Source of the DNA: Chloroflexia bacterium
GTDB taxonomy: Bacteria > Chloroflexota > Chloroflexia > DTKN01
DNA length: 64,000 nt
Direction: 5' to 3'
Assembly: GCA_016928715.1 (NCBI GenBank)
Contig: JAFGKG010000101.1
Span: 1-64,000, forward strand
Numbering within the stretch: the stretch's first letter is position 1; each line of letters starts with the position of its first letter. Below are positions 1-64,000 of the stretch, piece after piece. The notes below the pieces were generated by a model that worked only from the letters and a program-made list of their open reading frames with translations, did not search any database and was not told where the DNA came from. The position numbers and the translations under genes are program-made.

Positions 1-4
1 CCCG

Positions 5-139
5 CCCCCGCCTTCGCGGGGGCAGGCTCTACGCGGGGGCAGGCTCTACGCGGGCGAATCCTGGGTATCCGACCGGGCGGGCACATCCCCAACTTGTTGG
101 GGCGGCCCGCCCCCCCGCCTTCGCGGGGGCAGGCTCTAC
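5..139. repeat. 28-nt exact direct repeat, two copies
   Basis: The same 28 nt, a CCCCCG..CGGGGG hairpin followed by CAGGCTCTAC, occurs at 5-32 and 112-139. A shorter partial copy (CGCGGGGGCAGGCTCTAC) lies between them at about 33-49. It is non-coding and looks like a dispersed intergenic repeat. Confidence 0.75.
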
Positions 140-155
140 CAGGGTATTTTCCTTG

Positions 156-337
156 TTTACGGTGCCCGCCTCGGCGGAGCCGAGGATGGGCATGTGTGCT
201 ACTCTGAAAATAGCGCCGTGGGACAGGCTGGAAAGCCTGTCCTACGGGTGGCCCCGCCGGCCGGCGTGCCGGCCAGGCTATTTTCCTCCTTTACGGTGCC
301 CGCCCCGGCGGAGCCGAGGATGGGCATGTGGGCTACT
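156..337. repeat. 48-nt direct repeat, two copies 134 bp apart
   Basis: Positions 156-203 and 290-337 are the same 48 nt with two mismatches; both begin TTTACGGTGCCCGCC and end GCTACT. The copies are separated by unrelated GC-rich sequence. Function unknown. Confidence 0.75.
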
Positions 338-517
338 GGTCTGAAACCTGCTACTGGTCTGAAACCTGCTAAAGGCTTCTTCCGCGGCAGCAGGAGTTGG
401 GCCAGGTCTTTTTCAGTGGCCTCATTTACTCAGTGCCTCAGTGATTCAAAGGCCGGGCCCCAGCGCCGGCCCCCAGGCCCTATCCGGGTCAAAGAGTTTG
501 AGCTCTTGCCGCCGACT

Positions 518-662
518 GACAGGCTTGGACGGGGCGAGTGATTCCAGCTTTTGGGGCCGGTGACAGGCTTGGACGGGGCGAGTGATTCTAGCTTTTGGGG
601 CCGGCGACAGGCTTGGACGGGGCGAGTGATTCCAGCTTTTGGGGCCGGCGACAGGCTTGGAC
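518..662. repeat. 44-bp tandem repeat, 3.3 copies
   Basis: Units start at 518, 562, 606 and 650 with the motif GACAGGCTTGGACGGGGCGA. The first three are full 44-bp units differing by single bases, and the fourth breaks off after 13 nt. There are no unique spacers, so it is a minisatellite and not a CRISPR array. It lies in non-coding sequence. Confidence 0.85.
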
Positions 663-724
663 CGGTCCAAGAGCTTGGGAATGGCAATTGAATAACTTGA
701 CGATTTTGCTGCTCGTTTACCGTC

Positions 725-800
725 ACCGGCTAAAGCCTCGACTCCGAAAAGCCCCGTCAACTTCTCAATTCCCTGGACAGGAATAGAGGCTTTAGCCGGT
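725..800. repeat. Palindrome-ended repeat element, copy 1
   Basis: Perfect 15-bp inverted repeat ACCGGCTAAAGCCTC / GAGGCTTTAGCCGGT at 725-739 and 786-800, enclosing 46 bp. A second copy with the same arms but a different interior lies at 2568-2641. It looks like a REP- or MITE-like non-coding element. Confidence 0.75.
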
Positions 801-1046
801 CAACTCTGGCCAGTTATTTAGCCTCAGAGCCTTATTCGATTCCCATCCGCTGACGGATTCGTCGGCCGGCCCGCTACGGCCAGACCTCCCCGGAAGCTGC
901 CCGTTTCCGGGAGGGTCTCTACTTCCCGACCCCTGCCTCGACTGACTTGAGCCGAGACCTTGCCCCTCTATGCGCCCCCCGTCCAGGTCAAACCTGGCCT
1001 TTTGGCCAGATCGATTTCCACCATTTGGCCGATGCGGACGGCGCCG

Positions 1047-1078
1047 GGTTATGCTATAATAAGGGTAGTAGCATAACC
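1047..1078 (+). promoter_or_regulatory. Extended -10 promoter inside a 10-bp inverted repeat
   Basis: TGCTATAAT (an extended -10) lies at 1052-1060 without a good -35. It is enclosed by GGTTATGCTA (1047-1056) and TAGCATAACC (1069-1078), a perfect 10-bp inverted repeat separated by 12 bp. The dyad overlaps the -10 and the expected start of transcription, so it could be an operator for the lipoprotein gene at 1099 or a leader hairpin. Inference from position only. Confidence 0.45.
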
Positions 1079-1098
1079 TGGAGCCAAGGAGGCAGACC

Positions 1099-2529
1099 AT
1101 GAAAAAGACCGGGATCTGGATTCTGTTGAGCGTATTCTTCCTCGTGGCCTGCGGCCAGACCCCCGCGCCGGAGCCGATCATCCAGCCGACCGCCGCACCC
1201 GCGCCGACCGCCGCACCCACCAAAGCGCCGGAGGGGCCGGCCCTGGCCCGGGAGATCGCGCTGGATTACCTGGCCGAGCAGTACGGGGCACAGGCCCCCG
1301 GCCGGGACCTGGATTGGCAGGAGCGGCGTATCACGCCGGAGGGGCTGCTGGGCAGCGAGACCTACCAGTATACCGCCGGCGACTGGACCCTCACCGTCCA
1401 CTATCCCGTCGTCGCCCCCGAGGCCGTCATCTACCGTGTGGAGGTGGAGAACGCGGCGGCCGGCTTTTATTGGCAGGGCAGTGTGGACGCCCAGGGGCAG
1501 CTCGCCGAGATCCCCGCCGGCGCGATCATGGCCCGCGACGCCGTGCTGGACTATTTGTCCGCGCAGTACGCCGACCAGGCGCCGGCGCAGGACCTGCGCT
1601 GGTGGGGCCAGCGCACCACGCCGGAGGATCTGCTGGGCAGCGAGACCTACCAGTTCTCCGCCGACGGCTGGGTCATGACCGTCCAGTATCCCGTGGTGGC
1701 TCCGGAGGCCGTGATCTACCGGGTCGACGTCAGCAACGTGGCCACCGCCTTCTCCTGGCAGGGCACGGTGGACGCCGCCGGCCAGGTCGACGAGCTTGAC
1801 GAGGGCGATGGCGAGGTGGTGGACGGCTGGACCGGTGTGCTGGTCAAACTGCCACCGGGATCGCAGTTCGGCGGCTATTTCCAGCGCGACGATGGGGAGC
1901 GCTTTGACTTTGGAACCCAGGACCAGGCCGTACGGGAGTTGCTTTCGACCTACACCTGGACCGGCGCCCAGGTGCGGATCTGGGGGCAGGTGTACTATGG
2001 CGTGCCGGCCACCGAGGCCCGCCACGTCGAGGTGGAGCGCGTCGAGGCCCTGAGCGGGCCGGCCGACGATCCCCGCAATCTCTCCCCCTTTGCCCAACTG
2101 GAGGCCTCCTCCACCCTGCCGGCCGACCGCTCCGCCTCCTACGGCGCCTATAACGCCATCGACGGCCTCCTGGAGACGAGCTGGGTCGAGGGCGTCGAGG
2201 GTCCCGGTGTGGGCGAGTGGATCCTGCTCACCTTCCCCGGGACCATCGAGATCAGCCAGTTCAGCCTGGACGTCGGCTACGATCAGGACGAGGAACTCTT
2301 TTTCGCCAATAACCGCATCAAGCGGGCCACCGTCTATGTGAGCGACGAGCAATTCGAACTGGAATTCTCCGACGAGCGGGGCCTGCAGGCGCTGGCCATG
2401 GCCCGCACGCCGGGCGGACCCATCGAGACAACCTTTGTCAAGCTGGTCATCGAGGAGGTCTATCCCGGCAGTCGCTACGACGACACCTGCCTAGCCGAGA
2501 TCGAGGTCTGGGGCCTGGTGCGCGAGTAA
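1099..2529 (+). CDS. Lipoprotein with duplicated domain and C-terminal discoidin-like domain
   Basis: 476-aa predicted secreted lipoprotein. The N-terminus has a lysine-rich start, a hydrophobic stretch and a lipobox-like VACG (Cys at about 19), followed by a Pro/Ala/Thr linker. Residues about 50-130 and 145-225 are two copies of one unit (both contain LLGSETYQ, VHYPVV/VQYPVV APEAVIYRV and a WQG..D motif). After a middle OB-like stretch, residues about 325-474 resemble the discoidin/F5-8-type, NADase-type glycan-binding domain often seen at the end of surface proteins (YGAYNAIDGLLETSWVEG). It probably sits on the outer face of the membrane and binds a glycan or other ligand; no catalytic motif is visible. 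The ATG is preceded by AAGGAGG. It stands alone, with repeats on both sides. Confidence 0.8.
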   Translation: MKKTGIWILLSVFFLVACGQTPAPEPIIQPTAAPAPTAAPTKAPEGPALAREIALDYLAEQYGAQAPGRDLDWQERRITPEGLLGSETYQYTAGDWTLTVHYPVVAPEAVIYRVEVENAAAGFYWQGSVDAQGQLAEIPAGAIMARDAVLDYLSAQYADQAPAQDLRWWGQRTTPEDLLGSETYQFSADGWVMTVQYPVVAPEAVIYRVDVSNVATAFSWQGTVDAAGQVDELDEGDGEVVDGWTGVLVKLPPGSQFGGYFQRDDGERFDFGTQDQAVRELLSTYTWTGAQVRIWGQVYYGVPATEARHVEVERVEALSGPADDPRNLSPFAQLEASSTLPADRSASYGAYNAIDGLLETSWVEGVEGPGVGEWILLTFPGTIEISQFSLDVGYDQDEELFFANNRIKRATVYVSDEQFELEFSDERGLQALAMARTPGGPIETTFVKLVIEEVYPGSRYDDTCLAEIEVWGLVRE

Positions 2530-2567
2530 GGGCGAGGTCCATCCCGCCGGCCGGCGGGCCCTTCTTC

Positions 2568-2641
2568 CCGGCTAAAGCCTCCGGGAAAACGCATCTGGGG
2601 ATTGCGCCGGGAGCGCCCCCAGGAGTCGAGGCTTTAGCCGG
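2568..2641. repeat. Palindrome-ended repeat element, copy 2
   Basis: CCGGCTAAAGCCTC (2568-2581) and GAGGCTTTAGCCGG (2628-2641) are perfect 14-bp inverted arms. The interior differs from the copy at 725-800. The conserved arms with variable centres suggest selection or mobility of the palindrome itself. Confidence 0.75.
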
Positions 2642-2744
2642 AAGGGGCTCCAGTGCTTTCATCTTTTTTTTCAGTGCTTCAGTGATTCAACCCAGACGCA
2701 CCCAGTCCCTGCGCTAATTGTTACCCATCCGCAATCTCACCCCC

Positions 2745-2773
2745 TTGAAAAAGCCCCCCTTTTACGCTACAAT
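2745..2773 (+). promoter_or_regulatory. Candidate sigma70-type promoter
   Basis: TTGAAA at 2745-2750 and TACAAT at 2768-2773 with a 17-bp spacer, upstream of the ABC ATPase and signalling locus. Transcription from here would include the hairpin at 2805-2858 in a roughly 145-nt leader. Confidence 0.5.
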
Positions 2774-2804
2774 AGCCTTGACCGGTTGAGCCGGAACTAA
2801 AAAG

Positions 2805-2858
2805 AACCACAAAGGACACAAAAATTTTCCCTTTGTACCCTTTGTGTCCTTTGTGGTT
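2805..2858. repeat. 18-bp perfect inverted repeat, leader hairpin
   Basis: AACCACAAAGGACACAAA (2805-2822) is the exact reverse complement of 2841-2858, with an 18-nt centre. It is AT-richer than its surroundings and lies between the promoter at 2745 and the gene at 2927. It is either a repeat element or a leader structure. Confidence 0.75.
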
Positions 2859-2926
2859 GAAATCCTTGTCCAATGCGTTAGAATTTCACCATTGAGGTAC
2901 TGGTTGAATTCCGTGCAGGAGGGCTT

Positions 2927-3700
2927 ATGAATGCAGAGAAGGCCTGGATGATCCAGACCCGGGGGTTGAGCAAGCGCTACGGGCAGATTCTAGCCGTCGA
3001 CGGCGTCGACCTGGCCATCCCGCCGGGGGAGATCTTGGGTTTTTTGGGCCCCAACGGGGCCGGCAAGACCACCACGATCAAGATGCTGGTGGGCCTGCTG
3101 CAGCCCAGCCAGGGGCAGGCCCTGATCGGCGGCTACGACGTACAAGAGCAGCCCCTGCGGGCCAAGGCGTTGGTGGGCTATGTGCCGGATACGCCATTCC
3201 TCTACGAAAAGTTGAGCGGGCGCGAGTTCCTGCGTTTTATCGCCCGCCTCTACGACCTGGAGCCGGCCCTGGCCGCCCGCCGCGCCGACGACCTGCTGCA
3301 GCTCTTTGACCTGGCCGAGCGCGCCGACGACCTGATCCAGGGCTATTCCCACGGCATGCGCCAGAAAATCGCCCTGGCCGCGGCGCTGCTGCACGAGCCC
3401 CGGGCCTTTTTTCTGGACGAGCCCACCGTGGGACTGGACCCCAAGAGTGCCCGCCAGGTCAAGGACCTGCTGCGGCACCTGGCCGAGCGGGGCACCGCCA
3501 TTTTCATGTCCACCCACATCCTGGAGGTGGCCGAGCGCATGTGCGACCGGGTGGGCATCATCGACCGGGGGCGCCTGATCGCCTGTGGCACTATGGCCGA
3601 GCTGCGCCAGGCCGAGGGCGAGGGCACGCTGGAGGACATCTTTTTGCAGTTGACCGGGGGCGCCGAGGTGGCTGAACTGGCCCAGTACCTGGAGGGCTGA
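2927..3700 (+). CDS. ABC transporter ATP-binding protein
   Basis: 257-aa ATPase subunit of an ABC-2-like exporter. Walker A GPNGAGKTT is at residues 41-49, the signature region YSHGMRQKIALAAALL near 140, Walker B FFLDEPTVGLDP near 162-172 and the switch histidine in STHILE near 190. The profile (DGVDLAIPPGEILGFLGPNGAGK) matches CcmA/NatA-type ATPases that drive multi-TM permeases. No permease gene is next to it: the next gene starts 2 nt after its stop and is a regulatory phosphatase. So it either works with a permease elsewhere or has been recruited to the signalling locus. The ATG follows GCAGGAGGGCTT. Confidence 0.9.
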   Translation: MNAEKAWMIQTRGLSKRYGQILAVDGVDLAIPPGEILGFLGPNGAGKTTTIKMLVGLLQPSQGQALIGGYDVQEQPLRAKALVGYVPDTPFLYEKLSGREFLRFIARLYDLEPALAARRADDLLQLFDLAERADDLIQGYSHGMRQKIALAAALLHEPRAFFLDEPTVGLDPKSARQVKDLLRHLAERGTAIFMSTHILEVAERMCDRVGIIDRGRLIACGTMAELRQAEGEGTLEDIFLQLTGGAEVAELAQYLEG

Positions 3701-3701
3701 G

Positions 3702-4895
3702 ATGGACAACGCCGGCAGCGCCCAGGAACTCTATTTCCTCTACCAGTTGGCCAAGAGCCTGGCCCTTTCCATTGACCTGGACGAGGTCATGGAATACGTC
3801 ATCGACGGCACCTGTGCCCTGCTGGGGGCCGAGCAGGGCTTTTGTTGTTTCCTGGACCACGCCGGCCGGCTGCGCCCGCACACCGCCCGCGGCCTGCAGG
3901 CCGCGGACCTGGACGCATTGGCCCGGCCCTTCCAAGGCGCCCTCGACGAGCGCCGCCCCATCGCCTGCGCGCACCCGCAGAGTGCCCAGGGTGCCGTCCT
4001 GGCCGCCCCCCTGCTGGTGCGCAACCAGGTGCAGGGCCTGCTCGGCGTGGCCACCGTCTATGAGCGCCAGTTCAGCCCGGTGGAGCAGAAACGCCTGACC
4101 AACGTGGCCAACCTGGCCGCCCTGGCCCTGGACAACGCCCGCCTCTACGAGCGGGTGCAGCAGGAACTGGCCCTGGGCTGGCAGATCCAGCAGAGCTTTT
4201 TGCCCACCTCCTGGCCGGCCCTGCCCCATACCGACCTGGCCGTCTTTTGCCGGCCGGCTCGCGAGGTCGGCGGTGACTTTTACGACGTGGTGCCCCTGCC
4301 CGACGGCTGCCTGGGGCTGGTCATGGCCGACGTCTCGGACAAGGGCGTGCCCGCGGCCCTCTTTATGGCCCTCACCCGCAGCCTGCTGCGGGCCTATGCC
4401 CCCCAGCAGAGTGTCCCCAGCCAGGTGCTGCACCAGGTCAACGAGTTCCTGGTCCGGGACGCCGGCGTCAGCAACATGTTTGTCACGCTCTTTTACGCCA
4501 TCTGGGATCCCCAGCGGCGCAGGCTCTGCTGTGCCAACGCCGGCCACAACCTGCCCCTGCTCTGCCGCCGCGAGGGGGACCTGGAGATCCTGCCCCCGGG
4601 GGGGCTGGCCCTGGGCGTGATGCCCCAGCAGCGCTGGCCGGAGGTCGAACTGCTGCTGCGGCCCGGGGACGTGCTGGTGACCTATACCGATGGCCTCACC
4701 GAGGCCCGCAACAGCGCGCGCGACATCTTTGGCGACGAGCGTCTGCGCCAACTGCTGCAGCCGCCCCTGAGCCCCAGCGCCGAGGGGGTGCTGCAGCACC
4801 TGGTCCGGGCCGTGGACGACTTTTGTGGGGATACCCCGGCGGCGGATGACCTGACGCTGTTGATCCTGCGCTGTGCAGAGAAGGGCGAGGACTAG
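3702..4895 (+). CDS. GAF-domain SpoIIE-type serine phosphatase
   Basis: 397-aa cytoplasmic protein phosphatase of the PPM/PP2C family (RsbU/SpoIIE type). Residues about 15-150 form a GAF sensor domain, about 150-175 a helical linker (ERVQQELALGWQIQQSFLP, the usual entry to this family), and about 190-393 the catalytic domain. Metal-binding aspartates are seen in VGGDFYDV, MADVSDKG, TYTDGLTEA and ADDLTLL. Such enzymes dephosphorylate STAS-domain anti-anti-sigma proteins; a fitting partner is the STAS protein at 15611 at the end of the same locus. No HATPase (RsbW-like) kinase is visible between them. The ATG starts 2 nt after the ABC gene stop, implying one transcript. Confidence 0.9.
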   Translation: MDNAGSAQELYFLYQLAKSLALSIDLDEVMEYVIDGTCALLGAEQGFCCFLDHAGRLRPHTARGLQAADLDALARPFQGALDERRPIACAHPQSAQGAVLAAPLLVRNQVQGLLGVATVYERQFSPVEQKRLTNVANLAALALDNARLYERVQQELALGWQIQQSFLPTSWPALPHTDLAVFCRPAREVGGDFYDVVPLPDGCLGLVMADVSDKGVPAALFMALTRSLLRAYAPQQSVPSQVLHQVNEFLVRDAGVSNMFVTLFYAIWDPQRRRLCCANAGHNLPLLCRREGDLEILPPGGLALGVMPQQRWPEVELLLRPGDVLVTYTDGLTEARNSARDIFGDERLRQLLQPPLSPSAEGVLQHLVRAVDDFCGDTPAADDLTLLILRCAEKGED

Positions 4896-4897
4896 CG

Positions 4898-5707
4898 ATG
4901 GAGGATTGGGCCGCTCTGCTGCAGCAAATCCGCCAAGAGCGCGGGCTCGACCTGAGAGCCTACAAGGAGACCTTTCTGCGGCGGCGGCTGGATGTGCGCC
5001 TGCGCGCGCGCGACTGCGCCGACTATGCCGCCTATGCACGGCTGCTGCGCCAGGAACCCCAGGAATACCGGCCCCTCTTGGACGCCCTGACCATCAACCT
5101 GACCCGCTTTTTCCGCGACGGCTCGACCTTTCAGGCCCTCGAGGAGCGCATCCTGCCCCAATTGCTGGCCGCCCGCTCCGCGGAGCGCCGCCTGCGCGTC
5201 TGGAGCGCGGGCTGCGCGGCCGGTGAGGAGCCCTATTCGCTGGCCATCATGCTGCGGGAACTGCTGGGGCCGGCCCTGTCCCGCTGGCAGATGGAACTGC
5301 TGGCCACCGACATGGACGAGACCATGCTTGCAAAAGCAGCCCAGGGATGTTATGATAGCTTTAGCTTTCGCGGGGTCGCCCCGCGTTATGAGGCCTGGGT
5401 GGAGCGCTACTTTACGCCGGGCCCGGAGCGGCAGTTGGCGCAGGTGGTGCGCGATATGGTCTCGTTCCGGCAGCACAATCTATTGCAGGACCCGCTCCCG
5501 GAGCGTCTGGACTTGCTCCTCTGCCGCAACGTACTCATCTATTTCGAGCGTGAACTGCACGGCCGGCTCTACCAGGCCTTTCACCGGGCCCTGCGGCCGG
5601 GGGGCTTTTTGGTCCTGGGCAAGACCGAGGTCCTGTCCATGTCCTGGAGCCACTATTTTCCGGTGGTCGAGACCCGCGAGCACATCTATCGGCGGGCCGA
5701 GGTCTAG
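4898..5707 (+). CDS. cheR: CheR chemoreceptor methyltransferase
   Basis: 269-aa S-adenosylmethionine-dependent glutamate methyltransferase that methylates chemoreceptors. The N-terminal helical domain ([19 protein letters not shown]) is at about 18-36, the linker [11 protein letters not shown] at about 65-75, the SAM-binding loop [15 protein letters not shown] at about 103-117, and FDLI-like [13 protein letters not shown] near 205-217. Length is normal. It lies 2 nt after the phosphatase and before three receptors that could be its substrates. No C-terminal pentapeptide-binding TPR is present. Confidence 0.93.
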
Positions 5708-5748
5708 AAGACTCTGCCGCCGGCCTGGATTGTACAAGAGGAAAGTGT

Positions 5749-7983
5749 ATGGAAAGGTCCCGCTGGAACAAGCTCTCGCCGCGCCACTGGCCCATCGCCT
5801 GGAAATTGTCCCTGGCCATCCTGGCCATCTTGCTGATGGCCCTGTTCCTGCTGTCCCTGGTGGGAGACCAGTTGGTGCGTGACAGCCTGCTGCGCGGGCA
5901 GGACCGCGAGCTGCTGGAACGGGGCATGCAGCAGGCCGAACGGATCCGCCGCTTTCGCGACGAGAACCTGCACAATCTCTACCTGGCCGCCCGGCAAGAC
6001 GCCGCCGACTTGACCCAAATCTATGCGAGCGGCCGGCGCCAGGCCCTCCACGAGGTGCTGCTCCGCCTGGGCAACTTTTACGACCTCTCGCTCATCGACC
6101 TGCAGGGGAACGTGATCGATTCGACCAACACGGAGCTCATCCGCGAGGGATTGGGGCCGGCGGTCTGGCTGGCCGGGCTGCGGCGCGGCGCGGCCGGCAT
6201 CTCGTACATCCAGGCGATGGACGACCTGGACGAAAAAGTCTTTGTCTACTATACTCCCATATGGCCGGAGCAAGGTGATATCGAGCTCGCCCTGATCGGC
6301 CGGCTGCGGCCGACGGATACCCTTTGGGAACTGGTCGATGCGGTCCGGATACGCCAGGGCGGCTATGCCTTTATGATCGACGACAACAAGGTCACCATCG
6401 CCCACGGCGTCAAGGACGAAACAGGACAGGCCCAGCACGCGCTGGTCTTTTATGCTGTCGGCTATACCAGTGACGAGTCCGTCGTGGACGCCAACAAGGT
6501 GTCCCTCTATGGCAGCCAGCCCATCACCCGGGAAGCCCAGGTGCCCGAGTTGACGGCCTGTATCGATGCCGGCGTACCGGCCCCCTCGCTGGAGGAACCC
6601 TCGGCCAACATGTGCCGCTACTATTTCGCCCGCCAGCAGACCGATAAAACCTCGGCCCTGCTGCCCATCGGCGAGCCGCGGCTGGATGGGATCTCTGCCC
6701 CCCTCGAGATCCCCGAGTGGTACCTGGGCCTCACGGTGAGCGACGAGGAATTCCTAGAGCCCCTGGGCCGCCTCCGCCTGGGTTTGGCCCTGGCCTCCGG
6801 GGCCATGATCCTGTTGGCCCTGCTGGGCGCCGTGCTTTTCAGCCAGTTCTTGACCCGGCCGATCCGCAGACTGGCCGAGCTGGCCGGCCGGGTGCAGGGG
6901 GGCGCCTATGACGAACGGGTGCAGATCCAGCAGGAGGACGAGATCGGCCTGTTGGGCCGGGCACTCAATGCCATGTTGGACCGCCTGGCCGAGTCTCTGG
7001 CCGCCCAGGAGCGGCAGTTGGAGACCCTGCTGTGCACGGCAAGTGGCGTGCGCCAGGATGCCGGCATGGTCTCCAGCTCGGCGGAGGAACTGGCCGCGGC
7101 CACCGAGGAGTTGAACGCCTCTGCCGAGGAGGTGACGGCGACGGTGCACGAGATGGCCCGGGACGCCTACGAGCAGATGAACCAGGTCCAGCGCACCGCC
7201 GAGTCCCTGCAGGAGCTGGATGGCGATATCCAACAGTTGCGCGAACTGGCCCAACAGTTAGAGAATGCCTCCGGGCAGATGCGGGCCCTGGCGGCGGGGG
7301 CGGGCCAGGCGGTCGGCTTGGCCCAGGAGAACTCGCAGCGCATCGAGGCGGTGGTGCGCAGCATCGAAAAGTTCAGCCGGCAGACCAATCTGCTGGCCCT
7401 GAACGCCACCATCGAGGCCGCCCGGGCCGGCGAGAGCGGGCAGAGCTTTGCCGTCGTGGCCGACGAGGTGCGCCGCCTGGCGGAGAACTCGCGCCAGGCC
7501 CTGGCCGACGTTGGCGCGCTCAATGAGGCCATCCAGCAGAGCATGCAGACTATCCAAAAAACCACGGGACAGACCGGCCGGGCCATCGGCGAGGTGGTGG
7601 ATCTGGCCGAGTTGCTGGCCCAGACGGCGGGCCGCCAGGCCCAGGCCTCCCGCTCCCTGGTCCAGTACGTCAACCAGTTGGCCGCGATCGCCGAAAAGAA
7701 CGCCGCCGGTTCGGAGCAGATGGCCGCCGCGGTGGAGGAACAAACGGCCGCTTTTGGCGAGGTCAGCCTTTCCAGTCAAGAGATGGCCGCGCTCTCGCTG
7801 CGCCTGCGGACTTTGGCCCGCCAGTTGGTGGCAGAACAATCGGAAGCGGTCGATCATGGCCATCCTCGGCGCAGCCGGGCCGCCACCAATAACGCAAATG
7901 GCCCTGTAGGGGCGAGGCGCGTCTCGCCCCTACAGGAACGATCTGGTTACGGAACAGAAAAGGGTGAGCAGCATGGGCGCTGA
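5749..7983 (+). CDS. Methyl-accepting chemotaxis protein, extracytoplasmic sensor
   Basis: 744-aa receptor. TM1 is at about 17-38, a large extracytoplasmic sensory region (double-Cache-like) at 40-340, TM2 near 342-364, HAMP about 365-425 and the methyl-accepting signalling coiled coil to about 705 with the conserved tip [24 protein letters not shown] 5749 follows AAGAGGAAAGTGT. The last ~40 residues are not receptor-like: they are encoded by a palindromic repeat (7903-7936) that has entered the 3' end and replaced the original terminus. The ORF overlaps the start of the next receptor by 11 nt. Confidence 0.92.
7903..7936. repeat. 14-bp palindromic repeat inside the receptor 3' end
   Basis: CCTGTAGGGGCGAG (7903-7916) and CTCGCCCCTACAGG (7923-7936) form a perfect hairpin with a 6-nt loop. 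It is read in frame as the C-terminal tail of the receptor. The arm core GTAGGGGCRAGGC resembles the arms of the element at 39135-39237. Confidence 0.8.
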
Positions 7984-9607
7984 TCTGGAAACGTTGGTGC
8001 GTCAGGAAACCCTGCGTGGGCACAGTGCCCGCCTGCGTTGGTTGATCCAGCTGCGCTGGGTGGCCGTATTCGGGGTGGCCGCGGCCAGCCTGACCACCGA
8101 GTTGGCCGGCTACAGGATGCTGACCCTCCCGCCATGGCTGTTGGTCCCCTTTGTCCTGATCTATAATACCAGCTTTTGGTTCTGGCTGCGCCGGGTAAAG
8201 CGCTGCGAGCCGTCCCTGCCCCGGCTGGAGCGCAGCCTGCGCTGGCAGGCCTACCTGCAGGCCGGCTGTGACATGCTGGCCATGATCCTGCTGGTCTACC
8301 TGGACGGGGGCATCGAGTACCCCCTCTTTTACGCCCCGCTGTTGGCCTTGATGCTCAGCAGCCTGCTGCTGCCCCGGCTGGGGCTCTTTGTCCAGGCCAA
8401 CCTGGGCGCGGCCCTCTTTGCGCTTATGGCCGTCGGCGAATACCTGGGCTGGATTCCACACCTTGAGCTTTTGCAGCAGCCCTTCCGGCAGGGGCTCTAC
8501 CGCGAGCGGCCGGTCGTCCTGGCCATCGTGCTCTCTCTGGCGCTGATGCTGAACCTGACCGCTTACCTGATGTCCAGCCTGGGCCAGGGCCTGAATCGGG
8601 CCGAGACGCAGAGCCGTGTGCTGTTGGCCCGGCTGCGGCAGCAGGTGGGCGAGGCGGCCGGCCGGCTGGCCGGTTCGGCCGAAAGCATGCAGCAGAACGC
8701 CCAGGAGGTAAATTACGTGGCCGAACAGATCGCGGTCACCGTGCAAGAGATCTCGCGGGGCGCTGGCGAGCAGGCCGGCCAATTGGAAAAGCTCACCCAC
8801 GCCCTGGGGCGCCTGACCGGTACCTCCAGGCAGGTCGTGGAGGGGGCGCTGGAAACCCACCAGGCGGCCCAAGAGGCGGTGAGCACGGCTGAGCAGGGCC
8901 GCCAGGCCGCCCGAGAGGCCCACGCCCGCATGGATGAGGTGGCCCACGTCTTTGCCCAGGCAGAAGGGGCACTGGATGGGTTGGCCGATCGCTCCGAAGA
9001 GATCGCCGAGGTCGCGTTGACCATCGATCACTTTGCCGAGCGTACCGATCTGTTGGCCCTGAATGCCGGCATCGAGGCGGCCCGGGCCGGAGAGCACGGG
9101 CGCGGCTTTGCCGTCGTTGCCGGCGAGGTCAAAAAGCTGGCCGCCAGTTCCTCGGCCTCGGCCGAACAGGTGGCGGCCATAGTGGGCCAGGTACAGGACG
9201 AAATCCAGCGGGTGCTGCAGGCCGTGCAGGACGGCATGGCCCGGGTGCAGGATGGGCAGCAGTCCATCGCCGTCCTAGAGGCCATGGTCGGTGGGATGGG
9301 CGATATCATTGCCCGCACGGACGAGTTGGCCGGGGCCATGCGCCACCTGTCCCTGCAGCAAAAGGAGGCCCAGGGCGAGATCAGCCGCAGCGTCGAGGGC
9401 ATTGCCAGCACCGCCGAGCAGACCGCAGCGGGCTCTGAGGAGACGGCGGCGGCCGTGGAGCAGCAGGTGGCCTCCTTTGCCGATTTTGGCCATTCCCTGC
9501 AGGAGTTGGCCCAACTGGCCGCCGAATTGGAGCGCCTGGTGACCGGCCTGTATCAAGATGCAAACCTGAAGCGTCAGAAACCTAGTGGGCGCAGGTCGGG
9601 AGCATGA
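7973..9607 (+). CDS. Methyl-accepting chemotaxis protein with multi-TM N-terminus
   Basis: About 544-aa receptor. Instead of a periplasmic sensor it has an N-terminal block of about five to six transmembrane helices (residues about 20-200), suggesting sensing within or from the membrane. The signalling domain follows, with the tip [23 protein letters not shown] near 355-378. No HAMP domain is obvious. I prefer ATG 7973 (AGGGTGA six bases upstream) over GTG 7964 used by the ORF track. It follows the previous receptor with an 11-nt overlap and ends in an ATGA overlap with the next, so the receptors are translationally coupled. Confidence 0.88.
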
Positions 9608-11625
9608 ACATGGCGAGGCGTTTTTCTTGGTGGAAACGACGGGAAGGGCCAGCCCGGCCGCAGGCCGAGGAATCGCTGGCCTCGGTCCTGGCGGTCAGCC
9701 GGGCGGTCGCGGCCAGCCTGGACCTGGAAGAGATCCTAGAGACGGTCCATGGCCAGGTCGAGCGCGTCTTTGACACCACTAATTTCTACATCGCCGTCTA
9801 TGACGAGGAGTGCGACGAGTGGGTCATCCCCTTCCAGTTGGAAGGGGGACAGCGCCAGCCCTCCGTCCGCTACAAAGCCATAGCCGGGCTGACCGGTTAC
9901 ATCATCCGCCACCGCCAGCCGCTGCTGCTGCCCACCCTGGTCGAGTTCACGACCTTTATGCAGCGCGAGGGGGTCTCGCAGATCGGGCCGACGGCCAAAT
10001 CCTGGATGGGCGTGCCCCTCTTGGCCGGGGAACAGGTCGTGGGCGTGATGGGCATCCAGAGCTACACTCAGGAACAACTCTACGGGGAGCATGAGCTGGT
10101 CCTCTTTTCAACCATCGCCAACCAGGTGGCCGTGGCCATCGCCAATGCGCGCTTTTACCAACAGGCGCGCCGGAGGGCCGAGGAGATGGAGACCCTCTTT
10201 AGCGTGAGCCGCATCCTCTCGACCAGCCTGGCTCCCGAGGATACCTGGAAGGCCATCTTTGAGGCCACTCACCGGCTGCTCCCCTACGAGGCCATCGAGG
10301 TCTGCCTGTACGAGGAACAGCAGGAGGTGTTGCGGCCGGTGCTGGCCGGCACGCAGGAGCGTTTTTGGCATCCGGATGAGGGTCTCTATCGGCTTGACGA
10401 GGGCTATACCGGTTGGATCGCGCGGAACCGCCGGCACTTGCTCGTCGGGGACGTGCGCGAACAGGAGGAGCTGCGGCCCAAGCACGAACAGCATGCCGGT
10501 ATTCCCCTGCGCTCCTACCTGGGTGTGCCCATGATCCTGGCCGAGCGGTTCGTGGGAACGATGGAGGTCATTAGCTCCACCCCCCACAGCTATAATGCCC
10601 ACCACGCCAACCTGCTCAGCAGTGTGGCCACCCAGGCCGCTGCCGCCGTGGAACGATCGCGCCTCTTTAGTGAGCTTGCCCAACGCCTGCAGGAGGCCCG
10701 ATTGCTCTTCCAGGTCAGCCAGGGTATCGTCGGGACCCTGGGCCTGGAGCAGGTCCTGGACCTGATCATCCGCTCCTGCGTCGAGGCCGTCCCGGCGGCG
10801 CAAAAGGGCGCCCTGCACCTGCTGGACGAGGCCGGCCGGGAACTGCAAATCCAGGCCGCTGTCGGCTATAGCCAGGGGGTGATCGATACGGTGCGCCTCA
10901 AACTCGGCCAGGGGCACGCCGGCCTGGTGGCCCAGACGGGAAAGCCGCTCATCGTCGATGACGCCCGACACAGTTCGCGCACCTACCAGGCCGAGCTGGA
11001 GCGAGTCAGCGATATCCGCTCTATTGTCTGCGTGCCGCTGCAGGTGCGTGATCGCACCATCGGCGTGATCTCGCTGGACAACCTGCAGCGGCCGGGGGCC
11101 TTTGGGCCGGCCGACCTGGAGATTCTTTCCGCTTTTGCCGGGCAGGCGGCCATCGCCATCGAGAACGCCCGCCTGTACGGGCAATCGCGCCGCCAGGTGC
11201 AGCAGTTGCGCCACCTGGCCGGCCAGGTACGGCAATCCTCCTCCCAGGCCCAGGAGCAGACCCAGGCCTCAGCCGCGGCCATCGCCGTACTGGAAGAGCA
11301 CTCCCGGGCCATCGGCCGTTTTGTCAGCCAGGTCGAGCAATTTGCCGAGCAGACCGACCTGCTGGCCTTGAACGCGGCCATCGAGGCCGCCCGGGCCGGT
11401 GAACACGGCCTCGGTTTTGCCGTGGTGGCCGAGGAGGTGCGCCACCTGGCCGAATCCTCCACCGCCGCTGTCGGTGAGATTGCCGCGCTGAGCCAGGAGA
11501 TTATCAGCGGCGTCCGCGAGGCGGTGCAGCAGATGGAGCAGGTCCGGCAGGCCGTCGGTCGGACCACCCTATTGGCCCGGGGGGCCGCGGAGTCTCAAGC
11601 CGGGCCCGGCCTCGAGCCAGGTTAG
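9604..11625 (+). CDS. Soluble triple-GAF chemoreceptor
   Basis: 673-aa cytoplasmic receptor without a membrane segment. Three GAF domains lie in series (about 25-185, 195-365 and 375-535; each ends in a NARFY/ERSRLF/NARLYG-type helix), followed by a methyl-accepting signalling domain with the tip [23 protein letters not shown]. The third receptor of the locus probably senses small cytoplasmic ligands or redox state. It starts in an ATGA overlap with the preceding receptor. The signalling part is short, ending soon after the tip, so the output coiled coil may be truncated relative to membrane receptors. Confidence 0.88.
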
Positions 11626-11691
11626 GCGCGAGCGGGCTTTTGGCGGGTCGCCCGGCAGCGGCCGCGACGGGATCGGCAAGGAGTTTTGAGC

Positions 11692-12180
11692 ATGGCCGAA
11701 CTGCAGAAAAAGGTGCGCCAGCAGTTGATCGTTTTCACCCTCAGCGAGGTGCGCTTTGCCGTGCCGATCGAGCAGGTCTGGCGAGTGGAGCCGTTGGCCG
11801 AACAACGGCTGTCGCGGGTGCCCCGGTCGCCGGCTTTTCTGGAGGGCGTGGTCAACGTGCGGGGGCGGGTGCTGCCCGTGCTGGACCTGAAAAAACGCTT
11901 CGGCCTGCCCGCAAGCGCCCCTTTGCCCAAAGCGCGCCTGCTCATCGTCGAGTTGGAGGAGCAGTACGTGGGCCTGATTGTGGATACGGTCGAGGACATT
12001 CTCTGGTTTCCCACCGCGCGCATTGAAGAGCCGCCGGCCATGATCGCCCAGATCAGCGGGGAGTTTGTGCAGGGTGTGGGGCAGGGCCCGGAAGAACTGC
12101 TGGTGATCCTGGATTTGCACCGGGTGCTCAGCCTGGACGAGCGCCGGCAGTTACGCCAGGCAGAGCTGGGGAGCGAATGA
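11692..12180 (+). CDS. cheW: CheW-like coupling protein
   Basis: About 162-aa protein that links receptors to the kinase CheA. It is a single CheW domain: LIVFTLSEVRFAVPIEQVWRVE, then VNVRGRVLPVLDLKKRFGLP near 65-85 and VGLIVDTVEDILW near 95-107. I choose ATG 11692 over the TTG in the ORF track because AAGGAG lies eight bases upstream. It sits between the receptors and cheY. Confidence 0.92.
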   Translation: MAELQKKVRQQLIVFTLSEVRFAVPIEQVWRVEPLAEQRLSRVPRSPAFLEGVVNVRGRVLPVLDLKKRFGLPASAPLPKARLLIVELEEQYVGLIVDTVEDILWFPTARIEEPPAMIAQISGEFVQGVGQGPEELLVILDLHRVLSLDERRQLRQAELGSE

Positions 12181-12181
12181 T

Positions 12182-12547
12182 ATGACCGCACGGATCTTGA
12201 TCGTGGACGATACCGCCTTTATGCGCCGCATGCTGCGGGACATTCTGCTGGAAGCGCAGTTTGAGGTGGTGGCCGAGGCGGCGAACGGCCAGGAGGCCGT
12301 CGACCTGTATGTCCAGGAACATCCCGACCTGGTGATTATGGACATCACCATGCCCCAGAAGGATGGCCTCGCTGCTGTCCAAGAGATCCTGGCCCAGGAT
12401 CCCCAGGCGCGCATTGTCATGTGCAGCGCCCTGGGACAGCAGGACATGATCATGAGATCCCTGGAGGCCGGGGCGCTGGATTTCGTGCAAAAGCCCTTCC
12501 TGCCGGACAAGGTGCTGGAAGCTGTGGGCAAGGTGTTGGGGAGCTAG
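12182..12547 (+). CDS. cheY: CheY-like response regulator
   Basis: 121-aa stand-alone receiver domain. The acidic pair is in ILIVDDTAF, the phosphoacceptor Asp in VIMDITMPQKDG, the switch Thr/Ser position in MCSAL and the Lys in VQKPF. It starts one base after the cheW stop and ends one base before cheB. As the only free receiver in the locus it is the likely output of CheA. With no flagellar genes nearby its target may be a type IV pilus motor or another partner. Confidence 0.93.
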   Translation: MTARILIVDDTAFMRRMLRDILLEAQFEVVAEAANGQEAVDLYVQEHPDLVIMDITMPQKDGLAAVQEILAQDPQARIVMCSALGQQDMIMRSLEAGALDFVQKPFLPDKVLEAVGKVLGS

Positions 12548-12548
12548 G

Positions 12549-13613
12549 ATGCGACTGCGTGTTTTGGTGGTGGACGATTCCACCCTGATGCGGCGGATTA
12601 TTGGCGATATTTTGCGTTCCGACCCCACGCTGGAGGTGGTGGCGGAGGCCCCGGATGGCCCGACGGCCATCCGCCTGATCCACGAACTGCGTCCGGATGT
12701 GGTGACCCTGGACATCGAGATGCCGGGCCTGAGCGGCCTGGAGGTTTTGGGCTACTTGATGGCCGAACAGCCCACCCCAGTGGTCATGCTGACCGGCTTG
12801 AACGATCCCGACCTGGCCATGCAGGCGCTTTCTTTGGGGGCGGTGGAATTTCTGCGCAAGCCATCCGGTACCATCTCGATGGACCTGTACAAGATCCAGG
12901 AAGAGTTGGTGCACAAGGTCAAGATGGCGCCCCTGGCCAACCTGCGCCAGGTAGAGCGCCGGCTGGACCGGGAGGAATGGCCCTGCTCGAAACGACCGCC
13001 CCCGCAACCCCGGCCGACGTTCGGGCAGGAGCCGGACTGGATCGTGGTCGTTGGCGCCTCTACCGGGGGGCCGCCGGCCCTGGAGCAGTTGCTGGCAGCG
13101 CTGCCGGCAGAGCTGCCAGCCGGCCTGCTGGTGGTCCAGCACATGCCGGTGGGCTTTACTCATTCGCTGGCCCAGCGCCTGAACGGGCGCTGCGTGCTCA
13201 CGGTGGTCGAGGCCGAGCCAGGCATGCCCCTCTACGCTGCCTGGGTCTATATCGCGCCCGGGGGGCACCACCTGGTGCTGCGCGCGGAAGGGACTGCGGA
13301 GACGCTGTCGGTAGAGTTGGATGACTCGCCCCCGCGCGGTACCCTGCGGCCGGCCGCGGACGTCACTATGGCCGCGGTGGCCGAGCGCTTTGGACCCCGC
13401 TGCATTGGGGTCCTGCTGACCGGGATGGGCAGCGACGGCACGGAGGGCTTTCGGGCGATCCGCCAGGCCGGGGGCCGGACCCTGGCCCAGGATCGTCAGA
13501 CCAGCCTGATCTATGGTATGCCCCGCATGGCGGTGGAGCAGGGCTTGGTCGACCAGGTGCTGCCTCTGAACGACATCGCTCCGGCGCTTGTGCGCCTGTT
13601 AGAGGAGACATAG
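12549..13613 (+). CDS. cheB: CheB receptor methylesterase/deamidase
   Basis: 354 aa. Receiver domain 1-120 (VLVVDDSTLMRR, phosphoacceptor in VTLDIEMPGLSG), linker about 125-155, methylesterase domain about 160-350. Catalytic Ser lies in VGASTGGPP, His in VVQHMPVGFT and Asp in GMGSDGTEG. It removes methyl groups from receptor glutamates and is switched on by CheA phosphorylation. Standard length and fully conserved active site; adjacent to cheY and cheA. Confidence 0.94.
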   Translation: MRLRVLVVDDSTLMRRIIGDILRSDPTLEVVAEAPDGPTAIRLIHELRPDVVTLDIEMPGLSGLEVLGYLMAEQPTPVVMLTGLNDPDLAMQALSLGAVEFLRKPSGTISMDLYKIQEELVHKVKMAPLANLRQVERRLDREEWPCSKRPPPQPRPTFGQEPDWIVVVGASTGGPPALEQLLAALPAELPAGLLVVQHMPVGFTHSLAQRLNGRCVLTVVEAEPGMPLYAAWVYIAPGGHHLVLRAEGTAETLSVELDDSPPRGTLRPAADVTMAAVAERFGPRCIGVLLTGMGSDGTEGFRAIRQAGGRTLAQDRQTSLIYGMPRMAVEQGLVDQVLPLNDIAPALVRLLEET

Positions 13614-13616
13614 GGC

Positions 13617-15578
13617 GTGGAAATTTCCCAGTACCTGGACCTCTTTGTCAGTGAGGCCCAGGATCACCTGCAAGCGATGAACCAGGCCCTCCTGGCCCTG
13701 GAGGAGCAGCCCGAGGCGCTGCCCCCCCTGGAGTCGCTCTTTCGTGCTGCCCATACCCTCAAGGGCATGGCGGCGACCATGGGGTTTTCGCGCATGGCTA
13801 CCCTGGCCCACGACGTCGAGGATGTCCTCGACCGGCTGCGCCAGCGTTCCTGGCGCCTCGACCCGGCGCTGGCCGATCTGCTCTTCCGTGCTCTGGATGG
13901 CCTGACCGCCCTCTTGCAGGAAATCTCCGCCGGGGAGGGGGAACGCAGCGAGATTGCCGGGCTGCAGCGAGATCTGCAACTCTGTGAAGGGACCCCGGCC
14001 GAGGTTCCTCAGGCCGCTGCCCCGGCCCAGCCGCAGCAGGGGTGGGCGGTGGAGGTCACCATTGCCCCGGACTGTGCGCTCAAGGGGCCGCGGGCTTTTT
14101 TGGTCTGGCGCCGCCTGTCCGTTTTGGGCCAGATCTTGGGCAGCGAACCCCCGGAGGAAAGCCTGCGTGCCGGCCAATACGAGACAGGGTTTTCCCTCTT
14201 TATGCCGGTGGAGGCCGATCCGCAAGCGCTGCGAACGGCCGCTGAGGGCGTGGCCGAGGTCACCGCTGTTAGCATCCGCCGGTTGGATGGCCCCTCGGCC
14301 CAGTCAGGGCCAGTGCCTGAAACAGCCCCTCCGCCTTCGCCGGCAGTGCCCGCTGCGGCCACGCCGCTGGTGCGCATCAAGGTAGACCTGTTGGACCGCT
14401 TGCTCGAGTCCGTAGCCGGTCTGCTCGTCAGCCGCAGCCACGTGCGGCAGTTGGCCCGCAAGTATGACCTGCCCGATCTGGATGAGGTGATCGAAGCGCA
14501 GTCCCAGTCCGTGGACCAACTCCAAGAGACCGTCCTGGCCATGCGCATGGTCCCTGTGGGACAGGTCTTTAACCGCTTCCCGCGCATGGTGCGGGACCTG
14601 GCCCAGCAGCAGGGTAAGCAGGTCCGCCTGGAGATGGAGGGGCTGGAGCTTGAATTGGATCGTACCATCCTGGAAAAGATCACCGATCCCCTGGTTCACC
14701 TGCTGCGCAACGCCGTGGATCACGGGATCGAGCTGCCGGAGCAGCGGCGGTCGACCGGCAAGACGCTGCCGGCCCATATCTTGCTGCAGGCCCACCGCGA
14801 ACAGGACAAGGCCGTCGTCCAGTTGTCCGATGACGGCCGGGGCATGTCCGTGCGCGAGATCGCCGCACTGGCCCTGGAGCGGGGCCTGCTGACCCATCAG
14901 CAGTTGTCCGAAATGGACGAGGCCGCCATTCTGGAGTTAATCTGCCGGCCGGGCTTTTCCACCAGCGAACAGGTCAGCGATGTCTCTGGCCGTGGTGTGG
15001 GCATGGAGGTGGTCAAGACAGTGTTGGACGAGATCGGGGGGACGCTCGAGATCGGCACGCAGCCGGGGCGGGGCAGCGTTTTCCGCTTGGGCTTTCCCCT
15101 GACCATGGCCATCCTGCCCGCGTTATTGCTGCGGGCCCGACAAGAACTCTATGCCCTGCCCCTGACCCACATAGTCCGCACGGTCGAGTTTCTGCCCGAA
15201 AGGATTCGTTGGCTGCAGGGACAACCCCTGCTGCCCTGGGAGGAACGGCTGCTGCCGCTGGTCTCGCTGGCCGATTTATTGGGTGTGGCCGGCAGCAGTG
15301 CCTGGCTGACGCCCGGGATGACCCAGGTGGCGGAGGGTCTGACGGTAATCATCGTTGCGCGGGCAGGCCAAACCTATGGCCTGGTGGTCGAAGAGGTCCT
15401 GGGCAAGGAGGAGATTGTGCTCAAACCGCTGCCCGATCTCTTGCAGCAGGTGGAGGGCTTGACCGGGGCGGCCATCCGGGGCGAGGGCGAGGTGGTGTTG
15501 GTATTGGACGTTTCAGGATTGGTGCGTTTACTGTCCCAGAGAGTGGATTGTGTAAATGTCCCCTTGCAGGATATGTGA
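13617..15578 (+). CDS. cheA: CheA histidine kinase
   Basis: 653-aa chemotaxis kinase. HPt domain with phosphoacceptor His46 in AAHTLKGMAA; a P2-like CheY-binding region about 140-225; dimerisation helices about 255-310 (RIKVDLLDRLLESVAGLL); HATPase with LLRNAVDHGIE, DDGRGM and GRGVGMEVV about 350-485; a C-terminal CheW-like domain about 490-645. The start is GTG, four bases after the cheB stop. It is complete and predicted active. Confidence 0.94.
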   Translation: MEISQYLDLFVSEAQDHLQAMNQALLALEEQPEALPPLESLFRAAHTLKGMAATMGFSRMATLAHDVEDVLDRLRQRSWRLDPALADLLFRALDGLTALLQEISAGEGERSEIAGLQRDLQLCEGTPAEVPQAAAPAQPQQGWAVEVTIAPDCALKGPRAFLVWRRLSVLGQILGSEPPEESLRAGQYETGFSLFMPVEADPQALRTAAEGVAEVTAVSIRRLDGPSAQSGPVPETAPPPSPAVPAAATPLVRIKVDLLDRLLESVAGLLVSRSHVRQLARKYDLPDLDEVIEAQSQSVDQLQETVLAMRMVPVGQVFNRFPRMVRDLAQQQGKQVRLEMEGLELELDRTILEKITDPLVHLLRNAVDHGIELPEQRRSTGKTLPAHILLQAHREQDKAVVQLSDDGRGMSVREIAALALERGLLTHQQLSEMDEAAILELICRPGFSTSEQVSDVSGRGVGMEVVKTVLDEIGGTLEIGTQPGRGSVFRLGFPLTMAILPALLLRARQELYALPLTHIVRTVEFLPERIRWLQGQPLLPWEERLLPLVSLADLLGVAGSSAWLTPGMTQVAEGLTVIIVARAGQTYGLVVEEVLGKEEIVLKPLPDLLQQVEGLTGAAIRGEGEVVLVLDVSGLVRLLSQRVDCVNVPLQDM

Positions 15579-15610
15579 TCTGTAGAGACAGCAATGTTGG
15601 AGGAATCAGC

Positions 15611-15949
15611 ATGGAAATTAACACGCGTGTTGTTGACGGAGTTCAGGTGGTGAGTGTGTCGGGCAGTGTGGATGCCGGCACGGCGGAAAAGTTTGAACAG
15701 GGGCTCATGCCCCTGACCCAGGGCCAAGAGCCCCGAGTGCTTGTGGACATGAGCGATCTGTCCTACATGAGCAGCGCCGGCCTGCGCATCCTGCTTTCGG
15801 CGCAAAAAGCGGCCAAAGCGCAGTCGGGAGAGGTCATCCTGGTGGCTATGCAGGAACCGGTGCAAGAGGTCTTTGCCATGGTGGGCTTTGACGTCCTCTT
15901 TCGCTCCTTTCCCACCCTGGAGCAGGCCCTGGAGGCGTTGGGGCAATAA
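15611..15949 (+). CDS. STAS-domain anti-anti-sigma-like protein
   Basis: 112-aa SpoIIAA/RsbV-like protein. ATG 15611 follows TTGGAGGAATCAGC; the longer ORF in the track (15209) runs inside cheA and is wrong. The phosphorylation site is the Ser pair in DLSYMSSAGLRILL (about residues 53-66), with normal length and fold pattern. It is probably the substrate of the SpoIIE phosphatase at 3702, giving a partner-switch module at the two ends of the Che locus. The expected kinase is not in the window. Confidence 0.88.
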   Translation: MEINTRVVDGVQVVSVSGSVDAGTAEKFEQGLMPLTQGQEPRVLVDMSDLSYMSSAGLRILLSAQKAAKAQSGEVILVAMQEPVQEVFAMVGFDVLFRSFPTLEQALEALGQ

Positions 15950-16295
15950 CGGCGGCGCGCCTTTGGCGGCGGCGCGGGGCCCCATCTGCCCTCTGGCCAG
16001 CCGGGATGGGACTGCCGGATGCGGTATGACGGCTGGTCGGCCCGGCTTGTGCCAGGACTTGACACGACGGTGCTTTGGGTGTATGCTCAAAGTCCCTGTA
16101 CATTTGCAATCTCCCAGCCCTTTGCCCATGGGTACAGGGGAGAGCTTGCCAAGTTGGGCGTGCTCATGTTAGAACGCCCGTGCCTGCCTGTTAAAATGTC
16201 CAGGCGCGGAAGGCGGTCGTGGGATTGTTTCACCGACCCCGAAAATTGCCCGGATTTCGAACGTGTGCAGGATAGACGCACGAAGGAGGTAGCCA
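15950..16295. other. Leader and promoter region of adenine deaminase
   Basis: No gene is visible in these 346 bases. The left part is GC-rich without a clear terminator. The promoter at 16059 gives an untranslated leader of about 200 nt before ATG 16296. I looked for a purine riboswitch in the leader and did not find the conserved core. Confidence 0.55.
16059..16087 (+). promoter_or_regulatory. Sigma70-type promoter of ade
   Basis: TTGACA at 16059-16064, 17-bp spacer, TATGCT at 16082-16087. The same -10 hexamer and spacer are used by the rib operon promoter at 38962-38990. Confidence 0.65.
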
Positions 16296-18002
16296 ATGCT
16301 GGCAGAGCGCATTCGGGTTGCGCGGGGAGAGCAGCTTGCGGATTTGGTCTTGCGCAACGCACGCCTGGTCAATGTTTTTTCCGGCGACGTGCACACGGTT
16401 GACGTGGCTGTCCATCAAGGACGGGTGATGGGCCTGGGGTCTTATCAGGGGCGGGAAGAGATTGATTTGGAGGAACGGTATGTTTGCCCCGGGCTGATTG
16501 ATGGGCACGTGCACATTGAAAGCGCTATGGTCCATCCGGCCGAATTTGCCCGGGCGGTGGTGCCCCACGGAACGACCACGGTGATCGCCGACCCACACGA
16601 GATCGCCAACGTCATGGGGGTGGCCGGGGTGCGCTACCTGCTCGAGGCCACCGCCGACCTCCCCCTCAACGTTTACCTGATGGCGCCCTCCTGCGTCCCG
16701 GCCAGCCCTTTGGAGACGGCTGGGGCTGAGTTGGGGGTGGCCGAGATCAGAGAACTTTTGTCAGAACCCCGAGTCCTGGGCCTGGGCGAGTTGATGAACT
16801 TTCCGGGGGTGGTACGTGGCCTCCCGCAGCTCTTGGAAAAAATTCAAGCGGCCCGGGGTTGCCCGGTGGATGGGCACGCGCCCGGCCTGACGGGCCGTGA
16901 TCTCTGCGCCTACGTCGCCGCCGGCATCGGTTCAGATCACGAGTGTATCGACCTACAGGAGGCGCTGGAAAAACTGCGCCTGGGAATGACCATCATGATT
17001 CGCCAGGGCAGCTCTGCTCAAAACCTGGAGGCGCTGCTGCCCCTGGTGATGCCGGGCAATGCGAGCAACTGCTTTTTCGTCAGCGACGATCGCCACCCGG
17101 CCGACCTGATTAACCAGGGGCACATGGATGCAATTCTGCGTCAGGCCCAACCCCAGGAATTGCTGCCGCCGGTGACGCTGGTGCAGTTGGCCACTTTGAA
17201 CGCGGCCCGGTATTTCCGGCTCTGGGACCTGGGCGGGATAGCACCGGGCTACCGCGCCGACATGGTCGTGGTGGACGATATTGAGGATTTCCAGGCCAGC
17301 ATGGTCTTTAAGGATGGCCAGTTGGTGGCCCGCGATGGTCAAATGCTGGGCCGAATGATGCCGGAGCAACGCCCGGCGCCGGCTTCATCCTTCCAGGTGG
17401 CCGATTTTGGCCTGGAGCGACTGGCGATTCCGGCTGCGGGGGAGAGACTGCGCCTGATTGGCGTGGTTCCCGGGCAGATCGTTACGCAGGCGCTGGTTGA
17501 AGCGGCCAAAATAGAGGATGGCTTGGCTGTGGCCGATCCCGAACGGGACCTGCTCAAGATCGCCGTGGTGGAGCGCCACCGCGGCAGCGGCAACGTCGGT
17601 TTGGGCTTTGTCAGGGGCTTTGGCCTCAAGCGCGGGGCGATTGCTTCCTCGGTGGCGCACGACAGCCATAATATTGTCGTGGTGGGTGCCAGCGACATCG
17701 AGATGGCCCGGGCCGTGCAGGCGGTGATCCGTCTACAAGGCGGACAGGTTGTGGTGGCCGGGGAAGAGATTCTGGCCGCCTTGCCCCTGCCCATCGCGGG
17801 CCTGATGTCGGAGCGGCCACTGGAGCAGGTGAGTACCGCGGTGGAAGCGCTGAACCGTGCGGCCCAAAGCCTGGGTTGCTCCCTCGATGCGCCCCTGATG
17901 ACCATGGCCTTTATGGCCCTGGTGGTGATCCCCGAACTCAAGCTCTCCGATCGGGGCTTGGTCGACGTGAACGCCTTTGAGATCGTGCCGCTGTTCGTCT
18001 GA
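16296..18002 (+). CDS. ade: Adenine deaminase
   Basis: 568-aa amidohydrolase that converts adenine to hypoxanthine and ammonia in purine salvage. Metal-binding motif GLIDGHVHIESAMVHP is near 65-80, followed by GTTTVIADPHEIANVMG, DGHAPG and a late GGIAPGYRADMVVVDD. The C-terminal adenine-deaminase domain is present (ASSVAHDSHNIVVVGA near 455-470). The length is that of the family. ATG follows GAAGGAGGTAGCC. It is alone on its transcript and converges on the sulfatase-like gene five bases downstream. Confidence 0.95.
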   Translation: MLAERIRVARGEQLADLVLRNARLVNVFSGDVHTVDVAVHQGRVMGLGSYQGREEIDLEERYVCPGLIDGHVHIESAMVHPAEFARAVVPHGTTTVIADPHEIANVMGVAGVRYLLEATADLPLNVYLMAPSCVPASPLETAGAELGVAEIRELLSEPRVLGLGELMNFPGVVRGLPQLLEKIQAARGCPVDGHAPGLTGRDLCAYVAAGIGSDHECIDLQEALEKLRLGMTIMIRQGSSAQNLEALLPLVMPGNASNCFFVSDDRHPADLINQGHMDAILRQAQPQELLPPVTLVQLATLNAARYFRLWDLGGIAPGYRADMVVVDDIEDFQASMVFKDGQLVARDGQMLGRMMPEQRPAPASSFQVADFGLERLAIPAAGERLRLIGVVPGQIVTQALVEAAKIEDGLAVADPERDLLKIAVVERHRGSGNVGLGFVRGFGLKRGAIASSVAHDSHNIVVVGASDIEMARAVQAVIRLQGGQVVVAGEEILAALPLPIAGLMSERPLEQVSTAVEALNRAAQSLGCSLDAPLMTMAFMALVVIPELKLSDRGLVDVNAFEIVPLFV

Positions 18003-18007
18003 GGGGA

Positions 18008-19894
18008 CTAGTAGCCCAGCTCTTTTAGGATCTCCTCCAGCTCAGGGTCCGCTTTCCTATCGACCCGGCCAATGTGCAGGTCCGCGCTCTCGATCCAGGC
18101 CTGGCAGGTCCGCAAGAAATGCTCCCCCTGTTCCTTCCAGGCGGCCGGCTCTTGTTCCAAAAGGTTGATCAATTCGTGTGGGTCCTGACGCAGATCATAC
18201 AGCTCTTGCTTGCCCTCCTGCATGGGGTGCCAGGGAAAGATATCGCTGGAGGCCCGATGCAGGATGAACTTTTGCTGTGCTGTACGGGCCGACACGGCCA
18301 GGGCATTGCGTTGTTCACTAAAGACCATATCCCGGGGCGCTCCCTCGCCCTCGATCAGCGAGAGCAGGCTGCGGCCCTCCGCCTGGGGGTGGGGCGGCAA
18401 TTCGTGCAGATCCAATACCGTGGGCAGAATATCCACCCCGGCCTCGACCAGGCCGGCGATGCGCCGGCCTGCCGGCAGGCCGCGCGGATAGTGCAGGATA
18501 AAGGGGACGTGGGTGGTGTCGTCGTACAGAGCCCAGTGTTCAAAGTAAACGTTGTGCTCGCTGAGGCTCTCGCCGTGGTCGGCCACGACCACGATCAGCG
18601 TGTTGTCGAGCAGGTCCAGTGCCTCCAAAACCTCCAGCAGATGGCCGATCTGGGCATCGGTGTAGGCAATCTCGCCGTCGTACTGGGCAATCGGATGGGC
18701 CAGGTCGGTCACATCGCCCACGATGCGGCGGCGCTCGGGGGGCACGTTGGCCATGCTGTCATTTTGGGGATCGTAGGGGTTGCCCTGGTAAAAGAGTGTG
18801 TCGTAGGGCGGCGGTGGCCTGTAGCTCCAGTGCGGATCGTAATAGTGCAGCCAGATAAAAAATTTGTCCCGATAGTGCTCCTCGATCCAGGCAATGCCCT
18901 GAGCGCTGACCTCTTCCGCGCGGCGTTCAGCCCGGGCACCGTCCTCTGGGGCGAAGGAAAAGAATTCGTCAAAGCCCTGGCCCAGGCCCGAGTAGGTCGG
19001 CAGCAGGAACTTGACCCCCACCACGGCGGCAGTGTGGTAGCCGTACCCCTGTAGGATCTGTGGCATGGTGGTTACCTCCTGGCTGAGGTAACCATTGTCG
19101 TAGAGTTGGTGGGTGCGGGGGTAGAGGGAGCTGAGCATCGAGGCGTGCGAGGGTGTAGTCACGGCCGCCTGACAGTAGGCCTGCTCAAAGAGCACGCCCC
19201 CTTTGGCCAACTGGTCCAGGTGGGGGCTGGTGTCGCGTTCGTATCCGTAGGCCGAGAGATGATCCGCCCGCAGGGTGTCTATACTGATGAGGATCACATT
19301 GGGCTGATTTTCCCGGCCTACCCGCAGGATCTCCTGGGAGGACAGGTGCGGCTGTCCCCAGGCCGCCCAGTCGTTGAGGGGGTTATCGCGGGGATCGGTG
19401 CAAAAGATCAGCGAGACCGTCTGATTGGCAAAGTCGGACAGGTCGAGGGAGACATCGATCCAGCCGCGGTCCTCGGGATTGTGGACGGGGTCGAGTTCCT
19501 GGGAAAAGAGGTAGTGTTCGCGGCCGCGCCGGTCCTGAAGAATGACCGCAAAGCGCACCCCATCGCCCGGCCCGCTCCAGGCATCCTGGTGCAGGCCGAT
19601 GGAGAATTCAAGCTGAGGCTGCTCGTATAGGCTCAGGTCGGCAAAGGTGATGCTGGAGGTGGGGTGGGCATAAAGGGCCGGCCGAACGGTGCCGACCGGA
19701 AATTCTGCTTGGATGTTGACGTGGTCGGGTGGGGCCTCGATGACGGCCGTGGATAGGGCGGTCAGCAGGTCGCACTCTCGGGGGCGCCGGACGCTGTGGC
19801 CCCTTGGCCAGAGTCCATAGGCCAGGGCCAGGAGCAGCAGGCCGATCAGCCAAGGCAGGATCTTTTTAAGCGGTAGGCTTTTCAGTGAGCGCAT
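18008..19894 (-). CDS. Membrane-anchored sulfatase-like hydrolase or transferase
   Basis: 628-aa alkaline-phosphatase-superfamily protein. A signal-anchor helix is at about 13-30, a beta-rich N-terminal region at about 40-190 and the sulfatase fold from about 195 (NVILISIDTLRADHLSAYGY). The metal site is conserved (SIDT, VVVADHGE, EHW). At the nucleophile position of the sulfatase C/S-x-P-S-R motif the protein has TTPSHASM, so formylglycine is not expected. Threonine there is known in phosphoglycerol/phosphoethanolamine transferases, so a surface-polymer transferase or phosphodiesterase is possible. It is last in a minus-strand run behind the CAP-domain gene (28-bp gap). Confidence 0.85.
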   Translation of the reverse strand: MRSLKSLPLKKILPWLIGLLLLALAYGLWPRGHSVRRPRECDLLTALSTAVIEAPPDHVNIQAEFPVGTVRPALYAHPTSSITFADLSLYEQPQLEFSIGLHQDAWSGPGDGVRFAVILQDRRGREHYLFSQELDPVHNPEDRGWIDVSLDLSDFANQTVSLIFCTDPRDNPLNDWAAWGQPHLSSQEILRVGRENQPNVILISIDTLRADHLSAYGYERDTSPHLDQLAKGGVLFEQAYCQAAVTTPSHASMLSSLYPRTHQLYDNGYLSQEVTTMPQILQGYGYHTAAVVGVKFLLPTYSGLGQGFDEFFSFAPEDGARAERRAEEVSAQGIAWIEEHYRDKFFIWLHYYDPHWSYRPPPPYDTLFYQGNPYDPQNDSMANVPPERRRIVGDVTDLAHPIAQYDGEIAYTDAQIGHLLEVLEALDLLDNTLIVVVADHGESLSEHNVYFEHWALYDDTTHVPFILHYPRGLPAGRRIAGLVEAGVDILPTVLDLHELPPHPQAEGRSLLSLIEGEGAPRDMVFSEQRNALAVSARTAQQKFILHRASSDIFPWHPMQEGKQELYDLRQDPHELINLLEQEPAAWKEQGEHFLRTCQAWIESADLHIGRVDRKADPELEEILKELGY

Positions 19895-19922
19895 CTGGAC
19901 CTCGGGGTGAAATTCGCTTTGC

Positions 19923-20855
19923 TCACTGGTTGATGTGGGCAGGCCCGGTCAACAGCAAGAGGGCGGACTGGATTTGAAGCGAGGTCGGTTCCTGCTGCGC
20001 TGGTTGAGTGATGGGGGGGGGTTCTTGTAGGAGGATCTCGTCGCTGGCCTCAAAGATGCGGCCCTGATGATCCCGGCTTTGCACATAGAGGGTTTTGCGG
20101 CTATTGCCGGCGGGCAGTTGCCAAAGCTTCCACGGCTCGTAGCGCAGCCATGGTGTCCAGTTCAGGCCATCCTGGCTCAGACGCATCTCGCTCAAGTCTG
20201 GCCCGCCATATTGATAGATATGCACGATCCGTTCGCTGGTAGTATAGGCCTCGGATTCGATGACCAAGGGATAGACGTCCGAGCAGGCGCCCAAATCGAG
20301 GGTCCAGTAGTGTTGGTAGCCCCAGCTTTCACCAGGGTAGCTATCCTGGGGGTCAAAGGCATAGCCCACGCCGGCCTCGCGCACCTCGGTGTTGAGCAAA
20401 TTGGCACGGTGCTGGGGGCTGTTCATCCAGGCCTGTACCACCTCCTCCGGATCGGTATAGCCCACGCCGACGTTCTCTGCCAGCACAAACCAGCAGGTGT
20501 AGCCTTGGACCCCGATGCGGTCCCAGGGAGAGGTATCGCCCCGGCCTTTGTGCCCAAAAAAGTCATCCTCAGCCATACTCTGGCTGTGCAACTGGGCGGC
20601 CTCACTCAGCAGGGGATTCAAGCGTAGGGGAGGCAGCCGGCCCTGCTCGTAGCGGGCCCGATTGATCGCCACAAGTAATTCGTGGCCCCGCCGGACCTGG
20701 GGGTCTGAGGTCGGCAAGTCTTTGCCTTTGCCGGCAGCTTGACTGCCCATGAGGGCAGCAAGTGTTCCGCGCGACTGGGGCGTAATGCCCGGAAACGCCC
20801 ACAACAGCACCAGGATCAACAATGGCCATATAACGATCCGCATATTGCTGCTCAT
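19923..20855 (-). CDS. Secreted CAP (SCP/PR-1) domain protein
   Basis: About 310-aa exported protein. I start it at ATG 20855 (GGGGAG upstream) because the longer ORF overlaps the end of the TPR gene and lacks a signal. From this start there is an N-terminal hydrophobic segment (MRIVIWPLLILVLLWAF). Residues about 55-190 form a CAP domain: ELLVAINRARYEQGRLPPLR, AQLHSQSMAEDDFFGHKG, AENVGVGY and QAWMNSPQHRANLL. The final 120 residues are beta-rich and unassigned. CAP proteins act outside the cell; the molecular activity of bacterial ones is mostly unknown. Confidence 0.87.
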   Translation of the reverse strand: MSSNMRIVIWPLLILVLLWAFPGITPQSRGTLAALMGSQAAGKGKDLPTSDPQVRRGHELLVAINRARYEQGRLPPLRLNPLLSEAAQLHSQSMAEDDFFGHKGRGDTSPWDRIGVQGYTCWFVLAENVGVGYTDPEEVVQAWMNSPQHRANLLNTEVREAGVGYAFDPQDSYPGESWGYQHYWTLDLGACSDVYPLVIESEAYTTSERIVHIYQYGGPDLSEMRLSQDGLNWTPWLRYEPWKLWQLPAGNSRKTLYVQSRDHQGRIFEASDEILLQEPPPITQPAQQEPTSLQIQSALLLLTGPAHINQ

Positions 20856-20946
20856 TACCGACTCCCCGGGCTTGACTCTCTTGTTGTATTCTACCAAAAA
20901 GGTGAATGGTTTGCAAGCATGGCCGAAAGGCCGCGGCCCAGCCGTC

Positions 20947-23799
20947 CTAGGGTGCCGCGGACTCGGTGGGTACCGGGGTGGATACGGGCTGGCCCAGTTG
21001 TTCCAGCCAGTCCGCGATTTCTTGGCAACTAGCCTCTTCGTCGGCACTGCGCTGCTTCTTTTCGGGCCGTTCCTGGCACATCCGCTCGACCTGCTGGAAA
21101 TGTTCCAGTGCTTGTTGCTCGTTCAATTGGGCAAAATAGGCCACGCCGAGGTGGTAAAGGGCCGCGATATTCTTTTTGTCAGATTGCTGAGCCTGGAAAA
21201 AATAGTCCAGGGCCAGGCTGCTGCTGGCCTGGGCTTCATAGACCAATCCCAGGCCATAGAGGGTGTTAAAATCGTTGCGCTGCAGGCCGTAGGCCTGCTT
21301 GAGGTAATCAAGCGCCTGATCGAACTGGCTTTTCTCATAGGCCACCCGGCCCAGGCCGCTCAGTGCCGCCGGAACGTCCCGATCAACAGCGTTCTGGGCC
21401 TTTTGCCATTCGTCTTGGGCCTGATTCAGCAGGGCGTTGTCGGCCTCGCCCTCATTTTTCTTCCAGAGATACTTTTCTAAATAGATCGCGCCTCGCTCGA
21501 GGCGGGCCTTGAGCCTGGTCTCGGGTTGGCCCGCGGCCTTGTCGATCGCCAGGGCAAAATTGTCCAGGGCCTTTTCTTGATCCCCCAGTTTCATATCGAC
21601 TTGTCCCAAGCGCAGGTAGGCCTGGGCATAATTGGGGTTGCTGTCCACGGCCTTTTGAAACTCTTGCCGCGCCAACTCAATGTCCCCGGTCTCCTCGGCT
21701 ATTTCGCCCAGGCCAAAATGTCCGCGGGCACTGTTGATTTCCTTATCGATGAGTTCCTGGTAGGTCGCGCGGGCCTCGGCAAACTTTTTGGCGGCCTCGT
21801 CGGGCTGGCCATCATCGAGGCTTTTCGCCTGCTGACGCAGGGCCTCGGCCAGGCCCAGGTAGGCCTCCAGCCGGCTGCTGTCCCGCTCCTTGGCTGTACG
21901 AAAGGCGTTGACGGCATGGTCAAACTCTTGGTCGGCCAGATAGATTTCCCCTCGCAGGTACAGGGCGGGATACCACTGGGGATGTTTTTCCAGGGCCTGC
22001 TTCAGTTCGTCTATCGCCAGTTCCGACGGTGCTTTTTCCTGGGTGATGAGGCGCCAGACATAGACAAAGATGGAAGGCCGGCCCTCCTCCTTGGCCAAAG
22101 CCAGATAGAGCTCGGCTTGGGCCAGGTGGACTTGGGCCAGGACGTCATCGTTGCGCTTGGCCCAGGCCAGGGCATAGCGGGCCCGGCCAGGGTTGGCTTT
22201 GGGACCCTCGCGCAGGGCGGTACCCCGGGAACGGCGCCGGCGGCTCTCCTCCATGGCGAGATCCAGGGCGGTGTCCAGCTCTCGAGAGGCCCTGCTCAAC
22301 TCTTGCTCTTGCAGCAGGCTGCGACCCAGGGCGACGTAGGCCAGGGCCAGGGAATCGTCCTCCCGCACGGCGAACAGGGCGGCCTCTTTGGCTAAGGCGA
22401 TCTTTTCCTGCTCGCGGTAGGCTTCGGATAGGGCGGCCCAGGCCGCGGCGTGGTGACGATCCTCCTGGGTCACCCGTTCAAGTTGGGCCACGGCGCTTGC
22501 CGTCCCTTGGCTGCCCCCACGGGCCAGGTAGGCCCGCCCTAGATTGTATCGGGCCGGCAGGAGGTCCAAGGCCGGCTCTTTGTCCGGCGTGGCCGAATCG
22601 ACGATGGCCCGCAACAGTTGGATGGCCTCATCCAGAGAGGTGGGCGCCAGCGCGCCCAGGGACTCGCGGGTGAGTATGGTGACGGCCTTGTTGTGGGCAA
22701 CGCCAAGACAGATGGGGTCATCACTCTCCTGGGGACAGTTCGGACCATATCGCTCAGTGAGCAGCCGATCATAGGTCTGCTGGGCCTGTGCATAGTCCCC
22801 GCCCAGCCATTGCAGAGCGGCCCAGTGGAACTGTAGGACCTCTGAAGAGGGCCCGGTCGTGGCTTCATCGGGCGGTTTTTGGTCCTCGATGCGCTCAAAC
22901 TGGCCCAGGTAAAAGTGGGCCAGCCAGGTGACGGTTTGGGCAACCTCCTGGGGTGAGACCCCCTCGGTTGAACCGCCTCCGTAGAGCGAAAAGGTGGGCG
23001 GGGTCATCATCAACTGCAGATACTGCTCAAACTCGGGAACCTCGCGATCCAGGCGGGGGTTGATCGTCAGGTGGAGGTTGTAGCGGGGCGGGCTTTGTTG
23101 CTGCAGCCAACCCCAGAGCAACAGGTCGGCGTCATTGTTGCGGGCAAAGTCAAGGGCGAGGGCGGGTCGGAGTGGCGCATCTGCGGATAACTCCAGGCGG
23201 ACCAGGTCTGCCAGGCCTTGTTCTTGCAAGGACTGCTCCACCAGGGAGAGCAGTTCCTGGCTTGACTGTCTTGCCCGGAGGGAGGGGGCCATATTATCAC
23301 TCATCGAGAGAGGAGCCAGGAGAATCGTGAGGCGGTGGGGCCGTTTAGGGGTGATCCAGCGCTCCCGTAGGATCACCACCAGCAGGGGAATGCCGACAAT
23401 GAGGACGGTCCCTATGAGGAGGCGCACCAGAATGTCGGGAGTGGACTGCTGTTTCGGCTCGATCTTGGCGGAGAGTTGTGGAGGGTTCGTACTCGTAGAA
23501 AGGGGCTGTGTCTTGGAGCCTTGCAGCCCATTCTTGACCACCTGCATGCGTTCCAGCACCTGCCGACTATGTGCCTGCCAGCGCTGGCGCTTTGTCTCTG
23601 GATCGGCGGGCTGCTCTTCCTGCCAGGAGCGAGAGGAGGATGGGGATCGGCTGGGCTGGGCAGGTCGTCGTCTCCGCCTTGGTCCTTCGGCAAGGCCGCG
23701 GAGCCAGAGAAAAAACCTTTGGCGCCATTCAATGGGCAGGACCAGCAGGAGCAGGAGTAGTATCAAAAGGGCGAGGGCGGAACCGAATAGCCAGATCAT
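20947..23799 (-). CDS. Large membrane-anchored TPR protein
   Basis: 950-aa protein. Two N-terminal hydrophobic segments (residues 3-22 and 122-144) enclose a basic, disordered stretch. Residues about 155-260 look like a TolB-N/CsgG-like alpha-beta region (LTILLAPLS, DADLLLWGWL). The rest is made of many tetratricopeptide repeats (e.g. HWAALQWLGGDYAQAQQTYDRLL, AYLRLGQVDMKLGDQEKALDNF, ALYHLGVAYFAQLNEQQALEHF). It is a scaffold without visible catalytic motif. It begins three bases after the DnaB-like ATPase stop, so the two are probably made together. Confidence 0.87.
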   Translation of the reverse strand: MIWLFGSALALLILLLLLLVLPIEWRQRFFLWLRGLAEGPRRRRRPAQPSRSPSSSRSWQEEQPADPETKRQRWQAHSRQVLERMQVVKNGLQGSKTQPLSTSTNPPQLSAKIEPKQQSTPDILVRLLIGTVLIVGIPLLVVILRERWITPKRPHRLTILLAPLSMSDNMAPSLRARQSSQELLSLVEQSLQEQGLADLVRLELSADAPLRPALALDFARNNDADLLLWGWLQQQSPPRYNLHLTINPRLDREVPEFEQYLQLMMTPPTFSLYGGGSTEGVSPQEVAQTVTWLAHFYLGQFERIEDQKPPDEATTGPSSEVLQFHWAALQWLGGDYAQAQQTYDRLLTERYGPNCPQESDDPICLGVAHNKAVTILTRESLGALAPTSLDEAIQLLRAIVDSATPDKEPALDLLPARYNLGRAYLARGGSQGTASAVAQLERVTQEDRHHAAAWAALSEAYREQEKIALAKEAALFAVREDDSLALAYVALGRSLLQEQELSRASRELDTALDLAMEESRRRRSRGTALREGPKANPGRARYALAWAKRNDDVLAQVHLAQAELYLALAKEEGRPSIFVYVWRLITQEKAPSELAIDELKQALEKHPQWYPALYLRGEIYLADQEFDHAVNAFRTAKERDSSRLEAYLGLAEALRQQAKSLDDGQPDEAAKKFAEARATYQELIDKEINSARGHFGLGEIAEETGDIELARQEFQKAVDSNPNYAQAYLRLGQVDMKLGDQEKALDNFALAIDKAAGQPETRLKARLERGAIYLEKYLWKKNEGEADNALLNQAQDEWQKAQNAVDRDVPAALSGLGRVAYEKSQFDQALDYLKQAYGLQRNDFNTLYGLGLVYEAQASSSLALDYFFQAQQSDKKNIAALYHLGVAYFAQLNEQQALEHFQQVERMCQERPEKKQRSADEEASCQEIADWLEQLGQPVSTPVPTESAAP

Positions 23800-23802
23800 C
23801 TC

Positions 23803-24870
23803 CTACTCGTAGACCAGCTTCTCATCAATCAAGCGTTGCTCGACGATGCTACCGAGTGGATTGAAGCAAAAGTATTCCGAGCGCAATTCGAACTCGACAT
23901 CGATCATTGCCTTGCCCGCCCGGTTCTTTTCGACGGTAAAGACGATCCAGTTGCGATAGGACTCGGCCTTGTAGGGATCGAAGGCAATGTGGTCTCGACT
24001 GACGATATAGTATTTGTTGTTCATAATGATGGCGACATCGCATTCATAGTCCAGGGCCGAGCTGCCGCGTAGATGGTGTAGGTGGAGGCGTTTGGCCCGC
24101 AACCCCTCCCGACCGGCGGCCACGATAGCAAAAACGGGAATGTTCAAGGACAGCGCGAGGTCCTTGAGCCCCTCCACAACAATGGTCACTTTGTCATTTT
24201 CGTCCACGGTCTTGATGGGCTCAACAGAGACTTTTTGTAGATAATCGACAAAGAGGACGACGTTGCCCTCGCAGGTCGTGACCAGTCGGTGGGCGAGCGA
24301 ACGCAGGGATTGCAGGTTGGTGCTGATGGGATTGCCTTTCATCACGATCAGGCGGTTGGCGTATTCGGCGATCTTTTTAAGCGAGTTTCGGGCTAGGGTG
24401 TGGCCCTGCAGGATTTGGTACAGCCCCTGGGATCTGGCCTCCCCGGTCCGTTTGGTCAGCACCACGTTGCGCAGGTCGCGCATCCGCAGGCCGTGCTGGT
24501 ATTCCTGCGAGTTCAGGTCGATGCTTTCCATACAGAGCAGGCGATGCAGCAGGTGTGTTTCCGGGTGCTCGTAAGAAACATAGAAGGCATAGATCTTTTC
24601 ATTGGCGGCCAAGTTGCGGGCTGCCTGCAGGGCAAACATGGTCTTGCCGATGCCCTGGGCTCCCCCCAGTAGGATCAGATCTCCACGCATCAAGCCGCCG
24701 CCGACAACGCGATCGATTTGATCAAAACCCATCGGCAGCGGCACATAGTCCTCCATTTGTCCCAATGTGACCTGCTGGTCAGCCTGACGCAGCACTTGGG
24801 CAATGGTCAACGGTGTGCTCGTGGGCCAATGGGGCTCTTCCTCTTGGGGAATTTTGCGGATTTCGCCCAT
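23803..24870 (-). CDS. DnaB-like RecA-fold ATPase
   Basis: 355-aa protein matching only the C-terminal (RecA/KaiC-like) domain of the replicative helicase DnaB. Walker A GGAQGIGKTMFA is near 70, a glutamate-bearing YVSYEHPE near 95, Walker B VVLFVDYLQKV near 210, then LRGSSALDYECDVAI and VEKNRAGKA as in DnaB motif H4. It lacks the DnaB N-terminal hexamerisation domain, so it is not the main helicase. I prefer ATG 24870 (GGGAGA upstream) to GTG 24873. Its stable partner seems to be the TPR protein; the function is unknown. Confidence 0.82.
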   Translation of the reverse strand: MGEIRKIPQEEEPHWPTSTPLTIAQVLRQADQQVTLGQMEDYVPLPMGFDQIDRVVGGGLMRGDLILLGGAQGIGKTMFALQAARNLAANEKIYAFYVSYEHPETHLLHRLLCMESIDLNSQEYQHGLRMRDLRNVVLTKRTGEARSQGLYQILQGHTLARNSLKKIAEYANRLIVMKGNPISTNLQSLRSLAHRLVTTCEGNVVLFVDYLQKVSVEPIKTVDENDKVTIVVEGLKDLALSLNIPVFAIVAAGREGLRAKRLHLHHLRGSSALDYECDVAIIMNNKYYIVSRDHIAFDPYKAESYRNWIVFTVEKNRAGKAMIDVEFELRSEYFCFNPLGSIVEQRLIDEKLVYE

Positions 24871-24914
24871 CACATTTCTCCCGCCGCTCTCATTTCGCTC
24901 TCACGGGTTTTCCC

Positions 24915-24943
24915 ATTGTACTACAAATCTCCTCTATACGCAA
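24915..24943 (-). promoter_or_regulatory. Promoter of the DnaB-like/TPR/CAP transcript
   Basis: On the minus strand TTGCGT (24938-24943), 17 bp, TACAAT (24915-24920). It lies 12 bp from the divergent promoter at 24956, so one regulator could affect both. Confidence 0.6.
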
Positions 24944-24955
24944 CGTTCCAAAGCT

Positions 24956-24984
24956 TTGACAGCACCGAGGGCTGCATGTATAAT
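24956..24984 (+). promoter_or_regulatory. Consensus promoter of the glycosyltransferase operon
   Basis: TTGACA 24956-24961, 17-bp spacer, TATAAT 24979-24984 with a TG extension: a full consensus. ATG 24983 of the longer ORF falls inside the -10 box, which argues that translation starts downstream at TTG 25025. Confidence 0.8.
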
Positions 24985-25024
24985 GAGGCCACTTTTGCCG
25001 GTGGACAATCCAAGGAGACCTGAA

Positions 25025-26170
25025 TTGCGCATCTCGGTGGTTGGACCGACCTTTCCCTATCGGGGAGGCATTGCCCACTATACCACGCTGCTGGTACAAT
25101 ACCTGCGCCAGCGACAACACGAGGCCTATCTGCACTCCTATCGCCGCCAATACCCCAAACTGTTCTTTCCGGGCAATACGGATCCGGATCCCAGCGAGCA
25201 GGCCCTCTGCGTCGACTGCGAGTACATCCTCGACCCCATCCTGCCCTGGACCTGGTGGCGCACCTTTCGGCGCATCCGCCAACTGGACCCGGCGCTGCTC
25301 CTGCTGCAGTGGTGGACGCCCTTTTGGACCCCCGTCCTCTTTGCCCTGACGGCCTGGATCCACCATTGGACCCACATCCCCATCCTCTTTTTGTGCCATC
25401 ATATCATCCCTCCCGATGGTGGACCGCTCGATTGGTCCCTGGCCCGCTTTGTCTTTCAGCGCGCCAATGGCTTTATCGTGCTCTCTGAGGAGGATTTTGC
25501 CCTGCTGCGGCGGGCCCTACCCCAGGCCTACATCCGGGGGACGACCCTGCCGGCCCTGCCCAGATTTGGCCAGCCCCTCCCCCAGGCCGAGGCTCGCAGC
25601 CGGCTCGGACTGCCCTCGGATGAGCCCGTACTGCTCTTTTTTGGCTTTGTGCGGCGCTACAAGGGGCTGCGCTACCTGTTGCAGGCCCTGCCCCAGGTGC
25701 GGCAGCGCTTGCCGCTGCGACTGCTGGTCGTCGGCGAATTCTGGGAGGATGAACGCCCTTATCAGGAGTTGCTGGACGAACTGGACCTGCAGGACAGCGT
25801 CCAATTGATCAATCGCTACGTGCCTAACGAGGAGATGGGCCTCTATTTTTCCGCCGCCGATGTCGTCACCCTGCCCTACCTGGAGGCCAGCCAAAGCGGC
25901 GTTGTGCAGATGGCCTTTGCCTTCAAACGCCCGGTCATTACGACCCGGGTGGGCGGCCTGGCCGATACCGTTGAGGACGAGAAAAGCGGGCTGATCGTCC
26001 CGCCCGGGGACAGTGCTGCCCTGGCCCAGGCCATCCTGCGCTACTTTGAAGACGACCTCGGCCCACGCTTTCAGGCCTACATCGAGCAGAGCGAGGAGTC
26101 CTTTGCCTGGGATCGGTTGATCGACTTGGTCGAACTGATGCACACCGAGATCCTCCGACGGGGCTCCTGA
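25025..26170 (+). CDS. Glycosyltransferase, family 4 type
   Basis: 381-aa GT-B glycosyltransferase. The start is TTG 25025 with AAGGAG seven bases upstream; earlier starts lie in the promoter. N-terminal acceptor domain begins RISVVGPTFPYRGGIAHYT; the C-terminal nucleotide-sugar domain has LLFFGFVRRYKGLRYLLQAL near 205-225 and the E-x7-E region PYLEASQSGVVQMAFAF near 285-300. It probably acts in cell-surface glycan or glycolipid synthesis on the cytoplasmic face. The next gene overlaps by one base (TGATG). Confidence 0.88.
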   Translation: MRISVVGPTFPYRGGIAHYTTLLVQYLRQRQHEAYLHSYRRQYPKLFFPGNTDPDPSEQALCVDCEYILDPILPWTWWRTFRRIRQLDPALLLLQWWTPFWTPVLFALTAWIHHWTHIPILFLCHHIIPPDGGPLDWSLARFVFQRANGFIVLSEEDFALLRRALPQAYIRGTTLPALPRFGQPLPQAEARSRLGLPSDEPVLLFFGFVRRYKGLRYLLQALPQVRQRLPLRLLVVGEFWEDERPYQELLDELDLQDSVQLINRYVPNEEMGLYFSAADVVTLPYLEASQSGVVQMAFAFKRPVITTRVGGLADTVEDEKSGLIVPPGDSAALAQAILRYFEDDLGPRFQAYIEQSEESFAWDRLIDLVELMHTEILRRGS

Positions 26171-27375
26171 TGCGGATTGCCTTTCTATCCACCTCCAGCT
26201 TGCTCTATCCCTCCGCCCTGGGCCGTTGGTTTCCCCTGGCCCGTGAGATGACGCGCCTGGGTCATACCGTGCATTTTGTGACCCTGCACCATGATTTTAC
26301 GCCCTCGCTGCGCCGGCCCCGCCGGCGGGACGGTGTGTACGTCCATTACGTGGGGCCGATGCACGTACGCGGCTGGGGCGACGAGCGCCGGCCCCTGGCG
26401 CCCCTGCCCTTGCTGGGGGTGGCCCTGCGGTCCACCCTGGCCCTGTTGCGACGGGCGCTCGCCCTGGAGGTGGATGCTTACCACGTCTGCAAGCCCCAAC
26501 CGATGAACGGCCTGGCCGGCTGGCTGGCCGCCCGCTGGCGGCGGCGGCCCCTTTACCTGGACTGTGATGACTATGAGGCCGGGGCCAACCGCTTTACCGG
26601 TGGGGGACAGCAGGCGGTGGTGCGCTGCTTTGAGGATCGCCTGCCCCGTTGTGCGGCCGGCGTCACGGTGAATACCCACGCGCTCGAGAGGCGGGTGCAG
26701 GGCCAGGGCGTCCCCGCGGACAGGATCTTTTACGTGCCCAATGGCGTGGAACAGGATCGCTTTGCCGGCCTGGATCCGGCCCAGGGGCGGCGGCTGCGCC
26801 TCCACTACGGGCTGGAGGGCAAAGCGACCGTTCTCTACCTGGGCACCCTGAACCTCTCCTCCCACCCCCTGGGGTTGCTGCTGCAGGCCTTTGCCTACCT
26901 GAGCCAAAGCCTGCCCCAGGCCCACCTGGTCATGGTCGGTGGGGGCGAGGACCGGGCTCGGTTGGAAGGGCGGGTGCGGGATATGGGCCTGCCAGGACGG
27001 GTGACCTTTACCGGTGCCATCGCCCCTCAGGAGGTGCCGGCCTATTTTCTACTGGGGGATGTCTCGGTCGATCCGGTCTATGACGATGCCGTAGCCCGGG
27101 CTCGCTCGCCGCTCAAGATCTTTGAGAGCATGGCCTGCGGGGTGCCGGTCGTTGCCGGGGACGTGGGGGACCGCCGGGAGATCCTGGCCGAAGGACGGGC
27201 CGGCCGCTTGGTCCCCCCCGGGGATGCGCGGTTGCTGGCCCAGGGCCTGCAGGAACTGCTGCTCCAGGATGATCTGCGAGCCCAGTTGAGTGCAGCCTCT
27301 CTGGAGCAGGTGCAGCGCTATTACTGGCAGCGGCTGGTGCACCGCTTTCTGGCCGTCTATGGAGAAGCCGCATGA
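26170..27375 (+). CDS. Glycosyltransferase, family 4 type
   Basis: 401-aa GT-B transferase. The N-terminal half begins MRIAFLSTSSLLYPSALGRWF; the C-terminal donor domain shows VLYLGTLNLSSHPLGLLLQAF and the conserved KIFESMACGVPVVAGDVGDRREIL near 315-340. It is translationally coupled to the gene before (one-base overlap) and after (ATGA). Donor and acceptor sugars cannot be read from sequence. Confidence 0.9.
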   Translation: MRIAFLSTSSLLYPSALGRWFPLAREMTRLGHTVHFVTLHHDFTPSLRRPRRRDGVYVHYVGPMHVRGWGDERRPLAPLPLLGVALRSTLALLRRALALEVDAYHVCKPQPMNGLAGWLAARWRRRPLYLDCDDYEAGANRFTGGGQQAVVRCFEDRLPRCAAGVTVNTHALERRVQGQGVPADRIFYVPNGVEQDRFAGLDPAQGRRLRLHYGLEGKATVLYLGTLNLSSHPLGLLLQAFAYLSQSLPQAHLVMVGGGEDRARLEGRVRDMGLPGRVTFTGAIAPQEVPAYFLLGDVSVDPVYDDAVARARSPLKIFESMACGVPVVAGDVGDRREILAEGRAGRLVPPGDARLLAQGLQELLLQDDLRAQLSAASLEQVQRYYWQRLVHRFLAVYGEAA

Positions 27376-28328
27376 ACTGGCCCCAGCTCTGGCAGGACTG
27401 GCAGGATAGATTGCAACAGCGCCGCTGGCGCATCGCGCTGAGCCTGCTGCTGTTGGGGCCGGCGCTGCTGCTCATCGCCTGGCGTACCTACCAGAACTGG
27501 GAGGTGCTGCAGCAGCACGATTGGACGCTGCGTCCAGCCTGCTGGGCAGCCGCCTTTCTGGGCCACGCCCTCTCGCTGTTTTGCCTCATGGGCGGGTGGC
27601 AGCTTATGCTGACCCAGTTGGGCCAGCGGCGTCCATTCCTGCTCAATGCGCGCATCTACTGCCTTTCGAACCTGGCCAAGCGCATTCCCGGTGGGATCTG
27701 GTACATCGCCGGCCGGGTCCACCTCTACCGCGAGCAGGATGTGAACGCGGCGGTCTCGTTGAGCGCCAGCGCTCTGGAGCTTGTCCTATTGGCCGGCTCG
27801 GGCATGGTCACCTTTTTCCTGAGCCTGCCTTTCTCCCAGAGTAGTTGGTCGGCCTACCTGGGCCTGGCCCTGGCCGTGTTGTTAGGGGCTTTGTTCCTGC
27901 TGCAGCCGCCCGTCTTTAATCGACTGCTGCGCTTCCTGCTGCACCGCCTGGGCAGCCAGGATCAACTCGAGATCAGCTATCGCAGCCTGGGGCCCATGTT
28001 CCTGCTCTACCTGGGCTGCTGGATTACGGCCGGGGCCGGCCTGTACCTGGCCATTCTCTCTCTGTACGAGCTGCCCTGGAGCGTGCTGCCCGATATTATT
28101 GGCCTATGGGCACTTTCGGGCACCCTGAGCATGCTGGCCGCCACCTTTTTCCTGCTGGGCACGGGCGTGCGCGAGATTGCCCTGAGCTTTTTGTTGGTGG
28201 CCCACATGCCCCAGCCCCTCGCCGTGGTGGCGGCCGTGCTGTTCTGGTTTGTGGTCACGATAGGTGAGGTCTTTTGGGGACTCTTTTTTCTGCTCGGTCG
28301 GCGGCGTGGGCCGGGGGAGATGACATGA
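27372..28328 (+). CDS. LPG-synthase-type integral membrane protein (flippase-like)
   Basis: 318-aa polytopic protein with about eight transmembrane helices, matching the lysylphosphatidylglycerol synthase transmembrane (UPF0104) pattern: RIYCLSNLAKRIPGGIWYIAGRVHLY near 95-120 is the family hallmark. It lacks the soluble aminoacyl transferase domain, so it is not MprF itself; such stand-alone forms are thought to move lipids or lipid-linked sugars. ATGA overlaps on both sides place it inside the glycosyltransferase operon, which supports a role in handling the product. Confidence 0.83.
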   Translation: MNWPQLWQDWQDRLQQRRWRIALSLLLLGPALLLIAWRTYQNWEVLQQHDWTLRPACWAAAFLGHALSLFCLMGGWQLMLTQLGQRRPFLLNARIYCLSNLAKRIPGGIWYIAGRVHLYREQDVNAAVSLSASALELVLLAGSGMVTFFLSLPFSQSSWSAYLGLALAVLLGALFLLQPPVFNRLLRFLLHRLGSQDQLEISYRSLGPMFLLYLGCWITAGAGLYLAILSLYELPWSVLPDIIGLWALSGTLSMLAATFFLLGTGVREIALSFLLVAHMPQPLAVVAAVLFWFVVTIGEVFWGLFFLLGRRRGPGEMT

Positions 28329-29191
28329 CCTATATCGTCGTACTCAGTTGGAATTTCAAGGACTATACGCTGGGCTGCCTGGAATCGGTCCTGCAGATGC
28401 GGGGTCCCACGGCCCAGGTGCTGTTGGTGGACAACGCTTCCACAGATGGCACGGTGCCGGCGGTACGGCAGGCCTTTCCCCAGGTCGAGATCCAGGTCAA
28501 CCCGGAGGATCTGGGCTTTGCCCGGGGCATGAACCGGGGCATTAAAGTGGCCCTGGAGCGGGGGGCCGAACACGTTATGCTGGTCAGCAACGACACGATC
28601 CTGGCCGAGGACACGCTGGAGATTATGCTGCAGGCGATGGAATCCGATCCCCAGGTGGGTATGGTCTCGCCCTTGATCTATTATCCCGATCGGGAACGCA
28701 TCTGGTACGCTGGCGCCTATCGGCGGCGCTTTTTCCCTGGCCTGGTCATGCCCGGCTATGGCCAGCCTGACCAGCCCCGCTACCATGTCCGGCGGGAGGT
28801 GGATTATGCGACCGGCTGCGTGCTGCTGCTGCGGGCAGACATGCTGCGGCAAATCGGGGCCTTTGACCCCACCTTTTTCATGTACTATGAGGACCTGGAC
28901 CTCTGCGAGCGGGCCCGGGCCGCCGGTTGGCGCATCCTGTTAGCCTCGGACGCCGAGATCGTACACCTGGGCTCGGCCAGCTATGGCGAGTACTCGACGA
29001 CCAAGTGGACCTACATGGCCCGTTATACCCCCACCTTTTACCGGCGCTACTACCGTTGGCCACGCCTCTCGGCCACGATCTATGCGGCCTGGGTCCTGCT
29101 GCGGGAGAGCCTGCGCGGCAACTACAAGATCGTCCGGCCCTTCCTGCGCGGCTTTTGGCGGGGCTGGAAAGAGGCTTTCCGCTCCCCCTAG
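28325..29191 (+). CDS. Glycosyltransferase family 2 (rhamnosyltransferase-like)
   Basis: 288-aa GT-A enzyme. ATG 28325 overlaps the previous stop (ATGA); the track start at 28274 is internal to the previous gene. VVLSWNFKDYTLGCLESVL and LLVDNASTDGT are at the N-terminus, the metal-binding region LVSNDT near 95, and the acceptor-side motif FDPTFFMYYEDLDLCERARAAGW near 180-202. This pattern is typical of rhamnosyl- or related sugar transferases for surface polysaccharides. It is the last gene of the operon. Confidence 0.9.
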   Translation: MTYIVVLSWNFKDYTLGCLESVLQMRGPTAQVLLVDNASTDGTVPAVRQAFPQVEIQVNPEDLGFARGMNRGIKVALERGAEHVMLVSNDTILAEDTLEIMLQAMESDPQVGMVSPLIYYPDRERIWYAGAYRRRFFPGLVMPGYGQPDQPRYHVRREVDYATGCVLLLRADMLRQIGAFDPTFFMYYEDLDLCERARAAGWRILLASDAEIVHLGSASYGEYSTTKWTYMARYTPTFYRRYYRWPRLSATIYAAWVLLRESLRGNYKIVRPFLRGFWRGWKEAFRSP

Positions 29192-29211
29192 CCTTTGGAA
29201 AATCTAGGGGG
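29184..29211. terminator. Convergent hairpin shared by two gene ends
   Basis: CCCCCTAG (29184-29191) and CTAGGGGG (29204-29211) pair across a 12-nt loop. Each arm contains the stop codon of one of the two convergent genes. It could end transcription from both sides, although the T runs are poor. Confidence 0.5.
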
Positions 29212-30550
29212 CGATCAGGATCGGCCCCGGCACGGCGTAATAGACGGCCTGGTACATCTGGTTCAGCGCAGCGGGCTTTTGCCCGTCCCATCCCCCCATG
29301 AGCAAAAAGTGCTCGGTGCCTTCCGCGCTGAGGGCGCCGCCCGGATAGGGACCGGCCGGCGGGGGATCCTCGGTCAGGATATTGCGCCAGAGTTGGGTGC
29401 GGACGTTATACTGCCATAGTTGGGGGGGCGCGTCGGCGCTCTCCTGGGCCAGAATAAAGACAAAATCGCCCAACGAGGTTACCTGTACCCACCCCAGGGA
29501 AATGCCCGGCAATGGTTTGGGGGCCGAGAGGCCAAAGGCCGGAGTGTACTCCAGGATCACGTCAATGGGGCCATCCTGGTTGACCCCACCCACCACAAAG
29601 ATGCGGTTGCTGGCCACGACTACGCCAGGATAGCCCCAGGGGAAGGGCAGCTCCCCGACTTGGGTCCAGGCGTCGCTTTGGGCGTCGTAGCGTAGGATCT
29701 CGTCCCGGTAGGATGTCCCGTCCCAACCCCCAAATAAAAATAGTTCGCCCTCAAAGGCGGCCAGGCCATAGTTGCTCAGCGATCGCGGCAGGGGATGGGC
29801 CTCTGACCAGCGGTTGCGTTCTATGTCATAGACCTCGTGGCTTTTAATGGGCCGGTCCTGGGCATCCCGTCCTCCCGGCACATAGATTTTGCCCCCCAGC
29901 ACGGCGCCGTGCATCTCGGACACGGCGGTCGGCTTGGCTGCCAGGGGGGTCCAATTGTTGTTGACGGGATCAAAACGCTCCACTGTGTCGAGCACACCGC
30001 TCTCGTCGTCCCCGCCAATCGCATAGAGAAAGTCCTGAAAGGGGACCAAGGCGAAATTGCCGCGTGGGGTGGGCAGGTCAGCCCGCTGGGACCAGCGCAC
30101 CAGCGGGGTGGGTTGCTCCGGCGTGGGGGTGGGTCCGCTCCAGAGCTCGGGCAGCAGGCCGGAAAGGCTGAGGGCCAGCGTAATGAGGAGTATGCTGACG
30201 ACGACCCAGGGAATCCAACGGGGCCAGCGCTGTACGGTCGGTGTGGGGATGAGCTCTGTGGCCGCCGCCGCCGATTCCGGATTCTCCGTCTCGGCGGGGG
30301 TTTCCTCCTCCCCGGCTTTTTGCTCTTCTTCCTCTGCTTCCACGGCGACCCACCCCTCCCGGATTGCCTCGAGGGAGGCCTCGGTGCGGGAATTCACGTC
30401 CAGTTTGGCAAAGATATTCCGCAGATGGGCCTTGACGGTATTGACGCTGATAAAGAGCTCTTGAGCGATCTGCTGATTGGTCGCACCGGTGGCGACCAGG
30501 CGCAGGACCTCTATCTCGCGATCGCTGAGAGCTTCACCGTATTCTGGCAT
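29204..30550 (-). CDS. LuxR-type HTH, single TM, extracytoplasmic kelch protein
   Basis: 448 aa. A LuxR/GerE helix-turn-helix is at the very N-terminus (residues 7-62: LSDREIEVLRLVATGATNQQIAQELFISVNTVKAHLRNIF), then an acidic linker about 70-100, one TM helix 112-132, and a kelch beta-propeller about 150-445 with repeats such as LYAIGGDDES, IYVPGGRD, LFLFGGWDGTS and IFVVGGVN. The arrangement predicts a membrane-tethered DNA-binding protein whose outside propeller senses a ligand, comparable in layout to ToxR/CadC but with different domains. ATG follows GAAGGAAATGAACGA. It is monocistronic between the glycosyltransferase operon and murI. Confidence 0.88.
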   Translation of the reverse strand: MPEYGEALSDREIEVLRLVATGATNQQIAQELFISVNTVKAHLRNIFAKLDVNSRTEASLEAIREGWVAVEAEEEEQKAGEEETPAETENPESAAAATELIPTPTVQRWPRWIPWVVVSILLITLALSLSGLLPELWSGPTPTPEQPTPLVRWSQRADLPTPRGNFALVPFQDFLYAIGGDDESGVLDTVERFDPVNNNWTPLAAKPTAVSEMHGAVLGGKIYVPGGRDAQDRPIKSHEVYDIERNRWSEAHPLPRSLSNYGLAAFEGELFLFGGWDGTSYRDEILRYDAQSDAWTQVGELPFPWGYPGVVVASNRIFVVGGVNQDGPIDVILEYTPAFGLSAPKPLPGISLGWVQVTSLGDFVFILAQESADAPPQLWQYNVRTQLWRNILTEDPPPAGPYPGGALSAEGTEHFLLMGGWDGQKPAALNQMYQAVYYAVPGPILIAP

Positions 30551-30655
30551 TCGTTCATTTCCTTCGTTTTCTCGATGGACAACCGTTGGCGGGGTCTGGT
30601 GGACCCATTTGCCTTTCCGGCGGGGCCGTGGCCGGAACAGCCCGCTCGGGTGTGA

Positions 30656-31453
30656 TCAATCGGGCTGGCGCCTCAGCGAGACCGGCTGGCCCCAAAGCCG
30701 GCCATAGATGGCTTCAAGCAGTGGGGCCTCCCCGCTGGTGTAAAAGAGCTCCTGCCCCGGCTGCCGGCCGGTGTTACCCAGTCCGCTTTTCTCCAGGACC
30801 CGGCGAGTCTGTCGGGCCACGGGCAAGCCGGTGTCGATCACGGTGACCTGCGGGCCCATGACCTGCTCGATCAGTGGCCGCAGGAAGGCATAATGCGTCG
30901 AGCCAAGGACCAGGGTGTCAATGCCGGCCTCGATCAGCGGGGACAGCAGTTCCCGCAGCCAAATCGCGGTCTCGGCGGCTTGCACCTGGCCGGCCTCGAC
31001 TCGTTCGACCAGCCCATAGCCGGGCTGGGAAAAGACCCGTACATTTTGGGCATATTGCTGCAACAGTTTCTCAAAGCGATCCCCGTGCAAGGTCACCGTT
31101 GTGGCCAGGACACCAATGCGTCCGTTGCGGGTGGCCCTGGCTGCTGGCTTGACGGCTGGCTCCATGCCGACAATGGGCACCTCGGGATAGCCAGCCCGCA
31201 GATCGTCCAGGGCGGCGATCGAGGCGGTGTTGCAGGCCAGCACGAGCATCTTGGCCCCCTGTGCCAACAAAAAGGCGGCGATGGAAAAAACCCGCTGGCG
31301 CACCTGGCTTTCCGGGCGATTCCCATACGGGCAGTAGCCATTGTCGCCGTAATAGAGCAAATCCTCAAAAGGGAGCAACTCGCGTACGTGGCGCATCACG
31401 GATAGCCCGCCCACGCCCGAGTCGAACAAGGCTACAGGACCAACATGGGGCAT
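30656..31453 (-). CDS. murI: Glutamate racemase-like protein with Cys-to-Ser substitution
   Basis: 265-aa member of the glutamate/aspartate racemase family, which makes D-glutamate for peptidoglycan. The N-terminal FDSGVGGLSVMR and first catalytic Cys74 (VLACNTAS) are normal. The second catalytic motif, normally GCTHY, reads LGSTHY, with Ser185 (codon TCG) in place of the second catalytic cysteine. The YYGDNGYCPYG stretch near 34-44 also departs from the usual DTARxPYG. It follows murA by 10 bp, which supports a cell-wall role, but racemisation by the normal two-base mechanism is doubtful. It could be slow, altered in substrate, or not the main racemase. Confidence 0.85.
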   Translation of the reverse strand: MPHVGPVALFDSGVGGLSVMRHVRELLPFEDLLYYGDNGYCPYGNRPESQVRQRVFSIAAFLLAQGAKMLVLACNTASIAALDDLRAGYPEVPIVGMEPAVKPAARATRNGRIGVLATTVTLHGDRFEKLLQQYAQNVRVFSQPGYGLVERVEAGQVQAAETAIWLRELLSPLIEAGIDTLVLGSTHYAFLRPLIEQVMGPQVTVIDTGLPVARQTRRVLEKSGLGNTGRQPGQELFYTSGEAPLLEAIYGRLWGQPVSLRRQPD

Positions 31454-31463
31454 TCAATTGACC

Positions 31464-32771
31464 TCAACAGTTCTCGCGCCGAATACGCGCGCCCAGGCTG
31501 TGTAGCCGTTCCTCCAGGCGCTCGTAGCCACGGTCGATCTGACGGATGTTCCGAATGACGCTGCTGCCCTGGGCACAAAGGGCGGCGATAACCAGGGCCA
31601 TACCCGCTCGGATATCGGGACTCTCCATCTCGGCACCGTGCAAGCGGGTCGGGCCAATGACGACGGCACGGTGGGGGTCGCAGAGGACAATGCGCGCGCC
31701 CATAGAGATCAGCTTGTCCACGAAAAAGAGCCGGCTCTCGTACATTTTCTCGTGGATCAGGATCGTCCCCCGAGCCTGAGTGGCCAGTACGACGGCGATG
31801 CTCACCAGGTCGGCGGGAAAGGCGGGCCAGGAGCCATCGTCGATCTTGGAGATAAAGCCCCCAAAGTCGTCCACGACCTGCAAGCTCTGTTGCGCCGGCA
31901 CATAGATGTCCTGGCCGTGCACCTCCCAGGTCACGCCCAAGCGGCCAAAGGCGATTCGCGTCATGCGCTGATGTTCGGGAGCGGCCTCACGAATGAATAG
32001 TTCGCTGCCTGTTGCCGCGGCCAGCCCGATCAAGCTGCCCACCTCAATGTTATCGGGTCCAATGGTATATTCCCCACCGTGCAATTGCTCGACGCCGTCG
32101 ATCAACAGCCGGTTGCTGCCCATGCCGTCGATCTGCGCGCCCAGCTCACGCAGGAAGCCGCACAGATCCTGGACGTGGGGCTCCGAGGCCGCGTTCTGCA
32201 GCACCGTCCGGCCCGGACTGGTGACGGCCGCCATGATGGCATTTTCGGTGGCAGTGACGCTGGCTTCGTCCAGGAAAATGTCCTTGCCTCGCAGTCCCTG
32301 GGGGGCGATCAGGTTGTAGTGCTGGTGGTCGGCCTCGACGACGGCGCCCAAGGCCCGTAGGGCCAAGAGGTGGGTATCGACCCGTCGACGTCCGATGACG
32401 TCACCGCCGGGCGGCGGCAGCTCGACCCGGCCAAAGCGGGCCAGCAGGGGGCCGGCCAGGAGGATGGAGGCGCGAATTTCCCGACAGAGGTCTGCGTCCA
32501 GGGCTGTTTTGCGGGCCTGGCAGGCGTCAAGTGCCCAACTGTGCGGACCGAGTTGTTCTATCTCGACGCCCAGGTCGGTCAGCAGGGCCAGCATCGTCCC
32601 CACATCTCGAATCTGGGGGATGTTGTGCAGCACGACCCGCTCTTTGCTCAGCAGCACCGCCGCCAGGATGGGAAGCGCGGCATTCTTGTTGCCGGCCGGC
32701 CGTATTTCGCCGGTCAGGGTATGCCCCCCCTCGATCACAAAGCGTTCGCTGTATCGTTGCTCTTGTTCCAT
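31464..32771 (-). CDS. murA: UDP-GlcNAc 1-carboxyvinyltransferase, Cys-to-Asp type
   Basis: 435-aa enzyme for the first committed step of peptidoglycan synthesis (enolpyruvyl transfer from PEP to UDP-GlcNAc). Lys29-Asn30 lie in RPAGNKNAALP. The active-site loop reads PPGGDVIGRRRVDTHL: Asp124 stands where most bacteria have the fosfomycin-sensitive Cys. The same Cys-to-Asp change is known in Mycobacterium and Chlamydia MurA, which remain active and resist fosfomycin. RAGMALVIAALCA is intact at the C-terminal side. ATG follows AGGAAGG. It is first gene of the murA-murI transcript. Confidence 0.93.
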   Translation of the reverse strand: MEQEQRYSERFVIEGGHTLTGEIRPAGNKNAALPILAAVLLSKERVVLHNIPQIRDVGTMLALLTDLGVEIEQLGPHSWALDACQARKTALDADLCREIRASILLAGPLLARFGRVELPPPGGDVIGRRRVDTHLLALRALGAVVEADHQHYNLIAPQGLRGKDIFLDEASVTATENAIMAAVTSPGRTVLQNAASEPHVQDLCGFLRELGAQIDGMGSNRLLIDGVEQLHGGEYTIGPDNIEVGSLIGLAAATGSELFIREAAPEHQRMTRIAFGRLGVTWEVHGQDIYVPAQQSLQVVDDFGGFISKIDDGSWPAFPADLVSIAVVLATQARGTILIHEKMYESRLFFVDKLISMGARIVLCDPHRAVVIGPTRLHGAEMESPDIRAGMALVIAALCAQGSSVIRNIRQIDRGYERLEERLHSLGARIRRENC

Positions 32772-32935
32772 CTATAACCTTCCTGCAAGTTCCCCACCTG
32801 GGGGCGACACGGTCAACGCTTCTATCCCTATCCTAGTCCTGGTGGGGAATTCAAGTTGGGCGGGAGGCATACGCCAGGCCCACAATGAATCAATGCTCAA
32901 GCAACACTTCAAGGCCCCTTGGCTAGGCTGTCCGC

Positions 32936-32964
32936 ATTGTACTACATCCAGTCGCTATGCGCAA
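32936..32964 (-). promoter_or_regulatory. Promoter of murA-murI
   Basis: Minus strand TTGCGC (32959-32964), 17 bp, TACAAT (32936-32941). It implies a leader of about 160 nt before the murA ATG; apart from that the 32772-32935 stretch holds nothing I recognise. Confidence 0.55.
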
Positions 32965-32979
32965 CCCACCGGCAGTGGG

Positions 32980-33026
32980 AAAACAAAAACGGCGGTTGGT
33001 AGGCAGCGAGCCCTACCAACCGCCGT
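32980..33026 (-). terminator. Rho-independent terminator of the Crp/Fnr gene
   Basis: Minus strand: ACGGCGGTTGGTAGG pairs with CCTACCAACCGCCGT (15-bp perfect stem at 32989-33003/33012-33026), followed by TTTTTGTTTT. It starts 18 bp after the regulator stop codon. Confidence 0.9.
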
Positions 33027-33043
33027 GCAAATTAGGGGATCTG

Positions 33044-33715
33044 TCAGCGTAGTGCCATCTCTTGCAGCCGATTTACGTCCAATAGCACGATAGAGCGGCG
33101 ATCAAACTGTAGCAGGTTGTCGTCTCTAAAGCGGTTGAAAATCTTGGTGACCGTTTCCCGGTGGGTATTGATCATCTCGGCTAACTGCTGATGGGTGTAG
33201 CGGTGGGGGAGCCGGGTCGGGCCGTAGCTCCGGTGCAGGTTAGGGGCGGCCAGGTCCAAAAGCAGGGCGGCCAATCGCTGGGGGACGGATTTAAAGGCCA
33301 GATCGCCCAGGCGACGCTCCGTGCTCTGCACGCGCTGGCTCAGGTTCTCCAGCAGCAATAGGGCCAGCGAGGGGTCCTTTTCTAAAATGACCGCCAGATG
33401 GCGACGGGGAATGGCGTGGACGCGCACCTTTGTGAGGGCCTGGGCGTGGTTCTGGTGACGCCCTCCCGGAAACAGGGCCTTGACCCCGAAAAAGTCCCCC
33501 GGCTCGACGATGCTCAGGGTCAGATTGCGGCCGTGTGAGGAATGCTTAAAGAGCCGCACCCGTCCTTTTGCCAACAGGTAGAGTTCTCCGGCCCGATCAC
33601 CGGCCAGGTATAAAAAGTCCTTGTTCTCAAAAGTCCGCTCCCGGGCAGCCTGCTTTAGGGGCGCCCAGGGATCTCTCCGCGTCATACTCAGGGGGGGGTG
33701 GGAACCGCTTCTCAT
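33044..33715 (-). CDS. Crp/Fnr family transcription regulator
   Basis: 223 aa from ATG 33715, chosen because AGGAGAGACC lies just upstream; the track start is eight codons earlier. Cyclic-nucleotide-binding-like barrel about 25-125 (FLYLAGDRAGELYLLAKGRVRLFK, VEPGDFFGVKALF), dimer helix about 125-150, winged helix about 155-220 with the recognition helix YTHQQLAEMINTHRETVTKIFNRF. There is no N-terminal cysteine cluster, so it is not an Fnr-type oxygen sensor. The cAMP-contact residues are not clearly present, so the ligand is unknown. A TGTTATAGT extended -10 is visible on its upstream side. Confidence 0.9.
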   Translation of the reverse strand: MRSGSHPPLSMTRRDPWAPLKQAARERTFENKDFLYLAGDRAGELYLLAKGRVRLFKHSSHGRNLTLSIVEPGDFFGVKALFPGGRHQNHAQALTKVRVHAIPRRHLAVILEKDPSLALLLLENLSQRVQSTERRLGDLAFKSVPQRLAALLLDLAAPNLHRSYGPTRLPHRYTHQQLAEMINTHRETVTKIFNRFRDDNLLQFDRRSIVLLDVNRLQEMALR

Positions 33716-33848
33716 GGTCTCTCTCCTGGTTATACTCAACCGAGTTCCTCTGTGTCCTCCCGTCTACTATAACATGCCAAGACCCGCTCCTGTGTTAGCA
33801 TTCTGTGGCGGTTCTGTGGCAGTTGTGTGAGTAACGGGCGATACGATA

Positions 33849-33877
33849 TTGACGAGTACGCCCCCTTTTGCTAGAAT
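33849..33877 (+). promoter_or_regulatory. Promoter of the terpene-cyclase-fold gene
   Basis: TTGACG 33849-33854, 17-bp spacer, TAGAAT 33872-33877, about 40 bp before ATG 33920. It is divergent from the Crp/Fnr gene. Confidence 0.55.
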
Positions 33878-33919
33878 AGGGGTGTTGCTTGGCCGGATCG
33901 TCTTTTGAGGTGGGTGCCC

Positions 33920-34855
33920 ATGTCCGCAATGCTACGCTATGATCCCGTTCCTTTTGTCCTGAACCGGGGCCCGGCCCGGGTTGTGTTGTCGCTCCTGGGC
34001 GAGGCCGGCCTGCTCTTCACCGCGCTGGCTCGTGAATATCTCTTGGTCCTGCTCAGCCAGCAGCGCCCGGATGGCGGATTTCCCAGCGCTCTGGATGCGG
34101 ACCACTCGGGCGTCCTGGAAACGGAACGGTCCATCCACCTACTCTTGCAGGCCGGCCTGGGCCCCAGTACCCTCAATGTCTCCGCTGCCTTGGGCTGGAT
34201 CCTGGGGCTGCAGCACGCTGATGGGGGCTGGAGCGAGAACCCGGCTCTCTATATCCCTCCCCACATCACACACCTGGATGCCACGGTGGGGGTGACCTGG
34301 CTGACCGCCGAGGTGCTCTGTTCCCTGCAGGAGGCCGGTTACGATAGCGAGGACGCCTACTGGCGCGGCTTGGATTGGCTCTATGGCCGGCACTGCAGCC
34401 GTTGGGGCTGGCCGCTCCTGGATGGGCAGGACGAACCGGACCCCGATAGCTCGACGCAGATTACCTTCCTGCTGCGCAATATCTATGGCGAAGAGGACGA
34501 GGCCGTGCGCGGGGGCCTGCAGTACTATGAGCGCTGCCTCAGCCAGGCCGCCCAGGATGCCCAGCAGCGTTATTATGAGGTCCGGGGGGAACGTCGTGGT
34601 CTGGACGTCTATCACCTGGCGGACACCGTGTTCGATGCCAGGGCCGCGGCGGCCGGTTATGATTTATCGGACGATCGCCTTGCCAGCATCGTTGATGCTC
34701 TGATCGATATTCAGCGCAGGGATGGCGGCTGGAGGCCCTATTGGATGGAGGAAAGCGACCCGTTCTACACGGTCTATACTCTGCGTGCGCTGGTTTGGGT
34801 AGGGGCCTTGGAGCGCGAGTCGCTGGCCGATATGGTGCGGCGGTATACCCGTTGA
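33920..34855 (+). CDS. Prenyltransferase/squalene-oxidase-repeat protein
   Basis: 311 aa from ATG 33920 (GAGGTG upstream). It contains alpha-toroid repeats like those of terpene cyclases and prenyltransferases: QRPDGGFPSALD near 45, LQHADGGWSEN near 97 and IQRRDGGWRPYW near 275, spaced by helix pairs. The DxDD or DCTAE-type catalytic signatures of squalene cyclases are not seen and the protein is half their length. It is therefore probably a single-domain relative of unknown activity. The wecG-like gene follows 13 bp later. Confidence 0.75.
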   Translation: MSAMLRYDPVPFVLNRGPARVVLSLLGEAGLLFTALAREYLLVLLSQQRPDGGFPSALDADHSGVLETERSIHLLLQAGLGPSTLNVSAALGWILGLQHADGGWSENPALYIPPHITHLDATVGVTWLTAEVLCSLQEAGYDSEDAYWRGLDWLYGRHCSRWGWPLLDGQDEPDPDSSTQITFLLRNIYGEEDEAVRGGLQYYERCLSQAAQDAQQRYYEVRGERRGLDVYHLADTVFDARAAAAGYDLSDDRLASIVDALIDIQRRDGGWRPYWMEESDPFYTVYTLRALVWVGALERESLADMVRRYTR

Positions 34856-34868
34856 ACCAGCATAGGAC

Positions 34869-35645
34869 GTGACCGTGCCAGGTGGGACCAAAGCAGTGGC
34901 CGAACGCATCGACATCCTGGGGGTGGGGGTCCACGCGCTCAACCTGGAACAGGTGCTGGCGCGCTTGGACTATTTTGTCCAGGTGGAGGGAGCACACCAG
35001 GTGGTCACGATCAACCCGGAATTTGTCATGCGGGCCCGGCGCGAGCGCGATTTCCGGGAAACGATCCAGCAGGCCGACCTGGCCACCGCAGACGGCGTCG
35101 GTATCACCCTGGCAGGCTGGATGCTGGGCACCCCCTTCCCGGGCCGGGTCACCGGGGTCGAGCTGACCTGGCGCCTGGCCGAACTGGCCGCGGCCAAGCG
35201 CTACCGCCTCTACCTGCTGGGCGCCGGTCCAGGGGTGGCCGAACGGGCCGCCCAACGACTGCAGCAACGCTATCCCGATCTGATCGTCGCTGGCACCTAC
35301 GCCGGTTCGCCCGCACCCGAGGACGAGGAGGAAATCGTCGCGCGGGTGCACCGCAGTGGGGCACAGATCCTGCTCGTCGCCTATGGCGCGCCCCAGCAGG
35401 ACCTCTGGCTGCGGCGAAATTTGCCCCGGCTGGGTACGGCCGTGGGCATCGGTGTGGGGGGCACGCTGGACTATATCTCTGGAGTGGTGCCCCGGGCGCC
35501 CTCCTGGATGCGGAACATTGGCCTGGAGTGGCTCTACCGGCTGTGGCACCAACCCCAGCGCTGGCGGCGTATGCTCAATCTGCCACTTTTTGCCGGGCTG
35601 GTGCTCCGGCAGGCCTGGCGCAGCCGCCGTCGCCGCCCCACTTGA
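34869..35645 (+). CDS. WecG/TagA/CpsF family glycosyltransferase
   Basis: 258-aa GT26 enzyme, normally transferring N-acetylmannosaminuronate or N-acetylmannosamine to a lipid-linked acceptor for teichoic acid or polysaccharide synthesis. Signatures: ILGVGVHALNLEQVLARL, VVTINPEFVMRARRERDF, ADLATADGVGITLAGWMLG near 68-87, LGAGPGVAERAA near 118 and the C-terminal LVAYGAPQQDLWLRRNL plus GVGGTLDYISGVVPRAPSWMRNIGLEWLYRL. Start is GTG 34869. Together with the glycosyltransferase operon upstream it points to a secondary cell-wall polymer. Confidence 0.93.
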   Translation: MTVPGGTKAVAERIDILGVGVHALNLEQVLARLDYFVQVEGAHQVVTINPEFVMRARRERDFRETIQQADLATADGVGITLAGWMLGTPFPGRVTGVELTWRLAELAAAKRYRLYLLGAGPGVAERAAQRLQQRYPDLIVAGTYAGSPAPEDEEEIVARVHRSGAQILLVAYGAPQQDLWLRRNLPRLGTAVGIGVGGTLDYISGVVPRAPSWMRNIGLEWLYRLWHQPQRWRRMLNLPLFAGLVLRQAWRSRRRRPT

Positions 35646-35655
35646 GGCCGGTCCC

Positions 35656-36858
35656 TCAAAAACGCAGCAGATGCCCCAGCTTTTCCTTCTTGGTGCGCAG
35701 GTAGCGCGCGTTCTCCGGCGTGGGCGGGATCTCGATCGGAACGCGCTCCACGACCTCCAATCCATAGCCCTCCAGCCCCACGATCTTGCGCGGATTGTTG
35801 GTCAGCAGCCGTAGTTTGCGTACCCCCAGGTCGTACAGGATCTGGGCCCCAATGCCATAGTCCCGCAGATCCGCCGGAAAACCCAGGTGCTCGTTGGCCT
35901 CCACCGTATCCAGGCCCTTGTCCTGCAGTTCGTAGGCTCGCAGTTTGTTGAGCAGGCCGATGCCGCGTCCCTCCTGCCGCATGTAGAGCAGGACCCCACG
36001 CCCCGCCTTGGAAATGGCCTCCAGCGCCGCCCGCAGCTGGTCCCCACAGTCACAGCGCAACGAGCCCAGCGCGTCCCCGGTCAGGCACTCCGAGTGCACC
36101 CGCACGAGGAGGGGATCCTCCATGTCGAGCCGCTTTCCCAAGACCAGGGCCAGGTGGTGCTCGCCGTTGACCTTGTTCTCGTAGGCGATGGCCTGGAAAT
36201 CGCCGAATGCCGTCGGCATGTTGACCGCTGCCACCCGCCGGACCAGCTTTTCGTGGTGGCGGCGGTACTCGATGAGCTGGGCCACGCTGACAATGTGCAG
36301 GTCGTGCTGCTGGGCAAATCGCTCCAATTCGGGCAGGCGGGCCATGTGGCCGTCCTCGGCCATGATCTCGCAGATCACGGCCGCCGGATAGAGGCCGGCC
36401 AGCCGGGCCAGGTCCACCGAGGCCTCAGTCTGTCCCGCCCGCACCAGTACGCCGCCCTCTCGTACGCGCAGGGGAAAGACGTGCCCCGGCATGACAATGT
36501 CCTCCGGCCCGCTCTGGGGGTCGACCAGCACCTGGATGGTGCGGGCGCGGTCGTAAGCCGAGATCCCCGTGGTGACGCCTTCGCGGGCCTCGACCGAGGC
36601 GGTAAAGGCGGTCCCAAAGGGGGACCGGTTTTCCTGGACCATCAAGGGGATGCCCAGTTCGTCCAGGCGATTGCCCAGCATGGGCACACAGATCAGTCCG
36701 CGGCCATACTTGGCCATAAAGTTGATCTTTTCGGCGGTGGCCTGTTCGGCAGCCATGCAGAGGTCGCCCTCGTTCTCGCGGTCCTCGTCGTCGATAATGA
36801 TGACCAGGCGACCCCGCGCATAGTCCTCGATGGCCTGCTCGACCATACATAATGTCAT
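35656..36858 (-). CDS. ribBA: Bifunctional DHBP synthase / GTP cyclohydrolase II
   Basis: 400-aa riboflavin enzyme. The N-terminal half (1-200) makes 3,4-dihydroxy-2-butanone 4-phosphate: [25 protein letters not shown]-like GIPLMVQE and [30 protein letters not shown]. The C-terminal half opens [26 protein letters not shown] (zinc cysteines), [18 protein letters not shown] and [17 protein letters not shown]. All expected motifs are present. AGGAGGTAGGAAT precedes the ATG. Third gene of the operon controlled by the FMN riboswitch; ribH is not in the window. Confidence 0.96.
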
Positions 36859-36924
36859 ATTCCTACCTCCTGCGGATACGCTTGCCCAAATTCGCGTCGG
36901 GCCGGATGTCCCTTTCCCGCCGGC

Positions 36925-37575
36925 CTATACATAGCCGTGTTCGGTCAAAAAACCGCGGTCGAGACGACCACCCTCCGGACCGCTGCCGGCGCCGCGCTGC
37001 AGCAGGCGCTCCACGTATTTGGCGATCACGTCCACTTCCAGGTTGACCCGATAGCCGGCCGGTTGATCGCCCAGGGTGATTTGGGCCTGGGTGTGTGGGA
37101 TCAGCGAGACCGCAAATTGCCGCGCCTCCACCCGGGCCACCGTCAGGCTGGCCCCATCTATGGCAATAAAGGCCCGGGGAACCAGGTAGCGCACGATCTC
37201 GGGGCCGGCGGCGATGGTCACCCACAGGGCGTTGCCCTCCTGCCGCTTGCTCAGTATCTCGCCCTGGCCGTCCACGTGCCCCTGGACTAGGTGGCCGTCC
37301 AGGCGGCCTGTGGCCGGCATGGCCCGTTCCAGGTTCAGCCGGCTGCCCGGCGCCTGCCGGCCCAGGTTGCTCTGGCGCAGGGTCTCGGGCATTACGTCCA
37401 CGGTGAAAAGATCGCCCTCGATGTTCGTCACCGTCAGGCAGACGCCGTTGACGGCGATCGAGTCGCCGATGCGGGTGCCCTGCAGGACCCGGTTGGACTC
37501 GATACTCAGCCCACTCTTGGGCGGCGGCAGCCGCCGGCGCAGCAGGCCGATTTCCTCGATCAATCCGGTGAACAC
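36925..37575 (-). CDS. ribE: Riboflavin synthase alpha chain
   Basis: 216-aa enzyme that dismutates 6,7-dimethyl-8-ribityllumazine to riboflavin. Two homologous lumazine-binding barrels: MFTGLIEEIG.., VNGVCLTV near 48 and LDGHLVQGHVDG, then AIDGASLTVARV and the closing VNLEVDVIAKYVERLL. The start is GTG 37575 with TAGGAGGAAAAC upstream. It lies between ribD and ribBA (9-bp gap to ribD). Confidence 0.95.
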   Translation of the reverse strand: MFTGLIEEIGLLRRRLPPPKSGLSIESNRVLQGTRIGDSIAVNGVCLTVTNIEGDLFTVDVMPETLRQSNLGRQAPGSRLNLERAMPATGRLDGHLVQGHVDGQGEILSKRQEGNALWVTIAAGPEIVRYLVPRAFIAIDGASLTVARVEARQFAVSLIPHTQAQITLGDQPAGYRVNLEVDVIAKYVERLLQRGAGSGPEGGRLDRGFLTEHGYV

Positions 37576-37584
37576 GTTTTCCTC

Positions 37585-38706
37585 CTATTCCGGCCAATGC
37601 GGATAGCCGCTGAGCAGCAGGTCTGGGCCGACCCGCTCTACCTCCAGCTCGCGCAGGCGGGCGGCCTGACCTAGTCTTGCTACCCCCTCGCCGGATACGG
37701 CCGCGGGCGCCGCGGCACCGCCGATGATGAGGGGGGCGATAAAGGCCAGCACCCGGTCGACCAGGCGGGCGCGGAAAAAGGCGTCCAGCAGGGTGCCGCC
37801 CCCCTCCACCAGCAGGCTGGTGATCTCGCGCTGGCCCAGCGCCCGCAGTAGGGCGGCCAGGTCCAAACGGCCGCCTTCGCCGGCCGGCAGGAGCAGGATC
37901 TCTGTGCCCCGCTCCTCCAGCGCCTCCCGCTGTTCCTGCGGGCAGGCGGCCGTGGTGGCCAGGATCGTCCGCCCCGGCAGGGCCGGGTCAAAGACGCGCG
38001 CCGCCAGGGGCAGGCGCCCGCGGCTGTCGGCCACGATGCGCAGGGGATGCTGCACGCTCTCCCGTTCCGGCAGGCGCGTGGTCAGGCGCGGATCGTCGTT
38101 GAGCACCGTGTTGGCCCCGACCATGATCGCGTCCATCTGGTCGCGCAGCTCGTGGACCCGGCGCCGGGACTGCTCGCCGCTGATCCAGCGGGACTCGCCA
38201 CTGCGGGTGGCGATCTTGCCGTCCAGGCTGCAGGCGTACTTGGCGATGACAAAGGGCCGGCCCTGGCGAATGTAGGTGATAAAGGCCTCGTTCTGCCGGG
38301 CCGCCTCCCGTGCGCCCAGGCCGACCGTGGTGACTATGCCGGCCTGCTCCAGGCGCGCCCGGCCCTGCCCGTTGACCCGCGGGTTGGGGTCGAGCATGGC
38401 CATGTGCGCCGCGGCGATGCCGGCGGCGATGAGGGCCTCGGTACAGGGCGGGGTGCGGCCATGGTGGCTGCAGGGCTCCAACGTCACATAGAGCGTCGCC
38501 CCGCGCGACCGCTCGCCGGCCGCGCGCAGGGCATAGATCTCGGCGTGGGGGCCGCCGGCCTGCTGGTGGTAGCCCTCGCCCACGATCTCGCCGTCGCGGA
38601 CGAGCACGGCCCCCACCAACGGGTTGGGGCTGGTGCGCCCGCGGGCCCGCTCGGCCAGGGCCAGGGCGCGCTGCATCAGATCCTCCGGGCTGGTTAGTTT
38701 TGGCAT
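37585..38706 (-). CDS. ribD: Bifunctional riboflavin deaminase/reductase
   Basis: 373 aa from ATG 38706; the longer track ORF would start inside the riboswitch region. The deaminase domain 1-145 has the zinc motif HAEIYALR..TLYVTLEPCSHHGRTPPC. The reductase domain 150-370 has FVIAKYACSLDGKIAT, RESRWI-like GESRWISGEQSR, IMVGANTVLNDDP and LLVEGGGTLLDAFF. It converts the GTP-derived pyrimidine to 5-amino-6-ribitylaminouracil 5'-phosphate. First gene after the FMN riboswitch. Confidence 0.95.
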   Translation of the reverse strand: MPKLTSPEDLMQRALALAERARGRTSPNPLVGAVLVRDGEIVGEGYHQQAGGPHAEIYALRAAGERSRGATLYVTLEPCSHHGRTPPCTEALIAAGIAAAHMAMLDPNPRVNGQGRARLEQAGIVTTVGLGAREAARQNEAFITYIRQGRPFVIAKYACSLDGKIATRSGESRWISGEQSRRRVHELRDQMDAIMVGANTVLNDDPRLTTRLPERESVQHPLRIVADSRGRLPLAARVFDPALPGRTILATTAACPQEQREALEERGTEILLLPAGEGGRLDLAALLRALGQREITSLLVEGGGTLLDAFFRARLVDRVLAFIAPLIIGGAAAPAAVSGEGVARLGQAARLRELEVERVGPDLLLSGYPHWPE

Positions 38707-38780
38707 GACAAAACCCCAAAGCGAGGGCTCCGGGGCAGGTCGAGGCGGAACGGGTCGATCCGGGCCGCCTGACAAAAAAA

Positions 38781-38939
38781 GCCTTCTTCCATCCGGACTG
38801 TACCGTCGGCCCCGGATTTGCACCGGGTCTACCAGTTCTCCTGGCTCGCGGGCTCGTGTCGCGGGCTGCGCGACCCTCACCGCCGGTCGGGAATTGGCCT
38901 GGGTCTGTCACTGCCCCAGGCCTCGCCCTGCCCCGAAGG
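38781..38939 (-). ncRNA. FMN riboswitch (RFN element)
   Basis: On the minus strand the RFN core is clear: CTTCGGGGCAGGGCGAG at the 5' end, AATTCCCGACCGGCGGTGA, AGCCCGCGAGCC, then CCGGTGCAAATCCGGGGCCGACGGTACAGTCCGGATG (in parts) and GAAGAAGGC at the 3' end. The closing P1 stem (GCCTTC/GAAGGC) is followed at once by seven Ts (38774-38780), so ligand-stabilised P1 may itself act as the terminator. It controls ribD-ribE-ribBA. Confidence 0.96.
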
Positions 38940-38961
38940 CCGGGTTGATCTTGCAAGCCCT

Positions 38962-38990
38962 AGCATACAACCAGCGCGGCGCTTTGTCAA
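38962..38990 (-). promoter_or_regulatory. Promoter of the riboflavin operon
   Basis: Minus strand TTGACA (38985-38990), 17 bp, TATGCT (38962-38967), about 20 bp upstream of the riboswitch. Confidence 0.8.
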
Positions 38991-39308
38991 GTAGAAGGCG
39001 CACCTCGGTCTATTTGCGCTCCTTGAACCCTTCTGCTATACTACTCTTGTTCTATACGGTTTTGCCGTCCAGAAGCAATAGCAATCATGCTTTGGAGGGC
39101 CGTACGGCCGCCCTCGGGGAATTTGGCCGCAAGCAGGGGCAAGGCATTTCCGGCGCTTCCTTCAGAATGTTTGAAAACAAAAAACCGCCCCAAAAGTTCG
39201 GCGGGGTAGGTTTCTTGGGCAGAAATGCCTTGCCCCTACAAGGGTCTTCCAAGGACGATGGAGATCATTGGCTTTTAACCGGCCCAATGGCCCAGCAGGA
39301 ATAGCCCG
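38991..39308. other. Intergenic region with a long inverted repeat
   Basis: No gene; the ORF-track entry 38624-39304 runs through the riboswitch antisense and is not real. It contains the element at 39135-39237, whose arms AGGGGCAAGGCATTT/AAATGCCTTGCCCCT are perfect. A TATACT-like -10 near 39035 without a clear -35 may serve the gene at 39309. Confidence 0.55.
39135..39237. repeat. Inverted-repeat element, 15-bp arms
   Basis: AGGGGCAAGGCATTT (39135-39149) and AAATGCCTTGCCCCT (39223-39237) enclose about 73 bp with a small CCGCC/GGCGG hairpin. It is non-coding and similar at its arms to the palindrome at 7903-7936. A MITE-like or structured-RNA element is possible. Confidence 0.7.
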
Positions 39309-40904
39309 ATGAGACGATGGAACGGTTGGGGCGACGAGACGGTCATTTATCCTCTGCCCCCTTTGGCGCGGCCCTTTTTAGAGCGGGCCGTGGGTCCGGG
39401 ACCCCCTCAGCGGGACGCCAGCCTGGAAGAGACGCTGGCCCGGGTCCCCCCCTCCCGTTTGCCCCCGCACGCCCTGGTCAGCCAGGAACCCCTGGAGCGG
39501 CTGCTGCACGCTCGCGGGCAGAGTCTGCCCGATTGGATCGCCCTGCGCTGTGGCTGCCTGGATACCTTTCCCGATGGCGTGGCCTATCCCGGCAGTAACG
39601 AGCAGGTGCGCGAACTGCTCGACTGGGCCGCCGCGGTGGGTGCGCGCTTGATCCCCTATGGTGGGGGCACCAGCGTGGTGGGACACCTGACCCCCCTGCC
39701 CGGGGAACGGCCCGTGCTCACGGTGGATATGGGTCGCCTGAACCGCCTGCTGCGCCTGGACGAGCGCAGCCAACTGGCCACCTTTGGCGCCGGCATCAAC
39801 GGGCCGGACCTGGAAGCCCACCTGCAGGCCCGCGGCTATACCCTGGGCCATTTCCCCCAATCCTTCGAGTACGCCACCCTGGGCGGCTGGGTGGCGACCC
39901 GCTCCAGTGGGCAGCAGTCCCTGCACTATGGCCGCATCGAACAGCTCTTTGCCGGGGGCCGTCTCGAATCGCCGGCCGGCACCATGCTGCTGCCGGCCTT
40001 TCCCGCCTCCGCCGCCGGGCCCGACCTGCGCCAGCTCGTCCTGGGCTCGGAGGGCCGGCTGGGCCTCCTGACCGAGGCCGCCGTGCGTATCTCGTCCCTG
40101 CCCGAAGGGGAATGGTTCACCGCCGTCTTTTTTCCCTCCTGGCCGGAGGGCCTGGCCGCCGCGCGCCAGATCGTCCAGGCCCGGCTGCCCCTCTCCCTCC
40201 TGCGCCTGAGCACCGCCCGCGAGACCCAGACCACCCTGGCCCTGGCCGGCCACGAGCGGGCCATCGGCGCCCTGGAACGACTGCTGGCCTGCCGTGGCCT
40301 GCGGGAGGAAAAATGCCTGCTCATGCTGGGCTTTAGCGGCCCCGCTGGGCTCATGCGGCAGACCCGGCGGGAGGCCCTGTCCCTGGCCCGGCGGCACCAC
40401 GGGGTCCACGTGGGGCGCACGTTTGGCCAGACCTGGCACAAGAATCGCTTCCGCTCGCCCTACCTGCGCAATACGCTCTGGGAGGCCGGCTATGCCCTCG
40501 ACACCCTGGAAACGGCCGCCGATTGGAGCAACGTGCCCTCCATGGTGGCGGCCATCGAGGCGGCTCTGCACGCCGGCTTGGCCGCTCTGGGCGAACGGGT
40601 GCTGGTCTTTAGCCACCTCTCGCACCTCTATCCCCAGGGCTCCAGCATCTATACGACCTACCTCTACCGCATCGCCCCGGAACCCGCCGAGACGCTGCGG
40701 CGCTGGCAATTGCTCAAGAGCGCGGCCAGCCAGGCCATCGTCGCCCACGGCGGCACCATCAGCCACCAGCACGGCGTAGGACGCGATCACCTGCCCTACC
40801 TGCCGGCCGAAAAGGGCGAATTGGGGGTAGAGGTGCTGCAAAACGTGCTGGCGACCCTGGACCCGGAGAGGATGATGAATCCGGGGAAAATGGTGGAGTA
40901 TTGA
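39309..40904 (+). CDS. Alkylglycerone-phosphate-synthase-like FAD protein
   Basis: 531-aa VAO/PCMH-type flavoprotein. FAD loop IPYGGGTSVVGHL near 115-128, GAGINGPDLEAHLQARGYTLGHFPQSFEYATLGGWVATRS near 158-197, VLGSEGRLGLLTEAAVRI near 245. The C-terminal cap has the alkylglycerone phosphate synthase pattern NRFRSPYLRNTLWEAGYALDTLETAADW and the active-site SHQHGVGRDHLPYL near 480-493. In the family this enzyme swaps an acyl for an alkyl chain on dihydroxyacetone phosphate, making ether lipids. The GlpD-like gene 0.5 kb downstream acts on the related glycerol 3-phosphate, which fits. A D-lactate or glycolate oxidase is the alternative. Confidence 0.85.
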   Translation: MRRWNGWGDETVIYPLPPLARPFLERAVGPGPPQRDASLEETLARVPPSRLPPHALVSQEPLERLLHARGQSLPDWIALRCGCLDTFPDGVAYPGSNEQVRELLDWAAAVGARLIPYGGGTSVVGHLTPLPGERPVLTVDMGRLNRLLRLDERSQLATFGAGINGPDLEAHLQARGYTLGHFPQSFEYATLGGWVATRSSGQQSLHYGRIEQLFAGGRLESPAGTMLLPAFPASAAGPDLRQLVLGSEGRLGLLTEAAVRISSLPEGEWFTAVFFPSWPEGLAAARQIVQARLPLSLLRLSTARETQTTLALAGHERAIGALERLLACRGLREEKCLLMLGFSGPAGLMRQTRREALSLARRHHGVHVGRTFGQTWHKNRFRSPYLRNTLWEAGYALDTLETAADWSNVPSMVAAIEAALHAGLAALGERVLVFSHLSHLYPQGSSIYTTYLYRIAPEPAETLRRWQLLKSAASQAIVAHGGTISHQHGVGRDHLPYLPAEKGELGVEVLQNVLATLDPERMMNPGKMVEY

Positions 40905-40910
40905 GTATTG
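40896..40910. repeat. Left inverted copy of heptanucleotide repeat
   Basis: GAGTATTGAGTATTG at the stop codon of the flavoprotein gene. Its reverse complement matches 14 of 15 bases at 41423-41437, on the other side of the four-helix-bundle gene. Confidence 0.7.
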
Positions 40911-40925
40911 TGTATGGAGGGGCTT

Positions 40926-41396
40926 ATGACAGCATACAAAGAGTGGCTCGATGCGGTTCCAAGCGAGATTACTGGAGACCCTCTTTGGAAGCAAAAAGTT
41001 TATCGTTTAGCCCTCTTTATAGGCGAGCTGGCCTGGGGGGATGTATCCAAATTGTTCCGGGATCACCGAACCCGCTCGTTGGCCGATCAACTGTACAGGG
41101 CTGTAGGTTCGGTTGCCGCCAATATATCCGAAGGGTATAGTCGTCGCTCGGGTCGGGACCAGGCGCGTTTTCACGAATATGCCCTTGGTTCAGCCCGCGA
41201 AGCTCGTGGCTGGTACTACCAGGGACGACATCTGCTCGGCGAGTCTATCGCCCAACATCGCATTGAATTGCTGACACAGATCATTCGCCTGCTGTTGACC
41301 ATCATACCTGCCGAACGCAGTCGAAAAATAAGCGATGAGAAGAAGGGCTACGAAACAGACCTCGACAGGCTGCTTCATAACATTCCATTACCTTGA
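40926..41396 (+). CDS. Four-helix-bundle protein (23S rRNA IVP family)
   Basis: 156-aa small helical protein from ATG 40926 (GGAGGGG upstream). Family markers are KVYRLALFIGELAWGDVSKLF, SLADQLYRAVGSVAANISEGYSRRSGRDQARFHEYALGSAREARGWYYQGRHL near 50-95. These proteins were first found in 23S rRNA intervening sequences and are frequent in genomes with mobile short repeats; their biochemical role is not settled. Here the gene interrupts an otherwise metabolic gene string and is flanked by inverted copies of a 7-bp repeat, suggesting it came in as a unit. Confidence 0.88.
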   Translation: MTAYKEWLDAVPSEITGDPLWKQKVYRLALFIGELAWGDVSKLFRDHRTRSLADQLYRAVGSVAANISEGYSRRSGRDQARFHEYALGSAREARGWYYQGRHLLGESIAQHRIELLTQIIRLLLTIIPAERSRKISDEKKGYETDLDRLLHNIPLP

Positions 41397-41449
41397 ATAC
41401 GCAATACGCAATACGCAATACGCAATACGCAATACTCTTTACTCTTTAC
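41396..41449. repeat. Heptanucleotide tandem repeats (GCAATAC)5(TCTTTAC)2
   Basis: Five exact GCAATAC units at 41401-41435 followed by two TCTTTAC units at 41436-41449, preceded by a partial AATAC. They fill the gap between the four-helix-bundle gene and the GlpD start. The right part is an inverted match to 40896-40910. Confidence 0.9.
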
Positions 41450-41472
41450 TCTCTCCCCATCCGGAGCTTTTT

Positions 41473-43206
41473 ATGTGGCACCACGACTGGCGTAACCAAC
41501 TCTGGCCCACCCTCCCCCAAGCCTGGGAGCTCATCATCGTCGGTGGGGGCATCACCGGGGCCGGCATCCTGCGCGAGGCCACCCGCCTGGGGCTGCGGGC
41601 CCTGCTGGTCGAGCAGCGCGATTTCGCCTGGGGTACCTCGAGCCGCTCCTCCAAAATGGTCCACGGCGGGCTGCGCTACCTGCGCGAGGGCAAGCTGCGC
41701 CTGACCCGGTCCTCGGTGCGCGAACGCCAGCGCCTGCTGGAGGAGGGGCCGGGCTTGATCGACCCCCTGGGCTTTCTCATCGCCTCCTACGAGGGCGATC
41801 GCCCCGGCCGCTGGTTGTTCAGCGCCGGCCTGACCCTGTACGACCTGCTGGCCCTGCAGTGGAGCCACCGCCGCTATCGGCCCGAGGACCTGCTGCGCCT
41901 GGCCCCGCACATTGTCCGGCAGGGCCTGGTCTGCGGTTTTCGCTACGACGACGCCCAGACCGACGACGCCCGCCTGGTGCTGCGCCTGGTCCGCGAGGCG
42001 GTCGCCGCGGGGGGCACCGCCCTGAACTATGCCCGGGCGGAATCGCTGCTGCTGCGGGAGGGCCAGGTGCGCGGGATCCGCCTGCGGGACCAGATCGCGG
42101 ACCGCAGCCTCGAACTGTCCGCCGGTGTGGTCATCAACGCCACCGGCGCCTGGGCCGATCGCCTGCGGGCACAGGTCGAAGCCCCGCCCCGCCTGCGCCC
42201 CCTGCGCGGCAGCCACCTGGTCTTTGCCGCCGAGCGCCTGCCGGTCGCCCAGGCCATCACCTTTTTGCACCCGCTGGACGCTCGCCCGGTGTTCCTCTTC
42301 CCCTGGGAGGGCATCACCCTGGTCGGTACCACCGACCTGGATCACGAGCAGCCCTTGGACCAGGAGCCGGCCATCTCCCCGGGCGAGGTCTCTTATCTGA
42401 TGGCCGCGGTAGAGTCGCAGTGCCCCAGCCTGGGCCTGCGCCTGGACGATGTTCAGGCCACCTTTGCCGGGGTGCGCCCGGTCATTGGTACGGGCAAACT
42501 GGACCCCTCCAAAGAGTCCCGCGACCACGTGGTCTGGGACGAGCGCGGCCTGCTGACCGTGACCGGGGGCAAACTGACCACCTTTCGGCGCATCGCCCTG
42601 GATGCGCTGCAGGCGGTGCGGCAGCGCCTGCCGGCCCTGCCCCCCCTGGCGGACGACCTGCCCGTGCTGAATCCCGTCGACGTCGCCCTGCCCGGGGCCG
42701 AGGCCCTGGAGGAGCGGCAGCGCCGCTACCTGCTGGGGCGCTATGGCGCTGAAGCAGCGGCCCTGGTGGCCGCGGCCCGGCCCGGCGAGCTGGAACCGAT
42801 CCCGGGGACCCGCGCGCTCTGGGCCGAACTGCGTTGGGCGGCCCGCGCCGAGGGCGTGGTCCGCCTGGAGGACCTGCTGCTGCGGCGGGTGCGCCTGGGC
42901 CTGCTGCTGCCCCAGGGCGCCCGAGAACTGCTGCCGAGGATTCGCCAGATCTGCCAGACCGAGTTGGGCTGGGACGACGGCCGCTGGGAAGCCGAGGAGG
43001 CGGCCTATCTGGAGTTGTGGAACTGCTGTTACGGCCCGCCCGAGGCGGGGACTGTGGCCGACTGGGAGCCCGCCCTGGTCCGGGCCGGGGAGGAATGCCG
43101 GCCGGCGCCCCTCCCCCGCCGGCCCTCCTGCTGGGCCGGCCTGCTCAGCCTGGGCCTGCTGATCCTTTTCCTGTGGCGGCGCCGGCGTAAACAAGCGAGG
43201 AGGTAA
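41473..43206 (+). CDS. glpD: FAD-dependent glycerol-3-phosphate dehydrogenase with C-terminal TM
   Basis: 577 aa from ATG 41473; the upstream part of the track ORF is repeat sequence. N-terminal dinucleotide-binding LIIVGGGITGAGILREATRLGLRALLVEQRDFAWGTSSRSSKMVHGGLRYLREGK (in parts) is diagnostic for GlpD, followed by TGAWAD, PWEGITLVGTTDLDH, FAGVRPVIG and TGGKLTTFRRIA. It oxidises glycerol 3-phosphate to dihydroxyacetone phosphate with electrons to quinone. A C-terminal hydrophobic helix plus basic tail (WAGLLSLGLLILFLWRRRRK) is not part of the usual enzyme and would anchor it to the membrane. Confidence 0.92.
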   Translation: MWHHDWRNQLWPTLPQAWELIIVGGGITGAGILREATRLGLRALLVEQRDFAWGTSSRSSKMVHGGLRYLREGKLRLTRSSVRERQRLLEEGPGLIDPLGFLIASYEGDRPGRWLFSAGLTLYDLLALQWSHRRYRPEDLLRLAPHIVRQGLVCGFRYDDAQTDDARLVLRLVREAVAAGGTALNYARAESLLLREGQVRGIRLRDQIADRSLELSAGVVINATGAWADRLRAQVEAPPRLRPLRGSHLVFAAERLPVAQAITFLHPLDARPVFLFPWEGITLVGTTDLDHEQPLDQEPAISPGEVSYLMAAVESQCPSLGLRLDDVQATFAGVRPVIGTGKLDPSKESRDHVVWDERGLLTVTGGKLTTFRRIALDALQAVRQRLPALPPLADDLPVLNPVDVALPGAEALEERQRRYLLGRYGAEAAALVAAARPGELEPIPGTRALWAELRWAARAEGVVRLEDLLLRRVRLGLLLPQGARELLPRIRQICQTELGWDDGRWEAEEAAYLELWNCCYGPPEAGTVADWEPALVRAGEECRPAPLPRRPSCWAGLLSLGLLILFLWRRRRKQARR

Positions 43207-43210
43207 ACGC

Positions 43211-44191
43211 GTGATTCGCAAACAATGGTACATTGTGCTGGGCTCGAAACAGGTAGGGCCGCGCCCCGTCGGGGTAACCCGCATGGGCGAAAAGCTCGTC
43301 TTTTGGCGCGATTCCAGCGGCCAGGTCTCCTGCCTGCGCGACCGCTGCGTCCACCGGGGCGTGGCCCTCAGCGCCGGCAAGGTGCTGGACAGCGGTCGGC
43401 TCCAATGCCCCTTCCACGGCTTTGAGTACGATACCTCGGGACAGGTCACCACGATCCCGGCCAAGGGCCGCCAGGCAACCGTCTCGGAGCGCTTTCGCGT
43501 CCATCACTACCCCACCCACGAGGCCCACGGCTGGATCTGGATCTGGTGGGGGGACGAGCCCCCCGCCGACCTCCGGCCGCCCCGCTTTTTCGAGGACCTG
43601 GAGCATGGCTTTCACTGGGCCCAGATCATCGATCCCTGGAGCGCCCACTATTCCCGCGTGATCGAGAACCAGCTCGACCCCGTCCACCTGCCCTTTGTCC
43701 ATCACAATACCATCGGGCGGGGCAACCGCACGGTGGTGGATGGCCCCGGCCTCGAATGGGTGGACGCGGACCGCTTTCACGTCTATACGCGCAACCGGGT
43801 CGACGACGGCACCCCGCCGCTCAAGCCGGACCAAGTGACCCTGAGCGACAGCCAGGTCTACCTGGACTTTATCTTTCCCAACCTCTGGCAGAACCACATC
43901 TCGGACGACGTGCGCGTGCTGGCGGCCTTTGTACCGGTGGACGAGGAGCACACCCTGCTCTACCTGCGCTTCTACCAGCGCTTTCTGAGCGTGCCCCTGC
44001 TGGGCGGCCTGGTGGCGCGATTGGCCATGCCCTTTAACCGCTTGGTGGCCCACCAGGACCGCCGGGTCGTGCAGACGCAGATGCCCAAGGCCAGCGCCCT
44101 GCGCATGGGCGAGCAGCTCGTCCAGGGGGACCGGCCCATCGTGGCCTACCGCCAGCGGCGGCAAGAGCTGCAAGAACTCGCCGGGGAATAG
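43211..44191 (+). CDS. Rieske non-heme iron oxygenase
   Basis: 326 aa. N-terminal Rieske domain with CVHRG near 45 and CPFHGFEYD near 65 (the Cys-x-His and Cys-x2-His pairs for 2Fe-2S). The catalytic domain has the mononuclear-iron motif ENQLDPVHLPFVHH near 150 (Asp, two His). The C-terminal part resembles pheophorbide-a-oxygenase/vanillate-demethylase-type enzymes. Start GTG 43211 with AGGAGG upstream, four bases after the glpD stop. The substrate is unknown; in this context a lipid or polyprenyl compound is plausible. Confidence 0.88.
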   Translation: MIRKQWYIVLGSKQVGPRPVGVTRMGEKLVFWRDSSGQVSCLRDRCVHRGVALSAGKVLDSGRLQCPFHGFEYDTSGQVTTIPAKGRQATVSERFRVHHYPTHEAHGWIWIWWGDEPPADLRPPRFFEDLEHGFHWAQIIDPWSAHYSRVIENQLDPVHLPFVHHNTIGRGNRTVVDGPGLEWVDADRFHVYTRNRVDDGTPPLKPDQVTLSDSQVYLDFIFPNLWQNHISDDVRVLAAFVPVDEEHTLLYLRFYQRFLSVPLLGGLVARLAMPFNRLVAHQDRRVVQTQMPKASALRMGEQLVQGDRPIVAYRQRRQELQELAGE

Positions 44192-44250
44192 TCCATTTTA
44201 CTACCCTCGGATGGAATTCTGGCAAATTGAACAAGAATTTCGAGCATAAA

Positions 44251-44273
44251 GCTTGTCCTGAGCTTGTCAAAGG
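44251..44273 (-). repeat. Dispersed repeat, GACAAGCTCAGGACAAGC type
   Basis: Reverse strand reads CCTTTGACAAGCTCAGGACAAGC. Related copies: 49446-49470 and 52493-52517. It lies just upstream of the phosphoglycerate mutase ATG. Confidence 0.6.
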
Positions 44274-44298
44274 AACAAAGAAAACTAAGGAGACCTTG

Positions 44299-45885
44299 AT
44301 GCAAGAGAGCAAACAATATCCTATGGCCGCGGCCGTGCGAGCTGCCTACCGCGCCGGCGAGGAGGACGAGGCCCTGGAGCCCATCGTGCGCGTGGACGGG
44401 GCCGGCCGGCCCATCGGACGCATCGGCGACGGCGATTACGTCATCTTTTACGATATCCGCGGCGAGCGCGAGATCGAGCTGACCCAGGCCTTTGTCGAGC
44501 CCGATTTTCCCCATTTCCCCCGTACCGACATGCGCGTTCATTTCGCCACCATGATCGAATACGCCCAGGACCTGCCCGTGCAGGTGGCGTTCCCCCCCCT
44601 GCGCGAGATCCGCCAAACCCTGGGCGAGGTGCTGGCCCAGCACGGCCGGCGCCAGCTCAAGGTGGTCGAATCGGAAAAGGCCATCCACCTGCGCTATTTC
44701 CTCAACGGCAAGCGCGAGGAACCCTTTCCCGGCGAGGAACACGTCGTCATTCCCTCCCTGGACGTGCTGGACTATGGCCAGGCGCCCCGTATGCGGGCGG
44801 CCGAGGTGGCCGCGGCGACCATCGAGGCGTTGGCCGATCCCGCTATGGACCTGGTGGTGGTCAACCTGGCCAACGTGGACGTCGTGGGCCACATCCAGAA
44901 CCGGCCGGCTATCCTGGAGGCCGTGGCCGAGGTGGACCGCTGCATCGGCGAGATCCTGGCGGCGGCCAACGAGCATGGCGTCACAGCCCTGGTCACGGCC
45001 GACCACGGTACGGTGGAGCGCTGGCTCTACCCCGATGGGGCCATCGACACCGGCCACACCGATAGCCCGGTCCCCTTTGTCTTGGTCGATCCGGAACTGC
45101 GCCAGCTCGCCCTGCGGGAGGGCGGCGACCTGGCCGACGTCGCCCCGACCGCGCTGCAGTTGCTGGACCTGCCCCAGCCGGCCGAGATGACCGGCACCAG
45201 CCTGCTGCTGGGCCAGGTGCCGCGACAGCGCCGCCGCCTGCTGCTGCTCATCGCCGATGGCTGGGGTGCCCGCGACGAGGCCTACGGCAACCTCATCCTG
45301 GAGGCACGGACGCCGGTGATGGACCGCCTGCAGCGTGAGTGGCCCAACACCCGGCTGCAGGCCGCCGGCGAGGTGGTGGGCATGCCCCCGGGCACGGTGG
45401 GCAACTCGGAGGTGGGGCACCTGCACATCGGCGCCGGCCGGCGCGTCCTCTCTGACCGGGTGCGCATCGACCAGGCCATCGCCGATGGCTCCTTCTACCA
45501 AAACGAGGCCTTTCGCTGGGCCATGCAGGGGGCCAAACGGGACGGCACCCACCTGCACCTCCTGGGGATCGTCTCTTTCTACAGCTCGCACGGCTCGGTC
45601 CGCCACCTCAAGGCCCTGCTGGACATGGCCCGGCGGGAGGGGGTGCCCGACGTATATCACCACGCCATGTTGGGCCGGCGCGGCGAGCGCCCCGAGAGCG
45701 GGGCCATCTATATCGAGGAGGTCGAGCGGGAGACGGAGCGGCTGGGGGTCGGCGCGCTCGTCTCGGTGATCGGCCGCTTTTGGAGCCTGGACCGCGAGGA
45801 GAACTGGGATCGCATCGAAAAGAGCTATCGCTGGCTGGTGGAGGGGCAGGGGAACGAGCTGGTTGCGCCATTGAACCGAGAGTAG
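44299..45885 (+). CDS. Circularly permuted cofactor-independent phosphoglycerate mutase
   Basis: 528 aa from ATG 44299 (AAGGAG upstream). The sequence is iPGM (GpmI) but the halves are swapped. Residues about 10-303 correspond to GpmI from the middle to its C-terminus (AAYRAGEEDE.., ANVDVVGH, TADHG, TGHTDSPVPF, EMTGTSLL). Residues about 312-516 correspond to the GpmI N-terminus (LLLLIADGWGARDEAYGN, GNSEVGHLHIGAGR, IGRFWSLDREENWDR, IEKSYRWL). Metal ligands can all be placed: D194, H198, D235, H236, H253, D320 and the phospho-Ser S370. Substrate-site R54, R57, K127, H431, R461, R493 and R499 are present. The aspartate of the GRD motif is Gly462. It should interconvert 3- and 2-phosphoglycerate unless the substrate has changed. 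Confidence 0.9.
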   Translation: MQESKQYPMAAAVRAAYRAGEEDEALEPIVRVDGAGRPIGRIGDGDYVIFYDIRGEREIELTQAFVEPDFPHFPRTDMRVHFATMIEYAQDLPVQVAFPPLREIRQTLGEVLAQHGRRQLKVVESEKAIHLRYFLNGKREEPFPGEEHVVIPSLDVLDYGQAPRMRAAEVAAATIEALADPAMDLVVVNLANVDVVGHIQNRPAILEAVAEVDRCIGEILAAANEHGVTALVTADHGTVERWLYPDGAIDTGHTDSPVPFVLVDPELRQLALREGGDLADVAPTALQLLDLPQPAEMTGTSLLLGQVPRQRRRLLLLIADGWGARDEAYGNLILEARTPVMDRLQREWPNTRLQAAGEVVGMPPGTVGNSEVGHLHIGAGRRVLSDRVRIDQAIADGSFYQNEAFRWAMQGAKRDGTHLHLLGIVSFYSSHGSVRHLKALLDMARREGVPDVYHHAMLGRRGERPESGAIYIEEVERETERLGVGALVSVIGRFWSLDREENWDRIEKSYRWLVEGQGNELVAPLNRE

Positions 45886-45894
45886 GCGGGAGGA

Positions 45895-45963
45895 GCAGGA
45901 GGCAAGAGCAAGAAAGCAGGATTTGCGCACCTGGATTCCTGCCTCCTGCCTCCTGCCTCCTGC
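45895..45963. repeat. Purine/pyrimidine inverted repeat with TGCCTCC heptads
   Basis: GCAGGAGGCA at 45895-45904 is inverted as TGCCTCCTGC at 45940-45949, which is part of a tandem TGCCTCC array (three units, 45940-45960). It fills the gap between the mutase and methyltransferase genes. Confidence 0.75.
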
Positions 45964-45990
45964 TTTTTGCCTCTTTTAAGGAGGGCTGCT

Positions 45991-46764
45991 ATGTTGAGTG
46001 TCGCTCTATACGACGACCTGGGTGCGGATTACGATCGTTTCGTGGATTGGCCGGCCCGATTGGCCCTGGAACTGCCGGCCCTGGAGGGCCTCCTGGCCCA
46101 ACATGGGGTCCGGCGGGTGCTGGACGCGGCCTGCGGCAGCGGCCGGCACGCCCTGGCCCTGGCCCAGCGCGGCTATGAGGTGGTCGGGGCGGACCTGAGC
46201 GCGGCCATGATCAAGCAGTCCCGCCGGAATGCCCGCGTGCTCGCGTTGGAGGTGCCCTTTTACCAGGTGGGCCTGGGCGAGCTGTCCGTCCACCTGTCCG
46301 GGCCCTTTGACGCCGTGCTCTGCCTGGGCCAGTCCCTGCCGCACCTGCTCAGCGCGGAGGCCGTGGCCGGGGCTCTGGAAGATTTTGCGGCGCTTCTGCC
46401 GGCCGGGGGCCTCCTGCTCATCCAAAACCGCAACGACGAACGGCTGCTGGCCCAGCGCCAGCGCTTTCTGCCGTTGAGCCACCACCGCGAGGGCGACCGC
46501 GAATGGCTTTTTCTGCGCATGCTGGACTTTGCCCCGGAGCGGATCACCTTTCACCTCATCACCCTCCGGCGCGACGGGCCGAACTGGCAGCAGCGGGTCA
46601 GCACGACCGTGCACCGGCCCATACCGCGGGACGAGCTGGTGGGGCAACTGCGCCAGGCCGGCTTTGCCGATGTGCGCTGCTATGGCAGTTGGCGCCTGGA
46701 GCCCTTTGACCGCGAGAATTCGGGCGATCTGGTGGTCGTGGCCCAGCACGGCCCGGGCAGTTGA
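45991..46764 (+). CDS. Class I SAM-dependent methyltransferase
   Basis: 257 aa from ATG 45991 (AAGGAGGGCTGCT upstream). Motif I VLDAACGSGRHALALAQRGYEVVGADLSAAMI near 42-74, motif II FDAVLCLGQSLPHL near 105-118, post-motif LLPAGGLLLIQNRN near 140. The start YDDLGADYDRFVDW is typical of small-molecule methyltransferases. Substrate not recognisable. It follows the permuted mutase and ends before a strong promoter for the protease gene. Confidence 0.88.
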   Translation: MLSVALYDDLGADYDRFVDWPARLALELPALEGLLAQHGVRRVLDAACGSGRHALALAQRGYEVVGADLSAAMIKQSRRNARVLALEVPFYQVGLGELSVHLSGPFDAVLCLGQSLPHLLSAEAVAGALEDFAALLPAGGLLLIQNRNDERLLAQRQRFLPLSHHREGDREWLFLRMLDFAPERITFHLITLRRDGPNWQQRVSTTVHRPIPRDELVGQLRQAGFADVRCYGSWRLEPFDRENSGDLVVVAQHGPGS

Positions 46765-47063
46765 GCAAATGGCGGAGCCCATGCAGCAAGTCGGTTTGCT
46801 TATCGAGGACAATCTGGCGAATGTCCGTCTTAGCTTGCCAAAGGCGGACTAGCGAACCGACAGTTCCTGGCGAAACAAGTCTTGACAAGCCCCCCCCAAA
46901 TCACTATAATGGATAGTACCAGAGTTCCATCACAGCACCAGATTGACGAGGTGGCTTGGTCCACCCCAGACCTTTAAGGAGGTAGAGTCTATGCCCTAAT
47001 GGTCCCCTTGTTCGTCCCTTTAAACCTAGTGTAAACCAAAACTGAGCATAAGGAGGAAAAAAC
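46765..47063. other. Intergenic region upstream of the protease
   Basis: Contains GTCGGTTTGC (46781-46790) and GCGAACCGAC (46852-46861), an imperfect 9/10 inverted repeat that may form a hairpin after the methyltransferase gene, then the promoter at 46882 and a leader of about 145 nt. A 27-codon ORF inside has no coding support. Confidence 0.5.
46882..46910 (+). promoter_or_regulatory. Consensus promoter of the papain-like protease
   Basis: TTGACA 46882-46887, 17-bp spacer, TATAAT 46905-46910: perfect sigma70-type consensus, suggesting strong expression. Confidence 0.82.
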
Positions 47064-48605
47064 GTGAAGAATCGACTGTTTACGCTGCTCCCCATTATGA
47101 TACTGGCCCTGCTGTTGCTGGGTGGGATTCCGGTCTGGGCTTCCCAAGAAGCGGGTCCGTCCGCGCCCAACGAGCTTCGCCTGAGCGAGGTCGATAACGG
47201 GCGGCGGATCGAACTGGCGGGAAGCAAGGTTCTGGTGCTGAACCTGGAGAGCAACCCCTCCACCGGCTACGGCTGGGAGGTGCAGGGTCTGGACAATCGT
47301 GTCCTCCAACAGATGGGGGAGGCAGAGTGGGTTTCAGGGTCTAACTTGCTCGGCGCGCCGGGCACAACGGTGCTGCGCTTTGCCGGTGTGGCCGAGGGCA
47401 AAACCCGGCTCAACCTGGTCTACCGCCGCGCCTGGGAGCGGGACGTCCTGCCGGCTCAGACCTTCTCGGTCGACGTGCAGATCCTCGAACCGGCCTACGT
47501 TCCGGCGCCCCGGACGGACGCGGAGCAGCAGCCCGATCTTGACTACGAAAGCGGCCTCGAATCCCTTCCGACGGCCTACAACTGGTGCGACTATGGCGGC
47601 TGCACGGCGGTGCGAGACCAGGGTGCCTGCGGAAGCTGCTGGGCTTTTGGTACGGTTGGCCCCTTCGAGTCGGCCCTCTTGATCAACGATAACGCCTCCA
47701 AGGACCTCTCGGAGCAGTACCTGGTCTCCTGCAACGTCGATGGTTGGGGCTGCAACGGCGGCTGGTGGGCCCATGACTATCACGAGTGGAAGATCCCGCC
47801 GGGCGAGAACGCGGCCGGCGCGGTGTACGAGTCGGCATTTCACTACGCGGCGCAGGATCTGCCCTGCGATAGCCCCTACCCGCACAACGAGACGCTGGAC
47901 GACTGGTTCTTTGTGGGCGGCGAAAGCAGCGTGCCCACGGTGGACGCCATCAAGCAGGCGATCTATACCTACGGGCCCGTAGGGGCTGCGGTCTGCGTGG
48001 ATACCAATTTCCAGTCCTACAACGGTGGGGTATTTAACCCGCGCAAGCCCTGTAACAGCGTCAACCACGCTATCGTGCTGGTCGGCTGGGACGACGCCGA
48101 CGGGGCTTGGATCCTGCGCAACTCCTGGGGTACGGGCTGGGGCGAGGATGGCTATATGCGCATCCTCTACGGCAAGTCCAAGGTCGGTTATTCCGCCAAC
48201 TATGTCGTCTATGGCGGCGGTACACAGCCCACTCCCACACCCGATCCGACACCCACCCCAGAGCCGACGCCTACGCCGGAGCCCACTGGCACCATGCATA
48301 TCTCGGCCATCGACATGTGGTACACAACGGCCGGCCGGAACTATAATGTCTACACCAAAGTAATCGTCGTCAACGAAAACAACAACCCGGTCTCCGATGC
48401 CACCGTCGATGTGCTCATGACCACCCCCAGTGGCTCTCTGGCCGGCGGATCCGCAATCACCGGCGCCGATGGCAGCGCGACCCTATACCTCCGCTCCAAG
48501 GAACAGGGGACCTACCTGTCAGAGGTCAACAATGTAACGCACGCCTCTTATACCTACAACCCCGCCTCCAATGCCGAGACCAGCGAGACCCTGAACATTC
48601 CCTAG
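47064..48605 (+). CDS. Secreted papain-family protease with N-terminal chagasin-like inhibitor domain
   Basis: 513 aa, GTG start after AAGGAGGAAAAAAC. Signal peptide 1-27 (cleavage near VWA-SQ). Residues 35-142 match the chagasin family (I42) of papain inhibitors: loop NPSTGYGW at 64-71, GAPGTT near 98 and RRAWE near 121. Residues about 168-390 are a C1A papain domain with oxyanion Gln186, nucleophile Cys192 (DQGACGSCWAF), His in VNHAIVLVGW and Asn in RNSWGTGWGEDGYMRI. A Pro-Thr linker (PTPTPDPTPTPEP) leads to a C-terminal Ig-like domain. The usual alpha-helical propeptide is absent, so the inhibitor domain may keep the zymogen silent. Confidence 0.92.
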   Translation: MKNRLFTLLPIMILALLLLGGIPVWASQEAGPSAPNELRLSEVDNGRRIELAGSKVLVLNLESNPSTGYGWEVQGLDNRVLQQMGEAEWVSGSNLLGAPGTTVLRFAGVAEGKTRLNLVYRRAWERDVLPAQTFSVDVQILEPAYVPAPRTDAEQQPDLDYESGLESLPTAYNWCDYGGCTAVRDQGACGSCWAFGTVGPFESALLINDNASKDLSEQYLVSCNVDGWGCNGGWWAHDYHEWKIPPGENAAGAVYESAFHYAAQDLPCDSPYPHNETLDDWFFVGGESSVPTVDAIKQAIYTYGPVGAAVCVDTNFQSYNGGVFNPRKPCNSVNHAIVLVGWDDADGAWILRNSWGTGWGEDGYMRILYGKSKVGYSANYVVYGGGTQPTPTPDPTPTPEPTPTPEPTGTMHISAIDMWYTTAGRNYNVYTKVIVVNENNNPVSDATVDVLMTTPSGSLAGGSAITGADGSATLYLRSKEQGTYLSEVNNVTHASYTYNPASNAETSETLNIP

Positions 48606-48644
48606 TGTTTCGCCTGGCGAAACACAGCTCCGCTGAAAGCGGAT

Positions 48645-48679
48645 GCCCCCCGTCGGGCCTTGGCCCGACGGGGGGCTTT
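48645..48679 (+). terminator. Terminator of the protease gene
   Basis: GCCCCCCGTCGGGCC and GGCCCGACGGGGGGC form a perfect 15-bp stem with a TT loop (48645-48676), followed by TTTC. A smaller hairpin GTTTCGCC-T-GGCGAAAC precedes it at 48607-48623. Confidence 0.85.
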
Positions 48680-48760
48680 CGAAAAGCCCGTAAAACCCAG
48701 AGTCTTCAGCTAGGGGATCAGCCCAGGAAGGCTACACGCTTTTAGCGGTGGGTAGATCAC

Positions 48761-48789
48761 TTGACAAAAGCCGGCCCCGCTCTTATAAT
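48761..48789 (+). promoter_or_regulatory. Consensus promoter of the tRNA pair
   Basis: TTGACA 48761-48766, 17 bp, TATAAT 48784-48789, about 10 bp before the first tRNA. Confidence 0.88.
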
Positions 48790-48799
48790 ACCCTTGCGT

Positions 48800-48871
48800 C
48801 GCGGGGTGGAGCAGAGGCAGCTCGTCGGGCTCATAACCCGGAGGTCGGCGGTTCGAATCCGTCCCCCGCTA
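48800..48871 (+). tRNA. tRNA-fMet (CAT), initiator
   Basis: Cloverleaf folds fully; anticodon loop CTCATAA. Initiator features are the unpaired first position (C1 opposite T72) and the GGG/CCC run at the anticodon-stem base next to the loop. CCA is not encoded. Confidence 0.92.
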
Positions 48872-48875
48872 CAGC

Positions 48876-48950
48876 GGCGGAGTAGCTCAATGGTAGAGCA
48901 GGGGACTCATAAGCCCTTGGTTGCGGGTTCAAATCCCACCTCCGCCACCA
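48876..48950 (+). tRNA. tRNA-Met (CAT), elongator
   Basis: Acceptor GGCGGAG/CTCCGCC pairs, T arm GCGGGTTCAAATCCCAC-like, anticodon loop CTCATAA, and CCA encoded. A paired first position separates it from the initiator four bases upstream. One A-G mismatch closes the anticodon stem. An Ile-CAT (lysidine) identity is less likely. Confidence 0.85.
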
Positions 48951-48955
48951 ACAAG

Positions 48956-48985
48956 GACCTTGGCCCAGCCAAGGTCTTTTTTTTT
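48956..48985 (+). terminator. Terminator of the tRNA pair
   Basis: GACCTTGGC / GCCAAGGTC 9-bp stem with CCA loop, followed by nine Ts. Confidence 0.93.
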
Positions 48986-49047
48986 GGCATAAAAAAGCGG
49001 CGGCATCACCGGGATGCCGCCATGCAACAATGCTCGCTTGAGCAGGC

Positions 49048-49221
<174 letters not shown>

Positions 49222-49280
49222 TTACCTCCATACTCCTAGATTCTGGTAAACCAACCCAGGGGAGACTGGTGCTCCCCAAG

Positions 49281-49354
49281 TCGGGGTGGACAGATTTGAA
49301 CTGTCGACCTCGCGGACCCGAACCGCGCGCTCTTCCGGACTGAGCCACACCCCG
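49281..49354 (-). tRNA. tRNA-Pro (CGG)
   Basis: Minus strand cloverleaf: acceptor CGGGGTG/CACCCCG, D arm GCTC..GAGC, anticodon arm CGCGG-TTCGGGT-CCGCG (anticodon CGG), T arm GACAG-TTCAAAT-CTGTC, discriminator A. CCA not encoded. Confidence 0.93.
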
Positions 49355-49428
49355 ACGGTCGCTACTATACCACAACTCGGCGGACTTGGCAAATTCCAGT
49401 CCCCGGACTCGAAGGCCCTATAGCATCC

Positions 49429-49992
49429 TCAATCCCGCTCTGCGACCTTTCGACTGGGCTCAGGACAAGCGCCGGCTTGCTTGCGCTGAGGTCTTGTGTT
49501 CCGAGAGACACCAGGAGCGCTCCGTTGGTTTCCCCACACCCGTAGGGGGGCCTCTTCGGCTATCCACATGGCCAGGCATAGGCCAAAGATCGCGGTCATC
49601 AGGCCGGCCGAGACCAGGCACCAGGTGCAAAAAGCGTGGATCTTGAAGGCCTCCAGATAGGTCAGCACCAGGCTAAAGACAAAGCCGTACTCGGCCAGCC
49701 CCAGCAGGACCATGCGGACGGGCAGCGGGCCGATCCTCTCGCGGGTCATCCAGCCCAGGGTGACGGTCAGGATCAGCACGTAGCCAATCACGCCCTGGAG
49801 GGCGATGGGCGGGCCAAAAGCATAGACGTAGCGGCTTTCGTTGACCGTATCACAGCCGCTGCCCCCGCCCAAACAGGCCGTGTTGCTGGAAAGGCGCAGC
49901 TCGTTCAGCGAGAGATGCACGGCGATGAGCAGCCCCACCAGGGCGAGTAGCCCGATGACCATGCGCAGCTTGAGTGCCCGTTCGGTGGTCAT
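49429..49992 (-). CDS. Vitamin K epoxide reductase family protein
   Basis: 187-aa integral membrane protein with four to five TM helices. Cysteine pairs Cys40/Cys47 (ACLGGGSGC) and Cys122-x2-Cys125 (FCTWC) match bacterial VKOR, which reoxidises DsbA-type proteins using quinone. The start overlaps the stop of the DsbA-like gene (ATGA), so they form a two-gene disulfide-formation unit. The last ~38 residues are encoded by a dispersed repeat (49446-49470) and are unrelated to VKOR. Confidence 0.92.
   Translation of the reverse strand: MTTERALKLRMVIGLLALVGLLIAVHLSLNELRLSSNTACLGGGSGCDTVNESRYVYAFGPPIALQGVIGYVLILTVTLGWMTRERIGPLPVRMVLLGLAEYGFVFSLVLTYLEAFKIHAFCTWCLVSAGLMTAIFGLCLAMWIAEEAPLRVWGNQRSAPGVSRNTRPQRKQAGACPEPSRKVAERD
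49446..49470 (+). repeat. Dispersed repeat in the VKOR 3' end
   Basis: CCTTTCGACTGGGCTCAGGACAAGC, same family as 44251-44273 and 52493-52517. It is read as part of the VKOR tail on the minus strand. Confidence 0.65.
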
Positions 49993-50663
49993 TGGGCCAA
50001 TTCCTCCTCAATGACTCGTTGAAATTCTGCAAAGGGCTGGGCGCCGATCAGCGGGACGTCGTTGATCAGAAAGGTGGGGGTGTACTTGATGCCGCGGTCG
50101 ACGGCGTCCTGCCTCAAGTCCTCCACCTGCTGGCGATAACGTCCCTCGTGCAGGCAGGACTCCAGTGCCGCTCCGTCCAGGCCCAGTTCGGCACTGCTCG
50201 AAAGGGCCAGCATCGCGATGACGTCGTCGGCATAGTACCAGTCATCTAGGTGCTCAAAGAGCCAGGCGTGCATCTCCCAAAAGCTTGCCTGTTCCGCCGC
50301 ACAGTAGACGGCTTCAACGCCCAGGCGGCTGTGCTCGTCATAGAACAACAGCCGGGCGGCATAGCGCACCTGGCCCTGCTCGATGTAGCTTTGTTCCAGT
50401 CGGGGCATCGTCTCAAGGACGTGCAGGCGGCAGTAGCCTCAGCCAAACTGGCTCCACTCGACGATGGTCACCGGGGCGTTCAGGTCGCCCCGGATGGGGT
50501 CCGCCGGCGTCAGCCCGTAGGCGCTGATATCGGGCGGGGCCGTCTCGACGTTGGTGATGATCCAGAGGCTGCCAGCCACGGCGATGACGCCCAGCAGGGC
50601 GTAATACCAGGCCGGCACCTTGAGGCGCCGGCGTTGCCCCCTGGATTTCTTGCTCTTGCTCAT
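49989..50663 (-). CDS. DsbA-like thioredoxin-fold protein, candidate selenoprotein (in-frame TGA)
   Basis: The ORF track splits this gene at a TGA (50439-50441) into 50439-50663 and 49989-50408, which are in the same frame. Read through, it is 224 aa: TM anchor about 17-38, then VTIVEWSQFG-TGA-GYCRLHVLE, where the TGA takes the place of the first cysteine of the CxxC active site (Sec75, Cys78). The remainder is intact DsbA-like sequence with the cis-Pro motif YTPTFLIN and an in-frame stop overlapping the VKOR start. A hairpin downstream of the TGA (50405-50424) could be the SECIS. Other genes here use TGA as a true stop. A nonsense mutation or sequence error is the alternative. ATG follows AGGAGTAACGT. 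Confidence 0.82.
50405..50424 (-). promoter_or_regulatory. Candidate SECIS hairpin
   Basis: Minus strand GCACGTC-CTTGA-GACG(A)TGC: seven base pairs with one bulged A and a five-base loop holding a G. It starts 15 nt after the TGA, within the usual distance for a bacterial SECIS. The loop G is not in the first two positions as in the best-known examples. Confidence 0.4.
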
Positions 50664-50721
50664 ACGTTACTCCTGACCGCAAGCACCTTTGCTCCGGGAC
50701 GAAATAGTCCTGCCGTCCGAG

Positions 50722-50750
50722 ATTGTACGTCACTTCCGGCGCGCTGTCAA
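50722..50750 (-). promoter_or_regulatory. Promoter of the DsbA-VKOR unit
   Basis: Minus strand TTGACA (50745-50750), 17 bp, TACAAT (50722-50727), about 50 bp before ATG 50663. Confidence 0.75.
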
Positions 50751-50770
50751 ATGCGGCCCCTGCCGGCGTG

Positions 50771-52345
50771 CTATAGGATCGTCGGCGCGCGGTATTGTCC
50801 AAAGACCTCCCGCAGCACCCCAAAGACCTCGCCCAGGGTGGCGTAATACCCCAGGGCACGCTTCATCGGGTAGAGCAGGTTGCCGTCGCTCTGGGCGACC
50901 CGCCGTAGTTCCTGCAGTGCCCCGTCCACAGCGGCCTGATCCCGGGCTGCCCGCAGCCGGCGCAGGCGCTCGATCTGCTCCTGCTGCGCGGCCTCGTCCA
51001 CGCGCAGGAGGTCCGGCCGGCCCTGCTCCTCCTCCATCTGAAAGACGTTCACCCCGACGACCGGCTTGCTGCCCTCTTCGATGGCCATCTGGTAGGCGTA
51101 GGCGCTGTCGCTGATGGCCTTTTGCACAAAGCCCCCTTCGATGGCCGGCACGGCGCCCCCCAGGCGGTCCACCTCCTCGATCAGGGCGCCGGCTCGCGCT
51201 TCGATCTCGTCGGTGAGGGACTCGACGTAATACGAACCGCCCAGCGGGTCGGACGTGTCAATGACCCGGCCCTCGTGGGCGGCGATCTGCTGGGTGCGCA
51301 GGGCTACCGTGGCCGCCTGGCGGGAGGGCAGGGCCAGCGCTTCGTCGAAAGAATTGGTGTGCAGGGACTGGGTGCCCCCCAGCGTCGCCGCCAGGGTCTG
51401 GAGGGTGACCCGAACGATGTTGTTGAGCGGCTGCTGTGCGGTGAGCGTGGCCCCGGCCGTCTGGGTGTGAAAACGCAGCATCATGGAGCGCGGGTCCTGC
51501 GCCCCAAAGCGTTCCTTCATGAGGTGGGCCCAGATCCGCCGGGCCGCCCGGAACTTGGCTACCTCCTCAAAGAGGTTGTTGTGGGCGTTAAAGAAAAAGG
51601 AGAGGCGGGGGGCAAATTCGTCTACCTCCAGGCCGGCCTCCAGGGCTGCCTCCACGTAGGCGATGCCGTTGGCCAGGGTGAAGGCGATCTCTTCCACGGC
51701 GGTGGCGCCGGCCTCGCGGATGTGGTAGCCCGAGATCGAGATCGTGTTCCACTTGGGCAGGTGGGCCTTGCAGTAACGAAAAATGTCCACCGTCAACCGC
51801 ATCGAGGGCTGGGGTGAAAAGATGAACGTCCCCCGGGCGACGTACTCTTTGAGAATGTCGTTCTGGATGGTGCCGCGCAGCTTTTCTGTGGATAGGCCCT
51901 GCTGCTCGGCCAGCAGTTCGTACATCAGCAGCAGCGCCGCGGCCGGGGCGTTGATGGTCATGGAGGTGCTGACCTGGTCCAGTGGGATCTGCTCCAAGAG
52001 CGTGGCCATGTCCTCCAGGCTGGAGATGGCCACCCCGGTCCGGCCCACCTCGCCCAGGGCCAGCGGGTCGTCGCTGTCCAGGCCCAACTGGGTGGGCAGG
52101 TCAAAGGCGACCGAGAGGCCCGTCTGCCCCTGTTCCAGGAGGTAGCGAAAGCGGGTGTTGGTCTCGCGGGCGGAGCCAAAGCCGGCGTACTGGCGCATGG
52201 TCCAGACCCTGCCCCGGTACATGCTCTCGTACACGCCCCGGGTAAAGGGGTAGCTGCCCGGGGGTTCGGGGTCCCGCTCCACGTCCTGGCGCTGGTAGAG
52301 GGCTTGGATCTCGATGCCCGAATCGGTGCGGCGAATGTCCTTCAC
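50771..52345 (-). CDS. Methylmalonyl-CoA mutase large (catalytic) subunit
   Basis: 524-aa TIM-barrel subunit of a B12-dependent acyl-CoA mutase. Family motifs: [32 protein letters not shown] near 33-64, [93 protein letters not shown] and [16 protein letters not shown]. The cobalamin-binding domain is missing, as in split mutases where it is a separate small protein; that gene is not in the window. It links propionate or branched-chain degradation to succinyl-CoA. Start GTG after AGGAGGACACC. Confidence 0.94.
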
Positions 52346-52492
52346 GGTGTCCTCCTGCGGGGCTTTGAATTTGCAGCAATTGCTCTACTTGTTCAATCGT
52401 AACTACTCGGCCCAGCCGCAACATGGCATTTTTTAGTCCGGATTTTCGCCAGGGCATCGTTGCCGTTCTTTACAGCTTGCTTTTCTTTGCGT

Positions 52493-52517
52493 CCCTTCGA
52501 CTGCGCTCAGGACAGGC
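52493..52517 (+). repeat. Dispersed repeat, third copy
   Basis: CCCTTCGACTGCGCTCAGGACAGGC; compare 49446-49470. Confidence 0.6.
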
Positions 52518-52709
52518 CTTTGCGTCTTGGCGGTGAGTAGTAACGTTCAATCAACGTTGGCAAGTTGGGTAAACGAGATTTCAGGGGCTGGCACGCGGTG
52601 TCGTTTTATGTCGGGATGCACGTGCTTGTGATGGGGATAGGAAAAAATGTCACGATCCTATCCTCCGCTGCAGCACCTCCGGTAATCGCTGCGGTTCTAG
52701 ACCGCCTTT

Positions 52710-52738
52710 ATTATAGCACTCCATTGGGCTTTTCGCAA
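52710..52738 (-). promoter_or_regulatory. Candidate promoter of the mutase gene
   Basis: Minus strand TTGCGA (52733-52738), 17 bp, TATAAT (52710-52715) with TGC extension. It sits just after the phosphodiesterase gene and gives a leader of about 350 nt before GTG 52345. Confidence 0.6.
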
Positions 52739-52742
52739 AAGC

Positions 52743-54536
52743 TCAGGCGGTTTCTTTTCGTCGCAGCTTGTTGAATTGGCGCAGCAGCCAGGGCCACCCC
52801 CGCCGGCCCCACCACTCCCGCAGCCGGTCGCAGAGGATAAAGAGCCGCGACACCCCCAGGGCCAGTGGGGCAAAGAGCACGCCGGTCCAGCCCACGACCA
52901 CGGCGGCCGTCAGGTCCAGGAAGAACTTGAAGCCCCAGTCCAGCGGGGGGAGCTGTCCCTCCAGCCGCACGTCGAAAAGCCACAGGAACAGGCCCAACTG
53001 CAGCGCCAGCGCGGCGGCGATGCCCAACACGCTGAGGTTGGCCGGCCAGAGCACCTCCGGCCAGGGCCGGCGCCTCCAGAGCACGCCGATCAGGACCGCC
53101 AGCACCAGCAGGACCAGGGCGCTGTCGATGGCCCGCTGCAGGAAAAAGTCGAACTCGTCGGCCGCGCGGATGGTCGAGAGGGAATAGCTGCCCCCGTGCC
53201 CCCAGCGGTAGAGGAGTTGGCCCAGCAGGAAAAAGAGCCCCGTGAACAGCAGCGGCGGCAGCAGTTCCCGCCGCGGCCGGTACAGGCCCAGGCCCAGGCC
53301 CAAGGCCAGCAGGGGCAGCAGCAGGTAGGGCAGCCGCGCAAAACGCTGCTGCCAGTTCCGGTTGGCCTCGGCCCTCGCCACGACCCGGTCCAAACGATCC
53401 AGGTACTCTTCCACCAACTGCTCGGCCCGTTCGTACTGCCCCGCGGCCAGGGCTGCCCGCGCCTGCGGTAGGCCGTCCACTTGGTCCCGGGCGCCCAGGG
53501 CGCGGAGGTAGGCCCGGTAGAGGGCCTCTTGTTGGCCGCCCAGGGCCAGCGCCAGTTCGGCCCGCTGCTGCGGCAGGGCGGCCAGGGCCTCCAGCTGGGT
53601 CCGCCCCTGGCTGTGGCTGGGGATGGGCAGGCCCAGCAGGGCGGCGACCGTGGGCACCAGGTCGGCCTGGCCGCCCTCGGCGTACTGGCCGGGGAGGATG
53701 CCCCGGCCCACCAGCACCAGGGGGATGCGCCGGCTCTCCGGCTCGGCGCCGCCGTGGCCGCCGCCGCGGTCCCGCCAGCCATCGGTCATGCCGTGGTCGG
53801 CGGTCAGGAGCAGTGTGTCCCGGCCCCAATCGAGTTCGGCGGCCAGGCGGGCGATCTGCGCGTCGACCTGCAGCGCGGCTTCCAGGTACTCGGGGCTGTC
53901 GCCGCCGTAGGCGTGGCCGGCCTCGTCGACCTGGCCAAAATGCACGTAGAGCAGGTCCAGCCCCCACTCCTGTAGGGCCTCCTGGGCCTGCAGGCCAATG
54001 TCCAGCGTGGTCCGGCCGGCCTGCTCGGCGTTATAGCCCCCCTGCGACCAGGGGAACTGGACGAAATAGTCCACCCAGGGCCGGTAGAGCCCGCTCCAGC
54101 CGACCATGGTCACCAGCCCCGTGCGCAGGCCGGCCGTCCGGGCCCGGGCGAACAGGCTGTCCACGCCGACTGCGTCGAAATGCCAGTTGGCGATCTCGCC
54201 GCTGAACTCGGGATAGGCGCCCGTGCCCAGGGCAGTATAGCCGGGTCGGGAGACGGCCGGCAGGCCGGTCCAGGAGGGCAGGTCGGCGCCGCGGGCGCGC
54301 AGGCCCTGCAGGGCCGGCATCTGTCGGGAGGTGTCCTCGCGCAGGCCGTCCACGACGACGACCACAACCCGCTCGCTGAGGGCTTCGCGGGCCGGACCGG
54401 GGGCTAGGCCCTCCAGGGGCAGCGGTTCGTAGACCCGCCAGCAGGCAACGGTGGTGTTGAGGAACGGCAGGGTGCCATAGCCCAGGCCGAGCAGCAGCAG
54501 GGGGATCAGCAGGATGCGCAGTAGACGTTTGAGCAA
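52743..54536 (-). CDS. Membrane alkaline-phosphatase-superfamily phosphodiesterase/transferase
   Basis: 597 aa. N-terminal signal anchor 5-27; catalytic domain about 55-385 with VVVVVDGLREDTS, the nucleophile region GLPAVSRPGYTALGTG, HFGQVDEAGHAYGG, LTADHGMTDGWRDRGGGHGG; then about six C-terminal TM helices (400-580). The layout is that of type I phosphodiesterases such as GPI ethanolamine-phosphate transferase-like proteins, acting on the outer membrane face. Substrate unknown. It follows the QueG-like gene by 36 bp. Confidence 0.85.
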   Translation of the reverse strand: MLKRLLRILLIPLLLLGLGYGTLPFLNTTVACWRVYEPLPLEGLAPGPAREALSERVVVVVVDGLREDTSRQMPALQGLRARGADLPSWTGLPAVSRPGYTALGTGAYPEFSGEIANWHFDAVGVDSLFARARTAGLRTGLVTMVGWSGLYRPWVDYFVQFPWSQGGYNAEQAGRTTLDIGLQAQEALQEWGLDLLYVHFGQVDEAGHAYGGDSPEYLEAALQVDAQIARLAAELDWGRDTLLLTADHGMTDGWRDRGGGHGGAEPESRRIPLVLVGRGILPGQYAEGGQADLVPTVAALLGLPIPSHSQGRTQLEALAALPQQRAELALALGGQQEALYRAYLRALGARDQVDGLPQARAALAAGQYERAEQLVEEYLDRLDRVVARAEANRNWQQRFARLPYLLLPLLALGLGLGLYRPRRELLPPLLFTGLFFLLGQLLYRWGHGGSYSLSTIRAADEFDFFLQRAIDSALVLLVLAVLIGVLWRRRPWPEVLWPANLSVLGIAAALALQLGLFLWLFDVRLEGQLPPLDWGFKFFLDLTAAVVVGWTGVLFAPLALGVSRLFILCDRLREWWGRRGWPWLLRQFNKLRRKETA

Positions 54537-54572
54537 GGTGTCCTCCGGATCGTGGGTCGCCCCGGGCCGGGA

Positions 54573-55289
54573 TTATCCCTCGCCGGCCGGCGATTGGCCA
54601 TCCAGGCCGGGCACAAAGGGCCGGCCGACCTTTTTGCCGATCGGGCAACTGCTGATGCAGAGGCTGCACTGCAGCCGCGCGGCCGGCGAGGGCCGTTTCT
54701 GCTCGCGTTCCTGCAGGCGGGCCATCTCGGGCGTCGGGTCGAATTCGGCCCGGCAGCGGGAGCGGTCAAAGCCCCAGGGCCCCAGGGCCCGGTCGGGGCA
54801 TGCGCCGACGCAGATGCTGCAACTGCTGCAGTAATAGTCCTTCAACTGGGGGTCCTGTTCCAGTTCCGCCGCCGTATAGACCGCCCCGAAGCGGATGCGC
54901 GGGCCGTACTCGCGCGTGACCACCAGTCCGTTCAGCCCGTATGTGCCCAGGCCGGCCTGCACCGCCGCCAGGCGCAGGTCGATGAGGGCGGCGCTGTCCT
55001 CAAAGCTGAGCGGTTCGGCGCGGCAGCCGGCCTGGCTGATGGCCAGGGCCAGCCGGCCGGCGATGGCCACCAGCCGTTCGTAGATGGGCTTGCTCCAGAG
55101 CACCTTGCCCTCGTAGGCGATGTACAGCTCATAGTCCCAGGCCTCGTCCAGGGTGGCCTGGCCCAGGACGATCACCGAGCGGGTCCACGACGGTAGGTTG
55201 AAGGATTCGGGCCCGGCGATGCCAACCTTGTCACAGCCCAGTCGGCGGGATAACTCTTTGACCGTGGCGGCGTCGACGCGTTCCAGCAT
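54573..55289 (-). CDS. QueG-like 2x[4Fe-4S] protein
   Basis: 238 aa from ATG 55289; an earlier ATG at 55328 overlaps the promoter -10 and is excluded. C-terminal double cluster motif CSSCSICVGACPDRAL and, after a gap, CSLCISSCPIGKK. The N-terminal part (AALIDLRLAAVQAGLGTYGLNGLVVTREYGPRIRFGAVYT) matches epoxyqueuosine reductase/reductive-dehalogenase-like proteins. QueG proper is about 350 aa and has a cobalamin site, so this shorter protein may be a relative with another reductive role. Confidence 0.82.
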   Translation of the reverse strand: MLERVDAATVKELSRRLGCDKVGIAGPESFNLPSWTRSVIVLGQATLDEAWDYELYIAYEGKVLWSKPIYERLVAIAGRLALAISQAGCRAEPLSFEDSAALIDLRLAAVQAGLGTYGLNGLVVTREYGPRIRFGAVYTAAELEQDPQLKDYYCSSCSICVGACPDRALGPWGFDRSRCRAEFDPTPEMARLQEREQKRPSPAARLQCSLCISSCPIGKKVGRPFVPGLDGQSPAGEG

Positions 55290-55326
55290 GGTGTGCTCCA
55301 GTTGCTCTCTCGGATCGGACGGGACC

Positions 55327-55355
55327 ATTGTACGACAAAAAGCGAGCGCTGGCAA
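55327..55355 (-). promoter_or_regulatory. Promoter of the QueG-like/phosphodiesterase transcript
   Basis: Minus strand TTGCCA (55350-55355), 17 bp, TACAAT (55327-55332). It fixes the start of the QueG-like gene at ATG 55289. Confidence 0.7.
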
Positions 55356-55419
55356 GCGACAAAACCAGGGGCGCCGACCGCCTGGGCCGGCGCCCCGCTG
55401 TACAGGCCGTAGATTTCGC

Positions 55420-55827
55420 TTACAGGGCCAACTCGAACAACTCTTCCTTTTCGGCCGGCTCGAGGTCTTGCTCCGGCTCACCGGGCCGGCGGCCGTTGCC
55501 CCGGGGCAGCAGGATCAGGTTGCGGGCGATCAGCTCGGTCATGTAGCGCGTCTCGTTCTGCGCATCCTGGTAGCTATGCGTCTCCAGCCGGCCCTGGATG
55601 TACACCGGCGAGCCCTTTTCCAAATATTGATTGGCGATTTCGGCCTGGCGCCCCCAGACCACGACCCGGAACCATTCGGTCCGTTCCTGCAACTGGCCGT
55701 CGTTGTCGCGCCAGCGGCGGCTCACGGCCACGCGCAGATTGGTGACGGCCCGGCCGCTGGGGGTGTAACGCATCTCTGGATCGGCGCCTAGATTGCCCAT
55801 GATGTGCACGCAGTTCAAACCCAACAT
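55420..55827 (-). CDS. ssb: Single-stranded DNA-binding protein
   Basis: 135 aa from ATG 55827 (AAGGAGGGAGTCCA upstream). One OB fold: NCVHIMGNLGADPEMRYTPSGRAVTNLRVAVSRRW, WFRVVVWGRQAEIANQYLEKGSPVYIQGRLETHSYQD. The C-terminal tail is short and ends EKEELFELAL; the classic acidic DDDIPF tip that recruits partners is replaced by a glutamate-rich, hydrophobic end. A second or specialised SSB is possible. Confidence 0.93.
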   Translation of the reverse strand: MLGLNCVHIMGNLGADPEMRYTPSGRAVTNLRVAVSRRWRDNDGQLQERTEWFRVVVWGRQAEIANQYLEKGSPVYIQGRLETHSYQDAQNETRYMTELIARNLILLPRGNGRRPGEPEQDLEPAEKEELFELAL

Positions 55828-55869
55828 TGGACTCCCTCCTTGTTTTCCTTCCCTCGGCCTGTGGCCCCC

Positions 55870-55898
55870 AGTATACCACAAACAGGCCCAGTTGTCAA
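55870..55898 (-). promoter_or_regulatory. Promoter of ssb
   Basis: Minus strand TTGACA (55893-55898), 17 bp, TATACT (55870-55875), about 45 bp before the ssb ATG. Confidence 0.8.
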
Positions 55899-55924
55899 TA
55901 CTTGTTGCAAGTTCCTATCTATAT

Positions 55925-56752
55925 TTACCCCTGTACCCACTTCCGGCAGCACTGCAGCATGTCCTGAAAGGCCCGCACCAGTGCCGGTCGGCTGTACAGC
56001 GGCAGGGCCAGCGGGCTCAACTCCAGGGTGATCCAGCCGTCGTAATCGTGCTCTCCCAGGATTGTCAGCAGTTGGCGCAGGGGCAGCACGCCCTGGCCGG
56101 GGGGCCGGTGGTGCGAAAAGAGGGAGCGTGGATAGGAGAAACGGGTCCAAAAGCTGCCTGGGACCACGTCGCTGAGGTGGATGTTGACCAGCAGCGGCCG
56201 CAGGGCGGCGTAGGTTTCCAGCAGGGGGAAGGGCAGGGTGTGGGCGTGGGCCGTGTCCAGGATCACGTTGCAGCCCCGGCGGCGGCAGAGTTTCAGCAGG
56301 CCGGCGGGATCGTCCAGCGGGCCCAGGGGCGTGCCCGGCTGGCGATTGCGGTTCTCCAGGGCGACCGTCGCCGCGCTGCCAACCAGGGCCTCCTGCACCG
56401 TGTCCAGCACCCGGTAAAAGTCCTGCAGGCGCGGGTCGCTCTCGCTCTGGGCGTCGGGCGCGTGCAGGACCAGGATGGGGCATTCCAGCGCCCGGGCCAA
56501 CCCGGCCAGGCGCTGCAGGCCCCTTGTAGAGCTCCCCCAACCCGGCAGCGGGATGGTCGGCGGGTGCAGGCTGGCCAGGGTCAGCTCGTGCTCCTGGGCC
56601 AGGGTGCGGACCTGGGCGGGCGGCAGGCGCACGATCCCCGGGTCCAGCGAGATTTCCAGCCCGTCAAAGCCGGCCTCCTGGGCGACCTGCATGGTCCGCG
56701 ACAGGGAGTAGACATAGAGCGAGGCGGTGGACAACAGATAACCAGTGGGCAT
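55925..56752 (-). CDS. TIM-barrel sugar phosphate isomerase/epimerase
   Basis: 275-aa xylose-isomerase-like (AP-endonuclease 2 superfamily) protein. Pattern: MQVAQEAGFDGLEISLD near 22-38, LVLHAPDAQSE near 95, TVALENRNRQPGTPL near 128 (metal-binding Glu), NVILDTAHAHTLPF near 160 (Asp-x2-His), VNIHLSDV near 188 and ITLELSP near 240. The metal-site Glu, Asp and His residues are in place. Substrate unknown. Last gene of the prfA operon, three bases after the flippase-like gene. Confidence 0.86.
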   Translation of the reverse strand: MPTGYLLSTASLYVYSLSRTMQVAQEAGFDGLEISLDPGIVRLPPAQVRTLAQEHELTLASLHPPTIPLPGWGSSTRGLQRLAGLARALECPILVLHAPDAQSESDPRLQDFYRVLDTVQEALVGSAATVALENRNRQPGTPLGPLDDPAGLLKLCRRRGCNVILDTAHAHTLPFPLLETYAALRPLLVNIHLSDVVPGSFWTRFSYPRSLFSHHRPPGQGVLPLRQLLTILGEHDYDGWITLELSPLALPLYSRPALVRAFQDMLQCCRKWVQG

Positions 56753-56755
56753 AGT

Positions 56756-57751
56756 TTACTTTTTCTTGCTCACCAGGAACAGCACTCCTCCCAGCAGCAC
56801 GATGCTCCAATAGTTGATCAGGCGGTCCAGCAGGGCCACGGCCAGGGCCAGGTTCTGGGGGTCCAGGACCGTGTCGGACAGAAAGAAGGGCAAAAAGCCG
56901 GTAAAGGCGGCTTCGACCGCGCCCAGGCCGGCCGGGGTAAGGGGCAGCGTCGTCAGCAGCGAGCTGACCAGGGCCATAAAGACGATCACCGGCAGGCCCA
57001 GGGGCAGGTCCTGGGGCAGCGAGCGCACCACGAAATAAAAGCGCAGGCTCTCCAGCACCCAGACGGCCAGGCTCTGCAGCAGGATCAGCGGCAGGTGGCG
57101 CCGGCCCAGAGAGAGCAGCGTGCCGGCCAAAAAGCGGTCGTAAATGTCCCGAAAGCGCTCCGGCACCCAGCGGCGCAGTGTCGGCCCGAAAAAACGCAGG
57201 CCCAGCAGGATGCCCACAGCCGCCAGCGCCAGGCCCAGCCCGCCGCCATAGACAAAGATCGAGGCCTCGCTGTTGGGAATGCGCGGCCCGAACAGGGCCA
57301 CGCTGGCCGAGACCAGGAACAAAAAGAGCATCAGCATGTCCAGCACCCGCTCGGCAAAGATGGTGCCCACCGTGCGGGACAGGTTGGCGCCGCTGGTCCG
57401 GTTGAGCAGGTAGCCCCGGTAGATGTCGCCCAACTTGGCCGGCACGACGCAGTTGGCAAACCAGGAGAGGTAGAGGATCTCGTTCAGGTCGACAAAGGAA
57501 GGGATGGGCGGCGAGGTCTCGTCCTGGGCCTTTTCCAGCAGCAGCTTCCAGCGCCAGGCGCGCAGGGGAAAGGTGAGGTAGAAGCAGAGAAAAGCCAGCC
57601 CAAAGAGCCAGGGATTGGCCTGGCGCATGTGGGTCCAGACCTGTTCCACGTCCACGTCCAGTTGCCAGACCACCAGGGCGATCAGCCCGGCCGCGACCAG
57701 GAAGGAGATGAGCGTGCGGGGGTTGAGGAAGCGGCGCTGGAGTTCCATCAT
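56756..57751 (-). CDS. LPG-synthase-type integral membrane protein (flippase-like)
   Basis: 331 aa with about eight TM helices. Family signature LSWFANCVVPAKLGDIYRGYLLNRTSG near 93-120 and TLPLTPAGLGAVEAAFTGFL near 258-277. Second UPF0104-type protein of the window (the other is at 27372). No aminoacyltransferase domain. It follows prfA by two bases, and the sugar isomerase-like gene follows at once. Confidence 0.86.
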   Translation of the reverse strand: MMELQRRFLNPRTLISFLVAAGLIALVVWQLDVDVEQVWTHMRQANPWLFGLAFLCFYLTFPLRAWRWKLLLEKAQDETSPPIPSFVDLNEILYLSWFANCVVPAKLGDIYRGYLLNRTSGANLSRTVGTIFAERVLDMLMLFLFLVSASVALFGPRIPNSEASIFVYGGGLGLALAAVGILLGLRFFGPTLRRWVPERFRDIYDRFLAGTLLSLGRRHLPLILLQSLAVWVLESLRFYFVVRSLPQDLPLGLPVIVFMALVSSLLTTLPLTPAGLGAVEAAFTGFLPFFLSDTVLDPQNLALAVALLDRLINYWSIVLLGGVLFLVSKKK

Positions 57752-57753
57752 TA

Positions 57754-58827
57754 CTACGCCCCAATCTCGGCCAACTGCTGCGCCTGGTCCTGCAGGATCA
57801 GCGCCTCGATAATGTCCTCGATTGCCCCCTCCATGATGCCGGGCAGGTAGCTAAAGTTGTGCCGGATGCGGTGGTCGGTGACGCGGTCCTGGGGAAAGTT
57901 GTAGGTGCGGATTTTTTCGGCCCGTTCGCCGGTTCCGATCTGGGCCAGTCGGTCCTCTCCCCGCTCGCGGACGCGCTTTTCCTCCTCGATGGCATAGAGG
58001 CGTGCCCGCAGCACGGCCATGGCCTTGGCCCGGTTCTGGATCTGGGAGCGCTCGTCCTGGCAGGTCACCACCATGCCGGTGGGCAGGTGGGTGATGCGCA
58101 CGGCGCTGTCGGTGGTGTTGACGCTCTGCCCCCCGTGTCCGCCGGAGCGAAAGACGTCCACCCGCAGATCGTCGGGGTTGACCTCGATCTCGACGTCGTC
58201 CATCTCGGGCAGTACGGCCACGGTGGCGGTGGAGGTGTGGATGCGCCCGCTGGATTCGGTCACCGGCACGCGCTGCACGCGGTGCACGCCGCTCTCGTAC
58301 TTGAGCCGGCTGTAGGCCCCCCGGCCCTGGATCTCGAAAATGACCTCCTTCAAGCCCCCCAGGTCGTTGGCGTGGGTGTTGAGCAGGTCGACCTTCCAGC
58401 CCCGGGACTCGGCATAGCGGGTGTACATGCGGAACAGGTCGGCGGCAAAGAGGGCCGCCTCGTCCCCCCCGGTGCCGGCGCGGATCTCGACGATCACGTT
58501 GCGCTCATCCTTGGGGTCCTTGGGCAGCAGCAGGCGGCGCAGGCGCTCATTGAGCGACTCGATGCGTTCCTCCAGCATTTCCTTTTCCTCTGCGGCCAGC
58601 TCGGCCAGGCCCGGGTCGCTGCTGTCCAACAGTTCCTCGGCCTGCTCCAGTTGCTCCTGGGCCTCCTGGTACTCCTGGTAGGTATAGACCAACTCTTCCA
58701 GGCCGGACAGTTCGCGTCCATACTCTTGCAGCAACTGCGGATTGGTGACCACCTCGGGGTCGGACAATAGCTGCTGCAGCGTGCTATAGCGTTCGACGAC
58801 TTGGTCCAATTTTTCCAGTAACATCAT
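57754..58827 (-). CDS. prfA: Peptide chain release factor 1
   Basis: 357-aa class I release factor for UAA/UAG. GGQ catalytic motif in [23 protein letters not shown] near 225-247; codon-recognition PVT within [22 protein letters not shown] near 180-200 (PAT in most RF1, so one residue varies). The coiled N-terminal domain is normal. Start chosen at the first ATG of a pair, 58827, with GCAGGAGGGTTG upstream. Confidence 0.95.
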
Positions 58828-58843
58828 CAACCCTCCTGCACAC

Positions 58844-58894
58844 AAAAGGCCCCAAGGACCTCTGCCCGCGAGAGAGCAGAGATCCTCAGGGCCC
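58844..58894 (-). terminator. Hairpin terminator between the small gene and prfA
   Basis: Minus strand GGGCCCTGAGGATCTCTGC.. pairs with ..GGCAGAGGTCCTTGGGGCC (long imperfect stem), followed by TTTTGTG. It ends the transcript of the small gene upstream or attenuates prfA. Confidence 0.7.
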
Positions 58895-58902
58895 GCGTGC
58901 AG

Positions 58903-59127
58903 TTAAATGTCAGAGAGCAGCAGGCGTCGCAGTTCCAGTATCCGCTGGCGTTCTTCTGGGGAGAGCTTGCCCCCGGCAGCGCGGTCGGCCAGTAGGTCCA
59001 ACAATTCTTCCTGCAAGCGGCAGAATTCGTCCTCGCTCAAGGGCTCGCCTTCGCCCTCGTCGGCGTAGCGGCCCAGGTATTTGGCATAATCCCGTGTGTC
59101 GCAGAAAGGATCTGGCTTTTGTCTCAT
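58903..59127 (-). CDS. Small acidic hypothetical protein
   Basis: 74 aa from ATG 59127 (TTGGAGCAAGGCG upstream); ATG 59145 would add six residues. Sequence is charged and helical (LSEDEFCRLQEELLDLLADRAAGGKLSPEERQRILELRRLLL); it starts RQKPDPFCDTRDYAKYLGRY. No known domain recognised. A good promoter and a terminator bracket it, which supports it as a real single gene. Confidence 0.7.
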   Translation of the reverse strand: MRQKPDPFCDTRDYAKYLGRYADEGEGEPLSEDEFCRLQEELLDLLADRAAGGKLSPEERQRILELRRLLLSDI

Positions 59128-59174
59128 CGCCTTGCTCCAACCCATGTTAAACCTGCCATTGTATCCTCCCTTGT

Positions 59175-59203
59175 ATTGTACGATGGAGGACCTTGTTTGT
59201 CAA
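59175..59203 (-). promoter_or_regulatory. Promoter of the small acidic protein gene
   Basis: Minus strand TTGACA (59198-59203), 17 bp, TACAAT (59175-59180). Confidence 0.75.
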
Positions 59204-59265
59204 GGGCTGTCTAGATCCAGCCCTGACTCTGCCGAGAGGAGGAACCCCTTTCCTTTAATGCTTTG

Positions 59266-61281
59266 TCAATAGCCGCCTTGCCGCAGTTGTTCCTCGATCC
59301 TGTCTTGATCCAAACCTTGGCCGCCCAGGAGCCGGGGGAGTTGCTCTGCCGAGGCAGCCGTTTGTTCTATCCAATCCCGCAGTAGCGTCAAGCGGTCGTT
59401 TGTCGCCGTAACGCTGCTGGAAGCAATGTTGACCAACTCCTTGGGGTCGTTGTGCAGATCGTATAGCGCCAGTTCTTGGTCCAATAGGCCATAGATCAAC
59501 TTTTGGTGATCGTGGAGGACGGCCTTTTGGTCAAAGTAGGTGGTCAACAACATCTCACTGTAGATGGAAATGGCTGCGGGTTCCTGGCCCTGCAGTGCAC
59601 TTTTGATGCTGCGGCCCCGGGCTTCAGGGGGAATGGTGCCGCCGGCGATGTCGATCAGCGTGGGCATCAAATCGAGCAGGGGTACCGGGGTTTGAATGAC
59701 CGTACCCGGCTGCACGTAGGGCCCGCTGATGATCAGGGGAACGCGGATGATCTCTTGGTAAAAGCTGTTTCCGTGGCCAAAGCCGCCGTGTTCGAAAAAT
59801 TCCTCTCCATGGTCGGCGTGGACGACGATGAGCGTGCGATCGCTCAAGCCCAGTTCTTCGATCATGGCCACGACTTGCCCAACATGGGTGTCCACGTCGT
59901 GAATCTCGCCGGCGTACAGGGCGTGCAAGAGTTCACGCCCCTCGGGGCTCAATTCTTTGGGGCCGGCGTCGACGACCTTCCAAAAGTCGATCTGGCGCAC
60001 CAAGTCCTCATTTGGATCCGCTTCGGTGCCGGCCGGCGGTGGGGGAAAGATCTGGCTGGGGTCGTAGGGCGTGTGTGGTTCCATGTAGTAGAGCCAGAGG
60101 AAAAAGCGCCCCTCCCGGTGTTTTTGCAGAAAACGCTGGGCAAAGTGGTTGATGGCCGGCCCGTCATTGTCGGAGTCGAAACGATGGTTAAAAAGCCGCT
60201 GATAGCCCCAGCTGAAAAAGTGGCCGGCTGGGGGCAGCACTTGAAACATGCTCTTGAATAGGGGCCTCTCTTTTAGAACCTCCTCGTCAAAAGATCCCGG
60301 CACTCGCGTCCCGGCAAATTCATGGATCCCCTGCTCAAAACCATTTCCGGGCAGCAGTCCGTTGGTCAGGCAGGCGCCGGTATGGTAGCCCTGCTCCCGT
60401 AGAACCTCGGCCAGCGTTACCCGTAGTGGGTCCAATTGCAGTTGTGTGCTGACGCCGCGGTGCAACTGGACCCCCAGTTCGCTAGGGTACATTGAGGTAA
60501 TCATGGAGGCGACCGAGGGTACCGTCCAGGAGGATTGGGCGATGGCTTGTTCAAAGCGGACCCCGCCTTGTGCCAGGGCGTCGAGGTGGGGGCTAATCTC
60601 CGGGTCATAGCCATAGGCGCCCAGGTGATCGGCCCGCAGGGTGTCGATGGTGATGAGGACAATGTTGGGGCGTTCCGCGGTGGCCGGTTCGTATGGGGGG
60701 TCAGGATGGAGCCAGGCACTGCCTGCGAACCAGGCCCGATAGAGGCCCAGGCACAGCAAAATCGTGACCGATACCAGCATCAGGGCGGCCCCGCCCTGGA
60801 GCAGCAGGTTGCCCTGTTCTCGTTGCCGCTGCCAGTGGCCGGCCAAGTGGTAGCCTATCCGCCCCAGCAGCGTGCCCACCAGCACCGCGCCAACGAGCCA
60901 GATGAACTGGGGAATGCGCAGCCCGCTGCCAATGACCTGGTAGCGTTGGTTCCAAAAGGCGGCGATGGTTGTCCCACTGAGCAGACCCACATAGATGCCG
61001 ATGAGCGCGGGCAGCTTGCCCGTACGGCCGGTGACCCGCAGCAGCAGGGTGGCGATGAGGCCCATCACCGCCGCCAGCAGGCTAAAAAACAGGGCGTAAA
61101 AGGTGGTGGTGTAGAGAATGGCCAGCAGTCGGCTGGGGATGTAGGCGTATTGGGTCGTTTCCAGCACATTTCGCTCCAACATGGTGGCGGCATTGTCTAC
61201 AAAGCCGACCAACAAGCCCCAATGGAGGCCGGCCCAGAGCGCTGTTTTTAGCGGGAGGGGTCCCTGTTTTGTGCCCGTCAT
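59266..61281 (-). CDS. Multi-TM sulfatase-like transferase
   Basis: 671 aa. About five TM helices in residues 10-190, then a sulfatase-fold domain (RPNIVLITIDTLRADHLGAYGYDPEISPHLD near 205-235). The nucleophile segment is SSWTVPSVASMITSMYPSE: Thr replaces the Cys/Ser of true sulfatases and the Arg is absent, as in phosphoglycerol-type transferases. Metal ligands in ITIDT, VVHADHGEEFFEHGGFGHG are kept. Like LtaS-type enzymes it probably moves a phospho-group on the outer membrane face. Second Thr-type sulfatase-like protein in the window. Confidence 0.86.
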   Translation of the reverse strand: MTGTKQGPLPLKTALWAGLHWGLLVGFVDNAATMLERNVLETTQYAYIPSRLLAILYTTTFYALFFSLLAAVMGLIATLLLRVTGRTGKLPALIGIYVGLLSGTTIAAFWNQRYQVIGSGLRIPQFIWLVGAVLVGTLLGRIGYHLAGHWQRQREQGNLLLQGGAALMLVSVTILLCLGLYRAWFAGSAWLHPDPPYEPATAERPNIVLITIDTLRADHLGAYGYDPEISPHLDALAQGGVRFEQAIAQSSWTVPSVASMITSMYPSELGVQLHRGVSTQLQLDPLRVTLAEVLREQGYHTGACLTNGLLPGNGFEQGIHEFAGTRVPGSFDEEVLKERPLFKSMFQVLPPAGHFFSWGYQRLFNHRFDSDNDGPAINHFAQRFLQKHREGRFFLWLYYMEPHTPYDPSQIFPPPPAGTEADPNEDLVRQIDFWKVVDAGPKELSPEGRELLHALYAGEIHDVDTHVGQVVAMIEELGLSDRTLIVVHADHGEEFFEHGGFGHGNSFYQEIIRVPLIISGPYVQPGTVIQTPVPLLDLMPTLIDIAGGTIPPEARGRSIKSALQGQEPAAISIYSEMLLTTYFDQKAVLHDHQKLIYGLLDQELALYDLHNDPKELVNIASSSVTATNDRLTLLRDWIEQTAASAEQLPRLLGGQGLDQDRIEEQLRQGGY

Positions 61282-61325
61282 CGATCACTCCTTTAACACA
61301 ACCGGCTATAGATCCTACTCCCCTC

Positions 61326-61354
61326 AATATACACCAAAAAAACCGTTCTGTCGA
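61326..61354 (-). promoter_or_regulatory. Candidate promoter of the multi-TM sulfatase-like gene
   Basis: Minus strand TCGACA (61349-61354), 17 bp, TATATT (61326-61331). Confidence 0.5.
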
Positions 61355-61410
61355 GTGTCCAAGCAGGGACAGCTACTACCAGATGTCCAGAGTAATGTCC
61401 GCATCCAGCA

Positions 61411-61439
61411 TTGGCACGCCTCGGAAAATGTGGTATAAT
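61411..61439 (+). promoter_or_regulatory. Promoter of the CapA-like gene
   Basis: TTGGCA 61411-61416, 17 bp, TATAAT 61434-61439, about 20 bp before ATG 61461, so the longer track ORF (61269) cannot be right. Confidence 0.75.
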
Positions 61440-61460
61440 TTCTTGAAAAGAGGGGTGTCG

Positions 61461-63221
61461 ATGAAGGCGTGCTCCATGCTGTTGGTGCTGTTGCTGCTGG
61501 CTTCTGTGGGCTCGGCGGCTTGCGGGGACAATCCCCCGCCGGCGCCCGTGCCCCTGGGCCAGGGCCGTCTCGGCCAAGCCCGCCCGACGGACGGCCCCAC
61601 CCCCACCGCGCCTCCCCGTCCCCCCACCCCCGCCGCTGAACCGACTTGGCCCCCCACCCGGGAGCCGGATTCGCTCCTGCACTTGGCCCTGGCCGAGGGA
61701 GCGGCGCCGGCCTGCCTGTCCGTACCGCTGCAGGCGAAATTGGCCGCGGCCGGCTACGAGGTGGCCCCGGCCCAAGCGGATGGGCAAGCCGACCTCTACC
61801 TCGGCTACAGCCCGCCGGCCGACTTTTATCGCTGGCCGCTCAGCACGACCCAGTTCGTGCCGGTGGTCTCGTTCTGGCTGCCGCTGACCGAGGTGGCCTA
61901 TGTCGACCTGGAGCATATCTTTGCCGGACGTGTTGGCACCTGGGGCGAACTGGGCCTGGTCCGCGACGAGACTGTCGTGCCGCTGGTCCTGCAGGGCGGC
62001 CCGCCCCGGCCGCTCTCCCCGGCGCCGGCGCTGACCGTACCGGCGGCCCTGCCCGACGTGGACGCGCTGGCCGCCGCCCTGGAGCAGTATCCGGGCGGCA
62101 TCGCCCTGCTGCCTCTGGAACGGGTGGACGTGCGTTTGCGCGTCCCGCCGGTGGACGGCCGCGATCCCCTCCTGGCCGACCAAATGGACCCGCAGGACCC
62201 CCTGGCCCGCACGCTCTACCTGGCCGCCTCCCCGGCCATCGAGGCAGCGCTGTGGGCCCAACTGGAAAGCTTTGCCCACCAGCAGGCGGCCGGCCCGCCC
62301 GATCCGGCCATCGAGATTATCTTTGTCGGCGATATTATCCCGGCGCGGATGGTGGAGCAGCGCATCCTGGCCCACGGCGGCGATTACACCCGGCCCTTTG
62401 CCCAGGTGGCCGCCGGCCTGCGCCAGGGCGACCTGACCGTGGGTAACCTGGATTCGGCCCTCTCCAACGAGATCGTCCCCCCCGACGATCCCTATACCTT
62501 TTCCTTTGTGGCCAATGGCCGCTTTTGCGAGGGCCTGCGCTACGCCGGTTTCGACGCCATCAGCCTGGCCACCAATCACAGCCTGAACTATGGCGCGGAG
62601 GGCCTGTCCCATACCATCACCCTGCTCCAGGGGGCCGGCATCGTGCCCTTTGGCGCCGGCATGGACCTGCAGGAGGCCCGCCAGCCGGCCTTTTTCGAAC
62701 TCGAGGGCCTGACCTTTGCCCTGCTGGGCTACGACGACGTGGCCCATTATTACGCCGCCGGGGAGAGTTGGGCCGGCACGGCCCCCGCCGGGGCCGAATG
62801 GATGGCCGCCGACATCGCCGCCGCCCACGAACGGGCGGACGTGGTCATTCCCTATTTTCACTGGGGCTGGGAGTACAACCGGCTGCCCTCCTCGCGGCAG
62901 CGCGACCTGGCCCAGCAGGCCATTGACGCGGGGGCCGACGTGGTCGTCGGCAGTCATACCCATTGGGTACAGTCCCTGGAGCGCCGCCAGGGTGTGGCCA
63001 TTCTCTATTCGCTGGGCAATTTCGTCTTTGACCAGATGTGGTCCCTAGAGACCCGTCGAAGCGTCATCGCTCACCTGATCTTTCGCGGAAAGCGCCTGGT
63101 CAACGTGCGCCTGGAGGCGGTGCAGATCGAGGATTATCACCAGCCCCACTATATGCCGGCCGAACAGGCCGAGGAACTCTATCTTTTGTTACAGACCGCA
63201 AGTCCGGACTGGGCCCGCTAG
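61461..63221 (+). CDS. CapA-family lipoprotein with periplasmic-binding-like N-terminus
   Basis: 586 aa from ATG 61461. Signal with lipobox-like SAAC (Cys about 20), Pro-rich linker 25-70. Residues about 75-315 look like a type II binding protein of the phosphate-binding kind (VDLEHIFAGRVGTWGELGL). Residues about 325-580 are the CapA metallophosphatase-like domain: EIIFVGDIIPAR, TVGNLDSALS, AISLATNHSLNYG, VVIPYFHWGWEY, VVVGSHTHWVQ and YSLGNFVFDQ. CapA proteins work in poly-gamma-glutamate or capsule-related processes. The binding domain joined to CapA is unusual. Confidence 0.87.
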   Translation: MKACSMLLVLLLLASVGSAACGDNPPPAPVPLGQGRLGQARPTDGPTPTAPPRPPTPAAEPTWPPTREPDSLLHLALAEGAAPACLSVPLQAKLAAAGYEVAPAQADGQADLYLGYSPPADFYRWPLSTTQFVPVVSFWLPLTEVAYVDLEHIFAGRVGTWGELGLVRDETVVPLVLQGGPPRPLSPAPALTVPAALPDVDALAAALEQYPGGIALLPLERVDVRLRVPPVDGRDPLLADQMDPQDPLARTLYLAASPAIEAALWAQLESFAHQQAAGPPDPAIEIIFVGDIIPARMVEQRILAHGGDYTRPFAQVAAGLRQGDLTVGNLDSALSNEIVPPDDPYTFSFVANGRFCEGLRYAGFDAISLATNHSLNYGAEGLSHTITLLQGAGIVPFGAGMDLQEARQPAFFELEGLTFALLGYDDVAHYYAAGESWAGTAPAGAEWMAADIAAAHERADVVIPYFHWGWEYNRLPSSRQRDLAQQAIDAGADVVVGSHTHWVQSLERRQGVAILYSLGNFVFDQMWSLETRRSVIAHLIFRGKRLVNVRLEAVQIEDYHQPHYMPAEQAEELYLLLQTASPDWAR

Positions 63222-63237
63222 GGCAAAAGGAGAACCC

Positions 63238-63531
63238 ATGGAAACGATTCGCAAAGAGGAATTGGTAGACCGGATCTTGGAACAAACTCGGCTCCCCAAA
63301 ACGACGATTTGGCGTGTGCTGGACGCCACCCTGGAAGAGATCGCCAAAGCGCTGGCGAACCACGAACGGGTTCACCTGTCCCGCTTTGGCACCTTTGACC
63401 TGCGTCACTATCCCGCCCGCATGGGCGTGCATCCCCGCACGGGGGAAGAGATCCCCTATCCCGAGCGCTATGCTCCCAGCTTTCGCTCCAGCCTGACCCT
63501 GAAACGGCGTATTCGGGCCGAGGAGGAGTGA
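63238..63531 (+). CDS. HU-family DNA-binding protein
   Basis: 97-aa histone-like protein. N-terminal helices ELVDRILEQTRLPKTTIWRVLDATLEEIAKAL, then the conserved HERVHLSRFGTFDLRHYPARMGVHPRTGEEIPYPERYAPSFRSSLTLKRRI with the Pro of the DNA-intercalating arm tip region altered (IPYPERY). Slightly longer than HU (90 aa). Starts 16 bp after the CapA gene with AAAAGGAGAACCC upstream. Confidence 0.93.
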   Translation: METIRKEELVDRILEQTRLPKTTIWRVLDATLEEIAKALANHERVHLSRFGTFDLRHYPARMGVHPRTGEEIPYPERYAPSFRSSLTLKRRIRAEEE

Positions 63532-63566
63532 GCGGTCTCCCAGGGGACGCGTCTGGGTCGACTTGT

Positions 63567-63595
63567 TTGACAGAACGGGTGCCCCCGTGTACAAT
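63567..63595 (+). promoter_or_regulatory. Promoter of the chelatase-type ATPase
   Basis: TTGACA 63567-63572, 17 bp, TACAAT 63590-63595. Confidence 0.78.
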
Positions 63596-63628
63596 GGTGC
63601 CCGCAGAGAGCTATTGGAGGTTCGCTTG

Positions 63629-64000
63629 ATGTCTTGGCGGCGCCCAGTCTATCCGTTCACGGCCCTGGTCGGCCAGGAACGGATGAAACGGGCTCTGATA
63701 TTGAATGCGATCAATCCCCGCATCGGCGGATTGTTGATCCGGGGACAAAAGGGCACAGCTAAATCCACGGCAGTGCGTGCCTTGGCCTATCTTTTACCCC
63801 AGATCGAGGTTGTCCTCGACTGTCCCTTTCACTGTCCACCCGACAATCCCGATTTGATGTGCGATCACTGCCGACAACGCCTGGAAGAGGGGCTGGATCT
63901 CCCCCGCCAGGCGCGCAAAATGCAGGTGGTGGAACTGCCCATCAACGCCTCCGAGGACCGCCTGGTCGGCTCCTTTGACCTGGAGCAGGCCATCTGCGAC
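63629..64000 (+). CDS. Magnesium-chelatase-type AAA ATPase, 5' part
   Basis: The first 124 codons; the gene runs off the window. [57 protein letters not shown] holds the Walker [10 protein letters not shown]; the next part has the [18 protein letters not shown] cysteines and [22 protein letters not shown] (Mg-chelatase ChlI/BchI hallmark VGSxD). ATG follows TTGGAGGTTCGCTTG. It may be ChlI/BchI, or the CobN-associated form used in cobalamin or other metal insertion; subunit D and the large subunit would lie outside the window. Confidence 0.88.

Follow-up and report, generated by a model that had tools for sequence, protein, structure and literature searches.

The locus lies on the minus strand of a 64,000-nucleotide stretch from a Chloroflexia bacterium (positions 1 to 64,000 of contig JAFGKG010000101.1; hereafter the window). 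Its first gene (23803..24873, with GTG 24873 or ATG 24870 as candidate start codons) encodes a 356-aa DnaB C-terminal-type (RecA-fold) ATPase that belongs to a Chloroflexota-wide orphan family. A lineage-specific gene for a 950-aa TPR protein with two TM segments (20947..23799) follows 3 bp downstream, and then come genes for a secreted CAP-domain protein (19923..20858; 2e-18 in a profile search) and for a membrane-anchored protein of the sulfatase superfamily (18008..19894; sulfatase match 2.9e-55). On the plus strand, the divergent gap next to the ATPase gene holds a perfect sigma-70 consensus promoter (TTGACA-17-TATAAT, 24956..24984) directed toward a glycosyltransferase gene. At the ATPase/TPR junction (...GAG TAG GAG ATG), the 3-bp gap keeps both ORFs in one frame and no well-spaced Shine-Dalgarno was found for the TPR gene start, so that the TPR gene is probably translated by stop-start coupling. 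Only TAG GAG separates the two ORFs (23799-23805), and amber read-through would yield a fusion of ~1,300 aa. The CAP ORF was originally listed with a start at 21047, which makes it overlap the TPR gene; by inspection of the reading frame, a start near 20858 is likelier. The resulting gap of ~90 bp between the TPR and CAP genes contains a promoter-like site on their strand (20916-20888), so the CAP and sulfatase genes may form their own transcription unit and a four-gene operon is uncertain. Upstream of the TadA-TadB-TadC genes that this genome carries lies a 39%-identical paralogue of the sulfatase (L186, G000:C183). A PADLOC search for defence systems returned nothing for the ATPase and only a TPR-level PrimPol match for the TPR protein.

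The ATPase matches the Pfam DnaB_C domain (PF03796) at 1.4e-28 (100 bits; cut-off 27), while a Pfam search found no DnaB N-terminal domain (PF00772), only ~45 residues preceding the core. The match to KaiC (PF06745; 31.8 bits) is far weaker and corresponds to P-loop similarity. Scores against the NCBIfam models all fell below their cut-offs, be it the DnaB equivalog (91 vs 385 bits), sms (RadA/Sms; 40.9 vs 403 bits) or FlaH (ArlH/FlaH; 21.7 vs 215 bits). The predicted fold (mean pLDDT 84) is that of the RecA-like domain of DnaB including the linker-helix region, with a flexible pore loop appearing as a low-confidence stretch (236-252), and the best 50 Foldseek matches to this model were all DnaB or DnaB-like. 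An earlier sequence-only reading had placed the four genes where we find them, with a RecA-type ATPase reduced to the DnaB C-terminal domain and a two-TM TPR protein of 950 aa 3 bp behind it; these descriptions are borne out, as is its view that no named system fits.

We then compared 103 sequences of the ATPase family with 8 DnaBs from the same genomes. The family retains the Walker A Lys/Thr, the Walker B Asp, the catalytic Glu and the Lys-x-Arg finger in 99-100% of its members. In contrast, the H3 sensor Gln (8/8 DnaBs) is replaced by Ala in 99% of the 103 sequences, and the R-E-S-G of DnaB H4 (RExG) reads R-G-S-S (RGxS) in ~98-100%. In the pore loop, 99% have an Arg where DnaB contacts ssDNA, and further basic residues are invariant or near-invariant. 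In the GstDnaB structure (4ESV), the H3 Gln and RExG residues reportedly couple nucleotide to ssDNA, and likewise in DnaB/RecA. With the catalytic motifs kept and both Gln and RExG lost, the family is naturally read as active ATPases whose coupling to nucleic acid would be altered. What it has in common with the DnaB C-terminal domain (PF03796; 4ESV, 3BH0) is the RecA fold, Walker A/B, the catalytic Glu, the Lys/Arg finger and the linker-helix region; it departs from DnaB by the missing N-terminal domain, the two substituted motifs and a conserved C-terminal tail, and a separate DnaB is present in the same genomes.

A single-protein query against genome contigs retrieved no relatives and an alignment query was needed: one alignment-based scan across 84,980 species genomes returned 268 relatives, of which 80 were kept. 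Among these, 78 are titled Chloroflexota and the two exceptions are labelled Pleurocapsa and Bacteroidetes. The Bacteroidetes-labelled relative groups among Anaerolineae in the tree; the contig titled Pleurocapsa minor (L158 / G465:C19; 204,486 bases) itself appears to be Chloroflexota. The ATPase occurs in 52 of the 399 genomes of a phylum sample, as a single copy except in the window's genome; there, another orphan copy (48% identical) is present, and an ordinary DnaB is encoded elsewhere. In the tree, the ATPase family is one clade and the DnaBs resident in these genomes are another (support 100); the window copy groups next to Anaerolineae orthologues, and the second copy next to that of genome G004. 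The ATPase belongs to an old, well-preserved orphan family apart from replicative DnaB, whose divergence from DnaB-type helicases would be ancient and whose inheritance would run mainly within Chloroflexota. A literature search, with most subscription journals and preprints outside its coverage, found no paper on the family or on a Tad link. At the second copy (L016), the ATPase gene shares an ATGA overlap (10061-10064) with a gene for a TgpA-type membrane transglutaminase, with a strong Shine-Dalgarno, and a prfB-like peptide chain release factor gene lies downstream in opposite orientation.

In the neighbourhoods of the relatives, where genes were called by homology-weighted ORF picking, genes of the Tad (type IVc) pilus recur. 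In two distant members (G475 and G481), TadA and a NERD-type gene flank the ATPase gene in a Tad operon with a TPR/TM/PD40 protein; the gene order in L181 and L182 is TadB-TadC-TPR/TM-TadA-ATPase-NERD-TadE. The protein encoded between ATPase and TadE is ~600 aa long (L181, 6253-8112, with a NERD domain; L182, 6699-8483). A rescan then showed Tad genes adjoining the ATPase in G273, in an Ardenticatenia genome and, divergently, in f4. The ATPase gene ends the order TadA-TadB-VWA/TadC-ATPase in L063 (4 bp) and CpaB-CpaE-TadA-ATPase in L102 (51 bp); in L011 and L015 it is transcribed divergently from a Flp/TadE/TadE/TadG/CpaB/CpaE/TadA(/TadB/TadC) operon. The Tad-adjacent ATPases occupy four separate branches of the family tree, on which Tad adjacency takes 5 changes; the association was first noticed and then tested (post hoc), and under a rough null the chance of finding it in 4 of 14-30 lineages is ~4e-5 to 8e-4. 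TadE, a loose Tad marker that alone is no proof of a complete Tad system, is present in 44/44 ATPase-positive vs 26/34 ATPase-negative genomes (Fisher p 8e-4) and, in an even phylum sample, in 17/17 vs 78/134 (Fisher p 3e-4), both tests being blind to kinship. This repeated presence of relatives in or beside Tad genes suggests that the family serves a surface machine and not replication.

Most members of the family do not lie beside TadA, TadB or TadC; the f21 loci, for instance, have only a TadE/TadG cluster a few kb from the ATPase. Tad can do without the ATPase, since many Tad-bearing genomes carry no gene for it. Tad loci, without secretins, have been reported in about a third of Chloroflexota genomes (PMC12488501). 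In the window genome, the Tad locus is on another contig (C183), apart from the ATPase gene, and neither a Tad role nor a nucleic-acid motor role draws direct support from the window locus.

By analogy with the archaellum, we tentatively favor a function as an accessory or regulatory RecA-type ring ATPase of the Tad motor, ArlH-like in its action. The protein would be a stand-alone RecA-fold ring ATPase that stays in the cytoplasm, assembles as a hexamer via its linker helix and Lys/Arg finger, and assists or regulates the TadA motor of the pilus. Our working model is ArlH beside ArlI/ArlJ; ArlH is a KaiC homologue able to regulate the archaellum ATPase ArlI (PMC12488501). In the window genome, the ATPase gene happens to precede that of the lineage-specific TPR membrane protein, which probably exposes its TPR part on the outside of the cell. 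The likeness to ArlH/FlaH is that of an ATPase with a single RecA-type domain whose gene adjoins those of a T2SSE ATPase and a T2SSF membrane protein, and this gene context holds for part of the family only; unlike ArlH/FlaH, the ATPase is DnaB-like in sequence and most members lie away from such loci. KaiC resembles it in the P-loop but has two tandem RecA domains where the ATPase has one. Its presence within the Tad operon in L181, L182, L063 and L102 also recalls Tad accessory proteins (TadZ/CpaE, TPR proteins); however, CpaE-like genes coexist with the ATPase in L011, L015 and L102, so that it is not TadZ/CpaE. The wider proposal, that Chloroflexota Tad pili would use a second ring ATPase of DnaB lineage in ArlH's part, through independent recruitment of a RecA-type regulator, is possible but on balance unlikely. 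If the Tad link is true, type IV filament motors recruited a RecA-type regulator at least twice. The genes of the family match DnaB helicase models and could be mistaken for helicases; a normally single-copy and motif-perfect family, spread over several Chloroflexota lineages, that lost the sensor residue and kept the catalysis motifs offers a testable case of a helicase motor with a new task.

The chief rival, suggested by the conserved basic pore loop, is a DNA- or RNA-acting motor: a single-domain DnaB-type ring that, lacking a primase-binding domain, would translocate along single strands during repair, recombination or replication restart. This lesser but serious possibility is consistent with fold matches that are all DnaB at the top and with the near-universal ssDNA-contact Arg and its basic neighbors. 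It also draws on f21, where a J-domain gene lies directly downstream of the ATPase, co-directional in 6/7 loci (-8 to 15 bp, thus at most 15 bp away or overlapping), and its product has a C-terminal region with a weak ExoX-like match (8.6e-6 to 0.0015). The replacement of the sensor Gln by Ala and of RExG by RGxS argues against such a motor, as does the finding that in the examined relatives' loci the ATPase gene is not consistently linked to genes for replication or repair.

A cytoplasm-membrane complex of the ATPase with the TPR membrane protein is improbable. The 3-bp in-frame junction, the ATGA coupling of the genome's other copy to a membrane transglutaminase and the TPR/TM protein, unrelated to that of the window, near the ATPase in the L181 and L182 Tad operons would all fit such a complex. 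However, the sequence-only reading, which treated the two proteins as a unit and proposed to look for conservation of the pair, is not supported on this point: the TPR gene is absent from the ATPase neighbourhoods of all ~125 relatives (some contigs end near the gene), leaving the two genes unlinked in every other locus examined, an outcome that the reading itself had named as refuting. Across 400 phylum genomes, the N-terminal 383 residues of the TPR protein hit the window alone, and the first 350 have no match in 16 genomes with near ATPases; altogether, no homologue of the N-terminal half was found in 415 other genomes, the window's own family being represented by this genome alone. The part that precedes the TPR repeats has no convincing PDB or Pfam match, and a fold model of residues 146-400 (pLDDT 38) was too poor for use. 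Given the missing TPR gene in relatives and this homologue-less N-terminal half, the pair is lineage-specific, and we consider it mostly a local gene neighbourhood, an accident of gene order. The protein itself matches several TPR models (best 4e-18) and has hydrophobic segments at residues ~1-23 and 125-144 (19-residue means 2.9 and 2.65; later maximum 1.06). The charge of the intervening loop (23-124; +19/-9) favors a cytoplasmic loop and extracytoplasmic TPRs, which speaks against the complex, but the residues after TM2 are basic too and leave the topology unsettled. A possible homology to the TPR/TM protein of the L181/L182 operons was rejected, since the similarity (E 0.04) is at the level of the repeats only.

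A role in proteostasis, with the ring ATPase acting together with J-domain and FtsH functions, is equally improbable. It would account for J-domain genes directly downstream of the ATPase in two lineages, f21 and an Anaerolineae group (nine loci, 36-303 bp), and for ftsH upstream in f32 and f21, where the ATPase gene follows it directly or after an M20 peptidase. However, these linkages are missing elsewhere, and the J-domain proteins of the two groups differ in domain order. The tilS-ftsH gene order occurs in many bacteria. As ftsH follows tilS in f32 and f21 as well, it may be a passive neighbor. In many Anaerolineae, the ATPase gene is divergent from an rpoD-type sigma gene; in one Anaerolineae group (L126, L128, L129, L132 and L141), a divergent neighbor of the ATPase gene codes for a protein that has two FHA domains.

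DnaB_C-type helicases do occur in phages (phrog_243), but a decayed copy of a phage or plasmid helicase (the sequence-only reading had raised the phage case against itself) is effectively ruled out by catalytic residues that are intact across 103 sequences, by a single clade and by the absence of any member from 2.9 million viral contigs with the method used. The one close record from a nominal phage, MT839844.1 (L180), labelled "Bacteriophage sp.", carries an aldehyde dehydrogenase gene, an ATPase-family gene, dxr and a site-2 protease gene, and reads as a cellular chromosome fragment, not a phage. The replicative DnaB of the window genome (L175, G000:C59, 739-2772) is split within H4 (DLRDSG / SIEQDAD) by an insert of ~140 aa that resembles a mini-intein, and some other DnaBs in the set (L176 and L177) are also unusually long.
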